DNA from: an uncultured Pelagibacteraceae bacterium
GTDB lineage: Bacteria; Pseudomonadota; Alphaproteobacteria; Pelagibacterales; Pelagibacteraceae
Assembly: GCA_902518185.1 (NCBI GenBank)
Contig: CABYFG010000002.1
Span: 62,001-126,000, forward strand
Length of the DNA stretch: 64,000 nucleotides
Direction: 5' to 3'
Shown: in pieces, positions 1-64,000 of the stretch
Position numbering within the stretch: position 1 is the first letter of the stretch
Layout: each line of letters opens with the position of its first letter
Notes under the pieces: model-generated
Database searches by the model: none
What the model saw: only the letters and a program-made list of their open reading frames with translations
Told to the model about the DNA's origin: nothing
Translations under genes and position numbers: made by a program

Positions 1-2184
1 TCTGGAAATACCAAGAAGTCATTTGTAAATACGAATATACCAAAAGTTAAGGGAAAAAATACTTTTGAAGTTGAAAATAAAGGTGATAAAAATTTAAATA
101 CTTACAAACCAAATAAAACTTTTGGTACTAAAACTTCATTTAATCACAAAAAAACCACTCTAAATAAAAATATTTTTTCATCAAGACCCTCGTCAACTAT
201 TACTGATTTTGAAAGACGAAAACTTGCCGAGCAAAGGGCGACTAAAAGACTAAAAGATGATGGTGAGAGTAAAGATAAAAAAAATAAATTAGGTAATAAA
301 AAAAGAGAAATAAAGCTTACAGTGTCAAGAGCTTTGAGTGATGAGATCGAAACAAGAGAAAGAAGTTTAGCCTCTGTAAAAAGAGCTAGACAAAAAGAAT
401 TAAAGAATATCAACAAAGAAGAAAGTAAAGATAAATCAAAATCTGTAAAAAGAGATATAAATATACCTGAGTCTATAACCGTTAGAGAACTTGCAAATCG
501 AATGGCAGAACAATCAAGCAATGTAATTAAGTTTTTATTTGGAATGGGTGTAACTGTAACTATTAATCAGTCACTAGCTGCTGACACAGCTGAATATATA
601 GTTAAAGAATTTGGGCATAATCCTATTAGAGAGGAAAAAGTTGAAGAAATAATTCAAAAGATAAAAGAATCAAGGTCCGAAAATTTGAGAGACAGACCTC
701 CAATTATAACTGTGATGGGTCACGTTGATCATGGAAAAACCTCTGTTTTAGACGTATTAAGAAGCACAAATGTAGTTTCAGGTGAATTTGGTGGAATTAC
801 ACAACATATTGGTGCTTATCAAATAGAGAGTCGTTCTAAAAAACTTACTTTTATTGACACTCCTGGACATGCTGCTTTTACTGAAATGAGAGCGAGGGGT
901 TCAAAATTAACTGATATTGTAGTACTCGTTGTTTCAGCTGATGATGGTGTAAAACCTCAAACTATTGAGTCTATAAAACATGCAAAAGCTGCAAATGTTC
1001 CAATAGTGGTTGCAATTAATAAATGTGATCTACCAGAGGCAGATCCACAAAAAGTTAAAAACCAATTATTAGAACATGAATTAATTTCTGAAGATTTATC
1101 TGGTGATACTTTGATGGTTGAAATATCTGCGAAAAAGAAACTTAACTTAGATAAACTTATTGAGGCGATTATACTTCAATCTGAAATTTTAGATTTGAAA
1201 ACTGATTTTGAGTCTAAGGCTACAGGAGTAGTATTAGAGTCAAAAATTGACACAGGCAGAGGTCCAGTAGCAACAATAATTATTACTTCTGGAACTTTAA
1301 AAAAAGGAAATTTTTTTGTAAGTGGATTAAAATGGGGAAAAGTAAGAGCAATCATTAATGATAAAGGTTTAAACATAGAGGAGGCTTTACCTTCAACCCC
1401 TGTTGAAATATTAGGTATTAACGGAGCAGCAAAAGCTGGAGATGATTTTATTGTTTTAAAAAATGAAAAGGAAGCAAAAACTTTAAGTGAAAATAGAACT
1501 AAAGAGAGTAAAGAAGGTAGAAACCCATTAACATTTGTTACTCAAGACTCTGCTTTTTCTAATAAATCTACACAGGAGTTAAATTTAATCATCAAGTCAG
1601 ATGTTCACGGTTCTTCCGAGGCCATTAAACATGCAATAAATCAAATAAAGCATGATGAGGTTAGACCAAAGATAATTTTAGCTGATATAGGCATGGTAAC
1701 AGAGACAGATGTGACTTTAGCTAAAGCATCAAATGCAACTCTAATAGCTTTCAATGTTAAACCAAGCAAAGAAGCAAAAAAACTTGCGGAAAACGAAAAC
1801 ATTAAAATTTCATCATATAATATAATATATGAAGCTTTAGATTTTATTAAATCAAAGATGTCTGGATTGCTCACACCAGATATAAAAGAGACAATAACTG
1901 GAACAGCTCAAATTTTAGAAATTTTTAAGGTCTCGGGCGCAGGCAAAGTTGCTGGATCTAAGGTTATTGACGGAGAAATAACTAGTATATCAGAGGTCAG
2001 AATAATCAGAGATGGAAATATAATCCACACTGGAAAAGTTGGAAGTTTATTTAGAGAAAAAAATCAAGTAAAACAAGTTACAAATGGTCAGGAATGTGGA
2101 ATTACTGTAAAAGACTACATGGATTTTCAGAAAAATGATACAATTGAAGCATTTAACTTAACTTCTATGGAGAGGTCAATCTAA
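1..2184 (+). CDS. infB: Translation initiation factor IF-2 (5' end missing)
   Basis: GTPase that delivers initiator fMet-tRNA to the 30S subunit in the cytoplasm. The reading frame is open from base 1, so the gene runs off the left edge; the GTG at 322 is internal and not the true start. About 727 residues are present. A lysine-rich, low-complexity N-terminal region is followed by the short IF2_N motif near bases 463-600 and then the G domain: P-loop GHVDHGKT (718-741), DTPGH (from 856), NKCD (1018-1029) and SAKK (about 1126). Domains II, III and the fMet-tRNA-binding C-terminus follow, ending in [15 protein letters not shown], as is usual for the family. The stop codon overlaps the rbfA start by one base, indicating an operon. 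The gene upstream of it lies outside the window. Confidence 0.98.
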
Positions 2185-2552
2185 TGGCAGATAGGATAGG
2201 AAAACCTGTTTCACAAAGACAATTAAGGGTTGGTGAAATGCTAAAACAATCTTTAAGTATGATTTTCATGAGGAATGAGGCTAAAGTTCCAAATTTAGAG
2301 ACTAACATAATTACTGTAACTGAGGTTCGGATGAGTCAGGATTTAAAAATAGCTAAAGCATATGTTTTACCGCTCGGAGGCAAAAATGCTGAGGAAATTA
2401 TTTGTATTTTAAAGGAATATTCTTTTTTAATTCGAAAAATTTTATCAAAAAAGGTTGATATGAAATTTTTGCCAAAAATTCTTTTTAAAAAAGATGAATC
2501 TTTTGAATACGCTGAGAAAATTGAAAATTTAATTAAACAAACAAATAAATAG
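2184..2552 (+). CDS. rbfA: Ribosome-binding factor A
   Basis: Small KH-fold protein of 122 residues that binds the immature 30S subunit and helps 16S rRNA 5'-end maturation. The N-terminal RQLRVGEMLKQSL and the central ITVTEVRMSQDLKIAKAYV blocks are typical of RbfA, and the length is normal. The ATG overlaps the infB stop codon (TAATG), so the two are translationally coupled. The next gene is rpsO, with only ten bases between stop and the chosen rpsO start. In many bacteria truB sits between rbfA and rpsO; there is no room for it here. Confidence 0.95.
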   Translation: MADRIGKPVSQRQLRVGEMLKQSLSMIFMRNEAKVPNLETNIITVTEVRMSQDLKIAKAYVLPLGGKNAEEIICILKEYSFLIRKILSKKVDMKFLPKILFKKDESFEYAEKIENLIKQTNK

Positions 2553-2562
2553 GAAGATGAAT

Positions 2563-2811
2563 ATGAATAAAAAAATTGCAGAATTAGCTATCCATGCTAA
2601 GGATACTGGTTCATCTGAAATACAAATAGCTTTATTAACAGAAAAAATTGAGAATCTATCTAAACATATTAAGCAGTTTAAAAAAGATAAGCATTCCTCA
2701 GTCGGTCTACTACGGGCGGTTAATAAAAGAAAAAAATTATTAGATTATCTTAAAAGAAATAAGGTTGAATCTTATAAAAATGTACTGTCAAAATTAAATT
2801 TAAGAAAGTAG
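2563..2811 (+). CDS. rpsO: 30S ribosomal protein S15
   Basis: Primary 16S rRNA-binding protein of the small-subunit platform. The motifs KDTGSSEIQIALLTEKI and KRKKLLDYLKRN are diagnostic; the 82-residue form is a little shorter than the usual 88-89, mainly at the N-terminus. Two in-frame ATGs exist, at 2557 and 2563. The purine-rich AGGAAG at 2551-2556 abuts the first and is six bases from the second, so I take 2563; the 2557 start would add Met-Asn. It is followed by pnp after 46 bases, the usual rpsO-pnp pairing, in which PNPase classically acts back on the shared transcript. Whether that control operates here cannot be seen. Confidence 0.96.
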   Translation: MNKKIAELAIHAKDTGSSEIQIALLTEKIENLSKHIKQFKKDKHSSVGLLRAVNKRKKLLDYLKRNKVESYKNVLSKLNLRK

Positions 2812-2857
2812 AATTGGATGGATAGAACTGAAATGAACTAAAAGAAATGGAAATGAA

Positions 2858-4930
2858 ATGTTTAAAATATATAAAAAAGAAATTGAGGTAGCAGGTAAAA
2901 AGTTAAGTCTTGAAACGGGTAAAATTGCTAGACAGGCAGATGGTGCGATAATAGCTACATGTGGTGAGACAGTTGTTTTGGCAACGGTTGTAGGAGCAAA
3001 AAAAGTAAATCCTGATGTGGATTACTTTCCATTATCTGTGAATTACCAAGAAAAATATTATGCGGCTGGAAAAATCCCAGGTGGTTATTTTAAAAGAGAA
3101 GCTAGGCCAACAGAGAGTGAAACATTGATATCTAGACTAATTGATAGACCAATTAGACCTCTGTTCCCAGATGAATTTAAAAATGAGGTTCAGTTATTAC
3201 CAACAGTAATTTCTTATGATAAAGAAAATGAGGCAGATATTTTATCAATTAATGCATCATCTGCTGCATTGGCTATCTCAGGTATGCCATTTATGGGACC
3301 TGTTGCTGCATCTAGAGTAGGTTTTGTGGATGGTAAATATGTCTTAAATCCATCTAAAACTGATTTAGAAAAATCAAAATTAGATTTAGTGGTAGCGGGA
3401 ACAAAAGATGCTGTGCTTATGGTAGAATCTGAAGCAAGCGGTTTAACAGAGGGGGAAATGTTAAGCGCTGTTAAGTTTGGTCATGAAGGTTTTGTTCCAA
3501 TTATCAAAATGATAGAAGAACTTGCAAAAGAATGTAGAAAACCAGATTGGAATATTGAAAAAAAAGATCTCTCAGAAGTAAAAAAAAAACTAGAAGAAAC
3601 ATTTACAAAAGATCTTAAAAAAGCTTTTGCAACAAGAGATAAACAAGAAAGATCTAATCAAATTTCAGAAATAACTGAAAGAGCCAAAGAATTATACCTT
3701 GATGATGAAAATTATACAGATCTTGATGTAAATTCTCAGCTTAAAAATTTAGAAAAATCAATTGTTAGAACTGACATTTTAAAAAATAAAAATAGGATTG
3801 ACGGAAGAGGCTTGTCCGAAGTAAGACCAATTTCATGTGAAGTTGGTATTTTACCTAGAGCTCATGGCTCTGCTTTGTTTACTAGAGGAGAGACACAAGC
3901 AATAGTGACAGCTACTCTGGGTACATCTGATGATGAACAAAGAATTGAGAGTTTAGATGGATTACAAAAAGAGAGATTTATGCTTCACTATAATTTTCCT
4001 CCATTTTCTGTTGGAGAAACCGGCAGAATAGGGACAGGCAGAAGAGAAATAGGACATGGTAAATTAGCATGGAGAGCTATCCATTCATCACTTCCCTCAA
4101 AAGAAGCATTCCCATACACTTTTAGGGTAGTATCAGAGATTACTGAGTCAAATGGTTCTTCATCCATGGCAACGGTTTGTGGGACATCGCTTGCTCTGAT
4201 GGATGCTGGAGTGCCAATTAAGGAGCCGGTTGCTGGTATTGCAATGGGTTTAATTAAAGAAGAGAAAGATTTCAGTGTTCTATCTGATATTTTAGGTGAT
4301 GAAGATCATTTAGGGGACATGGATTTTAAAGTTGCTGGAACTAAAGATGGAATTACATCTCTTCAAATGGATATTAAAATTACTGGCATAACATTTGAGA
4401 TAATGGAGCAAGCTTTAAGACAAGCTAAGGAGGGAAGAGTCCAAATTTTAACAGAAATGAACAAAGCTTTATCATCTTCAAGAGCAGAAGTTGGAAAACA
4501 TACTCCAAAAATGGAAAAAATTAATGTTGATAAAAAGGATATTGCAGCTGTTATTGGAAAAGGTGGAGCAACAATTAGAGAAATTGTTGAAAAATCAGGT
4601 GCTAAAGTTGACGTAAATGATGAAGGCGAAGTAACAGTTGCTGCGCCTGATGAAGAGGCAAGAAACATTGCAATGCAAATGATTAAAGATATTACTGCAA
4701 AAGCTGAATTGAATAAAATTTATTCAGGAAAAGTAATGAAGATCATGGAATTTGGTGCTTTTGTTAATTTTTTAGGAAAACAAGATGGATTAGTCCATAT
4801 TTCTGAATTAGCTAATAAAAGAGTAGCTAAAGTTACTGATATTGTAAAAGAAGGTGATGAAGTAAAAGTTAAAGTAATAGGTTTTGATAGGGGAAAAGTG
4901 AAATTATCTATCAAGCAAGCAATTATATAA
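2858..4930 (+). CDS. pnp: Polyribonucleotide nucleotidyltransferase (PNPase)
   Basis: Phosphorolytic 3'-to-5' exoribonuclease of the RNA-decay machinery, 690 residues, close to the usual 700. The order is first RNase PH core (residues about 10-215), helical linker, second RNase PH core (about 310-540, with [14 protein letters not shown] and [16 protein letters not shown]), KH domain (about 550-610, with the loop IGKGG) and C-terminal S1 domain (about 620-690, with [13 protein letters not shown]). The second-core aspartates of the GDxDxxxDMDFK block that bind the catalytic metal are present. The leader (2812-2857) is unusually rich in GAAATG-like purine repeats just ahead of the ATG. It is probably cotranscribed with rpsO. 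Confidence 0.98.
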
Positions 4931-4976
4931 TATAACTTTAAAAAATTTTCTAAAATAACATTGATCTCTAAAAAAA

Positions 4977-5855
4977 ATGAAAAAAGAAATCTTAAACAAA
5001 TATAGTAAAAAAATATATTCTCAATTTGGTGAGGATGGAATTATATTAGAGATTTTGAATAGACTAGGATCTCAAAATTTGGATAATTGGTGTGTAGAAT
5101 TTGGAGCAAAAGATGGTATGTCTGACTCAAATACTTTTAATTTAATTAAAAATTATAATTATAATGCTGTTTTAATTGAGGGAGATAAAAATTATTTTAA
5201 AAAGCTTTGTAAAAATCTTCCACAAAAAGAAGTAATTAAAATAAATAAATTTGTGAATTTTTCAGGTGATGATAATTTGGACCGAATACTTGAAACCACT
5301 AGCATTCCAAAAAATTTTGACATTTTATCAATAGACATTGATGGTTGTGATTTTTATATATTTCAAAGTTTAGCTAATTATAGACCTAAATTAGTATGTT
5401 TAGAATTTAATCATTTAATTCCAAATTCAGTAGAATTTGTTCAAAAAAAAAGTTTCAAGATTAAACAAGGAAGTAGCGGAAAATCATTAGTTAAACTTGC
5501 GCGTGCGAAGAGATATGAATTAGTGGCAAGCAGCCTAACCAACCTTTTTTTTATTGATCAAACTTATATAGATAAGATAATAAAAGAAAAAATTACATTA
5601 GATGATCTTATTGATGATCATGATATCAAAAATTTTATTTTTTGTGGGTATGATGGGACTCTACATACAACAAAACCTCTTAAATTAGGCTGGCATAAGC
5701 TTGAAATCAAAAATGAAAAAATTCAAATATTGCCAAAATTTCTAAGATATTTTCCTGATGATTATAATTTATTTCAAAAAATATTTTTTTTATTGATAAG
5801 AGAAATTATACAGCCTGGAAGATTTATCAAAAAAATTTTAAAAAAAAAAAATTAA
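4977..5855 (+). CDS. FkbM-like SAM-dependent methyltransferase (putative)
   Basis: A 292-residue protein resembling the FkbM group of small methyltransferases associated with surface polysaccharides and secondary metabolites. Visible landmarks are the N-terminal YSQFGEDGIILEILNRLG, a SAM-fold first strand and loop CVEFGAKDGMSDS, the second-strand acidic end NAVLIEGD and the DILSIDIDGCDFYIFQ block, matching the usual D-x-D-G-x-(E/D) region. The C-terminal 60 residues are rich in Phe, Lys and Arg and may be an amphipathic or membrane-associated tail. The acceptor is unknown. It stands alone between pnp and the convergent fabI, whose stop lies four bases away, and its codons are strongly A/T-biased. 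It looks like an accessory gene inserted among housekeeping genes. Family assignment moderate, function low. Confidence 0.62.
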   Translation: MKKEILNKYSKKIYSQFGEDGIILEILNRLGSQNLDNWCVEFGAKDGMSDSNTFNLIKNYNYNAVLIEGDKNYFKKLCKNLPQKEVIKINKFVNFSGDDNLDRILETTSIPKNFDILSIDIDGCDFYIFQSLANYRPKLVCLEFNHLIPNSVEFVQKKSFKIKQGSSGKSLVKLARAKRYELVASSLTNLFFIDQTYIDKIIKEKITLDDLIDDHDIKNFIFCGYDGTLHTTKPLKLGWHKLEIKNEKIQILPKFLRYFPDDYNLFQKIFFLLIREIIQPGRFIKKILKKKN

Positions 5856-5858
5856 TTT

Positions 5859-6644
5859 CTACCTAATATTTTTTGGGTCAGGCATTCCCATTTTATTATA
5901 TCCAGCATCAACATAATGTATTTCACCAGTTACACCACCTGCAAGGTCGCTAAGCATATACAATGCTGATTTACCAACATCGTGAATATCGACATTTCTT
6001 TTAAGAAAAGAATGATCTTCGTTCCATTTATATAGAAATTTTGCATCACCTATTGCTGATGCAGCCAGGGTTTTAATAGGACCTGCACTTATAGCATTAA
6101 CTCTAATACCTTTTTCTCCCAGATCTCTAGCGAGATATTTGACACTTGCTTCTAATGCTGATTTGCATACACCCATAACATTATAATTTGGAATAGCCTT
6201 AGTAGACTCGTAGCTTAAAGTAAGAAGACTTCCACCGTTTTTCATAATTTTAGAGGCTTCTTTTGAAACCTCAGTGAATGAAAAACATGAAATTAGCATA
6301 CTTTTTAAAAAATTTTCTCTAGTCGTATTCAAATATTCTCCAGATAACTCGGCTCTGTCTGAAAAAGCGACTGCATGAACAACAAAATCTATATGACCCC
6401 ACTCAGATTTTAAATTTTCAAATAATTTTATTATCTCCTCTTTTTTTTCTACATCACAGCTAAAGGTTAAGTTTGAATTTAATTTTTCTGCTAAAGGTAT
6501 AACTCTTTTTTTTAGAGCATCTCCTAAATATGTGAATGCTAACTCAGCTCCTGCCTCAGATAGTTTTTGTGAAATGCCCCAAGCTATTGATCTTTCGTTT
6601 GCAACTCCCATTATCAACCCTTTCTTTCCTTTCATCAAACTCAT
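5859..6644 (-). CDS. fabI: Enoyl-[acyl-carrier-protein] reductase (NADH)
   Basis: Last step of the fatty-acid elongation cycle, reducing trans-2-enoyl-ACP. A short-chain-dehydrogenase-fold protein of 261 residues beginning MSLMKGKKGLIMGVANERSI, with the FabI nucleotide-binding pattern GxxNxxSIAWGI and the catalytic Tyr-x6-Lys seen as YNVMGVCK, followed by IRVNAISAGPIKTLAA. A frame extension to a TTG at 6659 exists, but the ATG at 6644 begins one base after the fabB stop and fits the family N-terminus, so I prefer it. It is the last gene of the fabA-fabB-fabI operon. The stop is only four bases from the stop of the convergent methyltransferase gene, with no obvious terminator. Confidence 0.95.
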   Translation of the reverse strand: MSLMKGKKGLIMGVANERSIAWGISQKLSEAGAELAFTYLGDALKKRVIPLAEKLNSNLTFSCDVEKKEEIIKLFENLKSEWGHIDFVVHAVAFSDRAELSGEYLNTTRENFLKSMLISCFSFTEVSKEASKIMKNGGSLLTLSYESTKAIPNYNVMGVCKSALEASVKYLARDLGEKGIRVNAISAGPIKTLAASAIGDAKFLYKWNEDHSFLKRNVDIHDVGKSALYMLSDLAGGVTGEIHYVDAGYNKMGMPDPKNIR

Positions 6645-6645
6645 A

Positions 6646-7857
6646 TTAAACTTTCTCAAAAATTAAAGCTGCATTAGTACCACCAAAGCCAAAACTATTA
6701 GACATAACACAATCTAAATTTACTTCTTTTTCTACCTTAGTAATAATTGGAAAATTTTTAGCATCAGTATCTATATCAACAATATTCGCCGATCCAGCAA
6801 TAAAATTATTTTTCATCATAATTAAACAGTAAATCGCCTCATGAACAGATGCTGCACCTAAAGGATGACCAGATAAAGACTTTGTTGAACTTATCTTTGG
6901 AATTTCTGCTTGGAAAGTTTCTTTAATAGCTTTCAATTCAGTTATATCGCCAACTGGGGTTGATGTTCCATGAGTATTTATATAATTAATTTTTTTTTTA
7001 GATGTTGCAATTGCCATTTTCATACATCTAACAGCTCCTTCTCCAGAAGGTGCTACCATGTCGTATCCATCAGAAGTAGCTCCGTAACCAGTTAATTCAG
7101 CATATATTTTTGCACCTCTAGCTTTTGCATGTTCATACTCTTCAAGCACTAATACGCCTGCACCACCTGCAATAACGAATCCATCTCTCGTTTTGTCATA
7201 TGCTCTTGACGCAGTTTCGGGTGTATTATTATATTTAGATGATAAAGCAGTCATAGCATCAAACATAGCAGTCATAGCCCAATGAATTTCTTCACTTCCA
7301 CCTGCAAAAACAATATTCTGCTTACCCATTTGAATTAATTCCATAGAGTTTCCTATACAATGTCCACTCGTTGCACAAGCTGAGCTCATAGTATAATTGG
7401 TGCCTTTTATCTTAAAAGGTACAGCCAGAGTTGCTGAAGCAGTACTTGCCATTGTTCTTGGAACAATAAACGGTCCCATTAACTTTGGAGTTTTAGCTCT
7501 CGTTTTATCTGCAGCCAAAATAACATTTTCAATCGACGGACCACCTGAGCCCATAACTATCCCAGTTTTGAAATTACTAACTTCTTTCTCTTCAAGTCCA
7601 GAGTCTACAATAGCTTCTTTCATTGCAATATAATTGTATGCAGACCCTGATCCCATGAACCTTATTGTTTTTCTATCAATAAAATCCTCAAGTTTTATAT
7701 TAGGCTTACCATGAATGTGACTTTTGAGATTATGTTCTTTATATTCTGGACTAAAAGATATTCCAGACTTTGAATTTAAAAGAGAGAGATATACCTCATC
7801 TTGGTTATTACCTAGACAAGATACAATCCCTAAACCGGTAATTACAACTCTTTTCAT
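6646..7857 (-). CDS. fabB: 3-oxoacyl-[acyl-carrier-protein] synthase I
   Basis: Condensing enzyme that elongates acyl-ACPs, including the cis-unsaturated intermediates made by FabA. At 403 residues it has the thiolase fold with the Cys-His-His triad: Cys161 in [12 protein letters not shown], a His in [11 protein letters not shown] (near 295) and a His in [14 protein letters not shown] (near 331). The C-terminal [18 protein letters not shown] is typical. The pairing with fabA argues for FabB rather than FabF. The start ATG overlaps the fabA stop by one base, so the genes are translationally coupled. Confidence 0.96.
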
Positions 7858-8357
7858 TATTTAAATAATCCCACTTTTAAATTGTCTGCTGAATAAATTT
7901 TTTTATCATCGGCTAAAACTAACCCGTTAGCAAGGCCTACAGTAGTTCCCCCAGGAGACATGATTTTTTTTATGTCAATCTGATATTTTACTAATTTTAT
8001 ATCCTGCAAAACCTCTCCAGTAAATTTCACTGTACCCACACCTAAAGCCCTTCCTTTTCCAGGATTTCCAATCCAACCTAAAAAAAAACCTACTAATTGC
8101 CACATAGCATCTAAACCAAGACAGCCAGGCATAACAGGATCCTCTTTAAAGTGACAATTAAAAAACCAAAGATTTTTTTTAATGTCTAATTCAGCTTTTA
8201 AATAGCCTTTTTTAAATGCTCCTTTGTCATCATTAATTTCTGTAATTCTATCAAACATTAGCATTGGTGGAAGTGGTAATTTAGCATTACCTGGACCAAA
8301 TAATTTTCCCTCTCCACAATTTATAAGTTCATCATACGAGTATGAGTTTTTTTTCAT
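7857..8357 (-). CDS. fabA: 3-hydroxydecanoyl-ACP dehydratase/isomerase
   Basis: Hot-dog-fold dehydratase that also isomerises trans-2- to cis-3-decenoyl-ACP, the branch point to unsaturated fatty acids under anaerobic-type synthesis. The 166-residue protein has the active-site histidine at residue 69 ([17 protein letters not shown]) and aspartate at residue 83 (GLDAMWQL), equal in spacing to the well-known His70/Asp84 pair. It is the first gene of fabA-fabB-fabI and divergent from irr across 94 bases, an arrangement familiar from other alphaproteobacteria. No separate cis-vaccenate control element was recognised. Confidence 0.97.
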
Positions 8358-8416
8358 AAAATTGAGTATTCTTATTTACTTGATTTTATCATTATATAAT
8401 ATACATTTAATATTAG

Positions 8417-8433
8417 TTTAGAATAATATTAAG
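8417..8433. promoter_or_regulatory. Weak ICE (Irr box)-like site upstream of irr
   Basis: TTTAGAATAATATTAAG reproduces the left half (TTTAGAA) of the Irr-binding ICE element, but the right half matches TTCTAAA at only four of seven positions. It lies 19 bases before the irr start in the irr/fabA divergent spacer. It may be an autoregulatory site, but on sequence alone the support is weak. Confidence 0.25.
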
Positions 8434-8451
8434 TAACAATATGGTTAAATA

Positions 8452-8850
8452 GTGAAATATATTGATAAATTAAGAAATTCTGGATTACGTCCAACTAAGC
8501 AAAGACTTCAAATATGTAAAATTTTATTTGATGTTGAGAAAACATTTCATTTTACAATTAATGAGTTGGATCAAAAAATAAAAAAACAAATAGGTAATAA
8601 AATTTCACTAGCAACAATTTACAATACCGTTCATGCTTTTGAGAAAAAAGGATACCTTAAACAAATCCCAATTAATTCAAATCAAGCCTATTTTGATACC
8701 AATGTTACTGATCATCACCATTTTTATGATTTAAAAGATGAGAAGTTGATTGATTTAGAAAATTCTGACGTAGGACCAATCAATATTTTAAAAAAAATAA
8801 ATGGTAAAAAAATAAAATCTGTTGAAGTTCTTGTAAAGTTAGAGGACTAA
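8452..8850 (+). CDS. irr: Fur-family iron response regulator Irr
   Basis: DNA-binding regulator of the Fur superfamily that, in alphaproteobacteria, senses iron through haem availability and represses or activates iron and haem genes. The 132-residue protein has a winged-helix N-terminal domain (LRPTKQRLQICKILF, then ISLATIYNTVHAFEKKGYLK) and a short dimerisation domain. It lacks the C-terminal CxxC zinc pairs of Fur and carries three histidines in TDHHHFYDL (residues 88-90), a hallmark of Irr. No haem regulatory Cys-Pro motif is visible at the N-terminus. The start is GTG at 8452. Position opposite fabA supports the assignment, and an ICE-like site lies just downstream, before katG. Confidence 0.9.
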   Translation: MKYIDKLRNSGLRPTKQRLQICKILFDVEKTFHFTINELDQKIKKQIGNKISLATIYNTVHAFEKKGYLKQIPINSNQAYFDTNVTDHHHFYDLKDEKLIDLENSDVGPINILKKINGKKIKSVEVLVKLED

Positions 8851-8893
8851 TTCTAGTTTTATTGGAGCGTCATTTAAAACCAATTGACACCTT

Positions 8894-8910
8894 TTTAGAA
8901 TCATTATAAA
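8894..8910. promoter_or_regulatory. Candidate Irr box (ICE) in the katG promoter
   Basis: The 17-base element TTTAGAATCATTATAAA matches the Irr-binding ICE consensus (TTTAGAA-N3-TTCTAAA) at all but one of the 14 arm positions. A TTGACA -35 hexamer (8884-8889) lies just upstream and TATAAA (8905-8910) overlaps the right arm, so bound Irr would sit on the promoter; a second TATAAT occurs at 8921-8926. It lies 36 bases before the katG start and 43 bases after the irr stop. Inference: Irr regulates katG here. Confidence 0.55.
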
Positions 8911-8946
8911 GTAGATCTAATATAATCAAAATTGAGGAATAAATTT

Positions 8947-11184
8947 ATGAGTACTGAAAATTTTAAGGATAAGTCTTTTAAAGCCACTCAAATGAGCAAA
9001 TGTCCATTCACTGGAGCCGGAACTCCAGCAAAATTTTCTGCAGGACGTGGACAAACAGTAAGAGATTTTTGGCCTAATAGCTTAAATCTTAAAATTCTTA
9101 GTCAGCACTCAAATTTATCCAATCCTATGCATAAAAAATTTAGTTATGCAAAAGAATTTAAAAAACTTAATTACAAAGCACTTAAAAAAGATCTAAAAAA
9201 CCTGATGACAGACTCACAAGAATGGTGGCCAGCTGATTATGGTCATTATGGCCCATTATTTATTAGACTTGCCTGGCACGCCGCGGGAACCTACAGAACT
9301 GGTGATGGTAGAGGTGGAGCTGGAACAGGTAATCAGAGATTTGCTCCACTCAACTCTTGGCCAGATAACGTAAATTTAGATAAAGCTAGACTATTACTTT
9401 GGCCTATCAAAAAGAAGTATGGAAGAAAAATTTCATGGGCAGATTTATTTATACTTGTTGGAAACGTTGCTTTAGATTCAATGGGTTTCAAGACCTTTGG
9501 TTTTGGAGCTGGCAGAACAGATATTTGGGAACCAGAGGATGACATATACTGGGGCTCAGAAAAAGAAATGCTAGGTGTTGAAAGATACAGTGGAAATAGA
9601 GATTTAGAACAACCGTTGGGAGCTTCACATATGGGTTTAATTTATGTCAACCCGCAGGGTCCCGACGCTAACCCAGATCCAAAACTTGCGGCACATGATA
9701 TCAGAGAGACATTTGGAAGAATGGCAATGAATGATTATGAAACAGCTGCACTGGTAGCTGGAGGGCATACATTTGGAAAATCTCATGGTGCAGCATCCGA
9801 GTCGTATAAAGGTCCTGACCCTGAAGCTTCAAAACTTCAAGACCAGTCTACAGGATGGAATAGTGGATATAAGTCTGGAAAAGGTGTTGATACAATTAGT
9901 AGTGGGATAGAGGGTGCTTGGACGCAGAATCCTATAAAATGGGATATGGGATATTTAGATTGTCTTTATGGCCACGAATGGGAGCTTACAAAAAGCCCAG
10001 CTGGCGCTCATCAATGGACACCTAAGAATAATGGTCAGGAAATTAAGATGGTACCTGATGCACACAAAAAAGGTGTTCTTCATCCACCAATGATGCAAAC
10101 AACTGACATTTCGATGAAAGTTGATCCAAGTTATGGACCTATCACAAAACATTTCCATCAAAATCCAGAGGAATTTCATGATGCATTTGCAAGAGCCTGG
10201 TTTAAATTAACTCATAGGGATATGGGCCCTAAAGTTTGTTATCTCGGTAGCGAAGTTCCAAAAGAGGAATTAATTTGGCAAGATCCAATAGATAAACCAA
10301 AATATAAATTGAAATCAAAAGATATCAAAGATTTAAAGAAAATGATCTCTAAATCAAAATTATTGATTTCAGATTTGGTTTCTACCGCATGGGCATCGGC
10401 ATCTACTTTTAGAGGATCAGATAAAAGAGGTGGAGCAAACGGTGCAAGAATAATGTTAGAGCCACAAAAAAACTGGAAAGTGAATAACCCTAGTAGGCTA
10501 TCTCATGTTATTAGTATTCTAAATACAATTAAAAGTAAATTTGATAATAAAAAGAAAAGTGTTTCAATGGCAGACTTAATTGTGCTAGCCGGAGGTGTTG
10601 GCATTGAAATGGCAGCTCAAAAAGCTGGTTATAAAATAGAAGTTCCATTTTCTGCAGGAAGAGGAGACGCAAGACAAGATCAAACCGATATAAATTCCTT
10701 CGGGCTTCTTGAGCCACAAGCAGATGGTTTTAGAAATTATCTAAATGGAGGAGCCTCAAATGTTTCAGCTGAAGAAAAATTAATTGATAAAGCTCAACTA
10801 ATGGGTCTTACAGCTCCTGAAATGACAGTTTTAATTGGAGGAATGAGAGTTTTGAACACAAATTTCGATAACTCAAACTATGGTGTTTTTACAAATAAAA
10901 AAGAGACACTGACTAATGATTATTTCAAAAATCTATTAGATATGAATATTACTTGGAAAGAAACTGATAAATCAGAGCAAATATTTATAGGATCAGATAG
11001 GAAATCAAAAAAAGTTAAATGGAAAGGAACTAGAGTTGATCTCATTTTTGGATCAAATTCTCAGCTTAGAGCTCTTGCAGAGGTTTATGCATGTGATGAC
11101 TCGCAAGAAAAGTTTTTAGATGATTTTGTGGCAGCATGGACTAAGGTTATGAATGCAGACAGATTTGATTTGAAATTAAATTAA
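8947..11184 (+). CDS. katG: Catalase-peroxidase KatG
   Basis: Haem enzyme that disproportionates hydrogen peroxide and has peroxidase activity. With the ATG at 8947, preceded by GAGGA at a spacing of eight, the protein has 745 residues, the normal two-domain length; a TTG at 8932 is a less likely start. The active-site Arg107-Trp110-His111 are in [13 protein letters not shown], the proximal haem ligand His274 is in [11 protein letters not shown], and the Met-Tyr-Trp adduct residues are present as Trp110, Tyr233 (LIYVNPQGP) and Met259 (GRMAMNDYE). So it should be catalytically competent as a catalase. No signal peptide. It is followed 17 bases later by a 2OG-oxygenase-like gene. KatG is generally reported absent from surface SAR11 strains, so its presence is notable. 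Confidence 0.97.
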
Positions 11185-11201
11185 AATGAGCAATATAATT
11201 T

Positions 11202-11798
11202 ATGTCTAATGTAAATTTTGAGGATTTTTATAAAGTACCAGACCTAAGTTTTGATATTTTAAAACTACGTGAAGATCTAGATAAAATATTAGAAAGTAAA
11301 AAATTTAATACCCCAGGAGTTACACACTTTGGTGCCATACCAATTAATCAAATTCCAAATGACGAAGATTCAATTAAAGGAAATAAAATCAGGGGCAAGT
11401 ATTGGACTATAGCTGACGAAACTGGAAAAGAGGTCGCTAGAGATATCGATATAGATGAGTCAAAATATACACAATTAATCCCAGAATTTGAAAAAACATA
11501 TTTCAAAGAAGTTTATGAAATATTGAGGAAAAAATTTAAGCTTGGTCGAGTAAGATTGCTTCTTAAAGAACCAAGATCAACTTTAAGTTGGCATAAAGAC
11601 CCTGAATGTAGACTGCATGTACCAATCGTAACTAACAGAGGTTGTTCAATGGTTATAGAAAATGTAGCAAAACATCTTCCAGCTGATGGCACAGTATGGA
11701 TAACAAATAACACTAAATATCATAATTTTTTTAACGGAGGAGAACAGGCTCGAGTTCACTTGGTTGCTTGCGTGCTCGAAAGTCCATTCAAAAAATAA
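11202..11798 (+). CDS. Aspartyl/asparaginyl beta-hydroxylase-like 2OG-Fe(II) oxygenase
   Basis: A 198-residue protein with the double-stranded beta-helix signature of the Asp/Asn beta-hydroxylase family (PF05118 type). The iron ligands appear as His131 and Asp133 in LSWHKDPECRLHVP and His174 in NNTKYHNFFNGG, with the 2-oxoglutarate-binding Arg184 in EQARVHLV. The substrate is unknown: members of the family act on proteins, free amino acids or natural-product peptides. No signal peptide or membrane segment. It sits between katG (17 bases) and a DUF2061 gene (directly abutting), so the three probably form one transcript, and both an iron-dependent oxygenase and a haem peroxidase would then be under one iron-linked promoter. 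Family call good, function open. Confidence 0.8.
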   Translation: MSNVNFEDFYKVPDLSFDILKLREDLDKILESKKFNTPGVTHFGAIPINQIPNDEDSIKGNKIRGKYWTIADETGKEVARDIDIDESKYTQLIPEFEKTYFKEVYEILRKKFKLGRVRLLLKEPRSTLSWHKDPECRLHVPIVTNRGCSMVIENVAKHLPADGTVWITNNTKYHNFFNGGEQARVHLVACVLESPFKK

Positions 11799-12038
11799 AT
11801 GGAATTAACAAGCGGTATATTCAAAGCTGCAGAAAACATTTACAATAATAATAAAGGTTCAATATTAAGAACAATTGTTTACACCATAGGACACTTTATA
11901 ATTGCGATAACAGTTCTAATGTTAGTAGCAGATGTTTCATTTATGATAGCGTTAACAGATGCAATCGTTGAGCCTATCGCAAATTCAATTTGGTATTTTA
12001 TCCTAGATAAGTGGTGGGCAAGTAAATCTAAGAAGTAA
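11799..12038 (+). CDS. DUF2061-type small membrane protein
   Basis: A 79-residue protein with an amphipathic start, a SILRTIVYTIGHF segment, two hydrophobic stretches (about residues 25-45 and 50-68) and a charged end WYFILDKWWASKSKK. The pattern of an Arg-Thr helix followed by a membrane segment and a C-terminal aromatic/tryptophan block resembles the uncharacterised DUF2061 family of predicted membrane proteins. The ATG follows the preceding stop codon with no gap, so translation is probably coupled to the hydroxylase gene. No biochemical role is known. Confidence 0.65.
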   Translation: MELTSGIFKAAENIYNNNKGSILRTIVYTIGHFIIAITVLMLVADVSFMIALTDAIVEPIANSIWYFILDKWWASKSKK

Positions 12039-12064
12039 ATAATAATCATTTGCAAAAAAAGTTT

Positions 12065-12083
12065 GTAATTGATTATCATTATC
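12065..12083. promoter_or_regulatory. Fur-box-like 19-mer
   Basis: GTAATTGATTATCATTATC agrees with the classical Fur box GATAATGATAATCATTATC at 15 of 19 positions, the right half being nearly perfect. It lies 45 bases before a 59-residue cysteine-rich ORF and just after the katG-DUF2061 unit. A TTGAAA hexamer follows at 12095-12100. Whether this organism's Fur-family protein uses such a site is unknown. Confidence 0.4.
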
Positions 12084-12128
12084 ACTAATTTTTCTTGAAA
12101 CTTTAAATTAAATAATTAATTTTTAAGT

Positions 12129-12308
12129 ATGCAAACTGAAAATTTTAATTGTAAAAAATGTGGTCTTACAATTTCATCAACTTGCTCAAAATGTAAAAAA
12201 GTTGTTGATATTCAAGTTCTCGATGATGGCTGTATTGTACAAAAAACAAAATGTTTAGATTGTGCTAATACTCCTGTAATTAAGGATATTTGTGCTCAAC
12301 AGAATTAA
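12129..12308 (+). CDS. 59-residue cysteine-rich (zinc-ribbon-like) protein
   Basis: Short ORF beginning MQTENFNCKKCGLTISS and ending CAQQN. It contains eight cysteines: CxxC at residues 8/11, 19/22 and 42/45, plus Cys35 and Cys55. The spacing suggests one or two zinc ribbons or another metal-binding fold. It is clearly coding-like: codons follow the genome's A/T-biased use, and the CxxC pairs are regular. It has no neighbour it obviously belongs to; the gene on its right is convergent, stop to stop across 23 bases. The Fur-box-like site 45 bases upstream hints at an iron or metal link. I do not recognise a named family. Confidence 0.6.
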   Translation: MQTENFNCKKCGLTISSTCSKCKKVVDIQVLDDGCIVQKTKCLDCANTPVIKDICAQQN

Positions 12309-12331
12309 GTAAGAGTCAATTAGAATTAGAG

Positions 12332-12772
12332 CTAATTTCCCCAGAGATTTTTAGTGTTTATCCATCCTTTTATATTTTTCGTGTTAACTTTACACCAATT
12401 TTCCTCACACTTAATGATTAACAAAACTCTACCCCTTTTTATTTTGACTAATGGTTTTGAAAAATTTGATGGTTTTTCAAATAAAATCTTATCTTCATAA
12501 GATATAACTGAATTAACTTTTTGCAATTGTGACACATGAATCCAACCTCCATTATTTTTAAAATCAATAATTCTTCTAAAGTTTTCTTTTTTATCTATTT
12601 GTTTAATTGGTAAATTTTTCATTTTATATATATATTTTACTGGTGAGTTAAAACTTGGGCCGTACCTCACGTTTACTTTATTTTTTTTTAATGATAAGAA
12701 AATATCATCTCCGTAAGTTACTGAAAAATAAAAAAAAGAAAAAAAAATAAAAAAAATTTTTTTTAGAAGCAT
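12332..12772 (-). CDS. Exported SH3-domain protein
   Basis: A 146-residue protein with a hydrophobic N-terminal signal sequence (MLLKKIFFIFFSFFYFSVTYG, cleavage expected near residue 21) followed by a bacterial SH3 domain beginning VNVRYGPSFNSPVKYIY and a second, shorter SH3-like half with VLLIIKCEENWCKVNTKNIKGWI. Such proteins act in the periplasm, probably binding peptidoglycan or other envelope components. It lies directly downstream of the E1-like gene (four bases), and probably ends the ubiE-ubiB-coaBC-dut operon. The SH3 proteins found next to dut/ThiF-like genes in other alphaproteobacteria are uncharacterised, so no specific role can be assigned. Confidence 0.75.
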   Translation of the reverse strand: MLLKKIFFIFFSFFYFSVTYGDDIFLSLKKNKVNVRYGPSFNSPVKYIYKMKNLPIKQIDKKENFRRIIDFKNNGGWIHVSQLQKVNSVISYEDKILFEKPSNFSKPLVKIKRGRVLLIIKCEENWCKVNTKNIKGWINTKNLWGN

Positions 12773-12776
12773 TAAT

Positions 12777-13523
12777 TTATATACCTTTAATTTTTTTTAG
12801 TTTTACTTTTCTAAAATTTAGATTTAACAAATCAATAATCAGAATGTAGTTATTAAGTTTTTTTCCAATATTTAAAATTTCTTTAAGAATTTCATTAGCT
12901 TGAAAAGTACCAATTATTCCAGCTACAGTGCCTAAAATTCCTCCATATTCACAGTTTAATACATCATCAGATATATTTTTTTCTTGAAAAAAATTTCTAA
13001 TACAAGGTGTTTTTTTATTTTTAAAATCAAATGAAAATATGTGGCCATCAAATTTGCTTATAGCACCAGTAACAAGAAATTTTTTAAATTTTTTACAATA
13101 ATCATTAACTAAAAATTTAGTTTTAAAATTATCTGAACCATCAATTATATAATCATAGTTTTTCATGATTTTATTACAATTTATCTTATCCAATTTTTTT
13201 TGGTAACTTGATATTCTTATTTTTGGATTAATCTTTTCCAATTTTTTTTTAGTTACAATTACTTTAAATTTTTTAATGTCATTTATGTCATACAAGCTCT
13301 GGCGGTGTATATTAGATAACTCAACTTTGTCAGGATCAATTATTCCCAAATTGCCAACACCAGCTCTAGTTAAATATTCTGCTGCAGGGCATCCTAGTCC
13401 TCCCATACCAATAATTAGTACTTTAGAATGAATAATTTTTTTTTGACCTAGGATACCTATATTTTTAAGTATAATTTGCCTTGAAAATCTCTCAATTTGT
13501 TTTTTGTTAATTCTAAACTTCAT
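12777..13523 (-). CDS. ThiF/MoeB/HesA-family E1-like adenylyltransferase
   Basis: A 248-residue E1-like enzyme that would adenylate the C-terminal Gly-Gly of a ubiquitin-fold sulphur carrier (ThiS or MoaD) for thiamine or molybdopterin synthesis. The ATP-binding GMGGLGCPAAEYLTRAGVG, the IDPDKVELSNIHRQ block with the catalytic-type Asn-x2-Arg-Gln, and DGSDNFKTKFLVND are clear. The zinc site seems degraded: the usual CxxC is CIRN (one Cys left) and the C-terminal CxxC is absent because the protein ends in KKIKGI. A Cys in LNCEYGGILG remains at the position of the putative thiol. Its ATG overlaps the dut stop. Specific substrate undecided, thus no symbol. Confidence 0.82.
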   Translation of the reverse strand: MKFRINKKQIERFSRQIILKNIGILGQKKIIHSKVLIIGMGGLGCPAAEYLTRAGVGNLGIIDPDKVELSNIHRQSLYDINDIKKFKVIVTKKKLEKINPKIRISSYQKKLDKINCNKIMKNYDYIIDGSDNFKTKFLVNDYCKKFKKFLVTGAISKFDGHIFSFDFKNKKTPCIRNFFQEKNISDDVLNCEYGGILGTVAGIIGTFQANEILKEILNIGKKLNNYILIIDLLNLNFRKVKLKKIKGI

Positions 13524-13957
13524 TTACCCGTAGACCCAAAACCACCTTCCCCTCTCACTGTCTCAGGCAATTTATCAGTCTCAACAAGTTCAATCTTAAC
13601 TACTGGTGCGAGTATCATTTGAGCTATCCTATCACCATTTTTAATTATAAAGTCATCTTTACCATGATTGAATATGATTACTTTGATTTCACCTCTATAA
13701 TCACTATCAATAGTTCCAGGAGTATTTAAGACACTAATATTATTTTTTACAGCCAAACCAGATCTAGGTCTTATTTGTATTTCATAATTTTTTGAAAAAG
13801 CTACAGATAATCCAGTTGGTATTAAGGATGAGGTTCCAGCTTTTACAGTAATTGGATTTTTTAAAAATGCTATTAAGTCCATTCCAGATGCACCGTCTGA
13901 TTTATAATCAGGCAGTGTTACTGCTGGGTTTAATTTTTTTATTTGTACCTTAACCAT
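13520..13957 (-). CDS. dut: Deoxyuridine 5'-triphosphate nucleotidohydrolase
   Basis: Trimeric dUTPase, 145 residues, converting dUTP to dUMP and pyrophosphate to keep uracil out of DNA and feed thymidylate synthesis. All five motifs are present: DGASGMDL, RPRSGLAVKN, NTPGTIDSDYRGEIKV with the catalytic Asp, GDRIAQMIL and the P-loop-like RGEGGFGSTGK at the C-terminus. The start overlaps the coaBC stop by one base and the stop overlaps the next gene's start, so it is embedded in the operon. The coaBC-dut order is common in bacteria. Confidence 0.97.
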   Translation of the reverse strand: MVKVQIKKLNPAVTLPDYKSDGASGMDLIAFLKNPITVKAGTSSLIPTGLSVAFSKNYEIQIRPRSGLAVKNNISVLNTPGTIDSDYRGEIKVIIFNHGKDDFIIKNGDRIAQMILAPVVKIELVETDKLPETVRGEGGFGSTGK

Positions 13958-15162
13958 TAATTAATATGGGTAACAATTTTATCTACTATTTCTTCAGCAA
14001 TTTCTGATTTTTTTCTAAAAGAGATTTTTTCCTTGTTTTTTAAATTATTTTTATAATGAATAGTAACCTCATTATAGTCTGACTCGAAACCTCTATCTTT
14101 TTTTGAAACATCGTTAGCGATAATCCAATCACAATTTTTATTAATAAGTTTAATTTGAGCGTTTTTATCTAAATTTTTTGTTTCAGCAGCAAAACCAACA
14201 ACCAAATTTGGTCTCATGGAATTGTGATTTGAGACATAATTTAAGATATCAATATTTTTTTCTAAACTTAAATTAAGAATATTTTTTTTTTTGATTTTAT
14301 CATTTTTTTTATTTATCATCTTAAAATCAGCTACTGCCGCTGAAAAAATAGCTATATCAACAGGTAAGCTTTCTTGTGTTGCTTTAAACATTTCTTCTGC
14401 TGTCTCTACTTTGATCAGATTTATTTCTTTATCAATTTCTAAATTTGAAGGCCCAGATATCAATGTTGTATTAAAACCTCTTTTTGATAAAGACTTTGCT
14501 AATTCAAAACCTTGTTTTCCGCTTGATTTATTAGAAATATACCTAACCGAGTCAATGTATTCATGTGTTGGGCCTGCAGTTACTAAGGCTCTCATTTTTT
14601 TATTAATACTAATTATGTTTAAGAAAGATTTTATTTCATTTAAAATTTCAGTTGGATCTGACATTTTACCCATACCGTATTCACCACAAGCCATATCTCC
14701 AATTTTAGGTCCAATTAATTTATAACCAAAATTTTTCAATTTTTTTAAATTTTCTTTTGTTGATTTATGTTCCCACATTCTCACATTCATTGCTGGAACT
14801 AAAAATATTTGTTTGTTAGATGCTAGAACGACTGAGGATGCAAGATCTTCAGATGAGCCCGAACAAAGTTTTGAAATAGTGTTTGCTGTTGCAGGTACAA
14901 CGATTATTACATCAGCCCATCTTGATAATGCAATGTGATCCATTTCAGTCTCGTTTTCAATACTGAACAGGTCATCATAGACTCTTCCTTGGGATAATGA
15001 GGCAATTGATAAAGGTGTTACAAATTCTTTTGCACTTTTTGTCAAAATAGTTTTTATATCTGCATTTTCTTTTTTAAATAATCTAATAGTTTCAAGACTT
15101 TTATATGCAGAGATCCCCCCACAAATTATGAAAAGTATTTTTTTATTTTTCAAATTTTGCAT
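13957..15162 (-). CDS. coaBC: Bifunctional phosphopantothenoylcysteine decarboxylase / phosphopantothenate-cysteine ligase
   Basis: Two consecutive steps of coenzyme A synthesis in one 401-residue protein. The N-terminal FMN-dependent CoaC half starts KNKKILFIICGGISAYKS and carries VPATANTISKLCSG and the VPAMNVRMW substrate-recognition clamp. The C-terminal CoaB half, from about residue 190, has the conserved VTAGPTHEYIDSVRYISNKS and SGKQG block and a late NDVSKKDRGFESDYNEV segment involved in CTP and product binding. Length is normal. It lies eight bases downstream of ubiB in the ubiE-ubiB-coaBC-dut operon. Confidence 0.97.
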   Translation of the reverse strand: MQNLKNKKILFIICGGISAYKSLETIRLFKKENADIKTILTKSAKEFVTPLSIASLSQGRVYDDLFSIENETEMDHIALSRWADVIIVVPATANTISKLCSGSSEDLASSVVLASNKQIFLVPAMNVRMWEHKSTKENLKKLKNFGYKLIGPKIGDMACGEYGMGKMSDPTEILNEIKSFLNIISINKKMRALVTAGPTHEYIDSVRYISNKSSGKQGFELAKSLSKRGFNTTLISGPSNLEIDKEINLIKVETAEEMFKATQESLPVDIAIFSAAVADFKMINKKNDKIKKKNILNLSLEKNIDILNYVSNHNSMRPNLVVGFAAETKNLDKNAQIKLINKNCDWIIANDVSKKDRGFESDYNEVTIHYKNNLKNKEKISFRKKSEIAEEIVDKIVTHIN

Positions 15163-15170
15163 GGAGAGAA

Positions 15171-16739
15171 TTAAAATACTAATAGACCAAAAATTACAAG
15201 GATTAATATACCAATTATAGTTTGATTTCTAAAAGCTGTCATTTCTAATTTTTTAGTATTTAATTGTGAGTAAGAATTTGAATTTTGAGGAATTTGCCCA
15301 TTAGCTAAAAAGGTCAAAGCTTGATTAGCCTTATCCATGATTTCTGGAAACTCAGGCAGTCTTTTAATTACTTCTGAGGTACTTTGTAAAGTTTCGTTAA
15401 TTTTTGAAAGTGGATCTTTAGTTTCTTTTAGCCAATTTTCTAAAACTGGTTTAGAGGTTGTCCATATATTAGTATTAGGATTTAATTTTCGCGCCACACC
15501 CTCGACAACAACCATTGTCTTTTGCAACATTAGTAGTTGTGGCTGTGTTTGCATGTTAAACTTTTCTGTTACATCAAATAATTGTTTTAACAATTTTCCA
15601 CCAGATATATCTTTAACAGTTTGACCGAAAATCGGTTCTCCAATTGATCTTAAAGCTTGAGCTAAATCGTCTATTGGTACATTTTTGGGAACTAAACCAG
15701 CAACTAAATGAACTTCAGCAACTTTTCTATAATCTCTCTGAATAAAACCAAATAATATCTCTGCCAGAAATCTTTTACTCATTTTATCTAACCTTCCCAT
15801 TATTCCAAAATCAATTGGAACAATATGACCATTGTTATCAATAAATATGTTTCCCTGATGCATATCTGCATGAAAAAATCCATCTCTTACGGCATGTCTT
15901 AAAAAATTTTGAATGATATTTTCAGCAATTTTATTTGTATTTAAATTTCTTTTTTTTAGTTGATCCGTCTCTCTTATTGAAATTCCATCGATCCAATCAA
16001 GTGTCATTACAGTTTCACTTGTAAAGTTCCAATAAATTTGAGGAACTTTAAAACCAACATCATTTTTGGTGTTTTCTGCATATTCATTTGCTGCTGCTGC
16101 TTCAAATCTTAAATCCATCTCAAGATTTGTTATTTCTTTCAACAGAAAAACTACCTCAACTAATTTAAGTCTTTTTGACTTTTTAATAAAAGACTCTATT
16201 AAGAATGCAAAAAGCATCATAGCATCTATCTCCTCATTAAAGATTTTTTTTATATTTGGTCTTAAAATCTTGATTGCCACGTCTTTAATTGTTCCATTGT
16301 CGTTAATCTTAGCTTTGTGAACTTGAGCAATTGAGGCTGCTGCTACTGGTTCACTCAAATCTATAATTGAATTGTAAATATCGTTACCAAGATCGTTTCT
16401 AATTATTTCCTTAGCCTGATGTAAAGGAAAAGGAGGTAATTTATCCTGAAGACTCTCAAGTTTTTTTGATAATTCTTCTCCTATGATATCTGGTCTTGTT
16501 GCTAAAAATTGTCCTAATTTTATAAAAGTAGTTCCCATAGACTCTAAAGAGCTTGATAACTTCTCACCTTGATCTTTATTTTCATCCTTATTTTGTTTAT
16601 TTGAAAAAGAAAATGATAAAATTTTAAATATAATTTTTATTACAACGGGTGGCTCTTTAAATTTTGATACAATATTAAGTATATTAGATTTAGCAATTTT
16701 TCTTCCAAGTTTAAATAATGTAATTATTTTTTTAATCAT
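15171..16739 (-). CDS. ubiB: UbiB-type atypical kinase/ATPase for ubiquinone synthesis
   Basis: ABC1/ADCK-family protein needed for ubiquinone biosynthesis, associated with the inner membrane. At 522 residues it has the family's KxGQ motif (TFIKLGQFLATRPDIIGEEL), an alanine-rich nucleotide loop (EPVAAASIAQVHKAKI), the catalytic-loop equivalent FHADMHQGNIFI and the DFG-like PIDFGIMGRL. The last 25 residues form a hydrophobic helix. The start overlaps the ubiE stop region by eight bases. UbiE-UbiB adjacency is standard. The family acts as an ATPase rather than a classical protein kinase; the precise role here is inferred from homology. Confidence 0.95.
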   Translation of the reverse strand: MIKKIITLFKLGRKIAKSNILNIVSKFKEPPVVIKIIFKILSFSFSNKQNKDENKDQGEKLSSSLESMGTTFIKLGQFLATRPDIIGEELSKKLESLQDKLPPFPLHQAKEIIRNDLGNDIYNSIIDLSEPVAAASIAQVHKAKINDNGTIKDVAIKILRPNIKKIFNEEIDAMMLFAFLIESFIKKSKRLKLVEVVFLLKEITNLEMDLRFEAAAANEYAENTKNDVGFKVPQIYWNFTSETVMTLDWIDGISIRETDQLKKRNLNTNKIAENIIQNFLRHAVRDGFFHADMHQGNIFIDNNGHIVPIDFGIMGRLDKMSKRFLAEILFGFIQRDYRKVAEVHLVAGLVPKNVPIDDLAQALRSIGEPIFGQTVKDISGGKLLKQLFDVTEKFNMQTQPQLLMLQKTMVVVEGVARKLNPNTNIWTTSKPVLENWLKETKDPLSKINETLQSTSEVIKRLPEFPEIMDKANQALTFLANGQIPQNSNSYSQLNTKKLEMTAFRNQTIIGILILVIFGLLVF

Positions 16740-17442
16740 TTATTTTCCAACCACTATGTATAGAAACTATTCCACCTGACAAGTTTCTATAAAAACATTT
16801 TTGAAATCCATTTTTATACATAAGCTCAATTAACTCATCTTGATTTAAAAAGTTTTCAATACTTTGAATTAGATATTCATACGGGTCTTTTTTTCCAACA
16901 ACATATTTACCGATAATTGGAATCATCTTACTATAATTTTTATAAATTAATTCTAAAATAGAGTTATGGATTTTTGAAAATTCAAGACATAAAAATCGAC
17001 CACCGGGTTTTAGCACCCTATATGCTTCTTTAATGGCTTTATTCAAATCTTTTGTATTTCTCAAACCGAAACTTATGGTATAGAAATCGAAATAACTTTT
17101 TTCATTTGGAAGCTTTTCTGCAGAGGCTTTTATCCAATTAATTTTTGGAAATTTGGATAATTTCTTTTTGCCTTTCTCTATCATTTTATAATTTGGGTCC
17201 ACACAAGTCACATTGTCATCTTTTTTAGTGTAATCTACAAAAAGTTTGGCTATATCCCCAGTTCCACACCCGACATCTATTAACTTAGATTTAATAGAAG
17301 GGTTCATCATATTAATTAAACTTTTTTTCCATAAACGATGAATTCCAATTGACATTAAATCATTCATCAAATCATACTGATCATAAACTTGATCAAAAAC
17401 AGTTTGTACTAGTCCCTTTTTATTTTGTAGATTCTGTTGCAT
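16732..17442 (-). CDS. ubiE: Demethylmenaquinol/2-methoxy-6-polyprenylbenzoquinol C-methyltransferase
   Basis: SAM-dependent C-methyltransferase of ubiquinone synthesis, 236 residues. Family features are YDLMNDLMSIGIHRLWKK near the N-terminus, SAM motif I KLIDVGCGTGDIAKLF, FYTISFGLRNTKDLNKA and RVLKPGGRFLCLEFSK, and the C-terminal GGIVSIHSGWKI. It is the promoter-proximal gene of the minus-strand operon and divergent from mutM, with only 33 bases between the two start codons, so the promoters must overlap or lie within the neighbouring gene. Confidence 0.97.
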   Translation of the reverse strand: MQQNLQNKKGLVQTVFDQVYDQYDLMNDLMSIGIHRLWKKSLINMMNPSIKSKLIDVGCGTGDIAKLFVDYTKKDDNVTCVDPNYKMIEKGKKKLSKFPKINWIKASAEKLPNEKSYFDFYTISFGLRNTKDLNKAIKEAYRVLKPGGRFLCLEFSKIHNSILELIYKNYSKMIPIIGKYVVGKKDPYEYLIQSIENFLNQDELIELMYKNGFQKCFYRNLSGGIVSIHSGWKIND

Positions 17443-17475
17443 AAATTAAAAATTATATATTAAATATAGTATTAA

Positions 17476-18339
17476 ATGCCAGAATTACCAGAAGTAGAAG
17501 TAGTAAGACGGTCGCTAGATGAAAAAATTAAACAAAAAAAGATTAAAAAAGTCATAATAAGAAATAGAAATTTGAGATTAAAAATTCCATATAATTTTTC
17601 AAATTTTTTAAAAAATTTAAAAGTTATAAAAATTGAGAGATTTTCAAAATATATCATTTTTAATTTATCAAATAATAGTTACTGTTTGCTTCATTTAGGT
17701 ATGTCTGGAACGCTTCATTTAGTGCCCAGAAATAAAAAAAATTTAATCACAAATTTAAGTTTTTATAACTCTCCATTTCAACCGATCAAACATAATCATG
17801 TAGAAATAATTTTTGATAATTTTAAAATTATTTATAATGATCCTAGAAGATTTGGTTTTTTTGAAATTATTAATGATAAAAAAAAACTCATTAAAAAATT
17901 TAAAAACTTTGGTCCTGAAGCTTTAGATAAAAAATTTAACAAAGAATATATATATCATTATTTTAAAAACAAAAAAAAAAATATAAAAAATTTTTTAATT
18001 GATCAAAAATTTGTATCAGGAATTGGAAATATCTATGCAAGTGAAATTTTGTTTGAATGTAAAATTAATCCAATAAAAAAGGCAAATTTATTAAATAAAG
18101 ATAATTGCGATAAGATTGTAATTTTTTCTAAAAAAGTTTTACTTGATGCAATTAGAAAAGGAGGATCTAGTATTAAAAATTTTAAAAACATTGCTGGAAC
18201 TGAAGGTAATTTTCAAAAAAATTTCAATGTTTATTTTAGAGAAGGATTAAATTGTAAAAAATCTAAATGTCATGGAACCATTAAAAAAAAAATTATTTCT
18301 AATAGGTCAACTTTTTTTTGTAATATTTGTCAAAAATAA
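17476..18339 (+). CDS. mutM: Formamidopyrimidine-DNA glycosylase
   Basis: Bifunctional base-excision-repair glycosylase/AP lyase for 8-oxoguanine and FaPy lesions, 287 residues. The mature N-terminus MPELPEVEVVRRSL supplies the catalytic Pro2 and Glu3. Further conserved parts are HLGMSGTL (with the conserved Lys57-equivalent region), YNDPRRFGFFEI, VSGIGNIYASEILF (H2TH helix) and a C-terminal zinc finger with CKKSKC and CNIC. It starts the rightward mutM-rpsT-dnaA-dnaN series, an order conserved in alphaproteobacteria, here divergent from ubiE. Confidence 0.97.
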   Translation: MPELPEVEVVRRSLDEKIKQKKIKKVIIRNRNLRLKIPYNFSNFLKNLKVIKIERFSKYIIFNLSNNSYCLLHLGMSGTLHLVPRNKKNLITNLSFYNSPFQPIKHNHVEIIFDNFKIIYNDPRRFGFFEIINDKKKLIKKFKNFGPEALDKKFNKEYIYHYFKNKKKNIKNFLIDQKFVSGIGNIYASEILFECKINPIKKANLLNKDNCDKIVIFSKKVLLDAIRKGGSSIKNFKNIAGTEGNFQKNFNVYFREGLNCKKSKCHGTIKKKIISNRSTFFCNICQK

Positions 18340-18389
18340 CATATTATTCTGTTGACCGTCATTAATTCTCAAGTTATACCCCAGCGCAT

Positions 18390-18653
18390 ATGGCAAATAC
18401 TAAATCTGCAATTAAAAGAATTCGTAGAATAGCTGGACAAACAAAAGTTAATAAGGCTAGGAAGAGTAAATATAAAAATGCTTTAAAAAAAATGAATTCT
18501 TTAATTGAGAATAAAAAAAAATCAGAAGCTTTGAAATTCTTACCTAAGTTGAATTCTGTATTGATGAAGATAGCTAAAACTGGCATAATTAAAAAAAAAA
18601 ACGCTTCGAGAAACGTCTCAAGGATAACAAAAAAAATTCAAAAATTAAAATAG
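18390..18653 (+). CDS. rpsT: 30S ribosomal protein S20
   Basis: Primary 16S rRNA-binding protein, 87 residues, three long basic helices. The N-terminus MANTKSAIKRIRRIAGQTKVNKARKS and the C-terminal KTGIIKKKNASRNVSRITKK are characteristic. It is preceded by 50 bases after mutM and followed by a 267-base gap before dnaA. It is likely transcribed from its own promoter, although no clear hexamers were picked out. Confidence 0.97.
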   Translation: MANTKSAIKRIRRIAGQTKVNKARKSKYKNALKKMNSLIENKKKSEALKFLPKLNSVLMKIAKTGIIKKKNASRNVSRITKKIQKLK

Positions 18654-18663
18654 AATATACTTA

Positions 18664-18699
18664 CAGTTGATTCAACTGACGGCATACGCTTCATGTATG
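18664..18699. other. Two inverted repeats between rpsT and dnaA
   Basis: Eleven bases after rpsT lies CAGTTGATTCAACTG (18664-18678), a perfect inverted repeat with seven-base arms around one base. It is followed by CATAC (18683-18687) and GTATG (18695-18699) with a seven-base loop. Neither is followed by a T-run like a classical terminator. The rest of the 267-base gap (to 18920) is almost pure A/T with long T tracts. No DnaA-box consensus (TTATCCACA) is visible, so I do not call an origin. A weak TTGCAA at 18877-18882 may belong to a dnaA promoter. Confidence 0.4.
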
Positions 18700-18920
18700 T
18701 TTTAAGAATTGAAATTTACAACATTTTGATTTGGTAAATTTATTATATATTTTATTCAATTATAAATTTTATTTTTTTTTAATACATAAAAAAAAATTTT
18801 GTCAAAGAATTTTTTCAAAATTTTATTTTAACTCAATCGTAGATTTAATTTTTTTTTTAAAGTTTAAACAAAATTCTTGCAATATTTTTGTATAAGTTCT
18901 AACTAATTATTTCTAAACAA

Positions 18921-20330
18921 ATGGACAATCCATATAAAAACAAGAATTTAAATAGTGATAATTTTGATTGGGGCTTAGTACAATCAGAAATGAAAATTAA
19001 ATTAGGTAAAGATATTTTTGAAAGTTGGTTAAAAAAAATAACTTTTGTTGAGGAGTTTAATAATTATTTACTATTATCTGTTCCGACAAGATTTATTAGA
19101 GATTGGATAACTTCTAGGTATTTAGATCAGATTTTGAAATGTGTTAAAAATTATAAAAGGGAAATTATTAGAATTGAATTTAAGATAATGGAAATTAAAG
19201 ATAATAATCATACTCAAGACTCATCTACAAAATTAATAGGTAAAAATTCTAATGTATCTTTTTTAAAAGAGAATTATTTTCAATATAATAGAATTGATCC
19301 TAATAAAAGATTTGAAAATTTTATCACTGGTTCCAGTAATAAGCTTGCATATGAAGCATCGATAAAGGTATGTGAGAGCATATCTAATTATAATCCATTG
19401 TATATTTATGGCGGGGTTGGAATGGGTAAGACCCACCTATTGAATGCGATTGGCTTTGAATTAAAAAAAACTAACAAAGTAATGTTTATTTCAGCTGAAA
19501 GGTTCATGTATCAATTTGTAAAGTCAATCAAATCCAATAATATGGTTAAATTCAAGGATTACTTTAGGAATACAGATGTTTTATTGATAGATGATATTCA
19601 ATTTATGAATGGTAAAGAAGCGATGCAGGAAGAATTCTTCCATACTTTTAATGCTTTGATTGATAAAGATTCACAAATAGTTGTTTCAGCAGACCGCGCA
19701 CCTAATAAATTAAATAGAATTCAGGAGAGGATTAAATCAAGATTCTCTGGTGGGTTGGTCGTAGATATACAAAAACCAGATTTTGAATTAAGAAAAAAAA
19801 TTGTCCAAACTAAATTGGAAGAGATTAATAATTTACACTCTGGCGAAATTAAAATTTCAAAAGAAATTGTGGAATTTGTAAGTTTTGAAATAAAAAATAA
19901 TATCAGAGAGTTAACTGGTGCTTTAAATCGGATTGTCTCCTTTTCAAGAATTTATAATAAAATACCAAATTTAGCAGAGACAAAGATAGTTTTAAAAGAT
20001 TTACTTAACGTAACGGAAAATAAGGTTACGATTGATCTGATTCAAACTCTAGTCTGTAAGCATTTTAAAATTCGTAAAAATGAAATGCTTTCCTCTAGAC
20101 GATCTAGATATTTAGTGAGGCCCAGACAAACTGCGATATATTTGACAAAAATTTTGACATCTAAGTCTTTACCAGAAATTGGTCGTGAGTTTTCAAATAG
20201 GGATCATACAACAATTATTCACTCGGTGAGGACTATTGAAAAACTGAAAGAGAAGGATCAGGAAATGGTTGAAAATATTAATAAGCTCAAAAACGAAATA
20301 TTATACAGTAATAATCAGAATGAAATTTAA
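18921..20330 (+). CDS. dnaA: Chromosomal replication initiator protein DnaA
   Basis: AAA+ ATPase that binds and melts the replication origin. It has 469 residues: domain I (WGLVQSEMKIKLGKDIFESW), a short linker, the ATPase domain from about residue 125 with Walker A YGGVGMGKTHLLNAI and Walker B VLLIDDIQFM, the sensor II region, and a C-terminal HTH domain IV with LVRPRQTAIYLTK and FSNRDHTTIIHSVR matching the DnaA-box recognition signature. The reading frame overlaps dnaN by 11 bases, so the two are coupled. In many alphaproteobacteria dnaA is not next to the origin, and no origin was recognised here. Confidence 0.98.
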   Translation: MDNPYKNKNLNSDNFDWGLVQSEMKIKLGKDIFESWLKKITFVEEFNNYLLLSVPTRFIRDWITSRYLDQILKCVKNYKREIIRIEFKIMEIKDNNHTQDSSTKLIGKNSNVSFLKENYFQYNRIDPNKRFENFITGSSNKLAYEASIKVCESISNYNPLYIYGGVGMGKTHLLNAIGFELKKTNKVMFISAERFMYQFVKSIKSNNMVKFKDYFRNTDVLLIDDIQFMNGKEAMQEEFFHTFNALIDKDSQIVVSADRAPNKLNRIQERIKSRFSGGLVVDIQKPDFELRKKIVQTKLEEINNLHSGEIKISKEIVEFVSFEIKNNIRELTGALNRIVSFSRIYNKIPNLAETKIVLKDLLNVTENKVTIDLIQTLVCKHFKIRKNEMLSSRRSRYLVRPRQTAIYLTKILTSKSLPEIGREFSNRDHTTIIHSVRTIEKLKEKDQEMVENINKLKNEILYSNNQNEI

Positions 20331-21432
20331 CGTTAACCAACAGGATTTACAACAAGCACTTAATTACTGTCAAGGCGTTATAGAAAAAAGAAGCACACTT
20401 CCAATTTTATCTAACATTTTATTGAATGTGCAAAGCTCAATTTTAACTTTAACAGCTACGGACTTAGATTTAATCTTTATTCACCAGATAGAAAATATTG
20501 AAGTTCTAGAAGAAGGAAAGACAACAACAACATCATCAATAATGTATGACATTATCAGAAAGTTTTCCTCAGGAAAAAAAATTAATTTAACTTTAACTGA
20601 CTCTAGCAAGCTACATGTTGAGTCAGAAAAATCTTTTTTCAACCTAAATTGTATTAATCCTTTAGAGTTTCCTGTAACTGATGAAAATTTTAATGAAAAT
20701 CAATTTTCAATCAAATCTAAACAATTGCTGAAACTTTTAAATAAATGTAAATTTTCTATTTCAAATGATGAAACAAGACATTATTTAAGTGGAATTTTTC
20801 TTCATCAGACCGAAGTTGATGATAAAAATTATCTAACAGCAGTAGCTACTGATAGTCATCGAATGTCAATTTCTAAAACAAAGTTAAGTCAAAAAATAAA
20901 TTTTGAACCAATTATTTTACCAAAAAAAACTATTTTCCAACTATGTTCTTTACTTGACAATTATGATGGAGATGTGAAGGTTTCTAACATGAAATCCAAG
21001 ATTAAGTTTGAACTTAAAAATAGTATTTTGATTTCGAAATTAATTGATGGTAAATTTCCGAATTATATTCAAGTTATTCCAAAAAATAATCAAAAAAAAC
21101 TTGAAGTTGATTTAAAATTATTCCTAGACTCTGTAGATAGAGTTGCTTCTGTTTCATTAGATAAAAAGGATGGTGTCAAATTTCAATTAACTAAAGATAA
21201 TTTAAGTTTATCAGTAAATAATACAAACAGTGGTGATGGTAATGAAACATTAGCAGTAAATTTTGAAAATGATTTAGAGATTAGTTTTAATTCAAGATAT
21301 CTTATTGATGTAGCCTCGCAGCTGGATGGAGAAAAAATACAAATATTTTTTCACGACTCGGGTTCACCTGCTTTAATAAAAGATCCTGGAGATTTTGATA
21401 GTATCTTCGTAGTTATGCCAATGAAAGGTTAA
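20320..21432 (+). CDS. dnaN: DNA polymerase III subunit beta (sliding clamp)
   Basis: Ring-shaped processivity clamp for DNA polymerase III, 370 residues, the usual length. The start MKFNVNQQDLQQALNYC at 20320 fits the family N-terminus and lies inside the last codons of dnaA; an in-frame upstream ATG at 20269 would add 17 unlikely residues. Typical regions include RSTLPILSNILLNV, a TAVATDSHRMSISKTK block, KFPNYIQVIP and the C-terminal FVVMPMKG, the pocket-forming tail that binds client proteins. It is followed head-to-head by the convergent plsC, whose stop overlaps the dnaN stop region by four bases. Confidence 0.97.
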   Translation: MKFNVNQQDLQQALNYCQGVIEKRSTLPILSNILLNVQSSILTLTATDLDLIFIHQIENIEVLEEGKTTTTSSIMYDIIRKFSSGKKINLTLTDSSKLHVESEKSFFNLNCINPLEFPVTDENFNENQFSIKSKQLLKLLNKCKFSISNDETRHYLSGIFLHQTEVDDKNYLTAVATDSHRMSISKTKLSQKINFEPIILPKKTIFQLCSLLDNYDGDVKVSNMKSKIKFELKNSILISKLIDGKFPNYIQVIPKNNQKKLEVDLKLFLDSVDRVASVSLDKKDGVKFQLTKDNLSLSVNNTNSGDGNETLAVNFENDLEISFNSRYLIDVASQLDGEKIQIFFHDSGSPALIKDPGDFDSIFVVMPMKG

Positions 21433-22130
21433 TTGATTTTGTCGAGCTCATTATAAATTTTATTTTCAAGAACTTGAATAAATTCCTCTTTCGATAAACC
21501 AGGTTTAATTGGATCAAGAATTGAAATAATTATATTTTTATTTGATTTCTTAAAACCATTTTTCGGCCACACATTTCCAGAGTTTATTGCTATTGGAAGA
21601 CAGTAAATTTTAAGTTCATCATAAATTCTCGCTGATCCTTTTTTGAATGGTGGTTTTTCATGCGGCAAAACTCTTGTAGCTTGTGGAAAAATAATTACTG
21701 GTCTATTTGTATTAAAAATAATTTTGTTTATATCGTCAAAAAAATCTAAATTTTCTCTCGCAATTTTATTTCTTTTTATTGAAATAGAACCAATCTTTTT
21801 TAAATACCAACCGAATATTGGAATAAACAATAATTCTTTTTTTAATATAAACACTGGTGAATTAAAAATTGTTTGAAGAAAAAAAGTTTCAAACATCGAT
21901 TGATGAGAAGATGCAATAAAAAATTTTTTATCTTTAATTAAGTTTTCCCCTCCTTTTATTATTATTTTAGATGAAAGGAAAACTTTTAAACAGATTTGAG
22001 ACCAATAACCCATTAATTTCCCTCCAAATAAAACTAATTTTTGAGGTAAAAATAATGTTGGAATAAAAACAATTAAAATTAGGATTATACCACTAAAAAA
22101 AAATATTGAAAAAAGAGAACTTCTAATCAT
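21429..22130 (-). CDS. plsC: 1-acyl-sn-glycerol-3-phosphate acyltransferase
   Basis: Membrane-associated acyltransferase making phosphatidic acid, 233 residues. A hydrophobic N-terminal helix (about 5-30) precedes the acyltransferase motif SSHQSMFETFF, here His-x4-Glu rather than the textbook His-x4-Asp, and the later GSISIKRNK and IIFPQATRVLPHEKPPFKKG (the PxGTR-like motif reads PQATR). The Asp-to-Glu change occurs in parts of the family and I take it as active. It lies 11 bases downstream of lysA, possibly in the same operon, and converges on dnaN. Confidence 0.86.
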   Translation of the reverse strand: MIRSSLFSIFFFSGIILILIVFIPTLFLPQKLVLFGGKLMGYWSQICLKVFLSSKIIIKGGENLIKDKKFFIASSHQSMFETFFLQTIFNSPVFILKKELLFIPIFGWYLKKIGSISIKRNKIARENLDFFDDINKIIFNTNRPVIIFPQATRVLPHEKPPFKKGSARIYDELKIYCLPIAINSGNVWPKNGFKKSNKNIIISILDPIKPGLSKEEFIQVLENKIYNELDKIN

Positions 22131-22141
22131 CTTTTAATAAA

Positions 22142-23356
22142 CTACATCAAGTCTCTAAGGTTTTGTCTTTTATTAATAGTTATAATTTTTGATTTTTTTA
22201 TTAGAATTTCTGCTGGTTTAGGTCTAACATTATAGTTTGAGCTGAGTGACATACCATAGGCACCCACATCACAAATTATAATTAACTCTTTTTCCTTTAG
22301 CTTTTGGAATTTTTTAGTTGTTAAAAATTTATCTGTGCTTTCGCAAATAGGACCAACAAACTCATAATTCTTTTTTGATTTAATCTTACTCTTTTTAACT
22401 GGTATTATTCTGTGTTTTGCATTATATAGCGCAGGTCTAATCAAATCATTCATTGCTGCATCTAATATAATAAAATCTTTTCTACTCCCTTTTTTTATAT
22501 AAATCACCTTAGAAATTAAAACTCCAGCGTTGCCTATAATGGACCTCCCTGGTTCAAATATTATTTTTGATTTATTTCTTCTTAAAAATTTTTTAATACT
22601 TAGGCAGTATTTTTTGAGATTTAATTTTTTATTTTTGTTATCATAATCTATCCCCATACCTCCACCAAGATCTATGTATTCAAAAGAAAACTTTGTTTTT
22701 TTCAAAATTTTATCTAAAACTTTAAGTGTTTTTTCATATGGCCTGTGGTCAAGAATTTGACTTCCAATATGCACACTTAAACATTTAAGACTCAAATTTT
22801 TACTAGAGTTAATATATTTAATTAAATCTAAAGTCATTTCTTCAGAGATTCCAAATTTGTTCTCTTTCTTTCCAGTTGATATTTGACTTAATGTTTTAGC
22901 ATCCGTATTTGGATTAATTCTGATTCCTATATCTATTTTTTTTTTCTTATTTTTTGCAATTCTCTCTATTTCTAATATTTCACTTTTTGACTCAGCATTA
23001 ATAAGTAAAATTTTTTTACTAATTGCATATTTTAATTCTTCAGACGTTTTACCAACACCTGAAAAAACAATTTTATTAGGTTTTATGCCTGACTTTAAAG
23101 CTTTCATTAATTCTCCTCCAGAAACAACATCCGCTCCCAGGCCTAGTTTACTTATTTCAGTTAAGAGAATTTTATTCGAGTTAGCTTTTACAGCAAAACA
23201 AATAAGTGGATTGATTGTTTTGAATGTATTTTTAAAGCTTTGAATATTATCTTTTATCCTTTCGAATGAATAACAATATAATGGAGTTGAGTATTTTTTT
23301 GCTAAAAAACTAGACTTAACTTTTTCAACAAAAAATTCATCTTTTTTATAATTCAT
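22142..23356 (-). CDS. lysA: Diaminopimelate decarboxylase
   Basis: PLP enzyme of fold type III that converts meso-diaminopimelate to lysine. With the ATG at 23356 it has 404 residues; a GTG at 23368 would add four. The PLP-lysine block is PLICFAVKANSNK, the phosphate-binding glycine loop is YIDLGGGMGIDY, and EPGRSIIGNAGVL and the substrate-specific VGPICESTDKF are present. It overlaps the end of the tiny lptM gene by 11 bases, forming argH-lptM-lysA, a standard alphaproteobacterial order. Confidence 0.95.
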   Translation of the reverse strand: MNYKKDEFFVEKVKSSFLAKKYSTPLYCYSFERIKDNIQSFKNTFKTINPLICFAVKANSNKILLTEISKLGLGADVVSGGELMKALKSGIKPNKIVFSGVGKTSEELKYAISKKILLINAESKSEILEIERIAKNKKKKIDIGIRINPNTDAKTLSQISTGKKENKFGISEEMTLDLIKYINSSKNLSLKCLSVHIGSQILDHRPYEKTLKVLDKILKKTKFSFEYIDLGGGMGIDYDNKNKKLNLKKYCLSIKKFLRRNKSKIIFEPGRSIIGNAGVLISKVIYIKKGSRKDFIILDAAMNDLIRPALYNAKHRIIPVKKSKIKSKKNYEFVGPICESTDKFLTTKKFQKLKEKELIIICDVGAYGMSLSSNYNVRPKPAEILIKKSKIITINKRQNLRDLM

Positions 23357-23477
23357 GGCGTATATCACTCTTTAATTTGAGTAGATTTGAAACTGACTCT
23401 TTATAAATAGGATCATTCTTTTTTCCACAAGAAAAAATTAAAGCGCTTAATACAATTATTAAAAGTATTTTTTTCAT
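23346..23477 (-). CDS. lptM: LptM (YifL)-like small lipoprotein
   Basis: A 43-residue ORF starting immediately after the argH stop (the stop and start codons are adjacent). It has a charged start MKKILLIIVL, a hydrophobic core and a lipobox-like SALIFSC, with the acylated Cys at residue 17, then GKKNDPIYKESVSNLL. The short Cys-Gly-x-x-x-(D/G)-P pattern after the lipobox is typical of LptM, a lipoprotein that helps LptD mature for LPS transport. The location between argH and lysA matches its place in other alphaproteobacteria. It overlaps the lysA start by 11 bases. Confidence 0.78.
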   Translation of the reverse strand: MKKILLIIVLSALIFSCGKKNDPIYKESVSNLLKLKSDIRHEL

Positions 23478-24869
23478 TTAAATTATTTTTTTATATTTTG
23501 ATATCATTTTTTTTACATTTTCAAAAGATGTTCCCCCATAAGATTTTTTTGAATTTACTGAGTTTTCTAAATTAAATACTTTTGTCACATCTTTATTAAT
23601 TCTAGGTTCAATTTTTTTTAAATCTTTAAAATCCAATTCATCAAGTCTCTTACCTTTTTTTTCTGCAAGATTCACTAAAGCTGAAGTTTTTTTATAAGCT
23701 TCTCTGAACGATAGTGAAAAATTTTTCACGAGATAATCGGCAAAATCAGTTGCACTAATATAACCTTTTTTAGCAAGCGCGAGCATTCTTTTTTTGTCTG
23801 GTCTTAAATTTTTTAAAATTTCATCAAGAAGTTCTAAGCAATTATTTAAAATTTCGCTTGTTGTGAAAATTAAAATTTTGTCATCTTGCAAATCTTTAAA
23901 ATATGATAAGGGGAGCCCTTTCATTATTGTAAGCATAGAAAATAGATTTCCATAAACTGAGCCACATTTTCCTCTCAAGTACTCTAGTATATCTGGATTT
24001 TTTTTTTGAGGCATTATTGATGATCCTGTTAGAACTTTATCATCTAGTTGAATTAATTTAAAAGCGTCTGAGTACCAGATTATTAATTCCTCAGCTATCC
24101 TTGATATGTGCATTAAGCAAACTGAGCTACAATACAAATAATCTAAAACAAAATCTCTATCAGACACTGTATCAACAGAGTTATTCGTAGGATGCTTAAA
24201 ACCTAATTTTTTACTCGTATAATTTCTATCTATATTAAATGATGTTCCAGTTAAAGCTGATACACCTAAAGGATTTTCATTAAGATTTTCGAGGTTATTC
24301 AAAAATCTTTTTTTATCTCTATTTAACATTTCTACATATGCCATTAAATAATGTCCAAAAGATAAAGCCTGAGCATTTTTTAAATGGGTAAATCCAGGCA
24401 TAATAGTCTTAATATTTTTTTCACTAAGCTGAAGAGTCGTTTTGATAATTTTATTTAATTTCTTTTCAATATTTAAGGTATCTTTTTTTAACCAAATTTT
24501 TAAATCTGTGATTACTTGGTCATTTCTAGATCTTGCTGTATGAACATAACCTGCATCTTCACCAATAATTTCTAAAAGTCTTTTTTCAATGTTCATATGT
24601 ATATCTTCATCTTTTTTACTAAATTTAAAATTTTTTTTAGAAATTTCTTTCTCAATTTTATCGAGACCATAAATTATTTTATTCTTTATTTTGAACGAAA
24701 TTATTTTCTGTTTAAAAAGCATTTCTACATGAACTTTAGACCCTCTTAGATCCTCTTTATAAAGTTTTTTATCAATATCTATAGAGCTCCCAACTTCTTC
24801 GAATAATTTTGAGACATTTTTCTTTATTCTCATACTCCAAATTGCCTGGTTGTTTTTATTTTTTGCCAT
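23478..24869 (-). CDS. argH: Argininosuccinate lyase
   Basis: Last step of arginine synthesis: argininosuccinate to arginine and fumarate. The 463-residue protein belongs to the fumarase/aspartase superfamily with the signature TGSSIMPQKKNPDILEYL; HTARSRNDQVITDLKIWL carries active-site residues, and FTHLKNAQALSFGHYL is family-typical. The usual WGGRF near the N-terminus reads WSMRI here. The start lies just 23 bases from the divergent tlpA start. Followed directly by lptM. Confidence 0.96.
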   Translation of the reverse strand: MAKNKNNQAIWSMRIKKNVSKLFEEVGSSIDIDKKLYKEDLRGSKVHVEMLFKQKIISFKIKNKIIYGLDKIEKEISKKNFKFSKKDEDIHMNIEKRLLEIIGEDAGYVHTARSRNDQVITDLKIWLKKDTLNIEKKLNKIIKTTLQLSEKNIKTIMPGFTHLKNAQALSFGHYLMAYVEMLNRDKKRFLNNLENLNENPLGVSALTGTSFNIDRNYTSKKLGFKHPTNNSVDTVSDRDFVLDYLYCSSVCLMHISRIAEELIIWYSDAFKLIQLDDKVLTGSSIMPQKKNPDILEYLRGKCGSVYGNLFSMLTIMKGLPLSYFKDLQDDKILIFTTSEILNNCLELLDEILKNLRPDKKRMLALAKKGYISATDFADYLVKNFSLSFREAYKKTSALVNLAEKKGKRLDELDFKDLKKIEPRINKDVTKVFNLENSVNSKKSYGGTSFENVKKMISKYKKII

Positions 24870-24892
24870 GATAATTAATTATACCTTTTAAC

Positions 24893-25402
24893 ATGAGATT
24901 TTTAATAATATTTATTTTTTTATTTTCTACAGCTTTAGCAGATGAAATCCCCGATATTAAAAATATTATAATTAGTAAAGATTTGAAGAAATATGAAAAT
25001 TTGAGGTTTTTAGATGATAAAAGCAACGAATTAAAAATATCTGATTTTGAAGGAAAATTAATTTTATTAAATTTTTGGGCAACTTGGTGTGGTCCGTGTA
25101 AAGAAGAAATGCCATCATTAGATCTATTACAAAAGAATAAAAATTTAGATAATTTAAAAATATTTCCAATTAATATAGGCCAAGATAGTTTTGAAAAAGC
25201 AAATAGTTTTTTTAATGATTTAGAAGTAAAAAATCTAAACTTATATTTTGACTCCTCAATTACTTTAGCAAAAAAATTTTCATTAAGAGGAATACCAACA
25301 TCAATATTGATTAATAAAAATGGATTTGAATTTGCTAGAATTGTTGGTTCAATAGATTTTAAAGATGAAGAGTTTATAAAATGGTTAAGTAAATATAATT
25401 AG
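24893..25402 (+). CDS. tlpA: TlpA-like periplasmic thioredoxin
   Basis: Exported thiol-disulphide oxidoreductase of 169 residues. A signal sequence MRFLIIFIFLFSTALA, with cleavage likely before DEIPD, is followed by a thioredoxin fold whose active site FWATWCGPCKEEMPSL has Cys66 and Cys69; the cis-proline region is SLRGIPTSILI. Members reduce apocytochrome c or cytochrome oxidase copper-site thiols. Divergent from argH with a 23-base gap, an arrangement also seen in other alphaproteobacteria. Its stop overlaps that of the convergent HIG1 gene by four bases. Confidence 0.88.
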   Translation: MRFLIIFIFLFSTALADEIPDIKNIIISKDLKKYENLRFLDDKSNELKISDFEGKLILLNFWATWCGPCKEEMPSLDLLQKNKNLDNLKIFPINIGQDSFEKANSFFNDLEVKNLNLYFDSSITLAKKFSLRGIPTSILINKNGFEFARIVGSIDFKDEEFIKWLSKYN

Positions 25403-25602
25403 TTTTTAAAAAAATAAGCGAAACCAACTAGTGCTATAATTGCAATAAATTGTAGCAATACCCTTAATTGCATTAATTTATTTGAATATTTTTTGCTTGT
25501 CTCGCCTCCCCTGAATAATGTACCAATTCCTAAAATTAGAACTACACCAACAGCAATTAATAAAATTATAGATAATATTTTTACAATTATTCCAGAAACC
25601 AT
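25399..25602 (-). CDS. HIG1-domain twin transmembrane protein
   Basis: A 67-residue protein starting MVSGIIVKIL, with two membrane helices (about 5-30 and 48-65) and the conserved loop LFRGGETSKKYSNKLMQLRV, the hallmark of the alphaproteobacterial HIG1 (hypoxia-induced) family. Mitochondrial relatives associate with respiratory supercomplexes; the bacterial proteins are probably respiratory-chain-linked membrane proteins, but their role is not settled. A longer in-frame reading to 25707 would overlap the divergent esterase and lacks homology, so I use the ATG at 25602. It converges with tlpA. Confidence 0.82.
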   Translation of the reverse strand: MVSGIIVKILSIILLIAVGVVLILGIGTLFRGGETSKKYSNKLMQLRVLLQFIAIIALVGFAYFFKN

Positions 25603-25651
25603 AAAACTATTGTAGGGTGTTTTCGAAATAAAAAAACATAAAAAATATAGT

Positions 25652-26305
25652 ATGACATTTTGTCTAAAAACTACCATCATTGAACCAGAAAAAAATGAAG
25701 AAATCAACAGTGCAATTATTTTACTTCACGGATATGGAGGTGATGGTAAAGATATAAGTATGTTATCTTTGAATTGGAAAAGATATTTACCAAATACGAT
25801 ATTCTTATGTCCCGATGGTCATGAAGTATGTCCAATTAATCCTTCAGGCTATCAATGGTTTGATCTAACAAAAGAGGATCCAAAATATATAATTAAAGAG
25901 TCTTTGAAAGCTGAGAAAAAGTTAAATGAGTTTCTTAAAGAGGTAAAAAATAAATATAATTTGAAAAATGATAAAATTTGTTTATCAGGTTTTAGTCAAG
26001 GATGTATGATGTCAATAAATTTGGGTCTTACTGCTGATAAAGAATATAACTGTGTTGTTGGTTTTTCTGGAAAAATAATAGACCAGGATGATTTAAAATC
26101 TAGAAAAAAAGTTTCAACAAATACTTTGTTAATACATGGTGATGCTGATCAAGTTGTCTCACCTAACTATATGCTAGAAGCTAAAGATTTTTTAATAAGA
26201 AATAATGTTGAAATAGAAACTCATTTAATTAAAAATTGTGACCATCATATTCCAATTGAAGCATCAAGTTTAGCACTTAACTATATTTTAAAAAGAATCA
26301 AATAA
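25652..26305 (+). CDS. Phospholipase/carboxylesterase-family hydrolase
   Basis: A 217-residue alpha/beta hydrolase of the carboxylesterase/lysophospholipase subgroup. The oxyanion region IILLHGYGGDGKDI, the nucleophile elbow ICLSGFSQGCMMS, the acid LLIHGDADQVVSPN and the histidine NCDHHIPIEA form a complete Ser-Asp-His triad. No signal peptide, so probably cytosolic. Substrate is not known. It is followed 37 bases later by the HNH endonuclease gene and divergent from the HIG1 gene with 49 bases between the starts. Confidence 0.85.
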   Translation: MTFCLKTTIIEPEKNEEINSAIILLHGYGGDGKDISMLSLNWKRYLPNTIFLCPDGHEVCPINPSGYQWFDLTKEDPKYIIKESLKAEKKLNEFLKEVKNKYNLKNDKICLSGFSQGCMMSINLGLTADKEYNCVVGFSGKIIDQDDLKSRKKVSTNTLLIHGDADQVVSPNYMLEAKDFLIRNNVEIETHLIKNCDHHIPIEASSLALNYILKRIK

Positions 26306-26342
26306 ATGCTTGATATTAAAATTTTTTTTTCTTAAATTAATC

Positions 26343-26918
26343 ATGTTTATGAATAATTTTTTTGAACAAGATGTTTCTTTAGAAAAATGTCCTGCTTTAG
26401 TTTTAAATGCAGACTACAGACCATTAAGTTATTATCCTTTATCTTTGTGGTCATGGCAAGATACTGTCAAATCCGTATTTCTTGATAGAGTAGTCATTGT
26501 AAGTAATTACGATAGAGTAGTGAGAAGCCCATCTTTTGAAATGAGATTACCAAGTGTTATTGCTCTTAAGGATTACATTGTGCCCCAAGCAAAACCTAGT
26601 TTTACGAGATTTAATGTTTTCTTAAGAGATAAGTTTTCATGTCAATATTGTGGTAGTAATAATGAACTAACATTCGACCACTTGTTACCACGCTCTAAAG
26701 GTGGGGAGACTAATTGGAACAATGTTGTAACCGCATGTTCAAGTTGCAATGTTAAAAAAGGTGGAAAGTTACTGAATCTCTCTGGTATGAAGCTATCAAG
26801 GTATCCTTACCAACCTACTACTGAGGATTTACATAAAAATGGTAAAAACTTTCCCCCCAATTTTCTACATAAAAGTTGGATGGATTATTTGTACTGGGAT
26901 GTAGAACTAGAGGCTTAA
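26343..26918 (+). CDS. HNH endonuclease
   Basis: A 191-residue protein with a central HNH nuclease motif: CQYCGSNNELTFDHLLPRSK, GGETNWNNVVTACSSCNVKK, i.e. two CxxC zinc pairs surrounding the catalytic His and the Asn. The N-terminal part (ALVLNADYRPLSYYPLSLWS) matches a widespread alphaproteobacterial housekeeping HNH family whose function is not established; there is no sign of a restriction or homing context. I prefer the ATG at 26343 (or 26349) over an upstream TTG at 26310. It converges with coq7 across two bases. Confidence 0.85.
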   Translation: MFMNNFFEQDVSLEKCPALVLNADYRPLSYYPLSLWSWQDTVKSVFLDRVVIVSNYDRVVRSPSFEMRLPSVIALKDYIVPQAKPSFTRFNVFLRDKFSCQYCGSNNELTFDHLLPRSKGGETNWNNVVTACSSCNVKKGGKLLNLSGMKLSRYPYQPTTEDLHKNGKNFPPNFLHKSWMDYLYWDVELEA

Positions 26919-26920
26919 TC

Positions 26921-27451
26921 TTAAAATTTTTCAGAGACCTTAATTGCTATTCTTGATCCTGTTTTAATAACTTTATCTAAAATGCTATAAAAACCTTTTT
27001 TTGTGGCACCTTCTTCATATGCTATGTCTTTATGGTCCAACTCATCCTCTCTAAATTTAATTATTTTTTTCTTTAATTCTTTTTCCTCGGGTCCTAGTTG
27101 ATTAATTTGATCTAAATAATGTTTATCGATAACTTCCTCAACTGAAGCAGTACATAACATAGCTGCTTTTTTGCCTAAAATTGTTGACCCAAAACCTAAT
27201 CCCAACCCAAGTAGATCCCAAAGCGGTAAAAATTTTGTTGGTTTAATATTTCTTTTTTTGATTTCTCTTTCAAAAAATTCACAATGTTCTTTTTCATGAA
27301 CTTGCATTTCCTCGATCGTTTTTTTTAAATTTTCATCTTTAATTATAGTATTAAGAGCAAGTAGTTGACCTTCATAAATTTTAACTGCTCCTCGCTCACC
27401 AGCGTGATCAACCCTTATAAATTCTTCTACTTTATTATTTGTTTTTTTCAT
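26921..27451 (-). CDS. coq7: 5-demethoxyubiquinol (DMQ) hydroxylase Coq7
   Basis: Di-iron monooxygenase that hydroxylates demethoxyubiquinol in the penultimate step of aerobic ubiquinone synthesis. The 176-residue ferritin-like protein has the carboxylate ligands in DHAGERGAVKIYEGQ, EEMQVHEKEHCEFFE (ExxH), ASVEEVIDKHY and FREDELDHKDIAYEEGA (ExxH). A hydrophobic patch with LGLGLGFGSTILG is a membrane-interaction segment. The start overlaps the end of dsbB by 17 bases on the same strand. With ubiE and ubiB elsewhere in the window, three ubiquinone genes are present. Confidence 0.95.
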   Translation of the reverse strand: MKKTNNKVEEFIRVDHAGERGAVKIYEGQLLALNTIIKDENLKKTIEEMQVHEKEHCEFFEREIKKRNIKPTKFLPLWDLLGLGLGFGSTILGKKAAMLCTASVEEVIDKHYLDQINQLGPEEKELKKKIIKFREDELDHKDIAYEEGATKKGFYSILDKVIKTGSRIAIKVSEKF

Positions 27452-27920
27452 ATTTCAAATAAATCTTTACTAAAGTTATAATAATTAATAAGTTAATTAC
27501 AATATTAATACTTGTTAGTGATAATCCAAAAATCCTAAATGTCACATCTTTACAACTTATAGTTTTTTGATTTAATTGTTTGAGCAAATCTTCTTTCGTT
27601 ATATCTTCGGAAAAATTTTTAATACCACAAACTGCTGATTCTTGAAAGAAGCCTTGTTCAATTCCTAAATGGTATATAGAAATAGCCAAAGAAAAAATAA
27701 AAGTAATTATTAATAATAATGTAAAAAATTCTTTTTCTTTTTTTAAAAAAAAAATCATTAATATCAAAATTATACTTAAACCATAAGGTATTCTCTCAAT
27801 TAGACATAAATTACATGGCTGGTGTCCAAGAACATATTCTATAAAATATGCAGACGCTAATGCGATAAAACTGAATAGTAGAATTATTCTTAAGTAAAAT
27901 TCTGGTTTTATATTAATCAT
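27435..27920 (-). CDS. dsbB: Disulphide bond formation protein DsbB-like
   Basis: Inner-membrane quinone-linked oxidase that recycles a periplasmic thiol oxidase. The 161-residue protein has four predicted membrane helices, the first periplasmic CxxC in GHQPCNLCLIERIPYG and a second cysteine pair with Cys in SAVCGIKN and in TISCKDVTFR. The length is normal for alphaproteobacterial DsbB. No dsbA is visible next to it. It follows the YqaA-type gene by four bases and overlaps coq7, so the three genes form an operon. Confidence 0.88.
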   Translation of the reverse strand: MINIKPEFYLRIILLFSFIALASAYFIEYVLGHQPCNLCLIERIPYGLSIILILMIFFLKKEKEFFTLLLIITFIFSLAISIYHLGIEQGFFQESAVCGIKNFSEDITKEDLLKQLNQKTISCKDVTFRIFGLSLTSINIVINLLIIITLVKIYLKYEKNK

Positions 27921-27924
27921 AAAA

Positions 27925-28518
27925 TTATAAAATTAGATAAATTATTACACCGATAATAACTATTAATATTCCAATTATTGTGAACCATTTTGACCCGTGT
28001 TTATCCATAAATTTGTTAAATAAATTCCCAAATTTATAAGAGAGATATGAAACTATAAAAAATCTTAATCCTCTAGAAATTAAACTTATAAAAATAAAGA
28101 TTAAAAAATTAAAACCTATAAGACCACTTGCAATAGTAAAAACCTTGTAGGGAAGAGGAGTAAAGCCTGCTAAAAAAAGTATTCCTAACCAAGCATAAAA
28201 ACCTTTACTATTAATTAAGTTTTTTTTAATGTTAGATAATTTATCTTCGTAGCCATAAAAATTCATAATGTATTCCCCAAATTCAAAAAAGAATGCTCCA
28301 ATTAAATATCCAAACATACCACCAATAACTGAGAAAACTGTGGTAATAAGAAAAATTTTAATGAAATCATTTTTTTTTGATATAACCATTGGTATAATCA
28401 TAACGTCCGGAGGAATTGGGAAAAAAGAACTTTCAATAAACGCTACTATTGCTAAATAATATTTAGAACTTTTATGAGCTGCTAGATTTAAACATTTTTT
28501 GTAAAGTCTTTTGAACAT
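27925..28518 (-). CDS. YqaA-family VTT-domain (DedA-like) membrane protein
   Basis: A 197-residue integral membrane protein beginning MFKRLYKKCLNLAAHKSS, followed by ESSFFPIPPDVMIIPM, the VTT-type re-entrant segment, later GFTPLPYKVFTIASGLIGF and a C-terminal helix. The family is distantly related to DedA and SNARE-associated Golgi proteins, implicated in lipid scrambling or export, but YqaA itself is uncharacterised. An in-frame ATG at 28572, just three bases from the tRNA-Leu gene, gives 18 extra residues outside the family pattern, so I use 28518. It heads the yqaA-dsbB-coq7 set. Confidence 0.82.
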   Translation of the reverse strand: MFKRLYKKCLNLAAHKSSKYYLAIVAFIESSFFPIPPDVMIIPMVISKKNDFIKIFLITTVFSVIGGMFGYLIGAFFFEFGEYIMNFYGYEDKLSNIKKNLINSKGFYAWLGILFLAGFTPLPYKVFTIASGLIGFNFLIFIFISLISRGLRFFIVSYLSYKFGNLFNKFMDKHGSKWFTIIGILIVIIGVIIYLIL

Positions 28519-28575
28519 TTTTTGTTTTAATATAATTTCAGTTCTTATACTATTTAATAAATTATTAAACAATTA

Positions 28576-28660
28576 GGGCGAATGGCGGAACTGGTAGACG
28601 CGCACGACTCAAAATCGTGTTTCGCAAGAAGTGAGAGTTCGATTCTCTCTTCGCCCACCA
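28576..28660 (+). tRNA. tRNA-Leu (anticodon CAA)
   Basis: Acceptor GGGCGAA pairs with TTCGCCC; a long variable arm and the anticodon stem CACGA/TCGTG with loop CTCAAAA give anticodon CAA for UUG codons. The T arm is GAGAG/CTCTC around TTCGATT, and the CCA end is encoded. The next ATG is only four bases after the CCA. Confidence 0.97.
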
Positions 28661-28664
28661 AATT

Positions 28665-30365
28665 ATGGAACTAAGTAAAGTAAACAGTTTAGTAGAACTT
28701 TTTTTCAAAAAGTACGAAGAAATAAAAAAGATTACTCCTGAGAAAGAATTTTTAAAATGGCTTAAAGATAATAAGAAAGATTTTTTAACCTGGAGTGAGG
28801 TAAAGTCTAATATTCAAATTTTATCTGAATATTTGAAAAAAAATTTATCTAAAGGGGATAGGTGTATTTTATTATCTGAAAATCGACCTGAATGGCTAAT
28901 TTCGGATATAGCCATCATGAATGCTGGTGGAGTTACTGTCCCTCTATTTACAACTTATTCTGATAAGGACTATGAATACATTATTAATGATTGTAAACCA
29001 AAAATTTGTATTATTTCAAACAATACACAATTTAAAAAGATTGAAAAATTTATTTCAAATGAAATTAAAGTTCTATCATTTGAGGATATAAGTGAAAAAA
29101 TTGAAAGCACGAAGAGTATTTTTGAAAGTTTTTCAGAAAAAGAAATAAATTTTCAGTCGAACTTTAATCAAAATATTAAGAGAAAAGATCTTGCTTGTAT
29201 AATTTATACATCTGGGACAACTGGTAACCCTAAAGGGGTAATGCTTAGTCACGGGGGCATTTTATCTAATTGTGAAGGTGCTCAAGAAATTTTGAATTTG
29301 TTAACTAAAAATAGTGAACCCGTTTTTTTAACTTGGCTACCATTATCTCACTCATACGAACATACAGTTCAATTTGTTCAAATTTCACTTGGAGCGAAAA
29401 TTTATTATGCTGAAAGTTTAGAGAGATTATTGTCTAATATGGCTGACGCTAAACCAACAATAATGACTGCAGTGCCAAGATTTTATCAAAATTTATATAG
29501 CAAAATTTTTATGAATTTTTCTAAACAAAAAGGTTTTAAAAAGAAATTGATATCTTCCACCATCTCTCTTGGAATTAAAAAACTTAATAACGAAAATATG
29601 AGTTTGAGCGAAAAAATAATTAATTTTTTTTGTGAAAAATTAGTGAGAAGGAAAATCAACAATCAATTTGGTGGAAGGTTAAAAGCCTTTGTTTCAGGAG
29701 GGGGTGCTTTGGATCAAAAAATTGGAGAATTTTTGAATTCAATAGGTTTATCAACTTTACAAGGGTATGGTCTCACCGAAGCATCTCCTGTAGTTAGTTG
29801 CAATATTCCAGGAAAAATCAAGATTGAAACAGTCGGACCTCCTTTTAAGACAAATGAGGTAAAGATCGCAACAGATGGTGAAATTTTGGTAAAAGGAGAA
29901 AATGTTATGCTTGGTTATTGGAATATGAAAAAAGAAACAGACGAAATACTTAGAGATGGTTGGTTACATACTGGAGATATAGGTGAAATTACAAAAGAAA
30001 AAAATTTAAAAATTACTGATAGGAAAAAAGAAATAATCGTGAATCTTGGAGGCGATAATATTTCCCCTTCAAAAATCGAAAATTTATTATGTCTTGATGA
30101 AAAAATTAAACAAAGTTTTGTTTATGGGGACAAAAAAAATTACTTAGTTGCTTTAATTGTTACTGAAAGTATAAAAAATAAAAAAGAAATTGAATTATTT
30201 ATAGAAAATTTAAATAAAAGCCTATCTGTTGTTGAAAAAATAAAAAAGATTAAATTAATTAATGAGGAATTTACAATTGAAAATGGAATGCTAACACCCA
30301 CTTTAAAATTAAAAAGAAAAAAAATTTTAGATAAATATAAACATGATTTAGAAACACTTTATTAA
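28665..30365 (+). CDS. AMP-dependent long-chain fatty acyl-CoA synthetase
   Basis: Adenylate-forming enzyme of 566 residues that activates fatty acids with ATP and CoA. The family motifs are IIYTSGTTGNPKGVMLSHGG (P-loop), QGYGLTEASPVVS, DGWLHTGDIGEI and the hinge/lysine region KITDRKKEIIVNLGGDN. The N-terminal LFFKKYEE and GDRCILLSENRPEW fit the long-chain (FAA1) type. The start lies four bases after the 3' end of tRNA-Leu with no ribosome-binding site, so the message is probably leaderless after tRNA processing. It is the only gene of the unit. Chain-length specificity is inferred from family. Confidence 0.93.
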   Translation: MELSKVNSLVELFFKKYEEIKKITPEKEFLKWLKDNKKDFLTWSEVKSNIQILSEYLKKNLSKGDRCILLSENRPEWLISDIAIMNAGGVTVPLFTTYSDKDYEYIINDCKPKICIISNNTQFKKIEKFISNEIKVLSFEDISEKIESTKSIFESFSEKEINFQSNFNQNIKRKDLACIIYTSGTTGNPKGVMLSHGGILSNCEGAQEILNLLTKNSEPVFLTWLPLSHSYEHTVQFVQISLGAKIYYAESLERLLSNMADAKPTIMTAVPRFYQNLYSKIFMNFSKQKGFKKKLISSTISLGIKKLNNENMSLSEKIINFFCEKLVRRKINNQFGGRLKAFVSGGGALDQKIGEFLNSIGLSTLQGYGLTEASPVVSCNIPGKIKIETVGPPFKTNEVKIATDGEILVKGENVMLGYWNMKKETDEILRDGWLHTGDIGEITKEKNLKITDRKKEIIVNLGGDNISPSKIENLLCLDEKIKQSFVYGDKKNYLVALIVTESIKNKKEIELFIENLNKSLSVVEKIKKIKLINEEFTIENGMLTPTLKLKRKKILDKYKHDLETLY

Positions 30366-30484
30366 TTTTTATAAAATATTTGATTATTAATCGCATAAAC
30401 ATTCACTTTTTAACGTATCAAATTTAAATAGAATTTTTTAAAATTAAATTCTAATTATTAAAAATTTTTACATTAATTAAAGAA

Positions 30485-30513
30485 TTGACATAACGTGTAT
30501 AAAAAAATAAAAA
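30485..30513 (+). promoter_or_regulatory. Candidate promoter for the 25-residue basic peptide gene
   Basis: Perfect -35 hexamer TTGACA (30485-30490) and, 17 bases on, TAAAAA (30508-30513) as a -10 with four of six consensus matches. It precedes a perfect palindrome and the tiny ORF at 30565. The rest of the gap 30366-30484 is plain A/T-rich sequence with nothing else recognised. Confidence 0.45.
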
Positions 30514-30523
30514 TAGATTAATT

Positions 30524-30542
30524 ACGAATCAAATTGATTCGT
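30524..30542. repeat. Perfect 19-base palindrome in a leader
   Basis: ACGAATCAAATTGATTCGT reads the same on both strands except for the central A: two nine-base arms around a single base. It lies between the candidate promoter and the ribosome-binding site of the basic-peptide gene. It has no following T-run, so it is more like an operator or an RNA hairpin in the 5' leader than a terminator. Confidence 0.6.
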
Positions 30543-30564
30543 TTAACTAATAAGGGAGCTAAAG

Positions 30565-30642
30565 ATGCCTAAGAGAAGAAAAAAAGCAAAGAAGGCTAAG
30601 AAAAAAGCTAAGAAAAAAGCTAAGAAAAGAAGAAGAAGATAA
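30565..30642 (+). CDS. 25-residue Lys/Arg/Ala peptide, possible nucleoid-associated protein
   Basis: Micro-ORF starting MPKRRKKAKKAK and ending KKRRRR: apart from Met, Pro and four Ala it consists only of Lys and Arg. The middle is two near copies of a 12-base unit (AAGAAAAAAGCT type). It resembles the C-terminal tail of histone H1 and very basic nucleoid or RNA-binding peptides. Support for translation: a strong GGGAG Shine-Dalgarno at 30554-30558 with six bases to the ATG, rare in this window; a promoter upstream; and a strong terminator 25 bases after the stop. Nothing else is encoded in the unit. I do not recognise a named family; binding to DNA, RNA or ribosomes is inferred from charge only. 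A functional RNA that merely contains this ORF is the main alternative. Confidence 0.65.
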   Translation: MPKRRKKAKKAKKKAKKKAKKRRRR

Positions 30643-30666
30643 TAACTTAGTATTCTTTAATAATTA

Positions 30667-30710
30667 AAACGCTTTCCATAACGATTTACGTGTGGAGAGC
30701 GTTTTTTTTT
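30667..30710. terminator. Rho-independent terminator, probably bidirectional
   Basis: AAACGCTTTCCATAACG pairs with CGTGTGGAGAGCGTTT (with one bulged A and two G-U pairs) around the loop ATTTA, followed by a run of nine T. The stem is about 15 pairs. It ends the basic-peptide unit, and the A-run on its left could serve the carD operon arriving from the right. It is by far the clearest terminator in the window. Confidence 0.88.
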
Positions 30711-31587
30711 ACTCGTCTAAGTTCTCTTCATTTTCATTAATAGTTTCCTCCTCATTTAAAGACGAAGAAGAAGTTTTTTCTACAGGAGCATCAGTTTTTG
30801 GTTTCGTGTCAACACTAACATTCCTTTTTAGAGCTTTATCTAATTTTTTTTGAGTATCTTCGGTGGATATATTCAAAATTATTTGAAATTCAGATAAAAT
30901 TCTTTCATACGCTTTCTCAAAAAGCTGTCTTTCACTGTAAGACTGATCTACCATAAGATCATCACCTTTATTTAGATCTCTTACAACTTCAGCTAGCTCA
31001 TAAATTTTACCAGAGGATATTTTCGCCTCGTACTCTTGGGCTCTTCGACTCCACATCGACCTTTTTATTTTTGGCTTACTTTTTAAAATTGAAATACACT
31101 TATTTACTTGATTTATAGTAGCCAAGGGTCTGATATGTGACTGTTTATTTACTGGAACCATTCCATTCGCTTTATCTTTTTCGAATTTTATCACATATGT
31201 TTCAACATCGATTCCTCCAATATTAATTTTTTTAAACTCTGTAATTTGACCAACCCCATGTTTTGGATAAACTACATAATCTTTTACTTTATATTCTTTT
31301 TTTTCAGTTTCCTGTTTTTTAACTTTTTTAATTTCTGGTTTTATTTCATTACTTTTTGGAATTCTTAAATTATCAGTTTTTTGATCTACTTTTTTTTCTT
31401 TATTTTTTAAAGATTTTTTTGATACAGGTTTGATGAATTTTTTAGTTTTTTTTTGAATAGTTTTTTTTACTTTAGATTTTTTTTGTTTGATATTTTTTTT
31501 TTTTGCATTTTTTTTAACAACATTTTTCTTAAATGTTTTCTTTAAAATATTTTTCAAACTTATTTTGCTCATCTTTATATTTTTCAT
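30709..31587 (-). CDS. carD: CarD-family transcriptional regulator with long Lys-rich N-terminal tail
   Basis: RNA-polymerase-binding regulator that stabilises promoter open complexes (CarD/CdnL). The conserved core spans about residues 98-260: [18 protein letters not shown] (Tudor-like RNAP-interaction domain), [14 protein letters not shown], and a helical DNA-binding part including [16 protein letters not shown]. It is 292 residues against about 170 in usual alphaproteobacterial homologues. The excess is a roughly 90-residue N-terminal tail of about half lysine ([18 protein letters not shown]) and an acidic, Ser/Glu-rich C-terminus. The ATG at 31587 (or 31572) lies inside fdxA, overlapping it by 59 (or 44) bases in another frame. 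Order fdxA-carD is standard in alphaproteobacteria. Confidence 0.9.
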
Positions 31588-31855
31588 GATCCAATGGTGG
31601 ATCTTTTTTTTCAGTTATATTTGGCCAGACTTCAGAATATTTTGTATTAAGTTCTAGCCATTTTTCAACTCCAGATTCTGTATCCGCAACAATTGCATCG
31701 ACAGGACATTCAGGTTCACAAACGCCACAATCTATACACTCATCAGGTTTAATTACAAGCATATTTTTACCCTCGTAAAAACAATCAACTGGACAGACCT
31801 CTACACAATCCATCAACTTACACTTAATACATTTATCGTTAACAAGATATGTCAT
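31529..31855 (-). CDS. fdxA: Ferredoxin FdxA, 7Fe type
   Basis: Low-potential ferredoxin of 108 residues. The N-terminal cluster site has [18 protein letters not shown] and the second [16 protein letters not shown], the pattern of a [3Fe-4S][4Fe-4S] protein, followed by the typical C-terminal [18 protein letters not shown]. Electron partners are unknown. Its start overlaps the stop of the TerB-like gene by four bases, and its 3' end is overlapped by carD. Confidence 0.95.
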
Positions 31856-32262
31856 TTTGAATTTTCATTTTTAATTTTTTCCTTAATATCTCCCATTATT
31901 TTACTGTCAACATATAATAAACCAGCTAGACGTCTCATTAGATTTGACTCGTAAATATCTGCCTCATTATTTGAATAAATAATTCTCCAAAGTGTCTCAA
32001 CTATTTTTATCTTTTCATTTTCTGCCATATTTTTTACCTCTTTTGTAAAATCTAGAATTTGATTTGAATTTTCCTCAATTTTTTTTCCATCATTAAATAT
32101 TTTATCTAAATCTTGATCGTTCGCACCTATTTGCAAAAGAGCTTGCTTTATAATTGCCTGCTCATTTTTTGAGAAGTTTTCATCAATTTTAGCTGCGTGA
32201 ATTAAAAGTGCAGCTACTTTAGTTAGGTCATTAGCTTGATTCTTTTCTTTTTTAAAAAACAT
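31852..32262 (-). CDS. TerB-like protein
   Basis: A 136-residue, mainly helical protein with the TerB fold pattern: [20 protein letters not shown] (acidic, metal-binding loop DENFSKNE), QALLQIGA, then a second half with a similar helix pair [20 protein letters not shown] and [13 protein letters not shown]. TerB domains occur in tellurite resistance clusters but also as single house genes of unknown role; no other ter genes are here. It lies four bases after the helicase and overlaps fdxA, so it belongs to the operon. In several alphaproteobacteria an S4-domain RNA-binding gene occupies this place. Confidence 0.78.
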
Positions 32263-32266
32263 AATT

Positions 32267-34744
32267 TTAATTAAGATTTAAATTTTTTAAAATACCAAAA
32301 GGATTTTCTTTAATATTTTCTTTATTTTTTAACTTTACCCTCTTTTTTGGCATATATTTGAAGAAAACTTCATTATTTTTTTCTAAAATCTTATAATTCA
32401 TAGCTTTTAGTAGTTTTTTAAAATCATCTTTAGTACATCCCAATAAATTTAACATATCTGGTATCATTTTTACTTCTTTAACATTCTCTGTGTCCGAACT
32501 TATTATTAGCACAAATAATCTCTCTAAAATATCAATTCTAATATAGGAATTATTGAATTTTTCAAATCCGCAAAGTAACATAAAGTTCTTATTTTCAATT
32601 TTGTAATTATTAAGAAAATTTAAACCAAATGTTGGTGGTTCTAAATTAAAATATTTCTGATTATGATTTTTCCACAATAGAGTTCTTAATGAAACAGGTT
32701 CCGGTTTAATTAATTTAAATAGAAAGATATGGTATCTACCAAATTTGACACCCAGCTCTCTTAAAATTTTTCTATCGTTTTGATCTAATTTCTTTAAATA
32801 TTCAGAAACTTTATCTCTCTTAAGAACACCATTATTTTCATAAAGCTGATAAGCTAAGGCTTTTATCGATGAATTTTTATCTTTTAAATTTTTCAAGTCA
32901 TAAAGACTCTTTAAAATTGTTGAAATTTTATTTTTTAGCCATTTTTCTAAAAAGGTAATTAATTTACTTTTTTGATTCTGCTCTAACATGTCATCCACTA
33001 ATAATTCTATATTAGGGCTCAAATAATCTTTACCAGGAATTAATTTGCCAATTGCTGCATTGTTCCAATATATCCTGGAGTCATTTTTTAACTCAACAAG
33101 ACCTGTATCAATCACAATTTGAATTCTCTTTTCAAGTTCCGGTCCTATTGTCTTTCTTGCGGCTTTTTTTAGAGATTTAATATCAGTCTCTAAAGCTCCT
33201 TTCTTGAGATCTAGTTCTAATTTAAGTCCATTTATTTTACCTATAAATTGATCATCAATCATTACATTATTATTTTCTAAAATTTTAGTATCAAATTCCA
33301 TATCTTGTTTTAAACCTCTGGCAAGTACACTTGCTCTTTTATCGATAAATGTTTTTGTAAGTTCTTCATGAAGTCTATCTGAAAGTTTATCCTCTAAGAA
33401 TTTAGTTTTTTCAATCCAGTAATTTTGGTTTTTGACCCAATTGTTTTTATTTGAAACATATGACCAAGTTCTCACATTTGCAATTCTATTCGCTAAAGAA
33501 TCTACATTTCCGTCTAATTTATCTAGCTTCATAAGCTGTAAATGCATAAAATTCTCTGGTATTTCCCCTTTATCACTGTTTAAAAAATTGAATACTTTTT
33601 CAACGACATCGATGTGATTTCCGTAGGTTTTCTTTACAAAGTCAGGAATTTGACAGCATTCCCATAGTAGCATCAGCGTTTCTTTTGCATTTGAAAAATT
33701 ATATAAGTCCAACTTCTTTAAGAAATACTTTAAAACCTTCTCATCCTCACACTCATGAATCCTCCTAAGCCAGTCTTTATTTGGCTTTTCTTCAAGTGAT
33801 TTTAATAACGAGTTGGGATTGTTAAAATTTAAATCTGAATTTCTCCAAAATAATGTTCTGATATTTTCAAATTTATGATTTTCTAAAAGTTCAACTTCTT
33901 CAGCTGTAATTTCTTTACAATCACCTGTGATACCAAAATTACCATCATTTAGATATCTACCTGCTCTTCCAGCAATCTGGCCTATCTCGGATAGATTAAG
34001 CTTTCTTAATTTTTTTCCATCAAACTTTTTTAAATTTGAAAAATACACTTGATCTAAATCCATATTTATACCCATTCCTATTGCATCAGTTGCCACTAAA
34101 AAATCAACATCGCCTGACTGATATAAGTCCACTTGTGCATTCCTTGTTTTTGGACTTAAAGATCCCATAACAATTGCAGCACCACCTTTTTGTCTTCGTA
34201 TTAATTCTGCTATTGCATAAACTTCTTCTGTTGAGAAAGCTATAATTGCCGTTTTTCTATTAATACGTGAAATTTTTTTGTGACCTGAATAAGTGAGTTT
34301 AGATAATCTTTTTCTATCTATAAATTCTATATCGTCATTTAATTTTGAAACTATTCCTTTGATTGTATTGGATCCCATGAACATTGTAAGTTTACTTCCT
34401 CTCATATTAAGTAACCTATCTGTAAAAATATGACCTCGTTCATGGTCTGCACACATTTGAATCTCATCAACTCCTACAAATTCTAAATCTTTATCTATTG
34501 GCATTGACTCTACTGTGCACAAAAAATATTTTGCATTTGAAGGTATAATTTTTTCCTCACCGGTTATTAAAGCAACTTCATCATATCTAGTTTTTCTAAT
34601 AACTTTGTCATAGACTTCTCTAGCTAAAAGTCTTAATGGAAAACCGATCATCCCAGTATCAAAAGAGAGCATTGTTTCTATTGCTAAATGGGTTTTACCC
34701 GTATTTGTAGGACCAAGCACAGCCGTGATTTTATTTTTATTCAT
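32267..34744 (-). CDS. SUV3-type (SUPV3L1) DEAD/DEAH-like helicase
   Basis: An 825-residue superfamily-2 helicase related to mitochondrial SUV3, which partners with an exoribonuclease in RNA decay. Walker A is in AVLGPTNTGKTHLAIETM, the DExx-type box is GVDEIQMCADHERGHIF, and the C-terminal helicase core has GSLSPKTRNAQVDLYQSG, FLVATDAIGMGINMDLD and IGQIAGRAGRY. A long helical C-terminal region (from about 320) ends in a Lys/Asn-rich tail. Start ATG in front of MNKNKITAVLGPTN. It leads the helicase-terB-fdxA-carD operon; 173 bases upstream to 34917 hold no recognised element. RNA is the expected substrate by homology. Confidence 0.9.
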   Translation of the reverse strand: MNKNKITAVLGPTNTGKTHLAIETMLSFDTGMIGFPLRLLAREVYDKVIRKTRYDEVALITGEEKIIPSNAKYFLCTVESMPIDKDLEFVGVDEIQMCADHERGHIFTDRLLNMRGSKLTMFMGSNTIKGIVSKLNDDIEFIDRKRLSKLTYSGHKKISRINRKTAIIAFSTEEVYAIAELIRRQKGGAAIVMGSLSPKTRNAQVDLYQSGDVDFLVATDAIGMGINMDLDQVYFSNLKKFDGKKLRKLNLSEIGQIAGRAGRYLNDGNFGITGDCKEITAEEVELLENHKFENIRTLFWRNSDLNFNNPNSLLKSLEEKPNKDWLRRIHECEDEKVLKYFLKKLDLYNFSNAKETLMLLWECCQIPDFVKKTYGNHIDVVEKVFNFLNSDKGEIPENFMHLQLMKLDKLDGNVDSLANRIANVRTWSYVSNKNNWVKNQNYWIEKTKFLEDKLSDRLHEELTKTFIDKRASVLARGLKQDMEFDTKILENNNVMIDDQFIGKINGLKLELDLKKGALETDIKSLKKAARKTIGPELEKRIQIVIDTGLVELKNDSRIYWNNAAIGKLIPGKDYLSPNIELLVDDMLEQNQKSKLITFLEKWLKNKISTILKSLYDLKNLKDKNSSIKALAYQLYENNGVLKRDKVSEYLKKLDQNDRKILRELGVKFGRYHIFLFKLIKPEPVSLRTLLWKNHNQKYFNLEPPTFGLNFLNNYKIENKNFMLLCGFEKFNNSYIRIDILERLFVLIISSDTENVKEVKMIPDMLNLLGCTKDDFKKLLKAMNYKILEKNNEVFFKYMPKKRVKLKNKENIKENPFGILKNLNLN

Positions 34745-34917
34745 TTCTATCTTTGGTATGTTAAATATATTACCTACAAGATGTAGTTACTCGTAAAGAA
34801 CAAAAATAGTCTAAAACATGACCGAATCGTTCTATAAAAAGTTCTCATTTCAAGTTTTTAAAAATTAAGCTTAACATAATATGATTTTTTGTCCAAATTA
34901 CTATTAAGCACAAAGTT

Positions 34918-35322
34918 TTAAGACTTTATCTTAAGAATTTTCCAAACTCCAGAAGCAGATGTGATTATTTTGTCGTTACATTTTAATTCACAAAATAAAA
35001 ATACTAAAGTTTTTGTTTTTTTTAAAATTTTTACATGCCCTATAATCTCATCACCAATTTTTGAAGCACCAATATATTTCAGATCCAATGAAATCGTTAC
35101 ACATGGTGCATTTTGGGCACTGCGATGTGCTGCTGTTCCGGCTCCAGCATCTATCAAAGCTGCTAAATATCCTCCATGAGTTATACCTGCAGCGTTTAAA
35201 TGATTTTCATTTATAATTACTCTAAATTCATATTCATTTTCAGAGATATTCCTAAACATAACACCACCATTATGTTTCATAAAACCATGTTTTAAACTTA
35301 TTTGTTCAAATGAATTAGACAT
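34918..35322 (-). CDS. Hot-dog-fold thioesterase (PaaI family)
   Basis: A 134-residue single hot-dog domain. The family signature is AAGITHGGYLAALIDAGAG (HGG followed by the acidic residue of the active site) with the strand TISLDLKYIGASKIGD afterwards. Members hydrolyse acyl- or aryl-CoA; the substrate cannot be read from the sequence. It lies downstream of the tRNA-Arg gene on the same strand, with a possible 32-residue membrane ORF in between. It is the last gene of the unit. Confidence 0.85.
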   Translation of the reverse strand: MSNSFEQISLKHGFMKHNGGVMFRNISENEYEFRVIINENHLNAAGITHGGYLAALIDAGAGTAAHRSAQNAPCVTISLDLKYIGASKIGDEIIGHVKILKKTKTLVFLFCELKCNDKIITSASGVWKILKIKS

Positions 35323-35328
35323 AATTTG

Positions 35329-35427
35329 TTAAAGTATAAAAGTTAAAATAAGTAAAATTATAAGAATAATTAAAAAAAAATAAATCACAGACATTTGAAG
35401 CGAGGATTTAATCAACCATTTTATCAT
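35329..35427 (-). CDS. Possible 32-residue single-span membrane protein
   Basis: Micro-ORF between tRNA-Arg and the thioesterase gene. It begins MIKWLIKSSLQMSVIYFF and continues as an uninterrupted hydrophobic helix LIILIILLILTFIL to the stop. The ATG is 15 bases after the encoded CCA of the tRNA and the stop is six bases before the thioesterase ATG, so a transcript through the tRNA would include it. The charge pattern (Lys at the N-terminus, then membrane helix) suggests an inner-membrane peptide, but A/T-rich DNA easily yields hydrophobic ORFs of this size. No family recognised. Confidence 0.3.
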   Translation of the reverse strand: MIKWLIKSSLQMSVIYFFLIILIILLILTFIL

Positions 35428-35442
35428 AATTTGTCTTATTAA

Positions 35443-35519
35443 TGGTGCGCCTGCTAGGAGTCGAACCCAGAACCTCCTGGTCCGTAGCCAAGCGCTCTAT
35501 CCAGTTGAGCTACAGGCGC
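35443..35519 (-). tRNA. tRNA-Arg (anticodon ACG)
   Basis: On the minus strand GCGCCTG pairs with CAGGCGC, the D arm is GCTC/GAGC, the anticodon stem CTTGG/CCAGG with loop CTACGGA gives ACG (read as ICG for CGN codons), and the T arm has TTCGACT. CCA is encoded (35443-35445). Confidence 0.97.
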
Positions 35520-35591
35520 ATTTTTAAATTTTATTTATTATTCTATATCATTTTTTAGTGTATTTTAATGCTAAGACAAATTTAAATTATT

Positions 35592-36767
35592 ATGAATAAT
35601 TCAATGAATGAAGTTGTAATTGTAGAGGCTATTAGAACTCCAATTGGAGCTTTTAAAGGGTCTCTTAAAGAATTAAGTGCTGATAAGTTGGGATCAATTG
35701 TTATTAGGGAAATTTTAAGAAAAAGTAAATTTGATAAAGATGATATTGATGAGGTGATTATGGGCCAAGTGCTTACAGCCGGTGGTGGCCAAAATCCTGC
35801 AAGACAAGCTGCAATAAATGCAGGTATAAATATTTCTAAACCAGCCCACATAGTTAATCAAGTTTGTGGCTCTGGACTTAGAGCTGTGATATCAGGTTAT
35901 CAATCAATTAAATTAGGAGACGTAAAAAATGTTATTTCAGGTGGTCAAGAAAACATGTCATTAGCACCACATTCAATCCTTTATCGAAATAATAAAAAAA
36001 TTTCAGAGAAACATTTGATAGATACAATGATAAATGACGGGTTGATAGATGCATTTAATAATTATCATATGGGTGTAACTGCTGAAAATGTTGCAAAGAA
36101 ATTTAAAATTTCACGAGTTGAGCAAGATGACTTTGCCTTAAATTCTCAAAAAAAAACAGAAACTGCAATTAATACTAATAGATTTAAGGAGGAACTAATT
36201 AAAATAAATCAACCTGGTATCAATCTTGACAAAGATGAACACCCAAGAAAAAAGATAATTAGAACAGATTTAGAAAAATTAAAAACAGTATTCCTAAAAG
36301 GTGGAACTGTGACTCCTGGAAATTCATCAGGAATCAATGATGGTGCTGCCGCTTTATTATTAACAACCTTTGAAGAAGCAAAAAAAAGATCAATTCAACC
36401 TCTAGTAAAGATAATTTCATGGGCATCAGTTGGAGTTGACCCAACTCTGATGGGTCTTGGACCCATTGAGGCTGTTCGTAAAGCAGTGAAAAAAGCGAAA
36501 TGGAATTTAAATGATATAGATCTTTTTGAAATTAATGAAGCTTTTGCCGCTCAAAGCATTGCAGTAATACGTGAGTTAAATATTGATGAGAATAAAGTTA
36601 ATGTTAATGGTGGAGCTATTGCTTTAGGTCATCCTATAGGAGCATCAGGTGCCAGAATATTAGTCACTCTAATTCATGAAATGATAAAACAAAAAAAGGA
36701 TAAAGGTTGTGCTACACTATGCATAGGTGGTGGAATGGGCTTAGCCATATGCGTTGAGAGAATTTAA
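35592..36767 (+). CDS. Acetyl-CoA acetyltransferase (thiolase)
   Basis: Biosynthetic-type thiolase of 391 residues (or 387 from the ATG at 35604). The acyl-accepting Cys is in HIVNQVCGSGLRAV, the catalytic His in GGAIALGHPIGASGARI, and the second Cys in GCATLCIGGGMGLAI. It condenses two acetyl-CoA or cleaves acetoacetyl-CoA; the close match to the PhaA/AtoB type suggests the first, although neither a phaB reductase nor other polyhydroxybutyrate genes are nearby. It stands alone between tRNA-Arg and the aceE unit. Confidence 0.93.
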   Translation: MNNSMNEVVIVEAIRTPIGAFKGSLKELSADKLGSIVIREILRKSKFDKDDIDEVIMGQVLTAGGGQNPARQAAINAGINISKPAHIVNQVCGSGLRAVISGYQSIKLGDVKNVISGGQENMSLAPHSILYRNNKKISEKHLIDTMINDGLIDAFNNYHMGVTAENVAKKFKISRVEQDDFALNSQKKTETAINTNRFKEELIKINQPGINLDKDEHPRKKIIRTDLEKLKTVFLKGGTVTPGNSSGINDGAAALLLTTFEEAKKRSIQPLVKIISWASVGVDPTLMGLGPIEAVRKAVKKAKWNLNDIDLFEINEAFAAQSIAVIRELNIDENKVNVNGGAIALGHPIGASGARILVTLIHEMIKQKKDKGCATLCIGGGMGLAICVERI

Positions 36768-36880
36768 AAATTAATTTTTTTAAATTTCTCTTCAAGTAAA
36801 ATTTTTTGTATCCAAATTTTAGCATCGATGTAAGTGCTTTCTTTTGGTTGCAAGAGTATATTTAATAACTTTTTAATCAT
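36764..36880 (-). CDS. Possible 38-residue ORF of unknown function
   Basis: Micro-ORF antisense to the end of the thiolase gene (four-base overlap), beginning MIKKLLNILLQPKESTYIDA and continuing KIWIQKILLEEKFKKINF. It has mixed charged and hydrophobic residues rather than pure Lys/Asn/Phe noise, and it could form an amphipathic helical peptide, but no ribosome-binding site or relative is recognised. Entered as a weak candidate for what fills the gap between the thiolase and aceE. Confidence 0.2.
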   Translation of the reverse strand: MIKKLLNILLQPKESTYIDAKIWIQKILLEEKFKKINF

Positions 36881-36979
36881 TTTTAATATATACATAAGAA
36901 GAGTGTCAAAAAATTGAGCAGAATGTGTTAAAATTAGCAATTAAGTAAAATTATTTAGTGTATAAGATCTAAGTATTAA

Positions 36980-39900
36980 ATGAGCGAAAAACTATTAGTT
37001 CCTGATATTGGTGACTTTGAAAATGTAGAGGTCATTGAATTACTTGTCAAAGAAGGTCAAAAAATTGCAAAGAACGATCCAGTAGTTACTATAGAAAGTG
37101 ATAAATCGAGTGTTGAGATACCTTCAACATTATCAGGCATAATTGAGACAATAAAAGTTAAGGTAGGTGATAAAGTTTCAAAAGGTGATTTAATTCTGAA
37201 TATTTTAGGGTCAAATGAAGAACATGCTACAACAAAAACTATTCCAAAGGACACTGAGAACTTAATTAAAGAGGCTGAAATATCTTTAGAAAAAAAAAAT
37301 GAGACAACTTCTCATGCAAATAACAGCGAGAAAAAAAAACCACAAATAATACAAGTTGTTAATGATGGTGATATTGATCCTTTAGAAACTAGCGAATGGT
37401 TGGAGTCGCTAACTGCAGTAATTGAAAAAGATGGCAATCAAAGAGCCCATTATCTAATAAAAGAATTAATTAATAAAGCTTATATGGAGGGTGCAAATAT
37501 TCCTTACACACAAAACACGCCCTATATAAATACAATCCCTGCAAACGAAGAAAGAAAATCAAATGGTGATCAAAATATTGAGAGAAGAATTAGATCATTA
37601 ATAAGATGGAATTCTGCAGCAATGGTTGTAAGAGCAAATAAAAAATTTCCTGAACTTGGAGGACATATTGGAACATTTGCATCTGCAGCTACACTTTATG
37701 ATGTAGGAATGAATCATTTTTGGAGAGCAAAAAATAATAAATTTGGTGGAGACTTGATTTATTTTCAAGGACATAGTGCTCCAGGTATGTATGCAAGAGC
37801 ATTTCTTGAGGGAAGACTTAATGAAAAACAATTAGATAGTTTCAGACAAGAAGTTAACCCAGGAGGTTTGTCATCGTATCCACATCCTTGGTTGATGCCA
37901 ACTTTTTGGCAATTTCCTACAGTCTCAATGGGTTTAGGACCAATGTTAGCAATTTATCAAGCTAGATATATGAAATATTTAATTAACCGAGGTCTCATCA
38001 AAGATGAAGGAAGAAAAGTTTGGGCTTTCTTAGGAGATGGAGAAATGGATGAACCAGAGTCTTTAGGAGCAATTGGTTTAGCAGCTAGAGAAAAATTAGA
38101 TAACTTAATATTTGTAATTAATTGTAATCTTCAAAGATTGGATGGACCTGTAAGGGGAAATGGAAAAATTATACAAGAATTAGAAGGTATTTTTAGAGGA
38201 GCTGGTTGGAATGTTATTAAAGTAATCTGGGGTTCTTATTGGGATCCATTATTGGCTAATGATAAAACTGGCCATCTAATTAAAGTTATGAATGAAACTG
38301 TTGATGGAGAATATCAAGCAATGAAAGCAAGAGATGGAGCTTATGTTAGAGAAAAGTTTTTCGGTAAATATCCTGAAACAAAAGAATTAATCTCAAGCCT
38401 TTCAGATAAAGATATTTGGAGATTAAACAGAGGTGGACACGATCCACATAAAGTTTTTGCAGCTTATGATAAAGCCTCAAAAAATATTGGAAGACCAACA
38501 GTTGTGATCGCCAAAACAATTAAAGGATATGGAATGGGTAAAAGCGGCGAGAGTGTAAATACAACCCATCAAACTAAAAAACTAGATATAGATGATTTAA
38601 TGTATTATAGAGATAGGTTTGATGTCCCTCTAACTGACAAACAGGTAAAAAATATTGAATATTATAAGCCAGACGAAAATTCACCTGAAATAAAATATAT
38701 TAAGGAAAGAAGACTGCAGTTGGGAGGCTTTATTCCAGAGAGAACTACTTATGCAAAATCAATTAAAGCTCCTCCAAAAAATATTTTCGATAACATGAAA
38801 GAGTCAACAGGTGAAAAAGAAATGTCTACCACAATGGCATTAGTAAGAATGCTAACCAATCTTTTACGAGATAAAAATGTTGCCCCAAGACTAGTGCCGA
38901 TTATTCCTGATGAGGCGAGAACCTTTGGTATGGAAGGTTTTTTTCAAAAAATTGGTATTTATGCACATGAAGGACAAAAATATGAGCCTGAGGATTCAGC
39001 ACAATTAAGTTCATATAGAGAGGAAAAAAGTGGACAAGTTTTGGAAGAGGGAATTAATGAGGCAGGCGCTATGTCTTCTTGGATTGCTGCGGGTACTTCT
39101 TACACAAATCATGATATTGAAATGATACCTATTTATCTTTTTTATTCAATGTTTGGTTTTCAGAGAATAGGCGACTTTGCTTGGGCAGGAGCAGATAGTC
39201 AATCAAGAGGATTTTTAATTGGTGCCACTGCTGGTAGGACAACACTAGCAGGAGAAGGTTTACAACACCAAGATGGACATAGTCATTTAATGGCATCAAC
39301 CATTCCCAACTGTAAGTCATATGACCCAACATTTCATTATGAGTTAGCAACCATCTTTAGAGAAGGATTGATAAGAATGCATGAAAAGAAAGAAAATATT
39401 TTTTATTATATCACAACAATGAATGAAAATTATCCTCACCCTGCTATGCCAAAAGAAAAATCGTGTGAAGAAGGTATTCTTAAAGGCATGTATAAAATAA
39501 AAGAATTTAACAAATTTAAAAAAACCAAAATTCAATTTTTAGGATCAGGTACAATTTTAAGAGAAATGATAGCTGGTGCAGAAATTTTACAAAAGGAATA
39601 TCAAATTGATAGTGAAGTTTGGAGTGTAACTAGTTTTAACGAATTAAGAAGAGATGGTTTAGAGGTCGAAAGGTATAATTTGTTAAATCCTGAGAAAGAG
39701 CCAAAAAAGTCGTATGTTGAGATTTGTTTAGGTAAAACCGAGGGCCCTATTTTAGCCGCATCAGATTACATGAGAATGAACTCAGACCAAATTCGACCCT
39801 ATATTAATAAGAGCTTTTATTCATTAGGAACAGATGGATTTGGTCGAAGCGATACAAGAAAAAATTTAAGGAAGTTTTTCGAAGTGGATAAAGAGCATGT

Positions 39901-40018
39901 CGTCACTTATGGACTAAGTGTTTTAGCTAAAGAACAATTAATTGCCTCAAAATATGCCCAAGAGGCAATAAAGAAATATAAAATTGATAAAGATAAACCA
40001 ATGCCAACAAAATTATAA
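36980..40018 (+). CDS. aceE: Pyruvate dehydrogenase E1 (homodimeric, AceE) with N-terminal lipoyl domain
   Basis: Thiamine-diphosphate enzyme that decarboxylates pyruvate and reductively acetylates lipoate. At 1012 residues it exceeds the usual ~887 by an N-terminal extension: a lipoyl domain (1-75, modified Lys in VTIESDKSSVEIPS) and a charged linker to about 135. The E1 body has the ThDP motif FLGDGEMDEPESLGAI with VINCNLQRLDGPVRGNGK, and later GFQRIGDFAWAGADSQSRGF and GLQHQDGHSH. The lipoyl domain is very close in sequence to that of the aceF next door. The stop overlaps the aceF start by one base. The 99 bases before the ATG carry no recognised operator. A fused lipoyl domain on a homodimeric E1 is unusual. 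Confidence 0.95.
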   Translation: MSEKLLVPDIGDFENVEVIELLVKEGQKIAKNDPVVTIESDKSSVEIPSTLSGIIETIKVKVGDKVSKGDLILNILGSNEEHATTKTIPKDTENLIKEAEISLEKKNETTSHANNSEKKKPQIIQVVNDGDIDPLETSEWLESLTAVIEKDGNQRAHYLIKELINKAYMEGANIPYTQNTPYINTIPANEERKSNGDQNIERRIRSLIRWNSAAMVVRANKKFPELGGHIGTFASAATLYDVGMNHFWRAKNNKFGGDLIYFQGHSAPGMYARAFLEGRLNEKQLDSFRQEVNPGGLSSYPHPWLMPTFWQFPTVSMGLGPMLAIYQARYMKYLINRGLIKDEGRKVWAFLGDGEMDEPESLGAIGLAAREKLDNLIFVINCNLQRLDGPVRGNGKIIQELEGIFRGAGWNVIKVIWGSYWDPLLANDKTGHLIKVMNETVDGEYQAMKARDGAYVREKFFGKYPETKELISSLSDKDIWRLNRGGHDPHKVFAAYDKASKNIGRPTVVIAKTIKGYGMGKSGESVNTTHQTKKLDIDDLMYYRDRFDVPLTDKQVKNIEYYKPDENSPEIKYIKERRLQLGGFIPERTTYAKSIKAPPKNIFDNMKESTGEKEMSTTMALVRMLTNLLRDKNVAPRLVPIIPDEARTFGMEGFFQKIGIYAHEGQKYEPEDSAQLSSYREEKSGQVLEEGINEAGAMSSWIAAGTSYTNHDIEMIPIYLFYSMFGFQRIGDFAWAGADSQSRGFLIGATAGRTTLAGEGLQHQDGHSHLMASTIPNCKSYDPTFHYELATIFREGLIRMHEKKENIFYYITTMNENYPHPAMPKEKSCEEGILKGMYKIKEFNKFKKTKIQFLGSGTILREMIAGAEILQKEYQIDSEVWSVTSFNELRRDGLEVERYNLLNPEKEPKKSYVEICLGKTEGPILAASDYMRMNSDQIRPYINKSFYSLGTDGFGRSDTRKNLRKFFEVDKEHVVTYGLSVLAKEQLIASKYAQEAIKKYKIDKDKPMPTKL

Positions 40019-41283
40019 TGTCAAAGAAGGATATAAATGTTCCAAATATTGGTGAATTTAAAGATGTGGAAATTATTGAGGTTTTAATTAAAAAAGGTCA
40101 AAAAATTAAAAAAAATGATCCACTTATTACTATTGAAAGTGATAAATCAAGTGTAGAAATACCATCATCAGATGATGGAACCGTAATTTCTTTAAATGTC
40201 AAAATTGGAGATAAAGTATCAGAAGGTGATAAAATTGTTGAAATTGAAATCGAAAAAGAAAAAAAAAAAACGAGCGAAAAAGATTCATTAAAAAATCAGT
40301 TACCAAAAGAGACAAAAAAAAATGAAGAAAAAAAAGGTAAAGAGTCTGAAAATATAATAATCAAAGACTTTTCTTCAAATGCCCCCGCATCACCAAAAGT
40401 AAGGAAATTTGCAAGAGAACTTGGAATAGATATCAATAAAGTATCAGGCAGTGAAAGACTAGGTAGGGTTACCGAAAATGATGTAAAGTTGTTTGTCGCA
40501 ACCAAATCCGATAAAAATTCTAAAAATCAAATTACAACTGAGCAAAAGATTGAACAAGAATATTCTCATTCTGAGTTTGGAGAAGTAGAAATCAAAAACA
40601 TTCCTAGGGTAAAAAAATTGTCATCTAAATATTTAATGAACTCTTGGACAAAAATCCCTCATGTAACTAATCATGACGAAGCTGATATAACTGAACTTGA
40701 AGAATTTAGAACTTCTCTTACAGATATATATACAGGAGAGAAAAAAAAAATTACCCCACTTGCTTTCATCGTAAAAGCATTAACAGCATCATTAAAAAAA
40801 TTTCCAAATTTCAATACTTCAATAGATGATATCGAAAATGGTAAAATGACAGTAAAAAAATATTTTCATGTTGGCATAGCAGTAGATACCCCTCATGGTT
40901 TGATGGTTCCAAAATTAAGAAATGCTGATAATAAGAATATCTCTTTAATAAGCACAGAATTAAAAAAAATAAGCCAGCAATGTAGAGATCTTAAAATTGA
41001 TAAAAAAGAGTTATTTGGAGGGTCTATGACTATAACTAGCTTAGGTGGAATTGGAGGATCTTTTTTTACTCCAATTATAAATTATCCTGAAGTTGCTATA
41101 TTAGGAGTAGGGAGAGCAGAAAAAAAACAGGTATTCATGGATGGTAAATTTGTAACGCGCACTATGTTGCCACTTTCCTTATCTTATGATCATAGGATTA
41201 TTGATGGCGCGGAAGCAGCTCGATTTAATAACGATTTAAAAGAAAACTTGGGTAAAAACTTTGCATATAAGCTTGCTGTTTAA
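40018..41283 (+). CDS. aceF: Dihydrolipoamide acetyltransferase E2 (AceF)
   Basis: Core acetyltransferase of pyruvate dehydrogenase, 421 residues. One N-terminal lipoyl domain (1-78, Lys in ITIESDKSSVEIPS), a Lys/Glu-rich linker, a peripheral-subunit-binding domain (about 120-160, SPKVRKFARELGIDINKV with GSERLGRVTENDV) and the catalytic domain ending with the active-site motif LSYDHRIIDGAEAARF. Usual AceF of the homodimeric-E1 type has up to three lipoyl domains; here there is one, the second being carried by E1. No lpd (E3) gene follows; an unrelated transporter begins eight bases on. Confidence 0.96.
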   Translation: MSKKDINVPNIGEFKDVEIIEVLIKKGQKIKKNDPLITIESDKSSVEIPSSDDGTVISLNVKIGDKVSEGDKIVEIEIEKEKKKTSEKDSLKNQLPKETKKNEEKKGKESENIIIKDFSSNAPASPKVRKFARELGIDINKVSGSERLGRVTENDVKLFVATKSDKNSKNQITTEQKIEQEYSHSEFGEVEIKNIPRVKKLSSKYLMNSWTKIPHVTNHDEADITELEEFRTSLTDIYTGEKKKITPLAFIVKALTASLKKFPNFNTSIDDIENGKMTVKKYFHVGIAVDTPHGLMVPKLRNADNKNISLISTELKKISQQCRDLKIDKKELFGGSMTITSLGGIGGSFFTPIINYPEVAILGVGRAEKKQVFMDGKFVTRTMLPLSLSYDHRIIDGAEAARFNNDLKENLGKNFAYKLAV

Positions 41284-41291
41284 TTAAGATT

Positions 41292-42182
41292 ATGTCTAAA
41301 AGTTTCTCTTTATTAAGTGCTTTTTTGTGCACATTCATTTGGGGAACCACATTCATTGCTCAAGATACTGGCATGGATAATATAGGTCCATTTACTTTTA
41401 ACGCTGCAAGATTTTTTGTAGGTTTCTTAGCAATCCTCCCCCTTGCATTATTTTTTGAAAAAAAAAAATTTACATTAGAATTTCAAATAGATCAGAGAAC
41501 TTTTGTCATTTTATCTTTTTTAATTGGATTATCACTCTTCTTAGGCTCAGCATTACAACAGGTAGCTTTACTTTATACTGATGTAGCTAATGCAGCTTTT
41601 TTTACAATTTTTTATGTTCCAATGGTCCCAATAATTATTTTCATCTTTAAAAAAGATTTTTTACATTGGAGTGTATGGCCATCAGTAATTTTATGTTTAA
41701 TTGGTGGATACTTATTAACAAATTTTCAAGATGCAACTGTAAGATTAGGGGATACCCTTGTGATATTAGGAGCTTTGTTTTGGAGTACACATATCATTTT
41801 TACTGGGATGATTATTAAAAAGTATAATCTACCATTGACGATTGGTGCAATTCAAACTTTGCTAGTTGCTCTATTCTCATTCATAATAAGTTTTTTTTCT
41901 GAAGAGTTTGTTATTGACAATATTTTAAATGAAATTAACTCAATTTTATATGCTGGTATTTTATCGGGTGGTTTTGCGTTTGTTCTACAAATATATGCCC
42001 AAAGAAATATAACTCCAGCACCAGCAGCGATAATTTTTTCTTTAGAGGGTGTATTTGCAACAATCGCTGCTTGGTTTCTTTTAAATCAAATTTTAGGTCT
42101 TAATAATTTACTTGGTTGTTTTTTCATACTAAGTGGAGTTTTGCTATCTCAACTAGTTCCATTAGTAAAGAAAACAACCTAA
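41292..42182 (+). CDS. EamA/DMT-superfamily transporter
   Basis: Integral inner-membrane protein of 296 residues with about ten hydrophobic helices in two homologous EamA halves. The start SLLSAFLCTFIWGTTFIAQD and the second-half GALFWSTHIIFTGMIIKKY, PAPAAIIFSLEGVFATIAAW with GVLLSQL are typical of the drug/metabolite transporter superfamily. Substrate unknown; amino-acid or metabolite export is common. Eight bases after aceF, it might be cotranscribed. Its stop overlaps that of the convergent uppP by four bases. Confidence 0.87.
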   Translation: MSKSFSLLSAFLCTFIWGTTFIAQDTGMDNIGPFTFNAARFFVGFLAILPLALFFEKKKFTLEFQIDQRTFVILSFLIGLSLFLGSALQQVALLYTDVANAAFFTIFYVPMVPIIIFIFKKDFLHWSVWPSVILCLIGGYLLTNFQDATVRLGDTLVILGALFWSTHIIFTGMIIKKYNLPLTIGAIQTLLVALFSFIISFFSEEFVIDNILNEINSILYAGILSGGFAFVLQIYAQRNITPAPAAIIFSLEGVFATIAAWFLLNQILGLNNLLGCFFILSGVLLSQLVPLVKKTT

Positions 42183-42946
42183 CTAAATATTATCAAAAAT
42201 AAAATTAACCCGAGAATTGTCCTATAAATTACAAATATATTAAAAGAAATTCTGCTTATAAATTTAAGAAAATATTTAATTGTAAAAAATGAAAACGAAA
42301 ATGATAAAAAAGTAGCAATTAATAATAAATAATTCATTTCTATTGATTGTTCAAAAGCATCTCTTAAACCTAGGAAGCTTGCTCCTGCTAACGCAGGGAT
42401 AGACAGTAAAAAAGAAATTTTGCTAGCGTCTGTTCTATTGAAATTCAAAAATCTTGCTGCTGTAATTGTTATTCCAGCCCTACTAACTCCTGGTATCAAT
42501 GCTGATATTTGAAATAAACCAATTAATAAAACTGATTTAATATTCAAGTCTGTAGAAATATTTCGATCAGTTTTTCTTTGATCGGAAAAGAAAAGTATAA
42601 ATCCAAAAAAAAGTGTTGTTGATGCAATTACTTTAGTGTTTCTTAAAAGATGAATTAATTCAGTTGAGTGTAAAATATATCCAAAAAATATTAAAGGCAA
42701 AGAACCAATAATTATTAAACTTAATAATCTATTATTATTTCTTAGATCAAATAGCTCTTTTCTAAAATAAAAAATTACTGCAATTAATGAGCCTAGATGT
42801 AGACTTATGTCTATTAATAAAGAACTTGTTTTTAAATCATAAAAATTTGATACCAGTATTAAATGAGCTGATGAGCTTATGGGTAAAAATTCAGAAATTC
42901 CTTGAACCGCAGAAAGAATTAAAATTTCTATAAAATTTTGAAACAT
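42179..42946 (-). CDS. uppP: Undecaprenyl-diphosphatase UppP/BacA
   Basis: Membrane phosphatase that recycles undecaprenyl pyrophosphate for peptidoglycan synthesis and confers bacitracin tolerance. The 255-residue, about eight-helix protein has SAVQGISEFLPISSSAHLIL (Glu-rich first motif), the second motif ALIPGVSRAGITITAARFL, and the conserved DISLHLGSLIAV with the catalytic-site His. Slightly shorter than E. coli's 273. It stands alone, convergent with the EamA gene and divergent from gltD across 184 bases. Confidence 0.94.
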   Translation of the reverse strand: MFQNFIEILILSAVQGISEFLPISSSAHLILVSNFYDLKTSSLLIDISLHLGSLIAVIFYFRKELFDLRNNNRLLSLIIIGSLPLIFFGYILHSTELIHLLRNTKVIASTTLFFGFILFFSDQRKTDRNISTDLNIKSVLLIGLFQISALIPGVSRAGITITAARFLNFNRTDASKISFLLSIPALAGASFLGLRDAFEQSIEMNYLLLIATFLSFSFSFFTIKYFLKFISRISFNIFVIYRTILGLILFLIIFS

Positions 42947-43040
42947 ACAAGTGTCGTAGCTTAAAAAATATTCATTTTAAACAATTCGATTTAGTCATAT
43001 TAGATATGCAAAAATCAGATTCAGTAGGTTTTAAGCTAAA

Positions 43041-43061
43041 TATTACCTTAATTAGGTAATA
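43041..43061. promoter_or_regulatory. Inverted repeat upstream of gltD
   Basis: TATTACCTTAATTAGGTAATA has eight-base perfect arms (TATTACCT/AGGTAATA) around a five-base centre. It lies 70 bases before gltD in the 184-base uppP/gltD gap. It is a reasonable operator candidate for the glutamate synthase genes, but I cannot assign it to a known regulator. The rest of the gap shows only poly-A/T tracts. Confidence 0.4.
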
Positions 43062-43130
43062 ATAACTGACCTATTTATTCCTTTTACTAATAAAAACAAT
43101 CTATATTTATGTAAAAATTAAAAAAAATTT

Positions 43131-44570
43131 ATGAACGATAAAATGCTTAAATTCGTAAAAATAGGTCAACAAACTCCACCTAAAAGGGGGGTTGAAAATA
43201 GAAAAAATGATTTTAATGAAATCTACGATGAATTTATCACTCAAAAGGCACAAGAACAGTCAAGCAGATGTTCTCAATGTGGCGTTCCTTTTTGTCAGGT
43301 TCATTGTCCTTTAAGCAATAATATTCCAGATTGGCTCAAATTGACTGCTGAAGGCAGATTGAAGGAAGCTTATGAATTATCTCAAAGTACTAATAATATG
43401 CCAGAGGTTTGCGGCAGAATATGTCCCCAAGATAGATTATGTGAGGGTAATTGTGTTATTGAGCAGTCAGGTCATGGTACTGTAACAATTGGATCAGTCG
43501 AAAAATATATTACAGATAGTGCTTGGGAGAATGGATGGGTAAAGCCTATCTCAATTAAACATGAAAAAGATCAAAGTGTTGGAATAATTGGTGCTGGACC
43601 TGCTGGACTTGCAGCTGCTGAACAACTTAGGAAAAATGGATATCAAATTACTGTTTATGATAGATATGACAGAGCAGGTGGTTTGTTAATTTACGGGATC
43701 CCAAATTTTAAACTAGAAAAACATGTAGTCGAGAGAAGAACAAAATTGCTGAAAGATGGTGGAATTAAATTTGAACAAAATTTTGAGGTTGGAAAGGATG
43801 CGACCTTAGAACAATTAAGAAAAAAACATGATGCAATTCTAATTGCCACTGGAGTTTATAAACCAAGAGAAATTAATCTTCCAGGTAATGATTTAGGTAA
43901 TATTTTTCCAGCTATGGAATTTTTAACTGCATCAAATAAAAAGGGATTAGGGGATAAAGTTGATTTATTTGATAAAGGTATATTAAACGCCGAGGGTAAA
44001 GATGTAGTTGTTATTGGCGGTGGAGATACCGCAATGGATTGTGTTCGAACATCAGTAAGACAAAAAGCTAAGTCAGTCAAATGTTTATATAGAAGAGATA
44101 AAAATAACATGCCTGGATCTGCAAGAGAAGTAGCTAACGCAGAAGAGGAAGGTGTTGATTTTGTTTGGTTATCTAGTCCAAAAGAATTTAAAGGAAAAAA
44201 TAAAATTGAAAAACTTATTGTAGATCAAATTCAACTTGGAGATCCAGATGACTCTGGTAGAAGAAGACCAGAAATTAAGCAAGGATCTGAATTTGAAATT
44301 AAAGCAGATATGGTGATAAAAGCTTTAGGATTTGATCCAGAAGATTTGCCTTTATTATTTGAAGCACAAGAATTACAAGTTACAAAATGGGGAACAATTA
44401 AAACCGACTTTGATACTATGGAAACAAATATCAAAGGTGTTTTTGCTGCTGGAGACATTATAAGAGGTGCATCTTTAGTTGTATGGGCAATTAAAGATGG
44501 CAGAGATGCCGCTTCATCAATTAAATCTTATCTTGAAGATGTAGAATTAAAAAAATCTAAAGTAGCATAA
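43131..44570 (+). CDS. gltD: Glutamate synthase (NADPH) small subunit
   Basis: Beta subunit that passes electrons from NADPH through FAD to the large subunit. In 479 residues it has an N-terminal Fe-S domain with cysteine clusters CSQCGVPFCQVHCPLSNNIP and CGRICPQDRLCEGNC, an FAD-binding region GIIGAGPAGLAAAEQLRKNG with GGLLIYGIPNFKL, an NADPH site VVVIGGGDTAMDC, and the C-terminal FAAGDIIRGASLVVWAIKDG. The stop overlaps the gltB start by one base, and the D-B order is the reverse of E. coli. Confidence 0.97.
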   Translation: MNDKMLKFVKIGQQTPPKRGVENRKNDFNEIYDEFITQKAQEQSSRCSQCGVPFCQVHCPLSNNIPDWLKLTAEGRLKEAYELSQSTNNMPEVCGRICPQDRLCEGNCVIEQSGHGTVTIGSVEKYITDSAWENGWVKPISIKHEKDQSVGIIGAGPAGLAAAEQLRKNGYQITVYDRYDRAGGLLIYGIPNFKLEKHVVERRTKLLKDGGIKFEQNFEVGKDATLEQLRKKHDAILIATGVYKPREINLPGNDLGNIFPAMEFLTASNKKGLGDKVDLFDKGILNAEGKDVVVIGGGDTAMDCVRTSVRQKAKSVKCLYRRDKNNMPGSAREVANAEEEGVDFVWLSSPKEFKGKNKIEKLIVDQIQLGDPDDSGRRRPEIKQGSEFEIKADMVIKALGFDPEDLPLLFEAQELQVTKWGTIKTDFDTMETNIKGVFAAGDIIRGASLVVWAIKDGRDAASSIKSYLEDVELKKSKVA

Positions 44571-47500
44571 TGAGTACTTATAATAAAAATTTTGAATTAC
44601 TTACTAGGAACAAGGTTTATTCTCAAGAAATGGAACATGATGCATGTGGAGTAGGATTAATTGCATCAACAGAGGGAAAAAAATCAAGAGAAGTTGTAGA
44701 ATATGGAATTGAAGCTTTAAAGTCTGTTTGGCATCGAGGAGCTGTTGATGCTGATGGAAAAACAGGTGATGGAGCGGGAATACATCTAGAAATACCCAAA
44801 GATTTCTTTGTTGAAAAAATAGAAGTTACAGGTCACACACATGATGGTTCTGATATTTGTGTTGGGATGATTTTTTTACCAAGGAATGATTACGCTTCAC
44901 AAGAAAGCTGTAAAACAATTGTAGAAAGTGAGTTAACCAAAAATGATTTCAGTATTTATGGCTGGAGACAAGTGCCTGTTAATCCAAAAGTTTTAGGAGA
45001 AAGAGCTTTCCAAACTATGCCAGAGATAATTCAAGTGCTGTTTAAATCAAACGATAAAAATTTACTTGATAAAGATCTTGAAAGAAAAATTTATGAAATA
45101 AGAAAAAAAATTGAGAATAAAGCGTTCAATTTATCATTAAATAATTTTTATATTTGTTCTATAAGCGCTAAATCAATTATCTATAAAGGCATGTTTTTAG
45201 CTGAAGCTATTTCAGATTTTTTCTTAGATTTAAGGGATAAGAGGTTTGTTTCAAGATTTGCAATTTTTCATCAGAGATTTTCAACTAATACTGCTCCAAG
45301 CTGGAGTTTGGCTCAACCATTTAGAGCAGTTGCCCATAATGGTGAGATTAATACTTACAAAGGAAATAAAAACTGGATGAGAGTTCATGAGCAAGAAATG
45401 AGCAGCCCTCTTTTTGAAAATGTTGAAAATTTAAAGCCTGTTATACAAAAAGGAGTCTCCGACTCCGCAGCATTAGATAATGTTTTCGAGTTATTAAATA
45501 AATCAGGGCAACCTGCCCCTTTAGCAAAATTAATGATGATCCCTGATGCTTGGTCCAAAAGAAATAAAACTTTACCAAAAAGTCATCAACAACTGTTTAA
45601 TTTTTTAAATAGTACTATGGAGCCTTGGGATGGCCCTGCTGCAATTGCCGCAACCGATAATGAGTGGGTTATTGCAGCAAATGATCGAAATGGTTTAAGG
45701 CCTTTAAGATACGCAATAACAAAAGATAAGTTTCTTTTTGCAGGATCTGAAAGCGGAATGATTGAATTAAATGAAAAAAGAATTTTATCAAAAGGAAGAC
45801 TTGGTCCGGGTGAGATAATTGGTGTAAGAATTGAGAAAGGTAAAGTATTTACGAATAATCAAATTAAAGACTATTTGGCAAAAGAATATAAGCATTTCAA
45901 TTCTCAAATAATAGATTTAGATGAAAAATTATCCATTTCTAATGAGAAACATAATTTTGATGGTGACGACCTAAGGAGACGACAATACTCTTTTGGAATT
46001 AGTTTAGAAGACTTAGAGCTAATTTTACACCCAATGGCTGAGGATGCTAAAGAAGCAACGGGTTCCATGGGTGATGATACGCCTTTAGCAGTTTTATCAG
46101 ATAAATACAGGCCACTTTATCATTTTTTCAGACAAAACTTCAGCCAAGTGACTAATCCACCGATTGACTCTTTAAGAGAAAATAAAGTTATGAGTTTGAA
46201 AACAAGATTTGGTAATCTGGGGAATATTTTAGATTTTGATACCTTAACGAAGGAAAATATTTATGTTTTGAATAGTCCAATACTATCGAATTCACAATTT
46301 AACAAATTTATTAATTTTTTTGGAAAAAACTCTGTATCTATAGATTGTACTTTTTCGAATGATCAAAATTTATTTAACTCTATTAAAAGGATCCAAAAAG
46401 AATCAGAAATTGCCGTCAGACGGGGTGTAACACAATTAGTTTTAAGTGACAAAGCTACTTCAGATACAAGATTGCCTATGCCGATGTTGTTATGCGTTGG
46501 TGCAATTAATACTTTTTTAATTGATAAAAAATTAAGAGGGTATGTCTCAATTAATGTTCAAACTGGTGAAGCTTTGGATACCCATTCTTTTGCAACATTG
46601 ATAGGTGTCGGGGCAACTACAGTTAACCCATATATAGCTTTTGATAGTTTATACCAAAGACACGAGAAAAAGCTATTTGGTCAGTATAGTTTTGATGAAT
46701 GTGTTGAAAGGTATATCAAATCAGTAAATGCAGGATTGTTAAAAATCATGTCTAAAATGGGTATATCTGTTTTAAGTTCTTATAGGGGTGGATGTAATTT
46801 CGAGACTGTTGGTCTAAGCAGATCAATAGTTGATGATTATTTTCCAGGCGTGACTTCAAAAATTTCTGGTATTGGATTGTCAGGAATTGAAAAAAAAATA
46901 CGTATAATACATAAAGAGGCATTTGAGAGCACCGATACAGTTTTACCTATTGGTGGTATTTATAGATACAGAAAGAATGGAGAAACACATCAGTATCAAG
47001 GTAGATTGATTCACTTATTACAAAGTGCCGTAGGGTCAAATTCGTATTCGACATATAAAAAATATGCTGAGGGAATATATAATTTGCCACCAATTAATTT
47101 AAGGGATTTGATAGACTTTAGAAAAAAAAAATTGGGCCCATCTGTTCAAATTTCTGAGGTTGAACCAGTAGAAAAAATATTAAAAAGATTTGGTAGCGGA
47201 AGTATGTCTCATGGAGCATTATCCAAGGAGGCGCACGAAACTTTGGCTATTGGGATGAATAGAATTAAAGGTGCGTCCTGTAGCGGAGAAGGTGGTGAAG
47301 ATGCTAATAGATTTAAGATCATGGATTCTGGTGATAGTGCAAATTCCAGAGTAAAACAAATTGCATCTGCAAGATTTGGCGTAACTATAAATTATTTAAA
47401 TAATTGTAATGAAATTGAGATTAAAATCGCTCAAGGTGCAAAACCTGGAGAGGGTGGCCAATTACCAGGATTTAAGGTAACAGATGAAATTGCTAAACTA

Positions 47501-49075
47501 AGACATTCAACTCCAGGCGTAACATTAATTTCCCCACCTCCTCATCACGATATTTATTCAATTGAGGATTTAGCTCAACTTATTTATGATTTAAAACAAA
47601 TCAACCCTGAAGCAAGAGTTGGAGTTAAATTAGTTGCATCATCAGGCGTCGGTACTATTGCAGCTGGTGTGGCAAAAGCAAAAGCAGATATAATTTTGAT
47701 ATCAGGACATAACGGAGGAACTGGAGCCACACCCCAAACAAGTGTAAAATACGTAGGTATTCCATGGGAGATGGGACTAACTGAGGCAAATCAAGTTTTA
47801 ACATTAAATAATTTAAGACACAAAGTTACTCTCAGAACTGATGGAGGAATTAAAACTGGAAGAGATGTTGTTATTGCGGCTATGATGGGTGCAGAGGAGT
47901 ATGGTGTAGCAACCACTGCTTTAGTAGCGATGGGTTGTATTATGGTAAGGCAATGTCATTCTAATACTTGTCCTGTAGGAGTATGTACACAAGATGAAAA
48001 ATTAAGAGAAAAATTTACTGGAACTCCTGACAAAGTCGTAAATTTATTTACATTTATTGCTACTGAGGTAAGAGAAATTTTAGCTTCACTTGGTTTTAAA
48101 TCTTTAAATGAGGTTATCGGTCGAACAGATTTATTAATGCAGGTAAGTAAAGCCTCACCTAATCTAGATGATTTGGATCTTAACCCACTATTTGTGCAAG
48201 CAGACCCCGGTAATAATAAGAGGTATTGTGAGATATCAGAAATTAATCAAGTTCCTGATACACTGGACCAAGAAATTTGGCCTCAAATAGAAAAGACTTT
48301 AGATAAATCAGAAAAAATAGGTAAAGAGTTTTTAATTAAAAATACTAATAGAGCTGTAGGCACTAGAATTTCACATCACTTGTATAAGAAATATGGTTAC
48401 GAAAGATTAGAGGAAAATTTTTTAACTCTAGATTTTAAAGGTTCAGCAGGACAATCTTTTGGTGCATTTACAGCAAAAGGACTTAAACTTAATTTAAAAG
48501 GTGATGCAAATGATTATGTTGGAAAAGGTTTGTCAGGAGCAACCATCTCTATAAAACTTCCCGATGAAAGTAATTTAATTTCAAACGAGAATACTATTAT
48601 TGGGAACACAGTTCTTTATGGTGCAACGTCAGGTAAACTGTTTGCAGCTGGTCAAGCTGGTGATAGATTTGCAGTCAGGAACTCAGGCGCGACAACAGTC
48701 ATCGAGGGATGTGATTCAAATGGTTGTGAATATATGACTGGAGGAACAGCTGTCATTTTGGGTGATGTAGGTGATAATTTTGCGGCTGGTATGACAGGTG
48801 GAATGGCATTTATATATGATAAATCAAAAGATTTTGAAAAAAAAGTTAATCCAGAATCTGTAATTTGGCAAAGTGTTGAAACAGAGTATTGGATAAATTT
48901 TTTAAAGAATTTGATTATCGAACACTCAAAAGAAACGGGATCAGATTTATCCAAAAATATAATCTTAAATTTTGATGAAGAAATTAAAAATTTTATTCAA
49001 GTTTGTCCTAAGGAAATGTTAGATAAATTAGCAAACCCATTATCTTTAAATTCTAAAGTTAAAAGGGTTAGCTAA
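44570..49075 (+). CDS. gltB: Glutamate synthase (NADPH) large subunit
   Basis: Alpha subunit that makes two glutamates from glutamine and 2-oxoglutarate, the main ammonium-assimilation exit. It is 1501 residues long. A short propeptide ends before the catalytic N-terminal nucleophile in EMEHDACGVGLIA (Cys27). Then come the class II amidotransferase domain (about 27-430), the central domain, the FMN/Fe-S synthase domain (with SGHNGGTGATPQTSVK and the iron-sulphur CIMVRQCHSNTCPVGVCTQD), and the C-terminal GXGXG repeat domain (about 1270-1460). The stop overlaps the convergent hydrolase gene by eight bases. Confidence 0.98.
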   Translation: MSTYNKNFELLTRNKVYSQEMEHDACGVGLIASTEGKKSREVVEYGIEALKSVWHRGAVDADGKTGDGAGIHLEIPKDFFVEKIEVTGHTHDGSDICVGMIFLPRNDYASQESCKTIVESELTKNDFSIYGWRQVPVNPKVLGERAFQTMPEIIQVLFKSNDKNLLDKDLERKIYEIRKKIENKAFNLSLNNFYICSISAKSIIYKGMFLAEAISDFFLDLRDKRFVSRFAIFHQRFSTNTAPSWSLAQPFRAVAHNGEINTYKGNKNWMRVHEQEMSSPLFENVENLKPVIQKGVSDSAALDNVFELLNKSGQPAPLAKLMMIPDAWSKRNKTLPKSHQQLFNFLNSTMEPWDGPAAIAATDNEWVIAANDRNGLRPLRYAITKDKFLFAGSESGMIELNEKRILSKGRLGPGEIIGVRIEKGKVFTNNQIKDYLAKEYKHFNSQIIDLDEKLSISNEKHNFDGDDLRRRQYSFGISLEDLELILHPMAEDAKEATGSMGDDTPLAVLSDKYRPLYHFFRQNFSQVTNPPIDSLRENKVMSLKTRFGNLGNILDFDTLTKENIYVLNSPILSNSQFNKFINFFGKNSVSIDCTFSNDQNLFNSIKRIQKESEIAVRRGVTQLVLSDKATSDTRLPMPMLLCVGAINTFLIDKKLRGYVSINVQTGEALDTHSFATLIGVGATTVNPYIAFDSLYQRHEKKLFGQYSFDECVERYIKSVNAGLLKIMSKMGISVLSSYRGGCNFETVGLSRSIVDDYFPGVTSKISGIGLSGIEKKIRIIHKEAFESTDTVLPIGGIYRYRKNGETHQYQGRLIHLLQSAVGSNSYSTYKKYAEGIYNLPPINLRDLIDFRKKKLGPSVQISEVEPVEKILKRFGSGSMSHGALSKEAHETLAIGMNRIKGASCSGEGGEDANRFKIMDSGDSANSRVKQIASARFGVTINYLNNCNEIEIKIAQGAKPGEGGQLPGFKVTDEIAKLRHSTPGVTLISPPPHHDIYSIEDLAQLIYDLKQINPEARVGVKLVASSGVGTIAAGVAKAKADIILISGHNGGTGATPQTSVKYVGIPWEMGLTEANQVLTLNNLRHKVTLRTDGGIKTGRDVVIAAMMGAEEYGVATTALVAMGCIMVRQCHSNTCPVGVCTQDEKLREKFTGTPDKVVNLFTFIATEVREILASLGFKSLNEVIGRTDLLMQVSKASPNLDDLDLNPLFVQADPGNNKRYCEISEINQVPDTLDQEIWPQIEKTLDKSEKIGKEFLIKNTNRAVGTRISHHLYKKYGYERLEENFLTLDFKGSAGQSFGAFTAKGLKLNLKGDANDYVGKGLSGATISIKLPDESNLISNENTIIGNTVLYGATSGKLFAAGQAGDRFAVRNSGATTVIEGCDSNGCEYMTGGTAVILGDVGDNFAAGMTGGMAFIYDKSKDFEKKVNPESVIWQSVETEYWINFLKNLIIEHSKETGSDLSKNIILNFDEEIKNFIQVCPKEMLDKLANPLSLNSKVKRVS

Positions 49076-49814
49076 TTAAAAGATTTAGCTCCTCTTTTAA
49101 TATTTTAAGACATTTTTGTGAAGATAGGCTGTGGTTGCCCTTTTTTACAATCACTAATTTCCTCTTAGCTTTTGTAAAGATTTTTAAAATTTTTCTAGAA
49201 TATAGAATTGGTACAGAAGAATCTTTTTGACCATGAACCATTGTAACTTTAATTTTTGAATTTATTTTTTTATTCAAAACTTTATTTTTTCTGCCATTTT
49301 TTATTAATTGTAATGTTATTGGATATTCGTAATCACCATGTTTTAAATTTAAAATTTTTTTTTTCTTAAGCTCAATTTTCATTTTTTTTGTAAATTTTTT
49401 CCACATTAAATGTTCTAAGAATTCTGGTGCGGAACCGATACCTAAAAAACCAATTATTTGTTTTTTAAATTCATTAAATAAATTCAATGATATCCAGGCA
49501 CCCATACTGGAGCCTATAAAAATTATCTTATTTCTATTTACTATTTTTTTTATCATCATGCTCGAGTCTTTAGTCCATTTTGTAATATTTCCTTTCGTAA
49601 ATTTTCCTGTTGATTTTCCATGGCCTGAATACTCTGGGGCCAAGAAACCCAATTTATTTCTTTTTGCAAAACTTAGAAAAGTTTTAGGCTTGGCTCCTTG
49701 TAAGTCCGACATAAATCCGTGTAAAAAAACTATATAAATAGTGTTATTTTGAATATTCTTCATGTATCTGATCTTTTGGGTTTTGCTGATTTTAAAATAA
49801 TTGAAATTAGTCAT
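49068..49814 (-). CDS. Alpha/beta hydrolase
   Basis: A 248-residue alpha/beta hydrolase. The oxyanion region IYIVFLHGFMSDLQGAKP, the nucleophile elbow IFIGSSMGAWISLNLF (Ser) and the late histidine in VKKGNHSLSS are visible, with an acid in VTMVHGQKDSSVPILY. It resembles small proteobacterial hydrolases related to ABHD10-type esterases. There is no signal sequence. It is encoded alone, antisense to the end of gltB, with a 42-base spacer from the divergent glycosyltransferase gene. Substrate unknown. Confidence 0.8.
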   Translation of the reverse strand: MTNFNYFKISKTQKIRYMKNIQNNTIYIVFLHGFMSDLQGAKPKTFLSFAKRNKLGFLAPEYSGHGKSTGKFTKGNITKWTKDSSMMIKKIVNRNKIIFIGSSMGAWISLNLFNEFKKQIIGFLGIGSAPEFLEHLMWKKFTKKMKIELKKKKILNLKHGDYEYPITLQLIKNGRKNKVLNKKINSKIKVTMVHGQKDSSVPILYSRKILKIFTKAKRKLVIVKKGNHSLSSQKCLKILKEELNLLIS

Positions 49815-49856
49815 AAAAGTTTAATAGTTTTGCCAGTTATTATATAAACAAATTTA

Positions 49857-51011
49857 ATGACGTCTAATATAAAAGTTTTGCAAGTAATACCCAAACTTGG
49901 TTATGGAGGTGCTGAAACTGGCTGTTATGATATTGCTCACTATTTACCCGAAAATAATTGCAAATCATTTATAGTTACCAGTGGAGGTGAATTGACTAAA
50001 TTTATAGATAAAAAAAAGGTAAAATTAATTAAGTTACCAGTGCACAGTAAAAATCCAATTCTAATTTTGTTCAATGCAATTATATTAGTATTTATAATTT
50101 TATTTTTTAATATCTCAATTGTGCATGCGCGAAGTCGAGCCCCTGCTTGGTCATGTTTTATTGCAACAAGGTTAACAAGGAGGAAATTTGTGACAACTTT
50201 CCATGGCACATATAATTTTAGTGGTAAAATTAAAAAATTTTATAACTCAATTATGTTAAGATCTGATTTAATAATTGCGGGATCAAATTTTATTTTTTCA
50301 CATATTAAAGAAAATTATTCAGAACTAATAAATATAAAAAAAAAATTATTAGTAATCTTTAGAGGAATTAATGTAGATTATTTTGACTCATCTACAACTT
50401 TAGAAGAGGATGAAAAAAGACTTATTAATGAATGGGGGATTGATAGAGAAAAAAAAATAATATTAATGCCCGGAAGACTCACTTCTTGGAAGGGTCAAGA
50501 ATTATTTATAGAAGCAGTCAATCTAGTAAAAATAGAGCTTGGTTATAATGCTTTTCATGCAGTCATACTAGGTAATGACCAGGGGAGAAATCTTTATAAG
50601 AAAAAACTAGTTCATCTAACAGAACAATATCGGTTAATTGATCAAATTAAATTTATAGATCATTGTAGTAATATGGCTTTGGCTTATAAAATTTCCGATA
50701 TTGTCGTTTCTGCCTCAGTTGAACCGGAGGCTTTTGGTAGAGTTGCAGTTGAAGCACAGTCTATGGAAAAAATTATAATTGCTAGCAATATAGGTGGATC
50801 AAATGAGACAATCAATAATGATAAAACAGGACTATTGTTTGAATCTGGAGATGCAAAATCTTTGAGCAAAAGAATTATTCAAGCTTTAACAATGGATGAG
50901 GCATTAAGAGCATTGATGGTTAAAGAGGGACGAAAAAACGTGATAAAAAAATTTAATGTTGAAAAAATGTGTTTTTCTACTTATTCAGAGTATAAAAGAT
51001 TAATTAACTAA
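49857..51011 (+). CDS. Group 1/GT4 glycosyltransferase
   Basis: A 384-residue GT-B-fold transferase. The N-terminal half has KVLQVIPKLGYGGAETGCYD, a hydrophobic stretch at about 62-85 and VTTFHGTYNFSGK; the C-terminal half has MPGRLTSWKGQELFIEAV and the donor-site EPEAFGRVAVEAQ (Glu-x7-Glu), then IASNIGGSNETI. It probably adds sugar to a lipopolysaccharide or exopolysaccharide precursor; sugar and acceptor cannot be seen. It is an isolated surface-sugar gene abutting thrS (the start of thrS follows the stop directly), divergent from the hydrolase gene. Confidence 0.88.
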   Translation: MTSNIKVLQVIPKLGYGGAETGCYDIAHYLPENNCKSFIVTSGGELTKFIDKKKVKLIKLPVHSKNPILILFNAIILVFIILFFNISIVHARSRAPAWSCFIATRLTRRKFVTTFHGTYNFSGKIKKFYNSIMLRSDLIIAGSNFIFSHIKENYSELINIKKKLLVIFRGINVDYFDSSTTLEEDEKRLINEWGIDREKKIILMPGRLTSWKGQELFIEAVNLVKIELGYNAFHAVILGNDQGRNLYKKKLVHLTEQYRLIDQIKFIDHCSNMALAYKISDIVVSASVEPEAFGRVAVEAQSMEKIIIASNIGGSNETINNDKTGLLFESGDAKSLSKRIIQALTMDEALRALMVKEGRKNVIKKFNVEKMCFSTYSEYKRLIN

Positions 51012-52931
51012 ATGCCAATTATTACTTTACCTGACGGAAAAACCTTGAATTTTTCTAAATCTGTAACTGGATTAGAAATTGCAGAAAAAGTTAGCAAGTC
51101 ATTAGTCAAGCAAGCTTTGATTATGAGTGTTAATGGAGAGTTAAAAGATTTATACTTCCCTTTAAATAAAGATTGCTCAGTAAAAATTTTTACGGCTCAA
51201 GATCCTGAGGGATTAGAGGTTATAAGACATGATGCTGCTCATATCATGGCTATGGCTGTGCAAGAGTTATTTCCAGGTACACAAGTAACAATAGGGCCTG
51301 TAATTGAAAATGGTTTTTATTATGACTTTGCTAGGAAGGAACCCTTTACAAGTAGTGATCTTGAAAAGATTGAAAAAAAAATGTCAGAAATAATTGACAA
51401 GGATGTTAAGACAAGAAGGGAAGTTTGGGAGAGAGAAAAAGCAATCAAACACTTTAGAAAGATTGGTGAAAAATATAAAGCTGAGATAATTGAGAGTATA
51501 GCAGAAAATGAGGAACTTTCTATTTATTATCATGGTGATAAATGGCATGATTTATGTAGGGGTCCACATTTAGTGTCTTCGGGTAAAATTGGAAAAGCAT
51601 TTAAGTTGACAAAAGTCTCCGGAGCTTATTGGCGTGGGAACTCAAAAAATGAAATGCTGCAGAGAATTTATGGAACCAGTTGGGCTTCTAAAAGTGATTT
51701 AGATCAATACTTAAAAAGACTCGATGAGGCGGAAAAAAGAGATCATAGAAAATTGGGTAAAGAAATGGATTTATTTCATTTTAGAGAAGAGAGTCCAGGC
51801 TCAGTTTTCTGGCATGAAAAAGGATGGTCGTTATTTCAAAAATTAATTAATTATATGAGAATGAAACAAAATAAATCGGGATACATAGAAGTTAATACTC
51901 CCGAAGTTTTGGATAGACTTTTATGGGAAAAATCAGGTCATTGGGAAAAATATGGAGAAAACATGTATACCTCAAAAACTCCTGATGAAAAAGTTTTCGC
52001 TATTAAACCAATGAATTGTCCTGGTCATATTCAAGTTTTTAATCAAGGCTTAAAAAGTTATAGAGATTTACCTTTGAGAATCACTGAATTTGGAAAAGTT
52101 CATAGATATGAGCCTTCAGGAGCACTTCATGGACTTTTAAGGGTAAGGGCGTTCACACAAGACGACGCACATATTTTTTGCTCTCAAGATCAGATTACAA
52201 GTGAATGCTTGAAGGTAACAGACTTGATTCTTGAAATTTATAAAGATTTAGGTTTTGAAAATGTAATTTTAAAATACGCCGATAGACCAGAAATACGAGT
52301 TGGTGAGGATAAAGTTTGGGATGAAGCTGAAGCATCATTATTAAATGCAGTGAAGGAATCCAAGTTAGAATATTCTATCAACAGAGGAGAGGGAGCTTTT
52401 TATGGACCAAAAGTTGAATTCGTTTTAAGAGATGCAATAGGAAGAGACTGGCAGTGTGGTACAATACAAGTTGATTTAAATTTACCAGGAAGATTGAATG
52501 CATCTTATGTAGATAAAGATGGATCAAAAAAAGTTCCTGTAATGCTTCATCGTGCATTGTTTGGATCACTAGAAAGGTTCATAGGAATTCTAATAGAACA
52601 TTATGCAGGTAAGTTTCCATTTTGGATTTCTCCATTACAAACGGTCGTTATACCTATTTCAGAAGATTTCAGCAATTATGCGATTCAAGTTTCAAAGAAA
52701 GTTAAGAATGCAGGAATAAGCTCATTTGTAGACTTAAAAAATCATAATCTTAATTATAAAATTAGAGAGCATTCATTAGCAAAAATCCCTCTTTTATTAA
52801 TTTGTGGTAAAAAAGAAGTTGACAGTAACTCAGTAACCATTAGAAGATTAGACTCTAACAAACAAGAAAACATGGAATTAAAAACGTTTTTAAAAAAATT
52901 TTCTTCTTTAAATAAAGCACCATCAAACTAG
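51012..52931 (+). CDS. thrS: Threonyl-tRNA synthetase
   Basis: Class II synthetase of 639 residues. The TGS domain begins MPIITLPDGKTLNF, the editing SAD domain has VIRHDAAHIMAMAVQELF and HGDKWHDLCRGPHLVSSG, and the catalytic core has the zinc Cys in MKPMNCPGHIQVFNQG (actual KPMNCPGH), motif 2 TEFGKVHRYEPSGALHG, HDDAH-like TQDDAHIF and motif 3 MLHRALFGSLERFIGILIEH. A C-terminal anticodon-binding domain follows. The editing site residues are retained, so serine mischarging should be cleared. The stop overlaps the infC GTG start by one base. Confidence 0.97.
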   Translation: MPIITLPDGKTLNFSKSVTGLEIAEKVSKSLVKQALIMSVNGELKDLYFPLNKDCSVKIFTAQDPEGLEVIRHDAAHIMAMAVQELFPGTQVTIGPVIENGFYYDFARKEPFTSSDLEKIEKKMSEIIDKDVKTRREVWEREKAIKHFRKIGEKYKAEIIESIAENEELSIYYHGDKWHDLCRGPHLVSSGKIGKAFKLTKVSGAYWRGNSKNEMLQRIYGTSWASKSDLDQYLKRLDEAEKRDHRKLGKEMDLFHFREESPGSVFWHEKGWSLFQKLINYMRMKQNKSGYIEVNTPEVLDRLLWEKSGHWEKYGENMYTSKTPDEKVFAIKPMNCPGHIQVFNQGLKSYRDLPLRITEFGKVHRYEPSGALHGLLRVRAFTQDDAHIFCSQDQITSECLKVTDLILEIYKDLGFENVILKYADRPEIRVGEDKVWDEAEASLLNAVKESKLEYSINRGEGAFYGPKVEFVLRDAIGRDWQCGTIQVDLNLPGRLNASYVDKDGSKKVPVMLHRALFGSLERFIGILIEHYAGKFPFWISPLQTVVIPISEDFSNYAIQVSKKVKNAGISSFVDLKNHNLNYKIREHSLAKIPLLLICGKKEVDSNSVTIRRLDSNKQENMELKTFLKKFSSLNKAPSN

Positions 52932-53476
52932 TGGCAGACTTCAAACAAAATTATTTTCAAAAAAGAACAAAAGATAGAGGTCCAAGATCTAATAATAGAA
53001 TTTCATCTCCAGAGGTACAAGTAATTTCTAATGATGGAGAAAATTTGGGAATTCTCAATACAAATGAAGCAATTTCCAAGGCTAAAAATCAAGGTTTAGA
53101 CTTAATTGAAATAGCACCTAATGCTAATCCGCCAGTTTGTAAAATTATGGACATGGGAAAATTTAAATATGATGCTCAAAAGAAAGCAAATCTTGCAAAA
53201 AAAAAACAAAAGGTAATATCTCTTAAAGAGATTAAAATGAGACCGGTTACAGAAACACATGATTACGAATTTAAAGTAAAAAATGCTAAAAAATTTATTG
53301 CAAAAGGCGATAAGGTAAAATTTACAATCAGGTTTAAAGGCCGTGAGCTTCAGCACTCACATCTCGGTAATGTGCTTATGACAAAGATTAAAGAGGATAT
53401 GAAAGACATAGGTAAAGTTGAATTGCATCCAAAATTCGATGGAAAACAAATGATTATGGTGATTCAACCAATATAA
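52931..53476 (+). CDS. infC: Translation initiation factor IF-3
   Basis: Initiation factor that binds the 30S subunit and controls start-codon selection, 181 residues. The core begins at GPRSNNRISSPEVQVISNDG, followed by LDLIEIAPNANPPVCKIMD, the KKQKVISLKEIKMRP linker and the C-terminal HDYEFKVKNAKKF region with RFKGRELQHS. The start is GTG in a TAGTG overlap with thrS, rather than the AUU known for E. coli. Gene order thrS-infC-rpmI-rplT is the classical one, and autoregulation through a non-AUG start is possible but not shown. Confidence 0.96.
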   Translation: MADFKQNYFQKRTKDRGPRSNNRISSPEVQVISNDGENLGILNTNEAISKAKNQGLDLIEIAPNANPPVCKIMDMGKFKYDAQKKANLAKKKQKVISLKEIKMRPVTETHDYEFKVKNAKKFIAKGDKVKFTIRFKGRELQHSHLGNVLMTKIKEDMKDIGKVELHPKFDGKQMIMVIQPI

Positions 53477-53528
53477 ATCTTAATTGTGGTTGTAAAGTTT
53501 AATCATTCTTTGTATAACCTCGCAAATT

Positions 53529-53735
53529 ATGCCAAAATTAAAAACTAAAAGCTCAGCTAAAAAAAGATTTAAAATATCGGCTAAAGGAAAAGTGATAATG
53601 GCTCAAGCTGGAAAAAGACATGGTATGATAAAAAGATCAAACTCACAAATAAGAAAACTAAGAGGGACAACAACTATGTCTAAACAAGATAGTAAAATAG
53701 TTAAATCGTACATGCCCTACAGTTTAAGAGGCTAG
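53529..53735 (+). CDS. rpmI: 50S ribosomal protein L35
   Basis: Large-subunit protein of 68 residues beginning [20 protein letters not shown], with [16 protein letters not shown] and the C-terminal YMPYSLRG. The N-terminal K-S-S/A-K-K-R-F block is diagnostic. It lies 52 bases after infC and one base before rplT, in the usual order. Confidence 0.97.
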
Positions 53736-53736
53736 A

Positions 53737-54093
53737 ATGGCAAGAGTAAAAAGAGGAGTTACCAGCAGAGCGAAGCATAAAAAAGTGCTCAAAGCTGTCA
53801 AAGGGCAGTGGGGCAGAAGAAAGAACACAATAAGAGTTGCAAAGCAAGCGATGGAAAAAGCTATGCAATATGCTTACAGAGATCGAAGAAATAAAAAAAG
53901 AGACTTTAAGTCTCTTTGGATACAAAGAATTAATGCGGGTGTTAGAGCTGAAGGATTAACCTACTCTAAATTTATTAACGGATTAAATAAAAGTGGAATT
54001 AAAATAGATCGAAAAATATTAGCTGAGATTGCCTATGATAGTCCAGAAGCCTTTAAAATTATAGTTCAAAAAGCCCAAGCAGCATTAAATTAA
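53737..54093 (+). CDS. rplT: 50S ribosomal protein L20
   Basis: Assembly protein of the large subunit, 118 residues, starting [20 protein letters not shown], with [20 protein letters not shown] and [20 protein letters not shown]. In many bacteria L20 binds its own leader to control infC-rpmI-rplT; no such structure was identified here. It is followed by a 39-base gap to pheS. Confidence 0.97.
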
Positions 54094-54132
54094 TTTCATT
54101 GTTGTTTTTCTAGAAACAAATATTCTACAAAT

Positions 54133-55200
54133 ATGTCTGATTATAAAAAAATTAAAAATAAATATTTAGACAAATTAAACAGTAATTTAAAAATTGAGGA
54201 ACTAAATAATATTAAAACAGAATTATTCGGAAAAAATGGCCTAATTTCAAATTCATTTAAAAATCTTGGTCAATTAAAACCAGATGAGAGAAAAAAGCAT
54301 GCATCTGATTTAAATTCAATAAAAGAAGAGCTTCAAGATAAGATAAATGCAAAATTTCAGCAAATAGAGGCAGAGGAAATAAATTCCAAATTAAAAGATG
54401 AAAAAATAGATATAACTTTACCTGAAAGAGATATCAGTCAGGGAAAAATTCATCCAGTTTCACAGGTCATCGATGAAATATCTTCAATATTTTCTGAGAT
54501 TGGATTTAGTGTTGAAGAGGGACCTGACGTTGAAAATGAAAATTATAATTTTACGGCATTAAATACACCTGAAAATCATCCAGCAAGAGATATGCACGAT
54601 ACTTTTTATTTGGACAATGATAAGAAAACGCTTCTGAGAACACACACATCACCAGTTCAAGTAAGGACTATGTTAAAAGGAAAACCACCATTTAAAATTA
54701 TAGCCCCCGGCAGAACATATAGGTCTGACAGTGATCAAACTCATTCACCAATGTTTCATCAAGTTGAGGGACTTTATATTGATAAGGATATAACCATGGG
54801 GCATTTAAAGGGATGTCTAAACTATTTTATAAAGTCATTTTTTGAAGTTGACAAGATTAAGATGAGATTTAGACCAAGTCATTTCCCTTTCACAGAGCCG
54901 TCAGCAGAGGTAGATATTGGTTACGAAATGAAAGATGGCAAAATAATAATCGGTGAGGGTGATAAATGGTTAGAAATTTTAGGCTGTGGCATGGTACATC
55001 CAAATGTCTTAAAGAATGTGAATGTCAATTCTGATAAATATCAAGGCTATGCTTTTGGTATTGGTATAGATAGACTTGGGATGCTAAAATATGGAATCAA
55101 TGATCTACGAGCTTTTTTTGAGACAGATTACAGATGGCTAAATCATTTTGGCTTTGATCCATTGGATGTCCCATCAAATTATAGGGGCCTTAGCAGATGA
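54133..55200 (+). CDS. pheS: Phenylalanyl-tRNA synthetase alpha subunit
   Basis: Catalytic subunit of the (alpha-beta)2 class II enzyme, 355 residues. The N-terminal coiled coil (about 1-90) is followed by [47 protein letters not shown] (motif region), [17 protein letters not shown] and the motif 3 segment [34 protein letters not shown] holds the phenylalanine-binding residues. The stop overlaps the pheT start by four bases. Confidence 0.97.
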
Positions 55201-57605
55201 AATTTACAATAAGTTGGCTTAAAGATCATCTTAAGTCAAATAAAAAAGATAATGAGATAATTGATAAATTAACAAATATTGGTTTAGAGGTAGAGAGCTT
55301 TCAAAAATTAAGTTCTGATTTAGATGGTTTTAAAGTTGCAAAAATTGTTAATGTCAAAAAACATCCTAATGCTGATAGATTAAAATTGTGTGATGTAGAT
55401 ATAGGTAAAAAAAAAATTATAAAAGTAGTATGTGGAGCTTCTAACGCCAAAAAAAATCTTTTAACAGTTTATGCTAGCCCAGGATCAGTCATACCAAAAA
55501 GTAAAATTAAACTTACAACAAGTAAAATTAGAGGGATAACTTCTTACGGAATGTTGTGTTCTGAGTCTGAGTTAAACCTTTCTAGCGAGGCTGATGGCAT
55601 AATCGAATTAAAATCCAGTAAATATTTAAATCAAATAGGAGTAGATTTTTTTAAGAAAAATTCTGAAAAAGTAATCGATTTGTCAATAACTCCTAATCGT
55701 CCAGATTGCCTTGGAGTTAGAGGGATTGCAAGAGATCTTGCCGCTGCTGGTGTTGGAAAATTAAAAGACCCCTCGGTAAAAAGTCAAAAAAAAGAGGGCA
55801 AACAACCTTTTAAAGTTTCAATTATAAAGAGCAAAAACCAAGGATGCACAATTTTTGGGACCTGTTTAATAAAAGGTCTTATTAATAAAGAAAGCCCAAA
55901 ATGGTTAAAAGAAAAAATTATCTCACTCGGTCAAAATCCAATTTCAGCTATAGTAGATATTACAAATTACATAATGTTAGATTTAAACAGACCACTTCAT
56001 GCTTATGATGCTGACAAGATTGATAAGGAAATTGTTGTAAGAAATTCGAAAAAAGGTGAATCTTTTCGTGCACTTGACAACAAAGAGTACCTATTGGATG
56101 AGGGCATGTGTGTAATTTCAGACAAATCAAGAGTCCTAGGTTTAGGTGGTATTATTGGTGGAACATACTCAGGTACAGAATTAAAAACTAAAAATATTTT
56201 ATTAGAATCTGCTTATTTTTTACCTGAGTCGGTAAGAAGGACTTCAAAATTATTAAATTTAGACACAGATGCTAAATTTAGATTTGAAAGAGGCATAGAT
56301 CCTAACTCTATTGAGGAAGGTCTCTCAAAAGCAGCTAATTTGATTACTGAAATTTGTGGGGGTAAGATTAGTAAATTTGATATCCAAAAAAGTAAAAAAA
56401 GTAGAATTAGAAAAATCAAATTTGATATTCCTCTTTTTAAAAAAATTACAGGCTTCAAAGTTAAAGATAAAGAAATAATTAGAATCTTAACTGATTTAGG
56501 TTTTGGTATTTCAAAAAAAAAACAAAAATTACATTTAATAGTTCCCACATGGAGACCTGATATAACTCAACCAGTTGATATTGTTGAGGAAATAGCAAGA
56601 ATAAAAGGTTATGATAATATTGAAACTTTAGAACCAAAAAAAGATAGAACTAAAGATACTTTAAATAAGGAACAAAAGTTATTTCATTTTCTTCAAAGAG
56701 CTGTAGCATCAAAAGGATATTTTGAAACAGTAACTTGGTCTTTCACTGACTCTAAAATCAATAAGCTTTTTCAAGAAAAGAACAAAGAAATTAGAATAGT
56801 AAATCCAATTAGTTCAGAATTAGATGTTTTGAGAAATTCAATTTTTCCAAATTTAATGTTTTATATTAAAAAAAATTTAGACAGAGGTTTTAAGGATATT
56901 TCATTATTTGAGATTGGCCCAGTCTTTAGTGGAAACAAACCTGGCGAACAATCAACTGTAATTGGTGGGATTAAGTGCGGGAAAATTTTTAGACATAATT
57001 GGAACGCCAACGAGAGACTTATTGATGTTTTTGATTTAAAAAAAGATTTATTTCAAACATTAATAGAATCTGGATTTAATAAAAATAATTTTTTTATAAG
57101 AGACAAAACTCCTACTTATTATCATCCAGGAAAGTCAGGATCAGTTTATTTGGATAAGGATGATATAGAACCAGTAGCTTTTTTTGGTGAATTCCACCCA
57201 AATATTATTAAAAAACTTGATATCAAAACAGATGCGCTCGTAGGCTTTGAGATATTTTTAGATCGTTTGAAAATTAGTAGTTTAAATCTAAAAGAAAAAA
57301 AACTTTTTTATGAGTATTCAGATTATCAAAAGTCAGAGAGAGATTTTGCATTTATCGTTGACAAGAATATTAAAGCTCAAGATTTGATTAAAATAATATC
57401 TTCAGTTGATCAAAGTTTAATAAAATCAGTTAAAGTTTTTGATATTTATGAAGGTGAAAATATACCTAAAGACAAAAAATCTATTGCTTTGAATGTAACT
57501 ATTCAATCTTCAGAAAAAACTCTTAACGATAAAGATTTAGAAAAAATTAATCATTTAATAATTTCAACTGTTGAGACACAAACTGGGGCTAGAATTAGGT
57601 CCTAA
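55197..57605 (+). CDS. pheT: Phenylalanyl-tRNA synthetase beta subunit
   Basis: Editing and tRNA-binding subunit of 802 residues, normal in length. Domain order: N-terminal piece [11 protein letters not shown], tRNA-binding OB fold ([18 protein letters not shown]), B3/B4 editing domain ([20 protein letters not shown]), B5 domain, the inactive class II core and the C-terminal ferredoxin-fold anticodon-binding domain ([18 protein letters not shown] and QTGARIRS). Overlaps pheS by four bases and is followed directly by lepA. Confidence 0.97.
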
Positions 57606-59417
57606 ATGAATTCAAAAATCGACAACATAAGAAATTTTGCAATTATTGCTCATATTGACCATGGTAAATCAACGATTGCTGATAGAATCATTCATCATTG
57701 TGGTGGACTCAGTGAAAGAGAAATGAAAGCCCAAGTTTTAGACTCAATGGATATAGAGAGAGAAAGAGGAATCACGATTAAGGCCCAAACAGTCCAATTA
57801 AATTATAAAGCTAAAGATGGCAAAAGTTACCTTTTAAACATTATTGATACACCGGGTCATGTTGATTTTAGTTATGAGGTAAGCAGATCTTTGTATGCTT
57901 GTGAGGGTTCAATACTTATTGTAGATACAACGCAAGGGGTTGAGGCTCAAACATTAGCTAATGTTTATCAGGCTTTAGATATAGATCATGAAATAATCCC
58001 TATTCTAAATAAAATTGACTTACCTGCTTCTAACTTAGAAAAAACTAAAAAACAAATTGAGGATGTTATCGGTATAGATACAGAACAAGCCGTCGCCTGT
58101 TCTGGAAAAACTGGAGAGGGTATCAGGGATATACTTGAGCAAATAGTAAAGAAACTACCTCCACCCAAAGGAAATTTAGATGGGAATTTAAAATGCTTAT
58201 TAGTTGATAGCTGGTATGATACTTACTTAGGGGTAGTAATTTTAGTCAGAGTTATAAATGGAAAAATACGAAAAAATATGAAAATAAAAATGTTATCAAC
58301 TCAACAAGATTATATTGTGGAAAAAGTTGGAGTTTTTACGCCAAAACCAAGAGATATTAATGAGTTAAATACTGGGGAAATAGGTTTTATAACAACAGGC
58401 ATTAAGGTTTTATCTGAAACAAAAGTTGGTGATACTATATGTGAGTCATCTAAAGCTGAAGTTGAGCCTTTACCAGGATTTAAACCCAGTAAACCGGTTG
58501 TTTTTTGTGGTCTTTTTCCAGTTGATAGTTCTGAGTATCAAAAATTAAAGGATGGTCTTGCTAAATTACAACTAAATGATTCAAGCTTTTCTTTCGAGGC
58601 AGAGTCGTCTTCGGCTTTAGGTTTGGGTTTTAGATGTGGTTTTTTAGGACTTCTTCATCTTGAGATTATAACAGAAAGGTTAGAGAGAGAATTTGATGTA
58701 AATTTACTCACTACTACACCTGGTGTAGTATATAAAATAAATTTAAATGATGGAGATATCATTCATTTACAGAACCCTTCGAGCCTTCCAGATCCAACTT
58801 TTATTAAATTTATAGAAGAGCCTTGGATTAAAGCTACAATAATTACACCAGACCAATATTTAGGATCAATTATAAAACTATGTCAAGAAAAACGCGGTAT
58901 ACAAATTAATTTAAGTTATTCAGGAAATAGAGCAGTCATAATTTATGAACTTCCTTTAAATGAAGTGGTTTTTGATTTTAATGATAAAATAAAGTCAATG
59001 ACAAGTGGTTATGCTAGTTTTGATTATGAAATAATTGAATATAAAGAGGGAGATTTGGTAAAATTAGGTATATTAGTAAATTCTGAGCCTGTTGATGCAT
59101 TAGCTATGATGATACATAAAGATTTTGCACAGAAAACAGGTCGTGAAGTTTGTGAAAAATTGAAGGATTTAATTCCTAGACATAATTTTATGATACCCAT
59201 TCAAGCAGCTATAGGTGGAAAAATTATTGCAAGAGAAACAATTAAAGGTTTTAAGAAAGATGTTTTAACTAAGATTCATGGAGGAGGAGCCACAGACAGA
59301 AAAAGAAAATTATTAGAGAAACAAAAAAAAGGTAAAGCCAGATCAAAACAGTTTGGACGTGTTGAAATACCACAAGAGGCTTTTATTGGAGTGTTAAAAA
59401 TTTCAAAAGAAAAGTAA
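57606..59417 (+). CDS. lepA: Elongation factor 4 (LepA)
   Basis: Ribosome-associated GTPase of 603 residues with G1 HIDHGKST, G3 [13 protein letters not shown]4 NKIDLP and the EF-G-like domains, ending with the LepA-specific C-terminal domain ([36 protein letters not shown]). It can back-translocate ribosomes and affects initiation or biogenesis; its exact role is debated. The stop lies one base before the tRNA-Ser gene, and it starts one base after pheT. Confidence 0.97.
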
Positions 59418-59418
59418 T

Positions 59419-59508
59419 GGAGAGGTGGCCGAGTGGTTTAAGGCGCACGCTTGGAAAGCGTGTTAAGAGGTAACTCTTTCGTGGGTTCGAATCCCACTCT
59501 CTCCGCCA
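59419..59508 (+). tRNA. tRNA-Ser (anticodon GGA)
   Basis: Acceptor GGAGAGG pairs with TCTCTCC (one G-U), the anticodon stem CACGC/GCGTG with loop TTGGAAA gives GGA for UCC/UCU, and a long variable arm GAGGTAACTC typical of tRNA-Ser precedes the T arm GTGGG/CCCAC. CCA is encoded at 59506-59508. It follows the lepA stop by one base. Confidence 0.97.
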
Positions 59509-59509
59509 A

Positions 59510-60433
59510 TTATTTTATAGATCCTAAAATTTTTTTTATAATTTTCTGAGAATTCATTTTATCAGTATTATAGTATTTATTTTTAGCAAAAATTATTTTG
59601 CTTTCTGGTTTAGTATGAACTGGAATGTAAATTGCGTGAACATCTTTTTTCAATGAAGAGCCAAGGCAAATCGGCCCAGACTCATTACCAATAACATATT
59701 TACAACTATTTATAATTTGAATTATTTTAAAAATATTTTTGTTATATGTATAATGTACATTTTTGCAATTATACTTAGTTTTAAGAAAAATCTTTTTTAA
59801 CTCTTTTTTATTAGGAGCAAAATTAATGTACAAGATATTTTTTCTTTTTAATTTTTCTATTATTGCTAAATAATTTTTAATTGGCCAGTTATTTTGATCA
59901 TGATGTGAGTCAATATTTATAAAAATTTGCCTTTTATTTTTCTTTTTTAAATTTTTAAATTTTTTTCTTCTTAGAAAAAAATTACTTTCTTTGATTGGTA
60001 ACTTTAAGTTATTTGTATATTTAATTAGTCTTTCTGATATTGTTAAATGATTGAGGGACTTATCTTTCGTAATTTGAAATTTTCCCACTCCAAAAATATC
60101 TTTTTTTTTTACATTACTTAATAGAACTGGAATTACCAATCTTCGATAATTAGCGGTCAAAATCAAGCGATCTACATTAAGCTTATTTATCAAATTTCTA
60201 AATTTAATTATATTTTGAATTGTTTTAAAAATGCCATAACGAGTATTATCAAAACTAATAATTCGATCATAAAAACTCTCGTTTTTGTAGACTTCTTTTG
60301 CATGATTAACCTTATTTGACAAAATAATGATTTTTTTTTTAAAACTTAAATATAAAGACCTTAGTAAAGGTAAATGGTATATTAAGTCACCAATTCCCCT
60401 TGCTCCTATAATCACAAGTAATCTTTTTTTCAT
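59510..60433 (-). CDS. GT9-family glycosyltransferase (heptosyltransferase-like)
   Basis: A 307-residue GT-B protein of the ADP-heptose:LPS heptosyltransferase family. It begins with KKRLLVIIGARGIGDLIYHL (the G-x-GD-x3-P type motif), has a middle NIDSHHDQNNWPIKNY and the family's donor-site block NSCKYVIGNESGPICLGSSL. The C-terminus is Lys-rich. It probably adds a sugar to the LPS inner core or to a related glycolipid, in the cytoplasm at the inner membrane. It is isolated, antisense between tRNA-Ser (two bases from its stop) and gyrB (114 bases from its start). Confidence 0.82.
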   Translation of the reverse strand: MKKRLLVIIGARGIGDLIYHLPLLRSLYLSFKKKIIILSNKVNHAKEVYKNESFYDRIISFDNTRYGIFKTIQNIIKFRNLINKLNVDRLILTANYRRLVIPVLLSNVKKKDIFGVGKFQITKDKSLNHLTISERLIKYTNNLKLPIKESNFFLRRKKFKNLKKKNKRQIFINIDSHHDQNNWPIKNYLAIIEKLKRKNILYINFAPNKKELKKIFLKTKYNCKNVHYTYNKNIFKIIQIINSCKYVIGNESGPICLGSSLKKDVHAIYIPVHTKPESKIIFAKNKYYNTDKMNSQKIIKKILGSIK

Positions 60434-60517
60434 TTTTAAAAATAATATACATTAAAAATTATTGTTAATATTACTCTTTAGAGCAAATAAATTAAATATT
60501 TACTCAAAAAAAAATGA

Positions 60518-62605
<2,088 letters not shown>

Positions 62606-62608
62606 TAT

Positions 62609-63889
62609 ATGAAGTTTTTTGAAACTTCAAAATATTATACTCTTAAAAAATCTACATATATATCTTTAAGATGGATTGCTATATTTGGTCAGTTATTTTC
62701 TATAAACATTGTATATTTTTATTTTAAATTTAATTTTGACTATTACTATTCGTCTATTATAATTTTAGTTGGAATTTTAAGTAATCTTTATCTAATTTAT
62801 ATATACCCTAAAACCCAAATTTCAGACAGAGCAGCACTTTTCTTTTTATTAGTAGATATTTTTCAACTTGGTGCACTAATTTATTTAACTGGAGGGATAC
62901 GAAATCCTTTTATTATATTTTTATTAATTCCAAGTGTTTTTGCTTCTTCAAATTTAGGTTTTAGATCAAATTTATTTCTTGTCTTAACAACAATAGCCAT
63001 GATTATTTTTTTAACCTTTTTTTCCAAAAGTCTACCATCCCCTTTAAATGACCACTTTCATGTCAGTCCATATTATTTTTATTCAATACCTATTGCTTTA
63101 GTTATAGCTCTGGTATTTTTAAATTATTTTGCAATTATTTTTGGTTCAGAGTCTAGATTAAGAAAAGAAGCTTTGAATAAAATGGAGGAAATAATGGCTA
63201 AAGAACATGAGATGTTATCTTTAGGAGGTCAAGCAGCGGCCGCAGCACATTCATTAGGTACACCACTTTCCACAATAAAGATTATTAGTCAGGAACTTAT
63301 GAAGCAATTCAAGAATCAAAAGGATGTAATTCAAGATATTAAACTTTTATCTAGTCAGGTAGAAAGATGTAATCAAATACTGAAAAAATTATCTTTAGAC
63401 CCTAATCAAGAAGACGATTTTATTGATGAGGATTTGACAATGCGAGATTATCTTAAGGAAATAATTTCTTCATTCCAGGAGGCAAGCAATAAAAAGTTCA
63501 TTTTCAATTTTGCTCAAGATTCAAATTCAAAAAAAATTACAAAATCAATAGAAATAATTTATGGATTAAGGAACTTTATAGGCAATGCAAATAAATTTAG
63601 TTTTAGTAAAATATTTATCTCATTAAAAAGTGATAATGATTTTACTGAAGTAATTATAGAGGATGATGGTAGTGGTTTTCCGAATGATATAATTTCCAAG
63701 ATAGGTGAACCCTATCTAAAATCTATAAAAAATCCTAATACTGGTAAAGACGGTCTAGGCTTAGGATTATTTATTGGGAAAAATTTATTAGAAAAAAATT
63801 TTGCTATGATAAATTGTAAAAATTCTGAAACCAGGAGTGGTGCAGAGATAATTATTAGATGGAAGAATAAAGATTTATTTAATATTTGA
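62609..63889 (+). CDS. regB: Redox-sensing histidine kinase RegB/PrrB
   Basis: Membrane sensor kinase of the RegB/PrrB/ActS group that senses respiratory redox state and phosphorylates RegA. The 426 residues have six hydrophobic helices (about 18-175) with the ubiquinone-site motif GGIRNPF (residues 95-101), the H box AAAAHSLGTPLSTIKI (His214) and the conserved redox Cys254 in VERCNQIL, equal to the regulatory cysteine of RegB. The N box is FIGNANKFSF, the G1 box DDGSGFP and the G2 box GLGLGLFIG. It lies three bases after gyrB. No regA gene is in the window. The following gene is convergent. Confidence 0.93.
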   Translation: MKFFETSKYYTLKKSTYISLRWIAIFGQLFSINIVYFYFKFNFDYYYSSIIILVGILSNLYLIYIYPKTQISDRAALFFLLVDIFQLGALIYLTGGIRNPFIIFLLIPSVFASSNLGFRSNLFLVLTTIAMIIFLTFFSKSLPSPLNDHFHVSPYYFYSIPIALVIALVFLNYFAIIFGSESRLRKEALNKMEEIMAKEHEMLSLGGQAAAAAHSLGTPLSTIKIISQELMKQFKNQKDVIQDIKLLSSQVERCNQILKKLSLDPNQEDDFIDEDLTMRDYLKEIISSFQEASNKKFIFNFAQDSNSKKITKSIEIIYGLRNFIGNANKFSFSKIFISLKSDNDFTEVIIEDDGSGFPNDIISKIGEPYLKSIKNPNTGKDGLGLGLFIGKNLLEKNFAMINCKNSETRSGAEIIIRWKNKDLFNI

Positions 63890-63890
63890 T

Positions 63891-64000
63891 TTAGTGAAAA
63901 TTTTTCATCTTTTTATTATCAAATAATTTGCTTAATTGAGAAATCATAACATCTCCTAATTCACCAACATCTGAAATTTTAATTGCGCGATTGTAATATC
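63891..64000 (-). CDS. C-terminal end of an unidentified protein (partial)
   Basis: On the minus strand a reading frame is open from the window edge to the TAA at 63891, giving a tail that ends ISQLSKLFDNKKMKNFH after YYNRAIKISDVGELGDV. It has ordinary codon use and a charge pattern unlike random A/T-rich DNA, and it converges on regB with one base between the stops. Too little is visible to name it. The other minus frames close within 50 bases. Confidence 0.5.
   Translation of the reverse strand, partial: YYNRAIKISDVGELGDVMISQLSKLFDNKKMKNFH

Follow-up and report, generated by a model that had tools for sequence, protein, structure and literature searches.

The closest described counterparts of the gene considered here are bacterial proteins that resemble histone H1. 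AlgP of Pseudomonas aeruginosa is described as an H1-like protein with KPAA repeats that is located on polyphosphate granules (PMC9239181), and size change by way of lysine-rich repeats has been described for Hc2 of Chlamydia (PMC2848022). H1-like, lysine-rich basic tails are likewise described for the actinobacterial HU proteins HupB and HupS. Tiny ribosomal proteins such as bS22, bL37 and eL41 are also very short and basic; bS22 has 33 residues, positively charged residues make up 55-65% of bS22 and eL41, and bS22 combines this charge with a large hydrophobic share and an AURKAIP1/COX24 domain (PMC10085706). At the level of RNA, points of comparison are offered by the 5' stem-loop that acts as a stabiliser of ompA, and by the candidate structured RNAs described for Pelagibacter ubique, which are conserved intergenic SAR11 elements (Meyer et al. 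2009, PMC2704228).

Here we examine a small unit encoding a Lys/Arg-rich peptide that lies convergent to carD within a stretch of 64,000 nucleotides of SAR11 DNA (the window), itself part of a Pelagibacteraceae genome of 998,717 bases in 29 contigs (Table 1). Comparison of the sequences indicates that the unit is a real small gene and that the majority of the searched ocean SAR11 genomes retain it. Like AlgP, Hc2 and similar proteins, its chain is rich in lysine and alanine (in part also proline), of low complexity, and changes in size by repeats. Unlike these proteins, most forms in f1 have 21-36 residues, no other domain, more arginine and little or no proline, and the gene has its own conserved leader, a position beside carD and no Pfam match. 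Searches with the window peptide gave no match in Pfam (E up to 10), NCBIfam or the PDB, and five of the longer orthologs described below gave no meaningful match in Pfam or NCBIfam at E up to 10; chains of low complexity are poorly served by these searches, and composition filters limit the test. With no family-model match and with this limit in mind, we describe the peptide as one that would work like an H1-like protein, and stop short of placing it in that group. It shares an H1-like basic character with the tails of HupB and HupS but lacks the HU fold (no PF00216 match), and HU/IHF genes are found elsewhere in the genomes. It resembles bS22, bL37 and eL41 in being very short and basic; unlike bS22, however, it has no AURKAIP1/COX24 match (Pfam, E up to 10), and unlike the tiny ribosomal proteins its length at the carD locus varies fourfold. 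Unlike the Pelagibacter ubique motifs, which adjoin other genes in an article whose main text does not mention carD, the unit is a neighbour of carD.

Table 1. Features of the Lys/Arg unit and its convergent neighbour; coordinates are those of the window.
Feature	Position	Strand	Basis
Conserved flank AATTAAAGAA upstream of -35	30475..30484	+	near-invariant, 76 rows
-35 element TTGACA, presumed promoter	30485..30490	+	invariant in 76/76 rows
A-rich block AAAAAAATAAAAATA holding presumed -10 AAAAAT (30509-30514)	30501..30515	+	invariant in at least 78/78 rows
Inferred transcription start	30520..30521	+	placed solely by distance from the -10; 30520 is A in 79/79 rows
19-base palindrome ACGAATCAAATTGATTCGT, read as mRNA 5' stem-loop	30524..30542	+	arms invariant in 79/79 rows; folding; genus comparison
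Shine-Dalgarno AGGGAG, 6-base spacer to ATG	30553..30558	+	30553-30564 invariant in 79/79 rows; anti-SD rank 2
CDS, MPKRRKKAKKAKKKAKKKAKKRRRR + stop, 25 aa	30565..30642	+	frame kept in 47/49 distinct inserts; ORF in 79/80 carD loci
Intrinsic terminator, stem 30668-30703, T-tract 30702-30710	30668..30710	+	best T-run hairpin in window; conserved
carD (CarD_TRCF_RID + CarD_C), convergent neighbour	30709..31587	-	Pfam E 1.3e-13 and 6.4e-20

An earlier sequence-only reading had proposed that positions 30485-30710 hold a self-contained unit with a TTGACA promoter, a perfect 19-base palindrome, an unusually strong Shine-Dalgarno, a coding sequence made almost entirely of Lys, Arg and Ala, and the best terminator of the window, and all of these parts could be located there. 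The composition of the peptide is as claimed: the CDS is the sole ORF exceeding 85% Lys/Arg/Ala among the 340 ATG ORFs of 20-61 aa in the window, with 76% Lys+Arg and 16% Ala and, apart from Ala and Met, no nonpolar residue. No ORF above this threshold was found in 50 Markov windows (highest fraction 0.52), and the composition is therefore not a product of chance. The strength of the Shine-Dalgarno is also upheld, its predicted anti-SD pairing of -8.0 (computed with an assumed anti-SD tail) ranking second among the 52 window ATG ORFs of at least 100 aa. Similarly, the terminator hairpin, at -18.8 kcal/mol, is the most stable of 375 that precede at least 6 T in the window (the next reaches -12.2 kcal/mol), and its T-tract overlaps the carD stop codon; a simple terminator scan returned counts at chance, and the terminator at 30668-30710 is missing from its list. 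In g8, g9 and f2, other sequences form hairpins at the terminator position.

The remaining parts are less exceptional when each is taken alone. TTGACA is present as claimed, its role as a promoter being presumed, and the -10 element was assigned by a consensus promoter scan, which counted 103 promoter-like sites between 21000 and 40000 where shuffled sequence gave 105.5, so that the promoter by itself is at chance level. The window has 8 perfect inverted repeats (arms of at least 9, loops of up to 3), compared with 4.25 on average over 20 Markov sequences, and 4 listed (3 sites) with at least 3 GC per arm against 0.7; as a palindrome alone, that at 30524-30542 is only moderately rare. Two further perfect palindromes lie at 53897-53917 and 58712-58730, each arm of these being 9-10 bases long with 3-4 GC. 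It is because of its conservation, rather than any one part, that the unit stands above chance.

Relatives of carD were fetched from named genomes, and among the best 80 of 446 loci, all of them SAR11 records, an intact Lys/Arg ORF opposite the 3' end of carD was found in 79; at the 80th (L088) the contig ends inside the CDS. The 79 loci encode 26 peptide variants of 22-35 aa, and at 32 of the 79 loci the peptide is identical to that of the window. The unit alignment comprises the window and 78 distinct units, L088 and one duplicate unit having been left out, and three rows are cut short in the promoter columns, which leaves 76 rows there. TTGACAT is invariant in all 76/76 rows that reach this stretch, and AGGGAGCTAAAG, directly before the ATG, in 79/79. 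Mean major-allele frequency is 0.93 in the promoter block, 0.89 from the start to the hairpin and 0.98 from the hairpin to the ATG; upstream, at 30425-30474, it falls to 0.71, with 0 invariant columns among 49 scored. Furthermore, the leader is nearer to that of the window than are the last 500 nt of carD in 76/76 loci (means 0.90 vs 0.79). The promoter, hairpin, Shine-Dalgarno and terminator are thus near-invariant and the DNA farther upstream is not. The conservation in related genomes that was proposed as a check on the unit, palindrome and terminator included, is found among SAR11 carD loci, and the lack of conservation in any relative that would have weakened the proposal is not observed. 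AAAAAAATAAAAATA, between the -35 element and the presumed start, is fully invariant, which promoter spacers seldom are. CarD of the window carries a Lys-rich N-terminal extension of ~98 residues (31290-31587, reverse strand) before its first Pfam domain.

Built from 44 sequences, a covariance model spanning 30470-30594 matches 280/397 Pelagibacterales genomes, including 116/151 of those at least 90% complete. The model under-calls, with E 0.074 for a g5 genome and E 0.72 for an f2 genome, in both of which the gene is present by position. In a class-wide search of 190 genomes under strict filters (E up to 0.1), the model found only the genome of the window and the g5 genome (E 0.074), and thus gave no match beyond Pelagibacterales in this class sample. 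Elsewhere in the class, CarD matched at 51 places, and the 30 loci fetched from these, of which some are truncated by the end of a contig, have no Lys/Ala-rich ORF near carD; two short Arg-rich ORFs near carD outside the order, at L188 (19 aa) and L203 (23 aa), passed the filter but have no Lys runs and were set aside. Phage records searched with the low-complexity filter on and IMG/VR searched by one exact pattern gave no match.

The other 117/397 genomes of the order have no covariance-model match. When 14 unmatched g1 genomes were re-tested for CarD_C, 10 gave no match and 4 had carD at a contig end; the contigs of three (L184, L185 and L186) stop within the CDS or at its edge, and that of L187 stops inside carD. 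True loss may have occurred in the 10 genomes with no CarD_C match. Among 12 unmatched f2 genomes, 10 have CarD, and 9 of these 10 have the long ortholog; in the remaining one (L183) the contig breaks off within a K-rich frame. Contigs terminate within or at the low-complexity CDS at L088, L183, L184, L185 and L186, and assemblies therefore seem to break in the gene, hiding either the gene itself or carD. An early survey of K-rich matches found full or contig-cut units in 19/25 g1 genomes; its tally of 35/41 is not a count of units, since some f2 matches fall on the orthologous gene. K-rich blastn matches elsewhere in the genome of the window and in G017 were rejected as units, being the tails of other long proteins that look FecR-like. 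In the genome of the window (L002, 577-1824, forward strand; C1 near 168,000), a 415-aa protein has a very long Lys-rich tail, and a similar protein of 440 aa is encoded at L023.

The way in which the length of the unit changes bears on whether it is protein-coding. With fixed DNA anchors on either side, 110/118 loci gave 49 distinct inserts in 13 length classes, and 47/49 inserts (11/13 length classes) are 1 mod 3 in length, the other 2/49 being 2 mod 3; the relatedness of the loci makes a formal probability unsafe. The 8 loci lacking one or both anchors (L038, L082, L088, L106, L120, L130, L144 and L148) were left out. Within the 25-aa class variation by codon position is too thin to be informative, with 8, 12 and 14 variable columns at the three codon positions (25 columns each). 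A frame kept through length changes makes a noncoding RNA unlikely, and at the sequence level the outcome that the sequence-only reading had set against itself, conserved RNA structure without translation, is not what we see. The case for a protein-coding unit is strong on this comparative evidence. At L148 (g12), on the reverse strand near 1596, a peptide-like start is followed by a Lys-rich frame that is lost after ~20 codons at an A-run, which could be either a real change or an assembly error.

Further insight is provided by longer forms of the gene at the same position. The carD neighbour is also present in other genera of the family of the window, f1, and in a second family, f2. Beside it, forms of 21-24 aa are found in g8 and g9, of 31 aa in g6 and of 36 aa in g5, and the g7 orthologs reach 50 and 58 aa with KPAAKKK-type repeats (that of L158 has 50 aa). 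Lengths run from 22 to 35 aa at the carD loci of g1, from 21 to 58 aa across the remaining f1 genera and from 40 to 91 aa in f2. In f2, 9/10 genomes with a CarD match carry, convergent to carD, a protein of 40-91 aa of the form ME[ED]LK[IV][IL]FA...KKKAKKKAAPKK..., rich in Lys, Ala and Pro and with AAPKKK/KPAKKK repeats. The ME[ED]LK[IV][IL]FA segment at its N-terminus is less basic and is absent from the short forms. Computed compositions are 53-60% Lys+Arg and 20-31% Ala for the longer orthologs so analysed, and 53-58% Lys+Arg, 20-31% Ala and 5-9% Pro for those of f2, the leaders of which retain TTGACA and a CGAATCA stem-loop. Given the shared locus beside carD and the shared TTGACA/CGAATCA leader, the microprotein and the H1-tail-like protein are most simply explained as one orthologous gene. 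The proposal that the unit is self-contained and encodes a basic micro-protein of histone-H1-like type is thereby backed both by conservation and by longer AAPKKK/KPAAKKK orthologs at the same locus. In a tree of CarD, f1 and f2 are separated with strong support and short forms fill g1, g8 and g9; 7/27 inner branches are open, and g5-g7 cluster with weak support (84/36). We infer, with a caution that these open branches and this weak grouping impose, that shortening within f1 rather than lengthening would be the simpler story.

The palindrome had been put forward as a DNA regulatory site; we consider this less probable than an mRNA 5' stem-loop. A DNA operator, through which a repressor or an activator would control the gene, would be compatible with any reading of the peptide, and it draws on the perfect dyad of the window, on the invariance of the arms and on a position directly downstream of the promoter. 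However, the spacer between the arms is 2 nt in 21/79 rows and 3 nt in the remainder, and position 30524, which faces an invariant T, carries only purines (A in 30 rows, G in 49), so that A-U or G-U pairing is kept. The palindrome is found at a single place per genome in 6/9 genomes and in its exact form is absent from the other 3. In addition, the 3' arm differs in g8, g9, g5, g6 and g7 (that of g8 and g9 is GATTTG, whose pairing requires one G-U, and in g5 and g7 the stem is shifted inward with a new 3' arm), yet the potential to form a hairpin is retained. The predicted pairing of the GAATC arm is at least 0.92 in g1, g8, g9 and f2, 0.79 in g6, 0.58 in g5 and 0.38 in g7, and tails with single bases shuffled matched the observed arm pairing in 18/1320 trials. 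Within g1, one-sided (G-U) changes occur, and 0 pairs are changed on both sides among 44 sequences. The unit shows strong structure (z -4.25). Together, the single place per genome, the tolerance of G-U, the shifts of the 3' arm and the shuffled-tail trials favour an RNA stem-loop near the presumed 5' end, and an operator appears rather improbable. A stem-loop so placed, together with a strong Shine-Dalgarno, is reminiscent of the ompA stabiliser, but in this unit the sequence of the 5' arm is itself conserved, and any stabilising effect would be putative.

Folding of the leaders also bears on translation. Mean unpaired values predict a Shine-Dalgarno that is masked in f2 (0.11), g5 (0.03) and g7 (0.01), open in g8 and g9 (0.98 and 0.86) and partly open in g1 and g6 (0.36 and 0.41). 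Because of this predicted masking, the deeper lineages (f2, g5 and g7) could plausibly control translation through the leader. The f2 leaders (L174-L182) possess a second element, ACCTCTAAC, upstream of the G-rich Shine-Dalgarno and predicted to help mask the latter, and CTCC is present in the leaders of g5 and g7.

For the function of the peptide we favour, with slightly better than even confidence, a minimal H1-tail-like polycation that would bind nucleic acid without sequence specificity. The TTGACA promoter would drive a one-gene transcription unit, yielding a short mRNA of perhaps ~190 nt in which a stem-loop at or near the 5' end would be followed by the strong Shine-Dalgarno, the 25-codon Lys/Arg/Ala frame and a strong terminator set against the end of carD. 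The stem-loop would most likely stabilise this mRNA or help to gate its translation. The peptide would then bind the nucleic-acid backbone non-specifically, presumably with DNA as its main target, and help to compact or neutralise the nucleoid beside HU/IHF, as has been proposed for bacterial H1-like repeat tails. Genes of the HU/IHF family (PF00216), separate from the unit, are retained in 10/10 genomes examined, which is why the peptide would be expected to act beside these proteins. Ala and Met as sole nonpolar residues, together with drift in repeat number, make non-specific binding of the backbone in the manner of an H1 tail the best reading, and lengths of 21-91 aa with Lys/Ala repeats fit a non-specific tail better than a protein of fixed fit. 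Several observations weigh against this account: the missing family matches, the less basic N-terminal segment peculiar to the f2 proteins, the merely partial opening of the Shine-Dalgarno in the g1 fold, the weak pairing of the GAATC arm in g7 and g5, where the stem is shifted, and the loss of the frame in g12. A bolder version, which we regard as doubtful, would give most genomes of SAR11 a dedicated, abundant 'micro-histone', an H1-like tail reduced by streamlining from ~90 residues to a minimum of 21, whose mRNA leader (the 5' stem-loop, joined in deeper lineages by the masked Shine-Dalgarno) senses free peptide; if this were true, the amount of polycation would be matched to the nucleic acid of the cell.

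The main rival, unlikely as we hold it to be, is that the lineage has its own tiny ribosomal protein, or a peptide of ribosome assembly, bound to rRNA in the manner of bS22, bL37 or eL41. The Lys+Arg-rich window peptide is comparable to bS22 and eL41 in size and charge, and the predicted masking of the Shine-Dalgarno in f2, g5 and g7 would suit self-control of translation, as is known for ribosomal proteins. However, bS22 is rich in hydrophobic residues, of which the window peptide has none beyond Ala and Met; neither Pfam, with the COX24/AURKAIP1 family of bS22 included, nor the PDB gave a match; and a spread of 21-91 aa at one locus is unlike that of a chain fitted into rRNA.

A distinctly improbable alternative is a general RNA- or phosphate-binding polycation, such as an RNA chaperone or a polyamine-like counter-ion, whose role would not be centred on the nucleoid. 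The computed net charge, +15 to +25 in short forms and up to +47 in long forms, gives no preference for DNA over RNA, but the H1-tail-like repeats of the orthologs argue for DNA, if purely by analogy. A small RNA or dual-function RNA with an incidental frame is very unlikely, a plain small RNA being disfavoured: strong structure and near-invariant RNA segments would suit it, as would the strong conservation of the CDS at the nucleotide level, but the frame is held across inserts and length classes, the strong Shine-Dalgarno and the ATG are invariant, the orthologous ORFs reach 91 aa, and the unit matches none of the Rfam families at gathering scores. Least probable of all is an organiser of polyphosphate granules like AlgP, which the H1-like KPAA repeats of that protein and a PPK1-type kinase in the genome of the window might suggest, but PF02503 was found in only 3/10 genomes surveyed (G000, G012, G025, G041, G042, G043, G046, G047, G050 and G179), the other 7 of which carry the unit or its ortholog, so that such a role cannot be general if PPK1 is required.

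Among the open-access literature matches listed, the gene is not named in titles or the openings of abstracts, which is not proof of absence. What appears to be new is an H1-like chain reduced to a microprotein with a conserved leader of its own. Such a gene is easily missed, being very short, of low complexity and placed at a point where several assemblies break. Few cells on Earth are as abundant as those of SAR11, which are very small and have stripped genomes; a 25-codon polycation gene that is kept beside carD likely does something that these cells retain. The unit is thus a testable candidate for a part in SAR11 DNA packing or ribosome tuning, and it illustrates to what extent a chain of H1-like type can be shortened.
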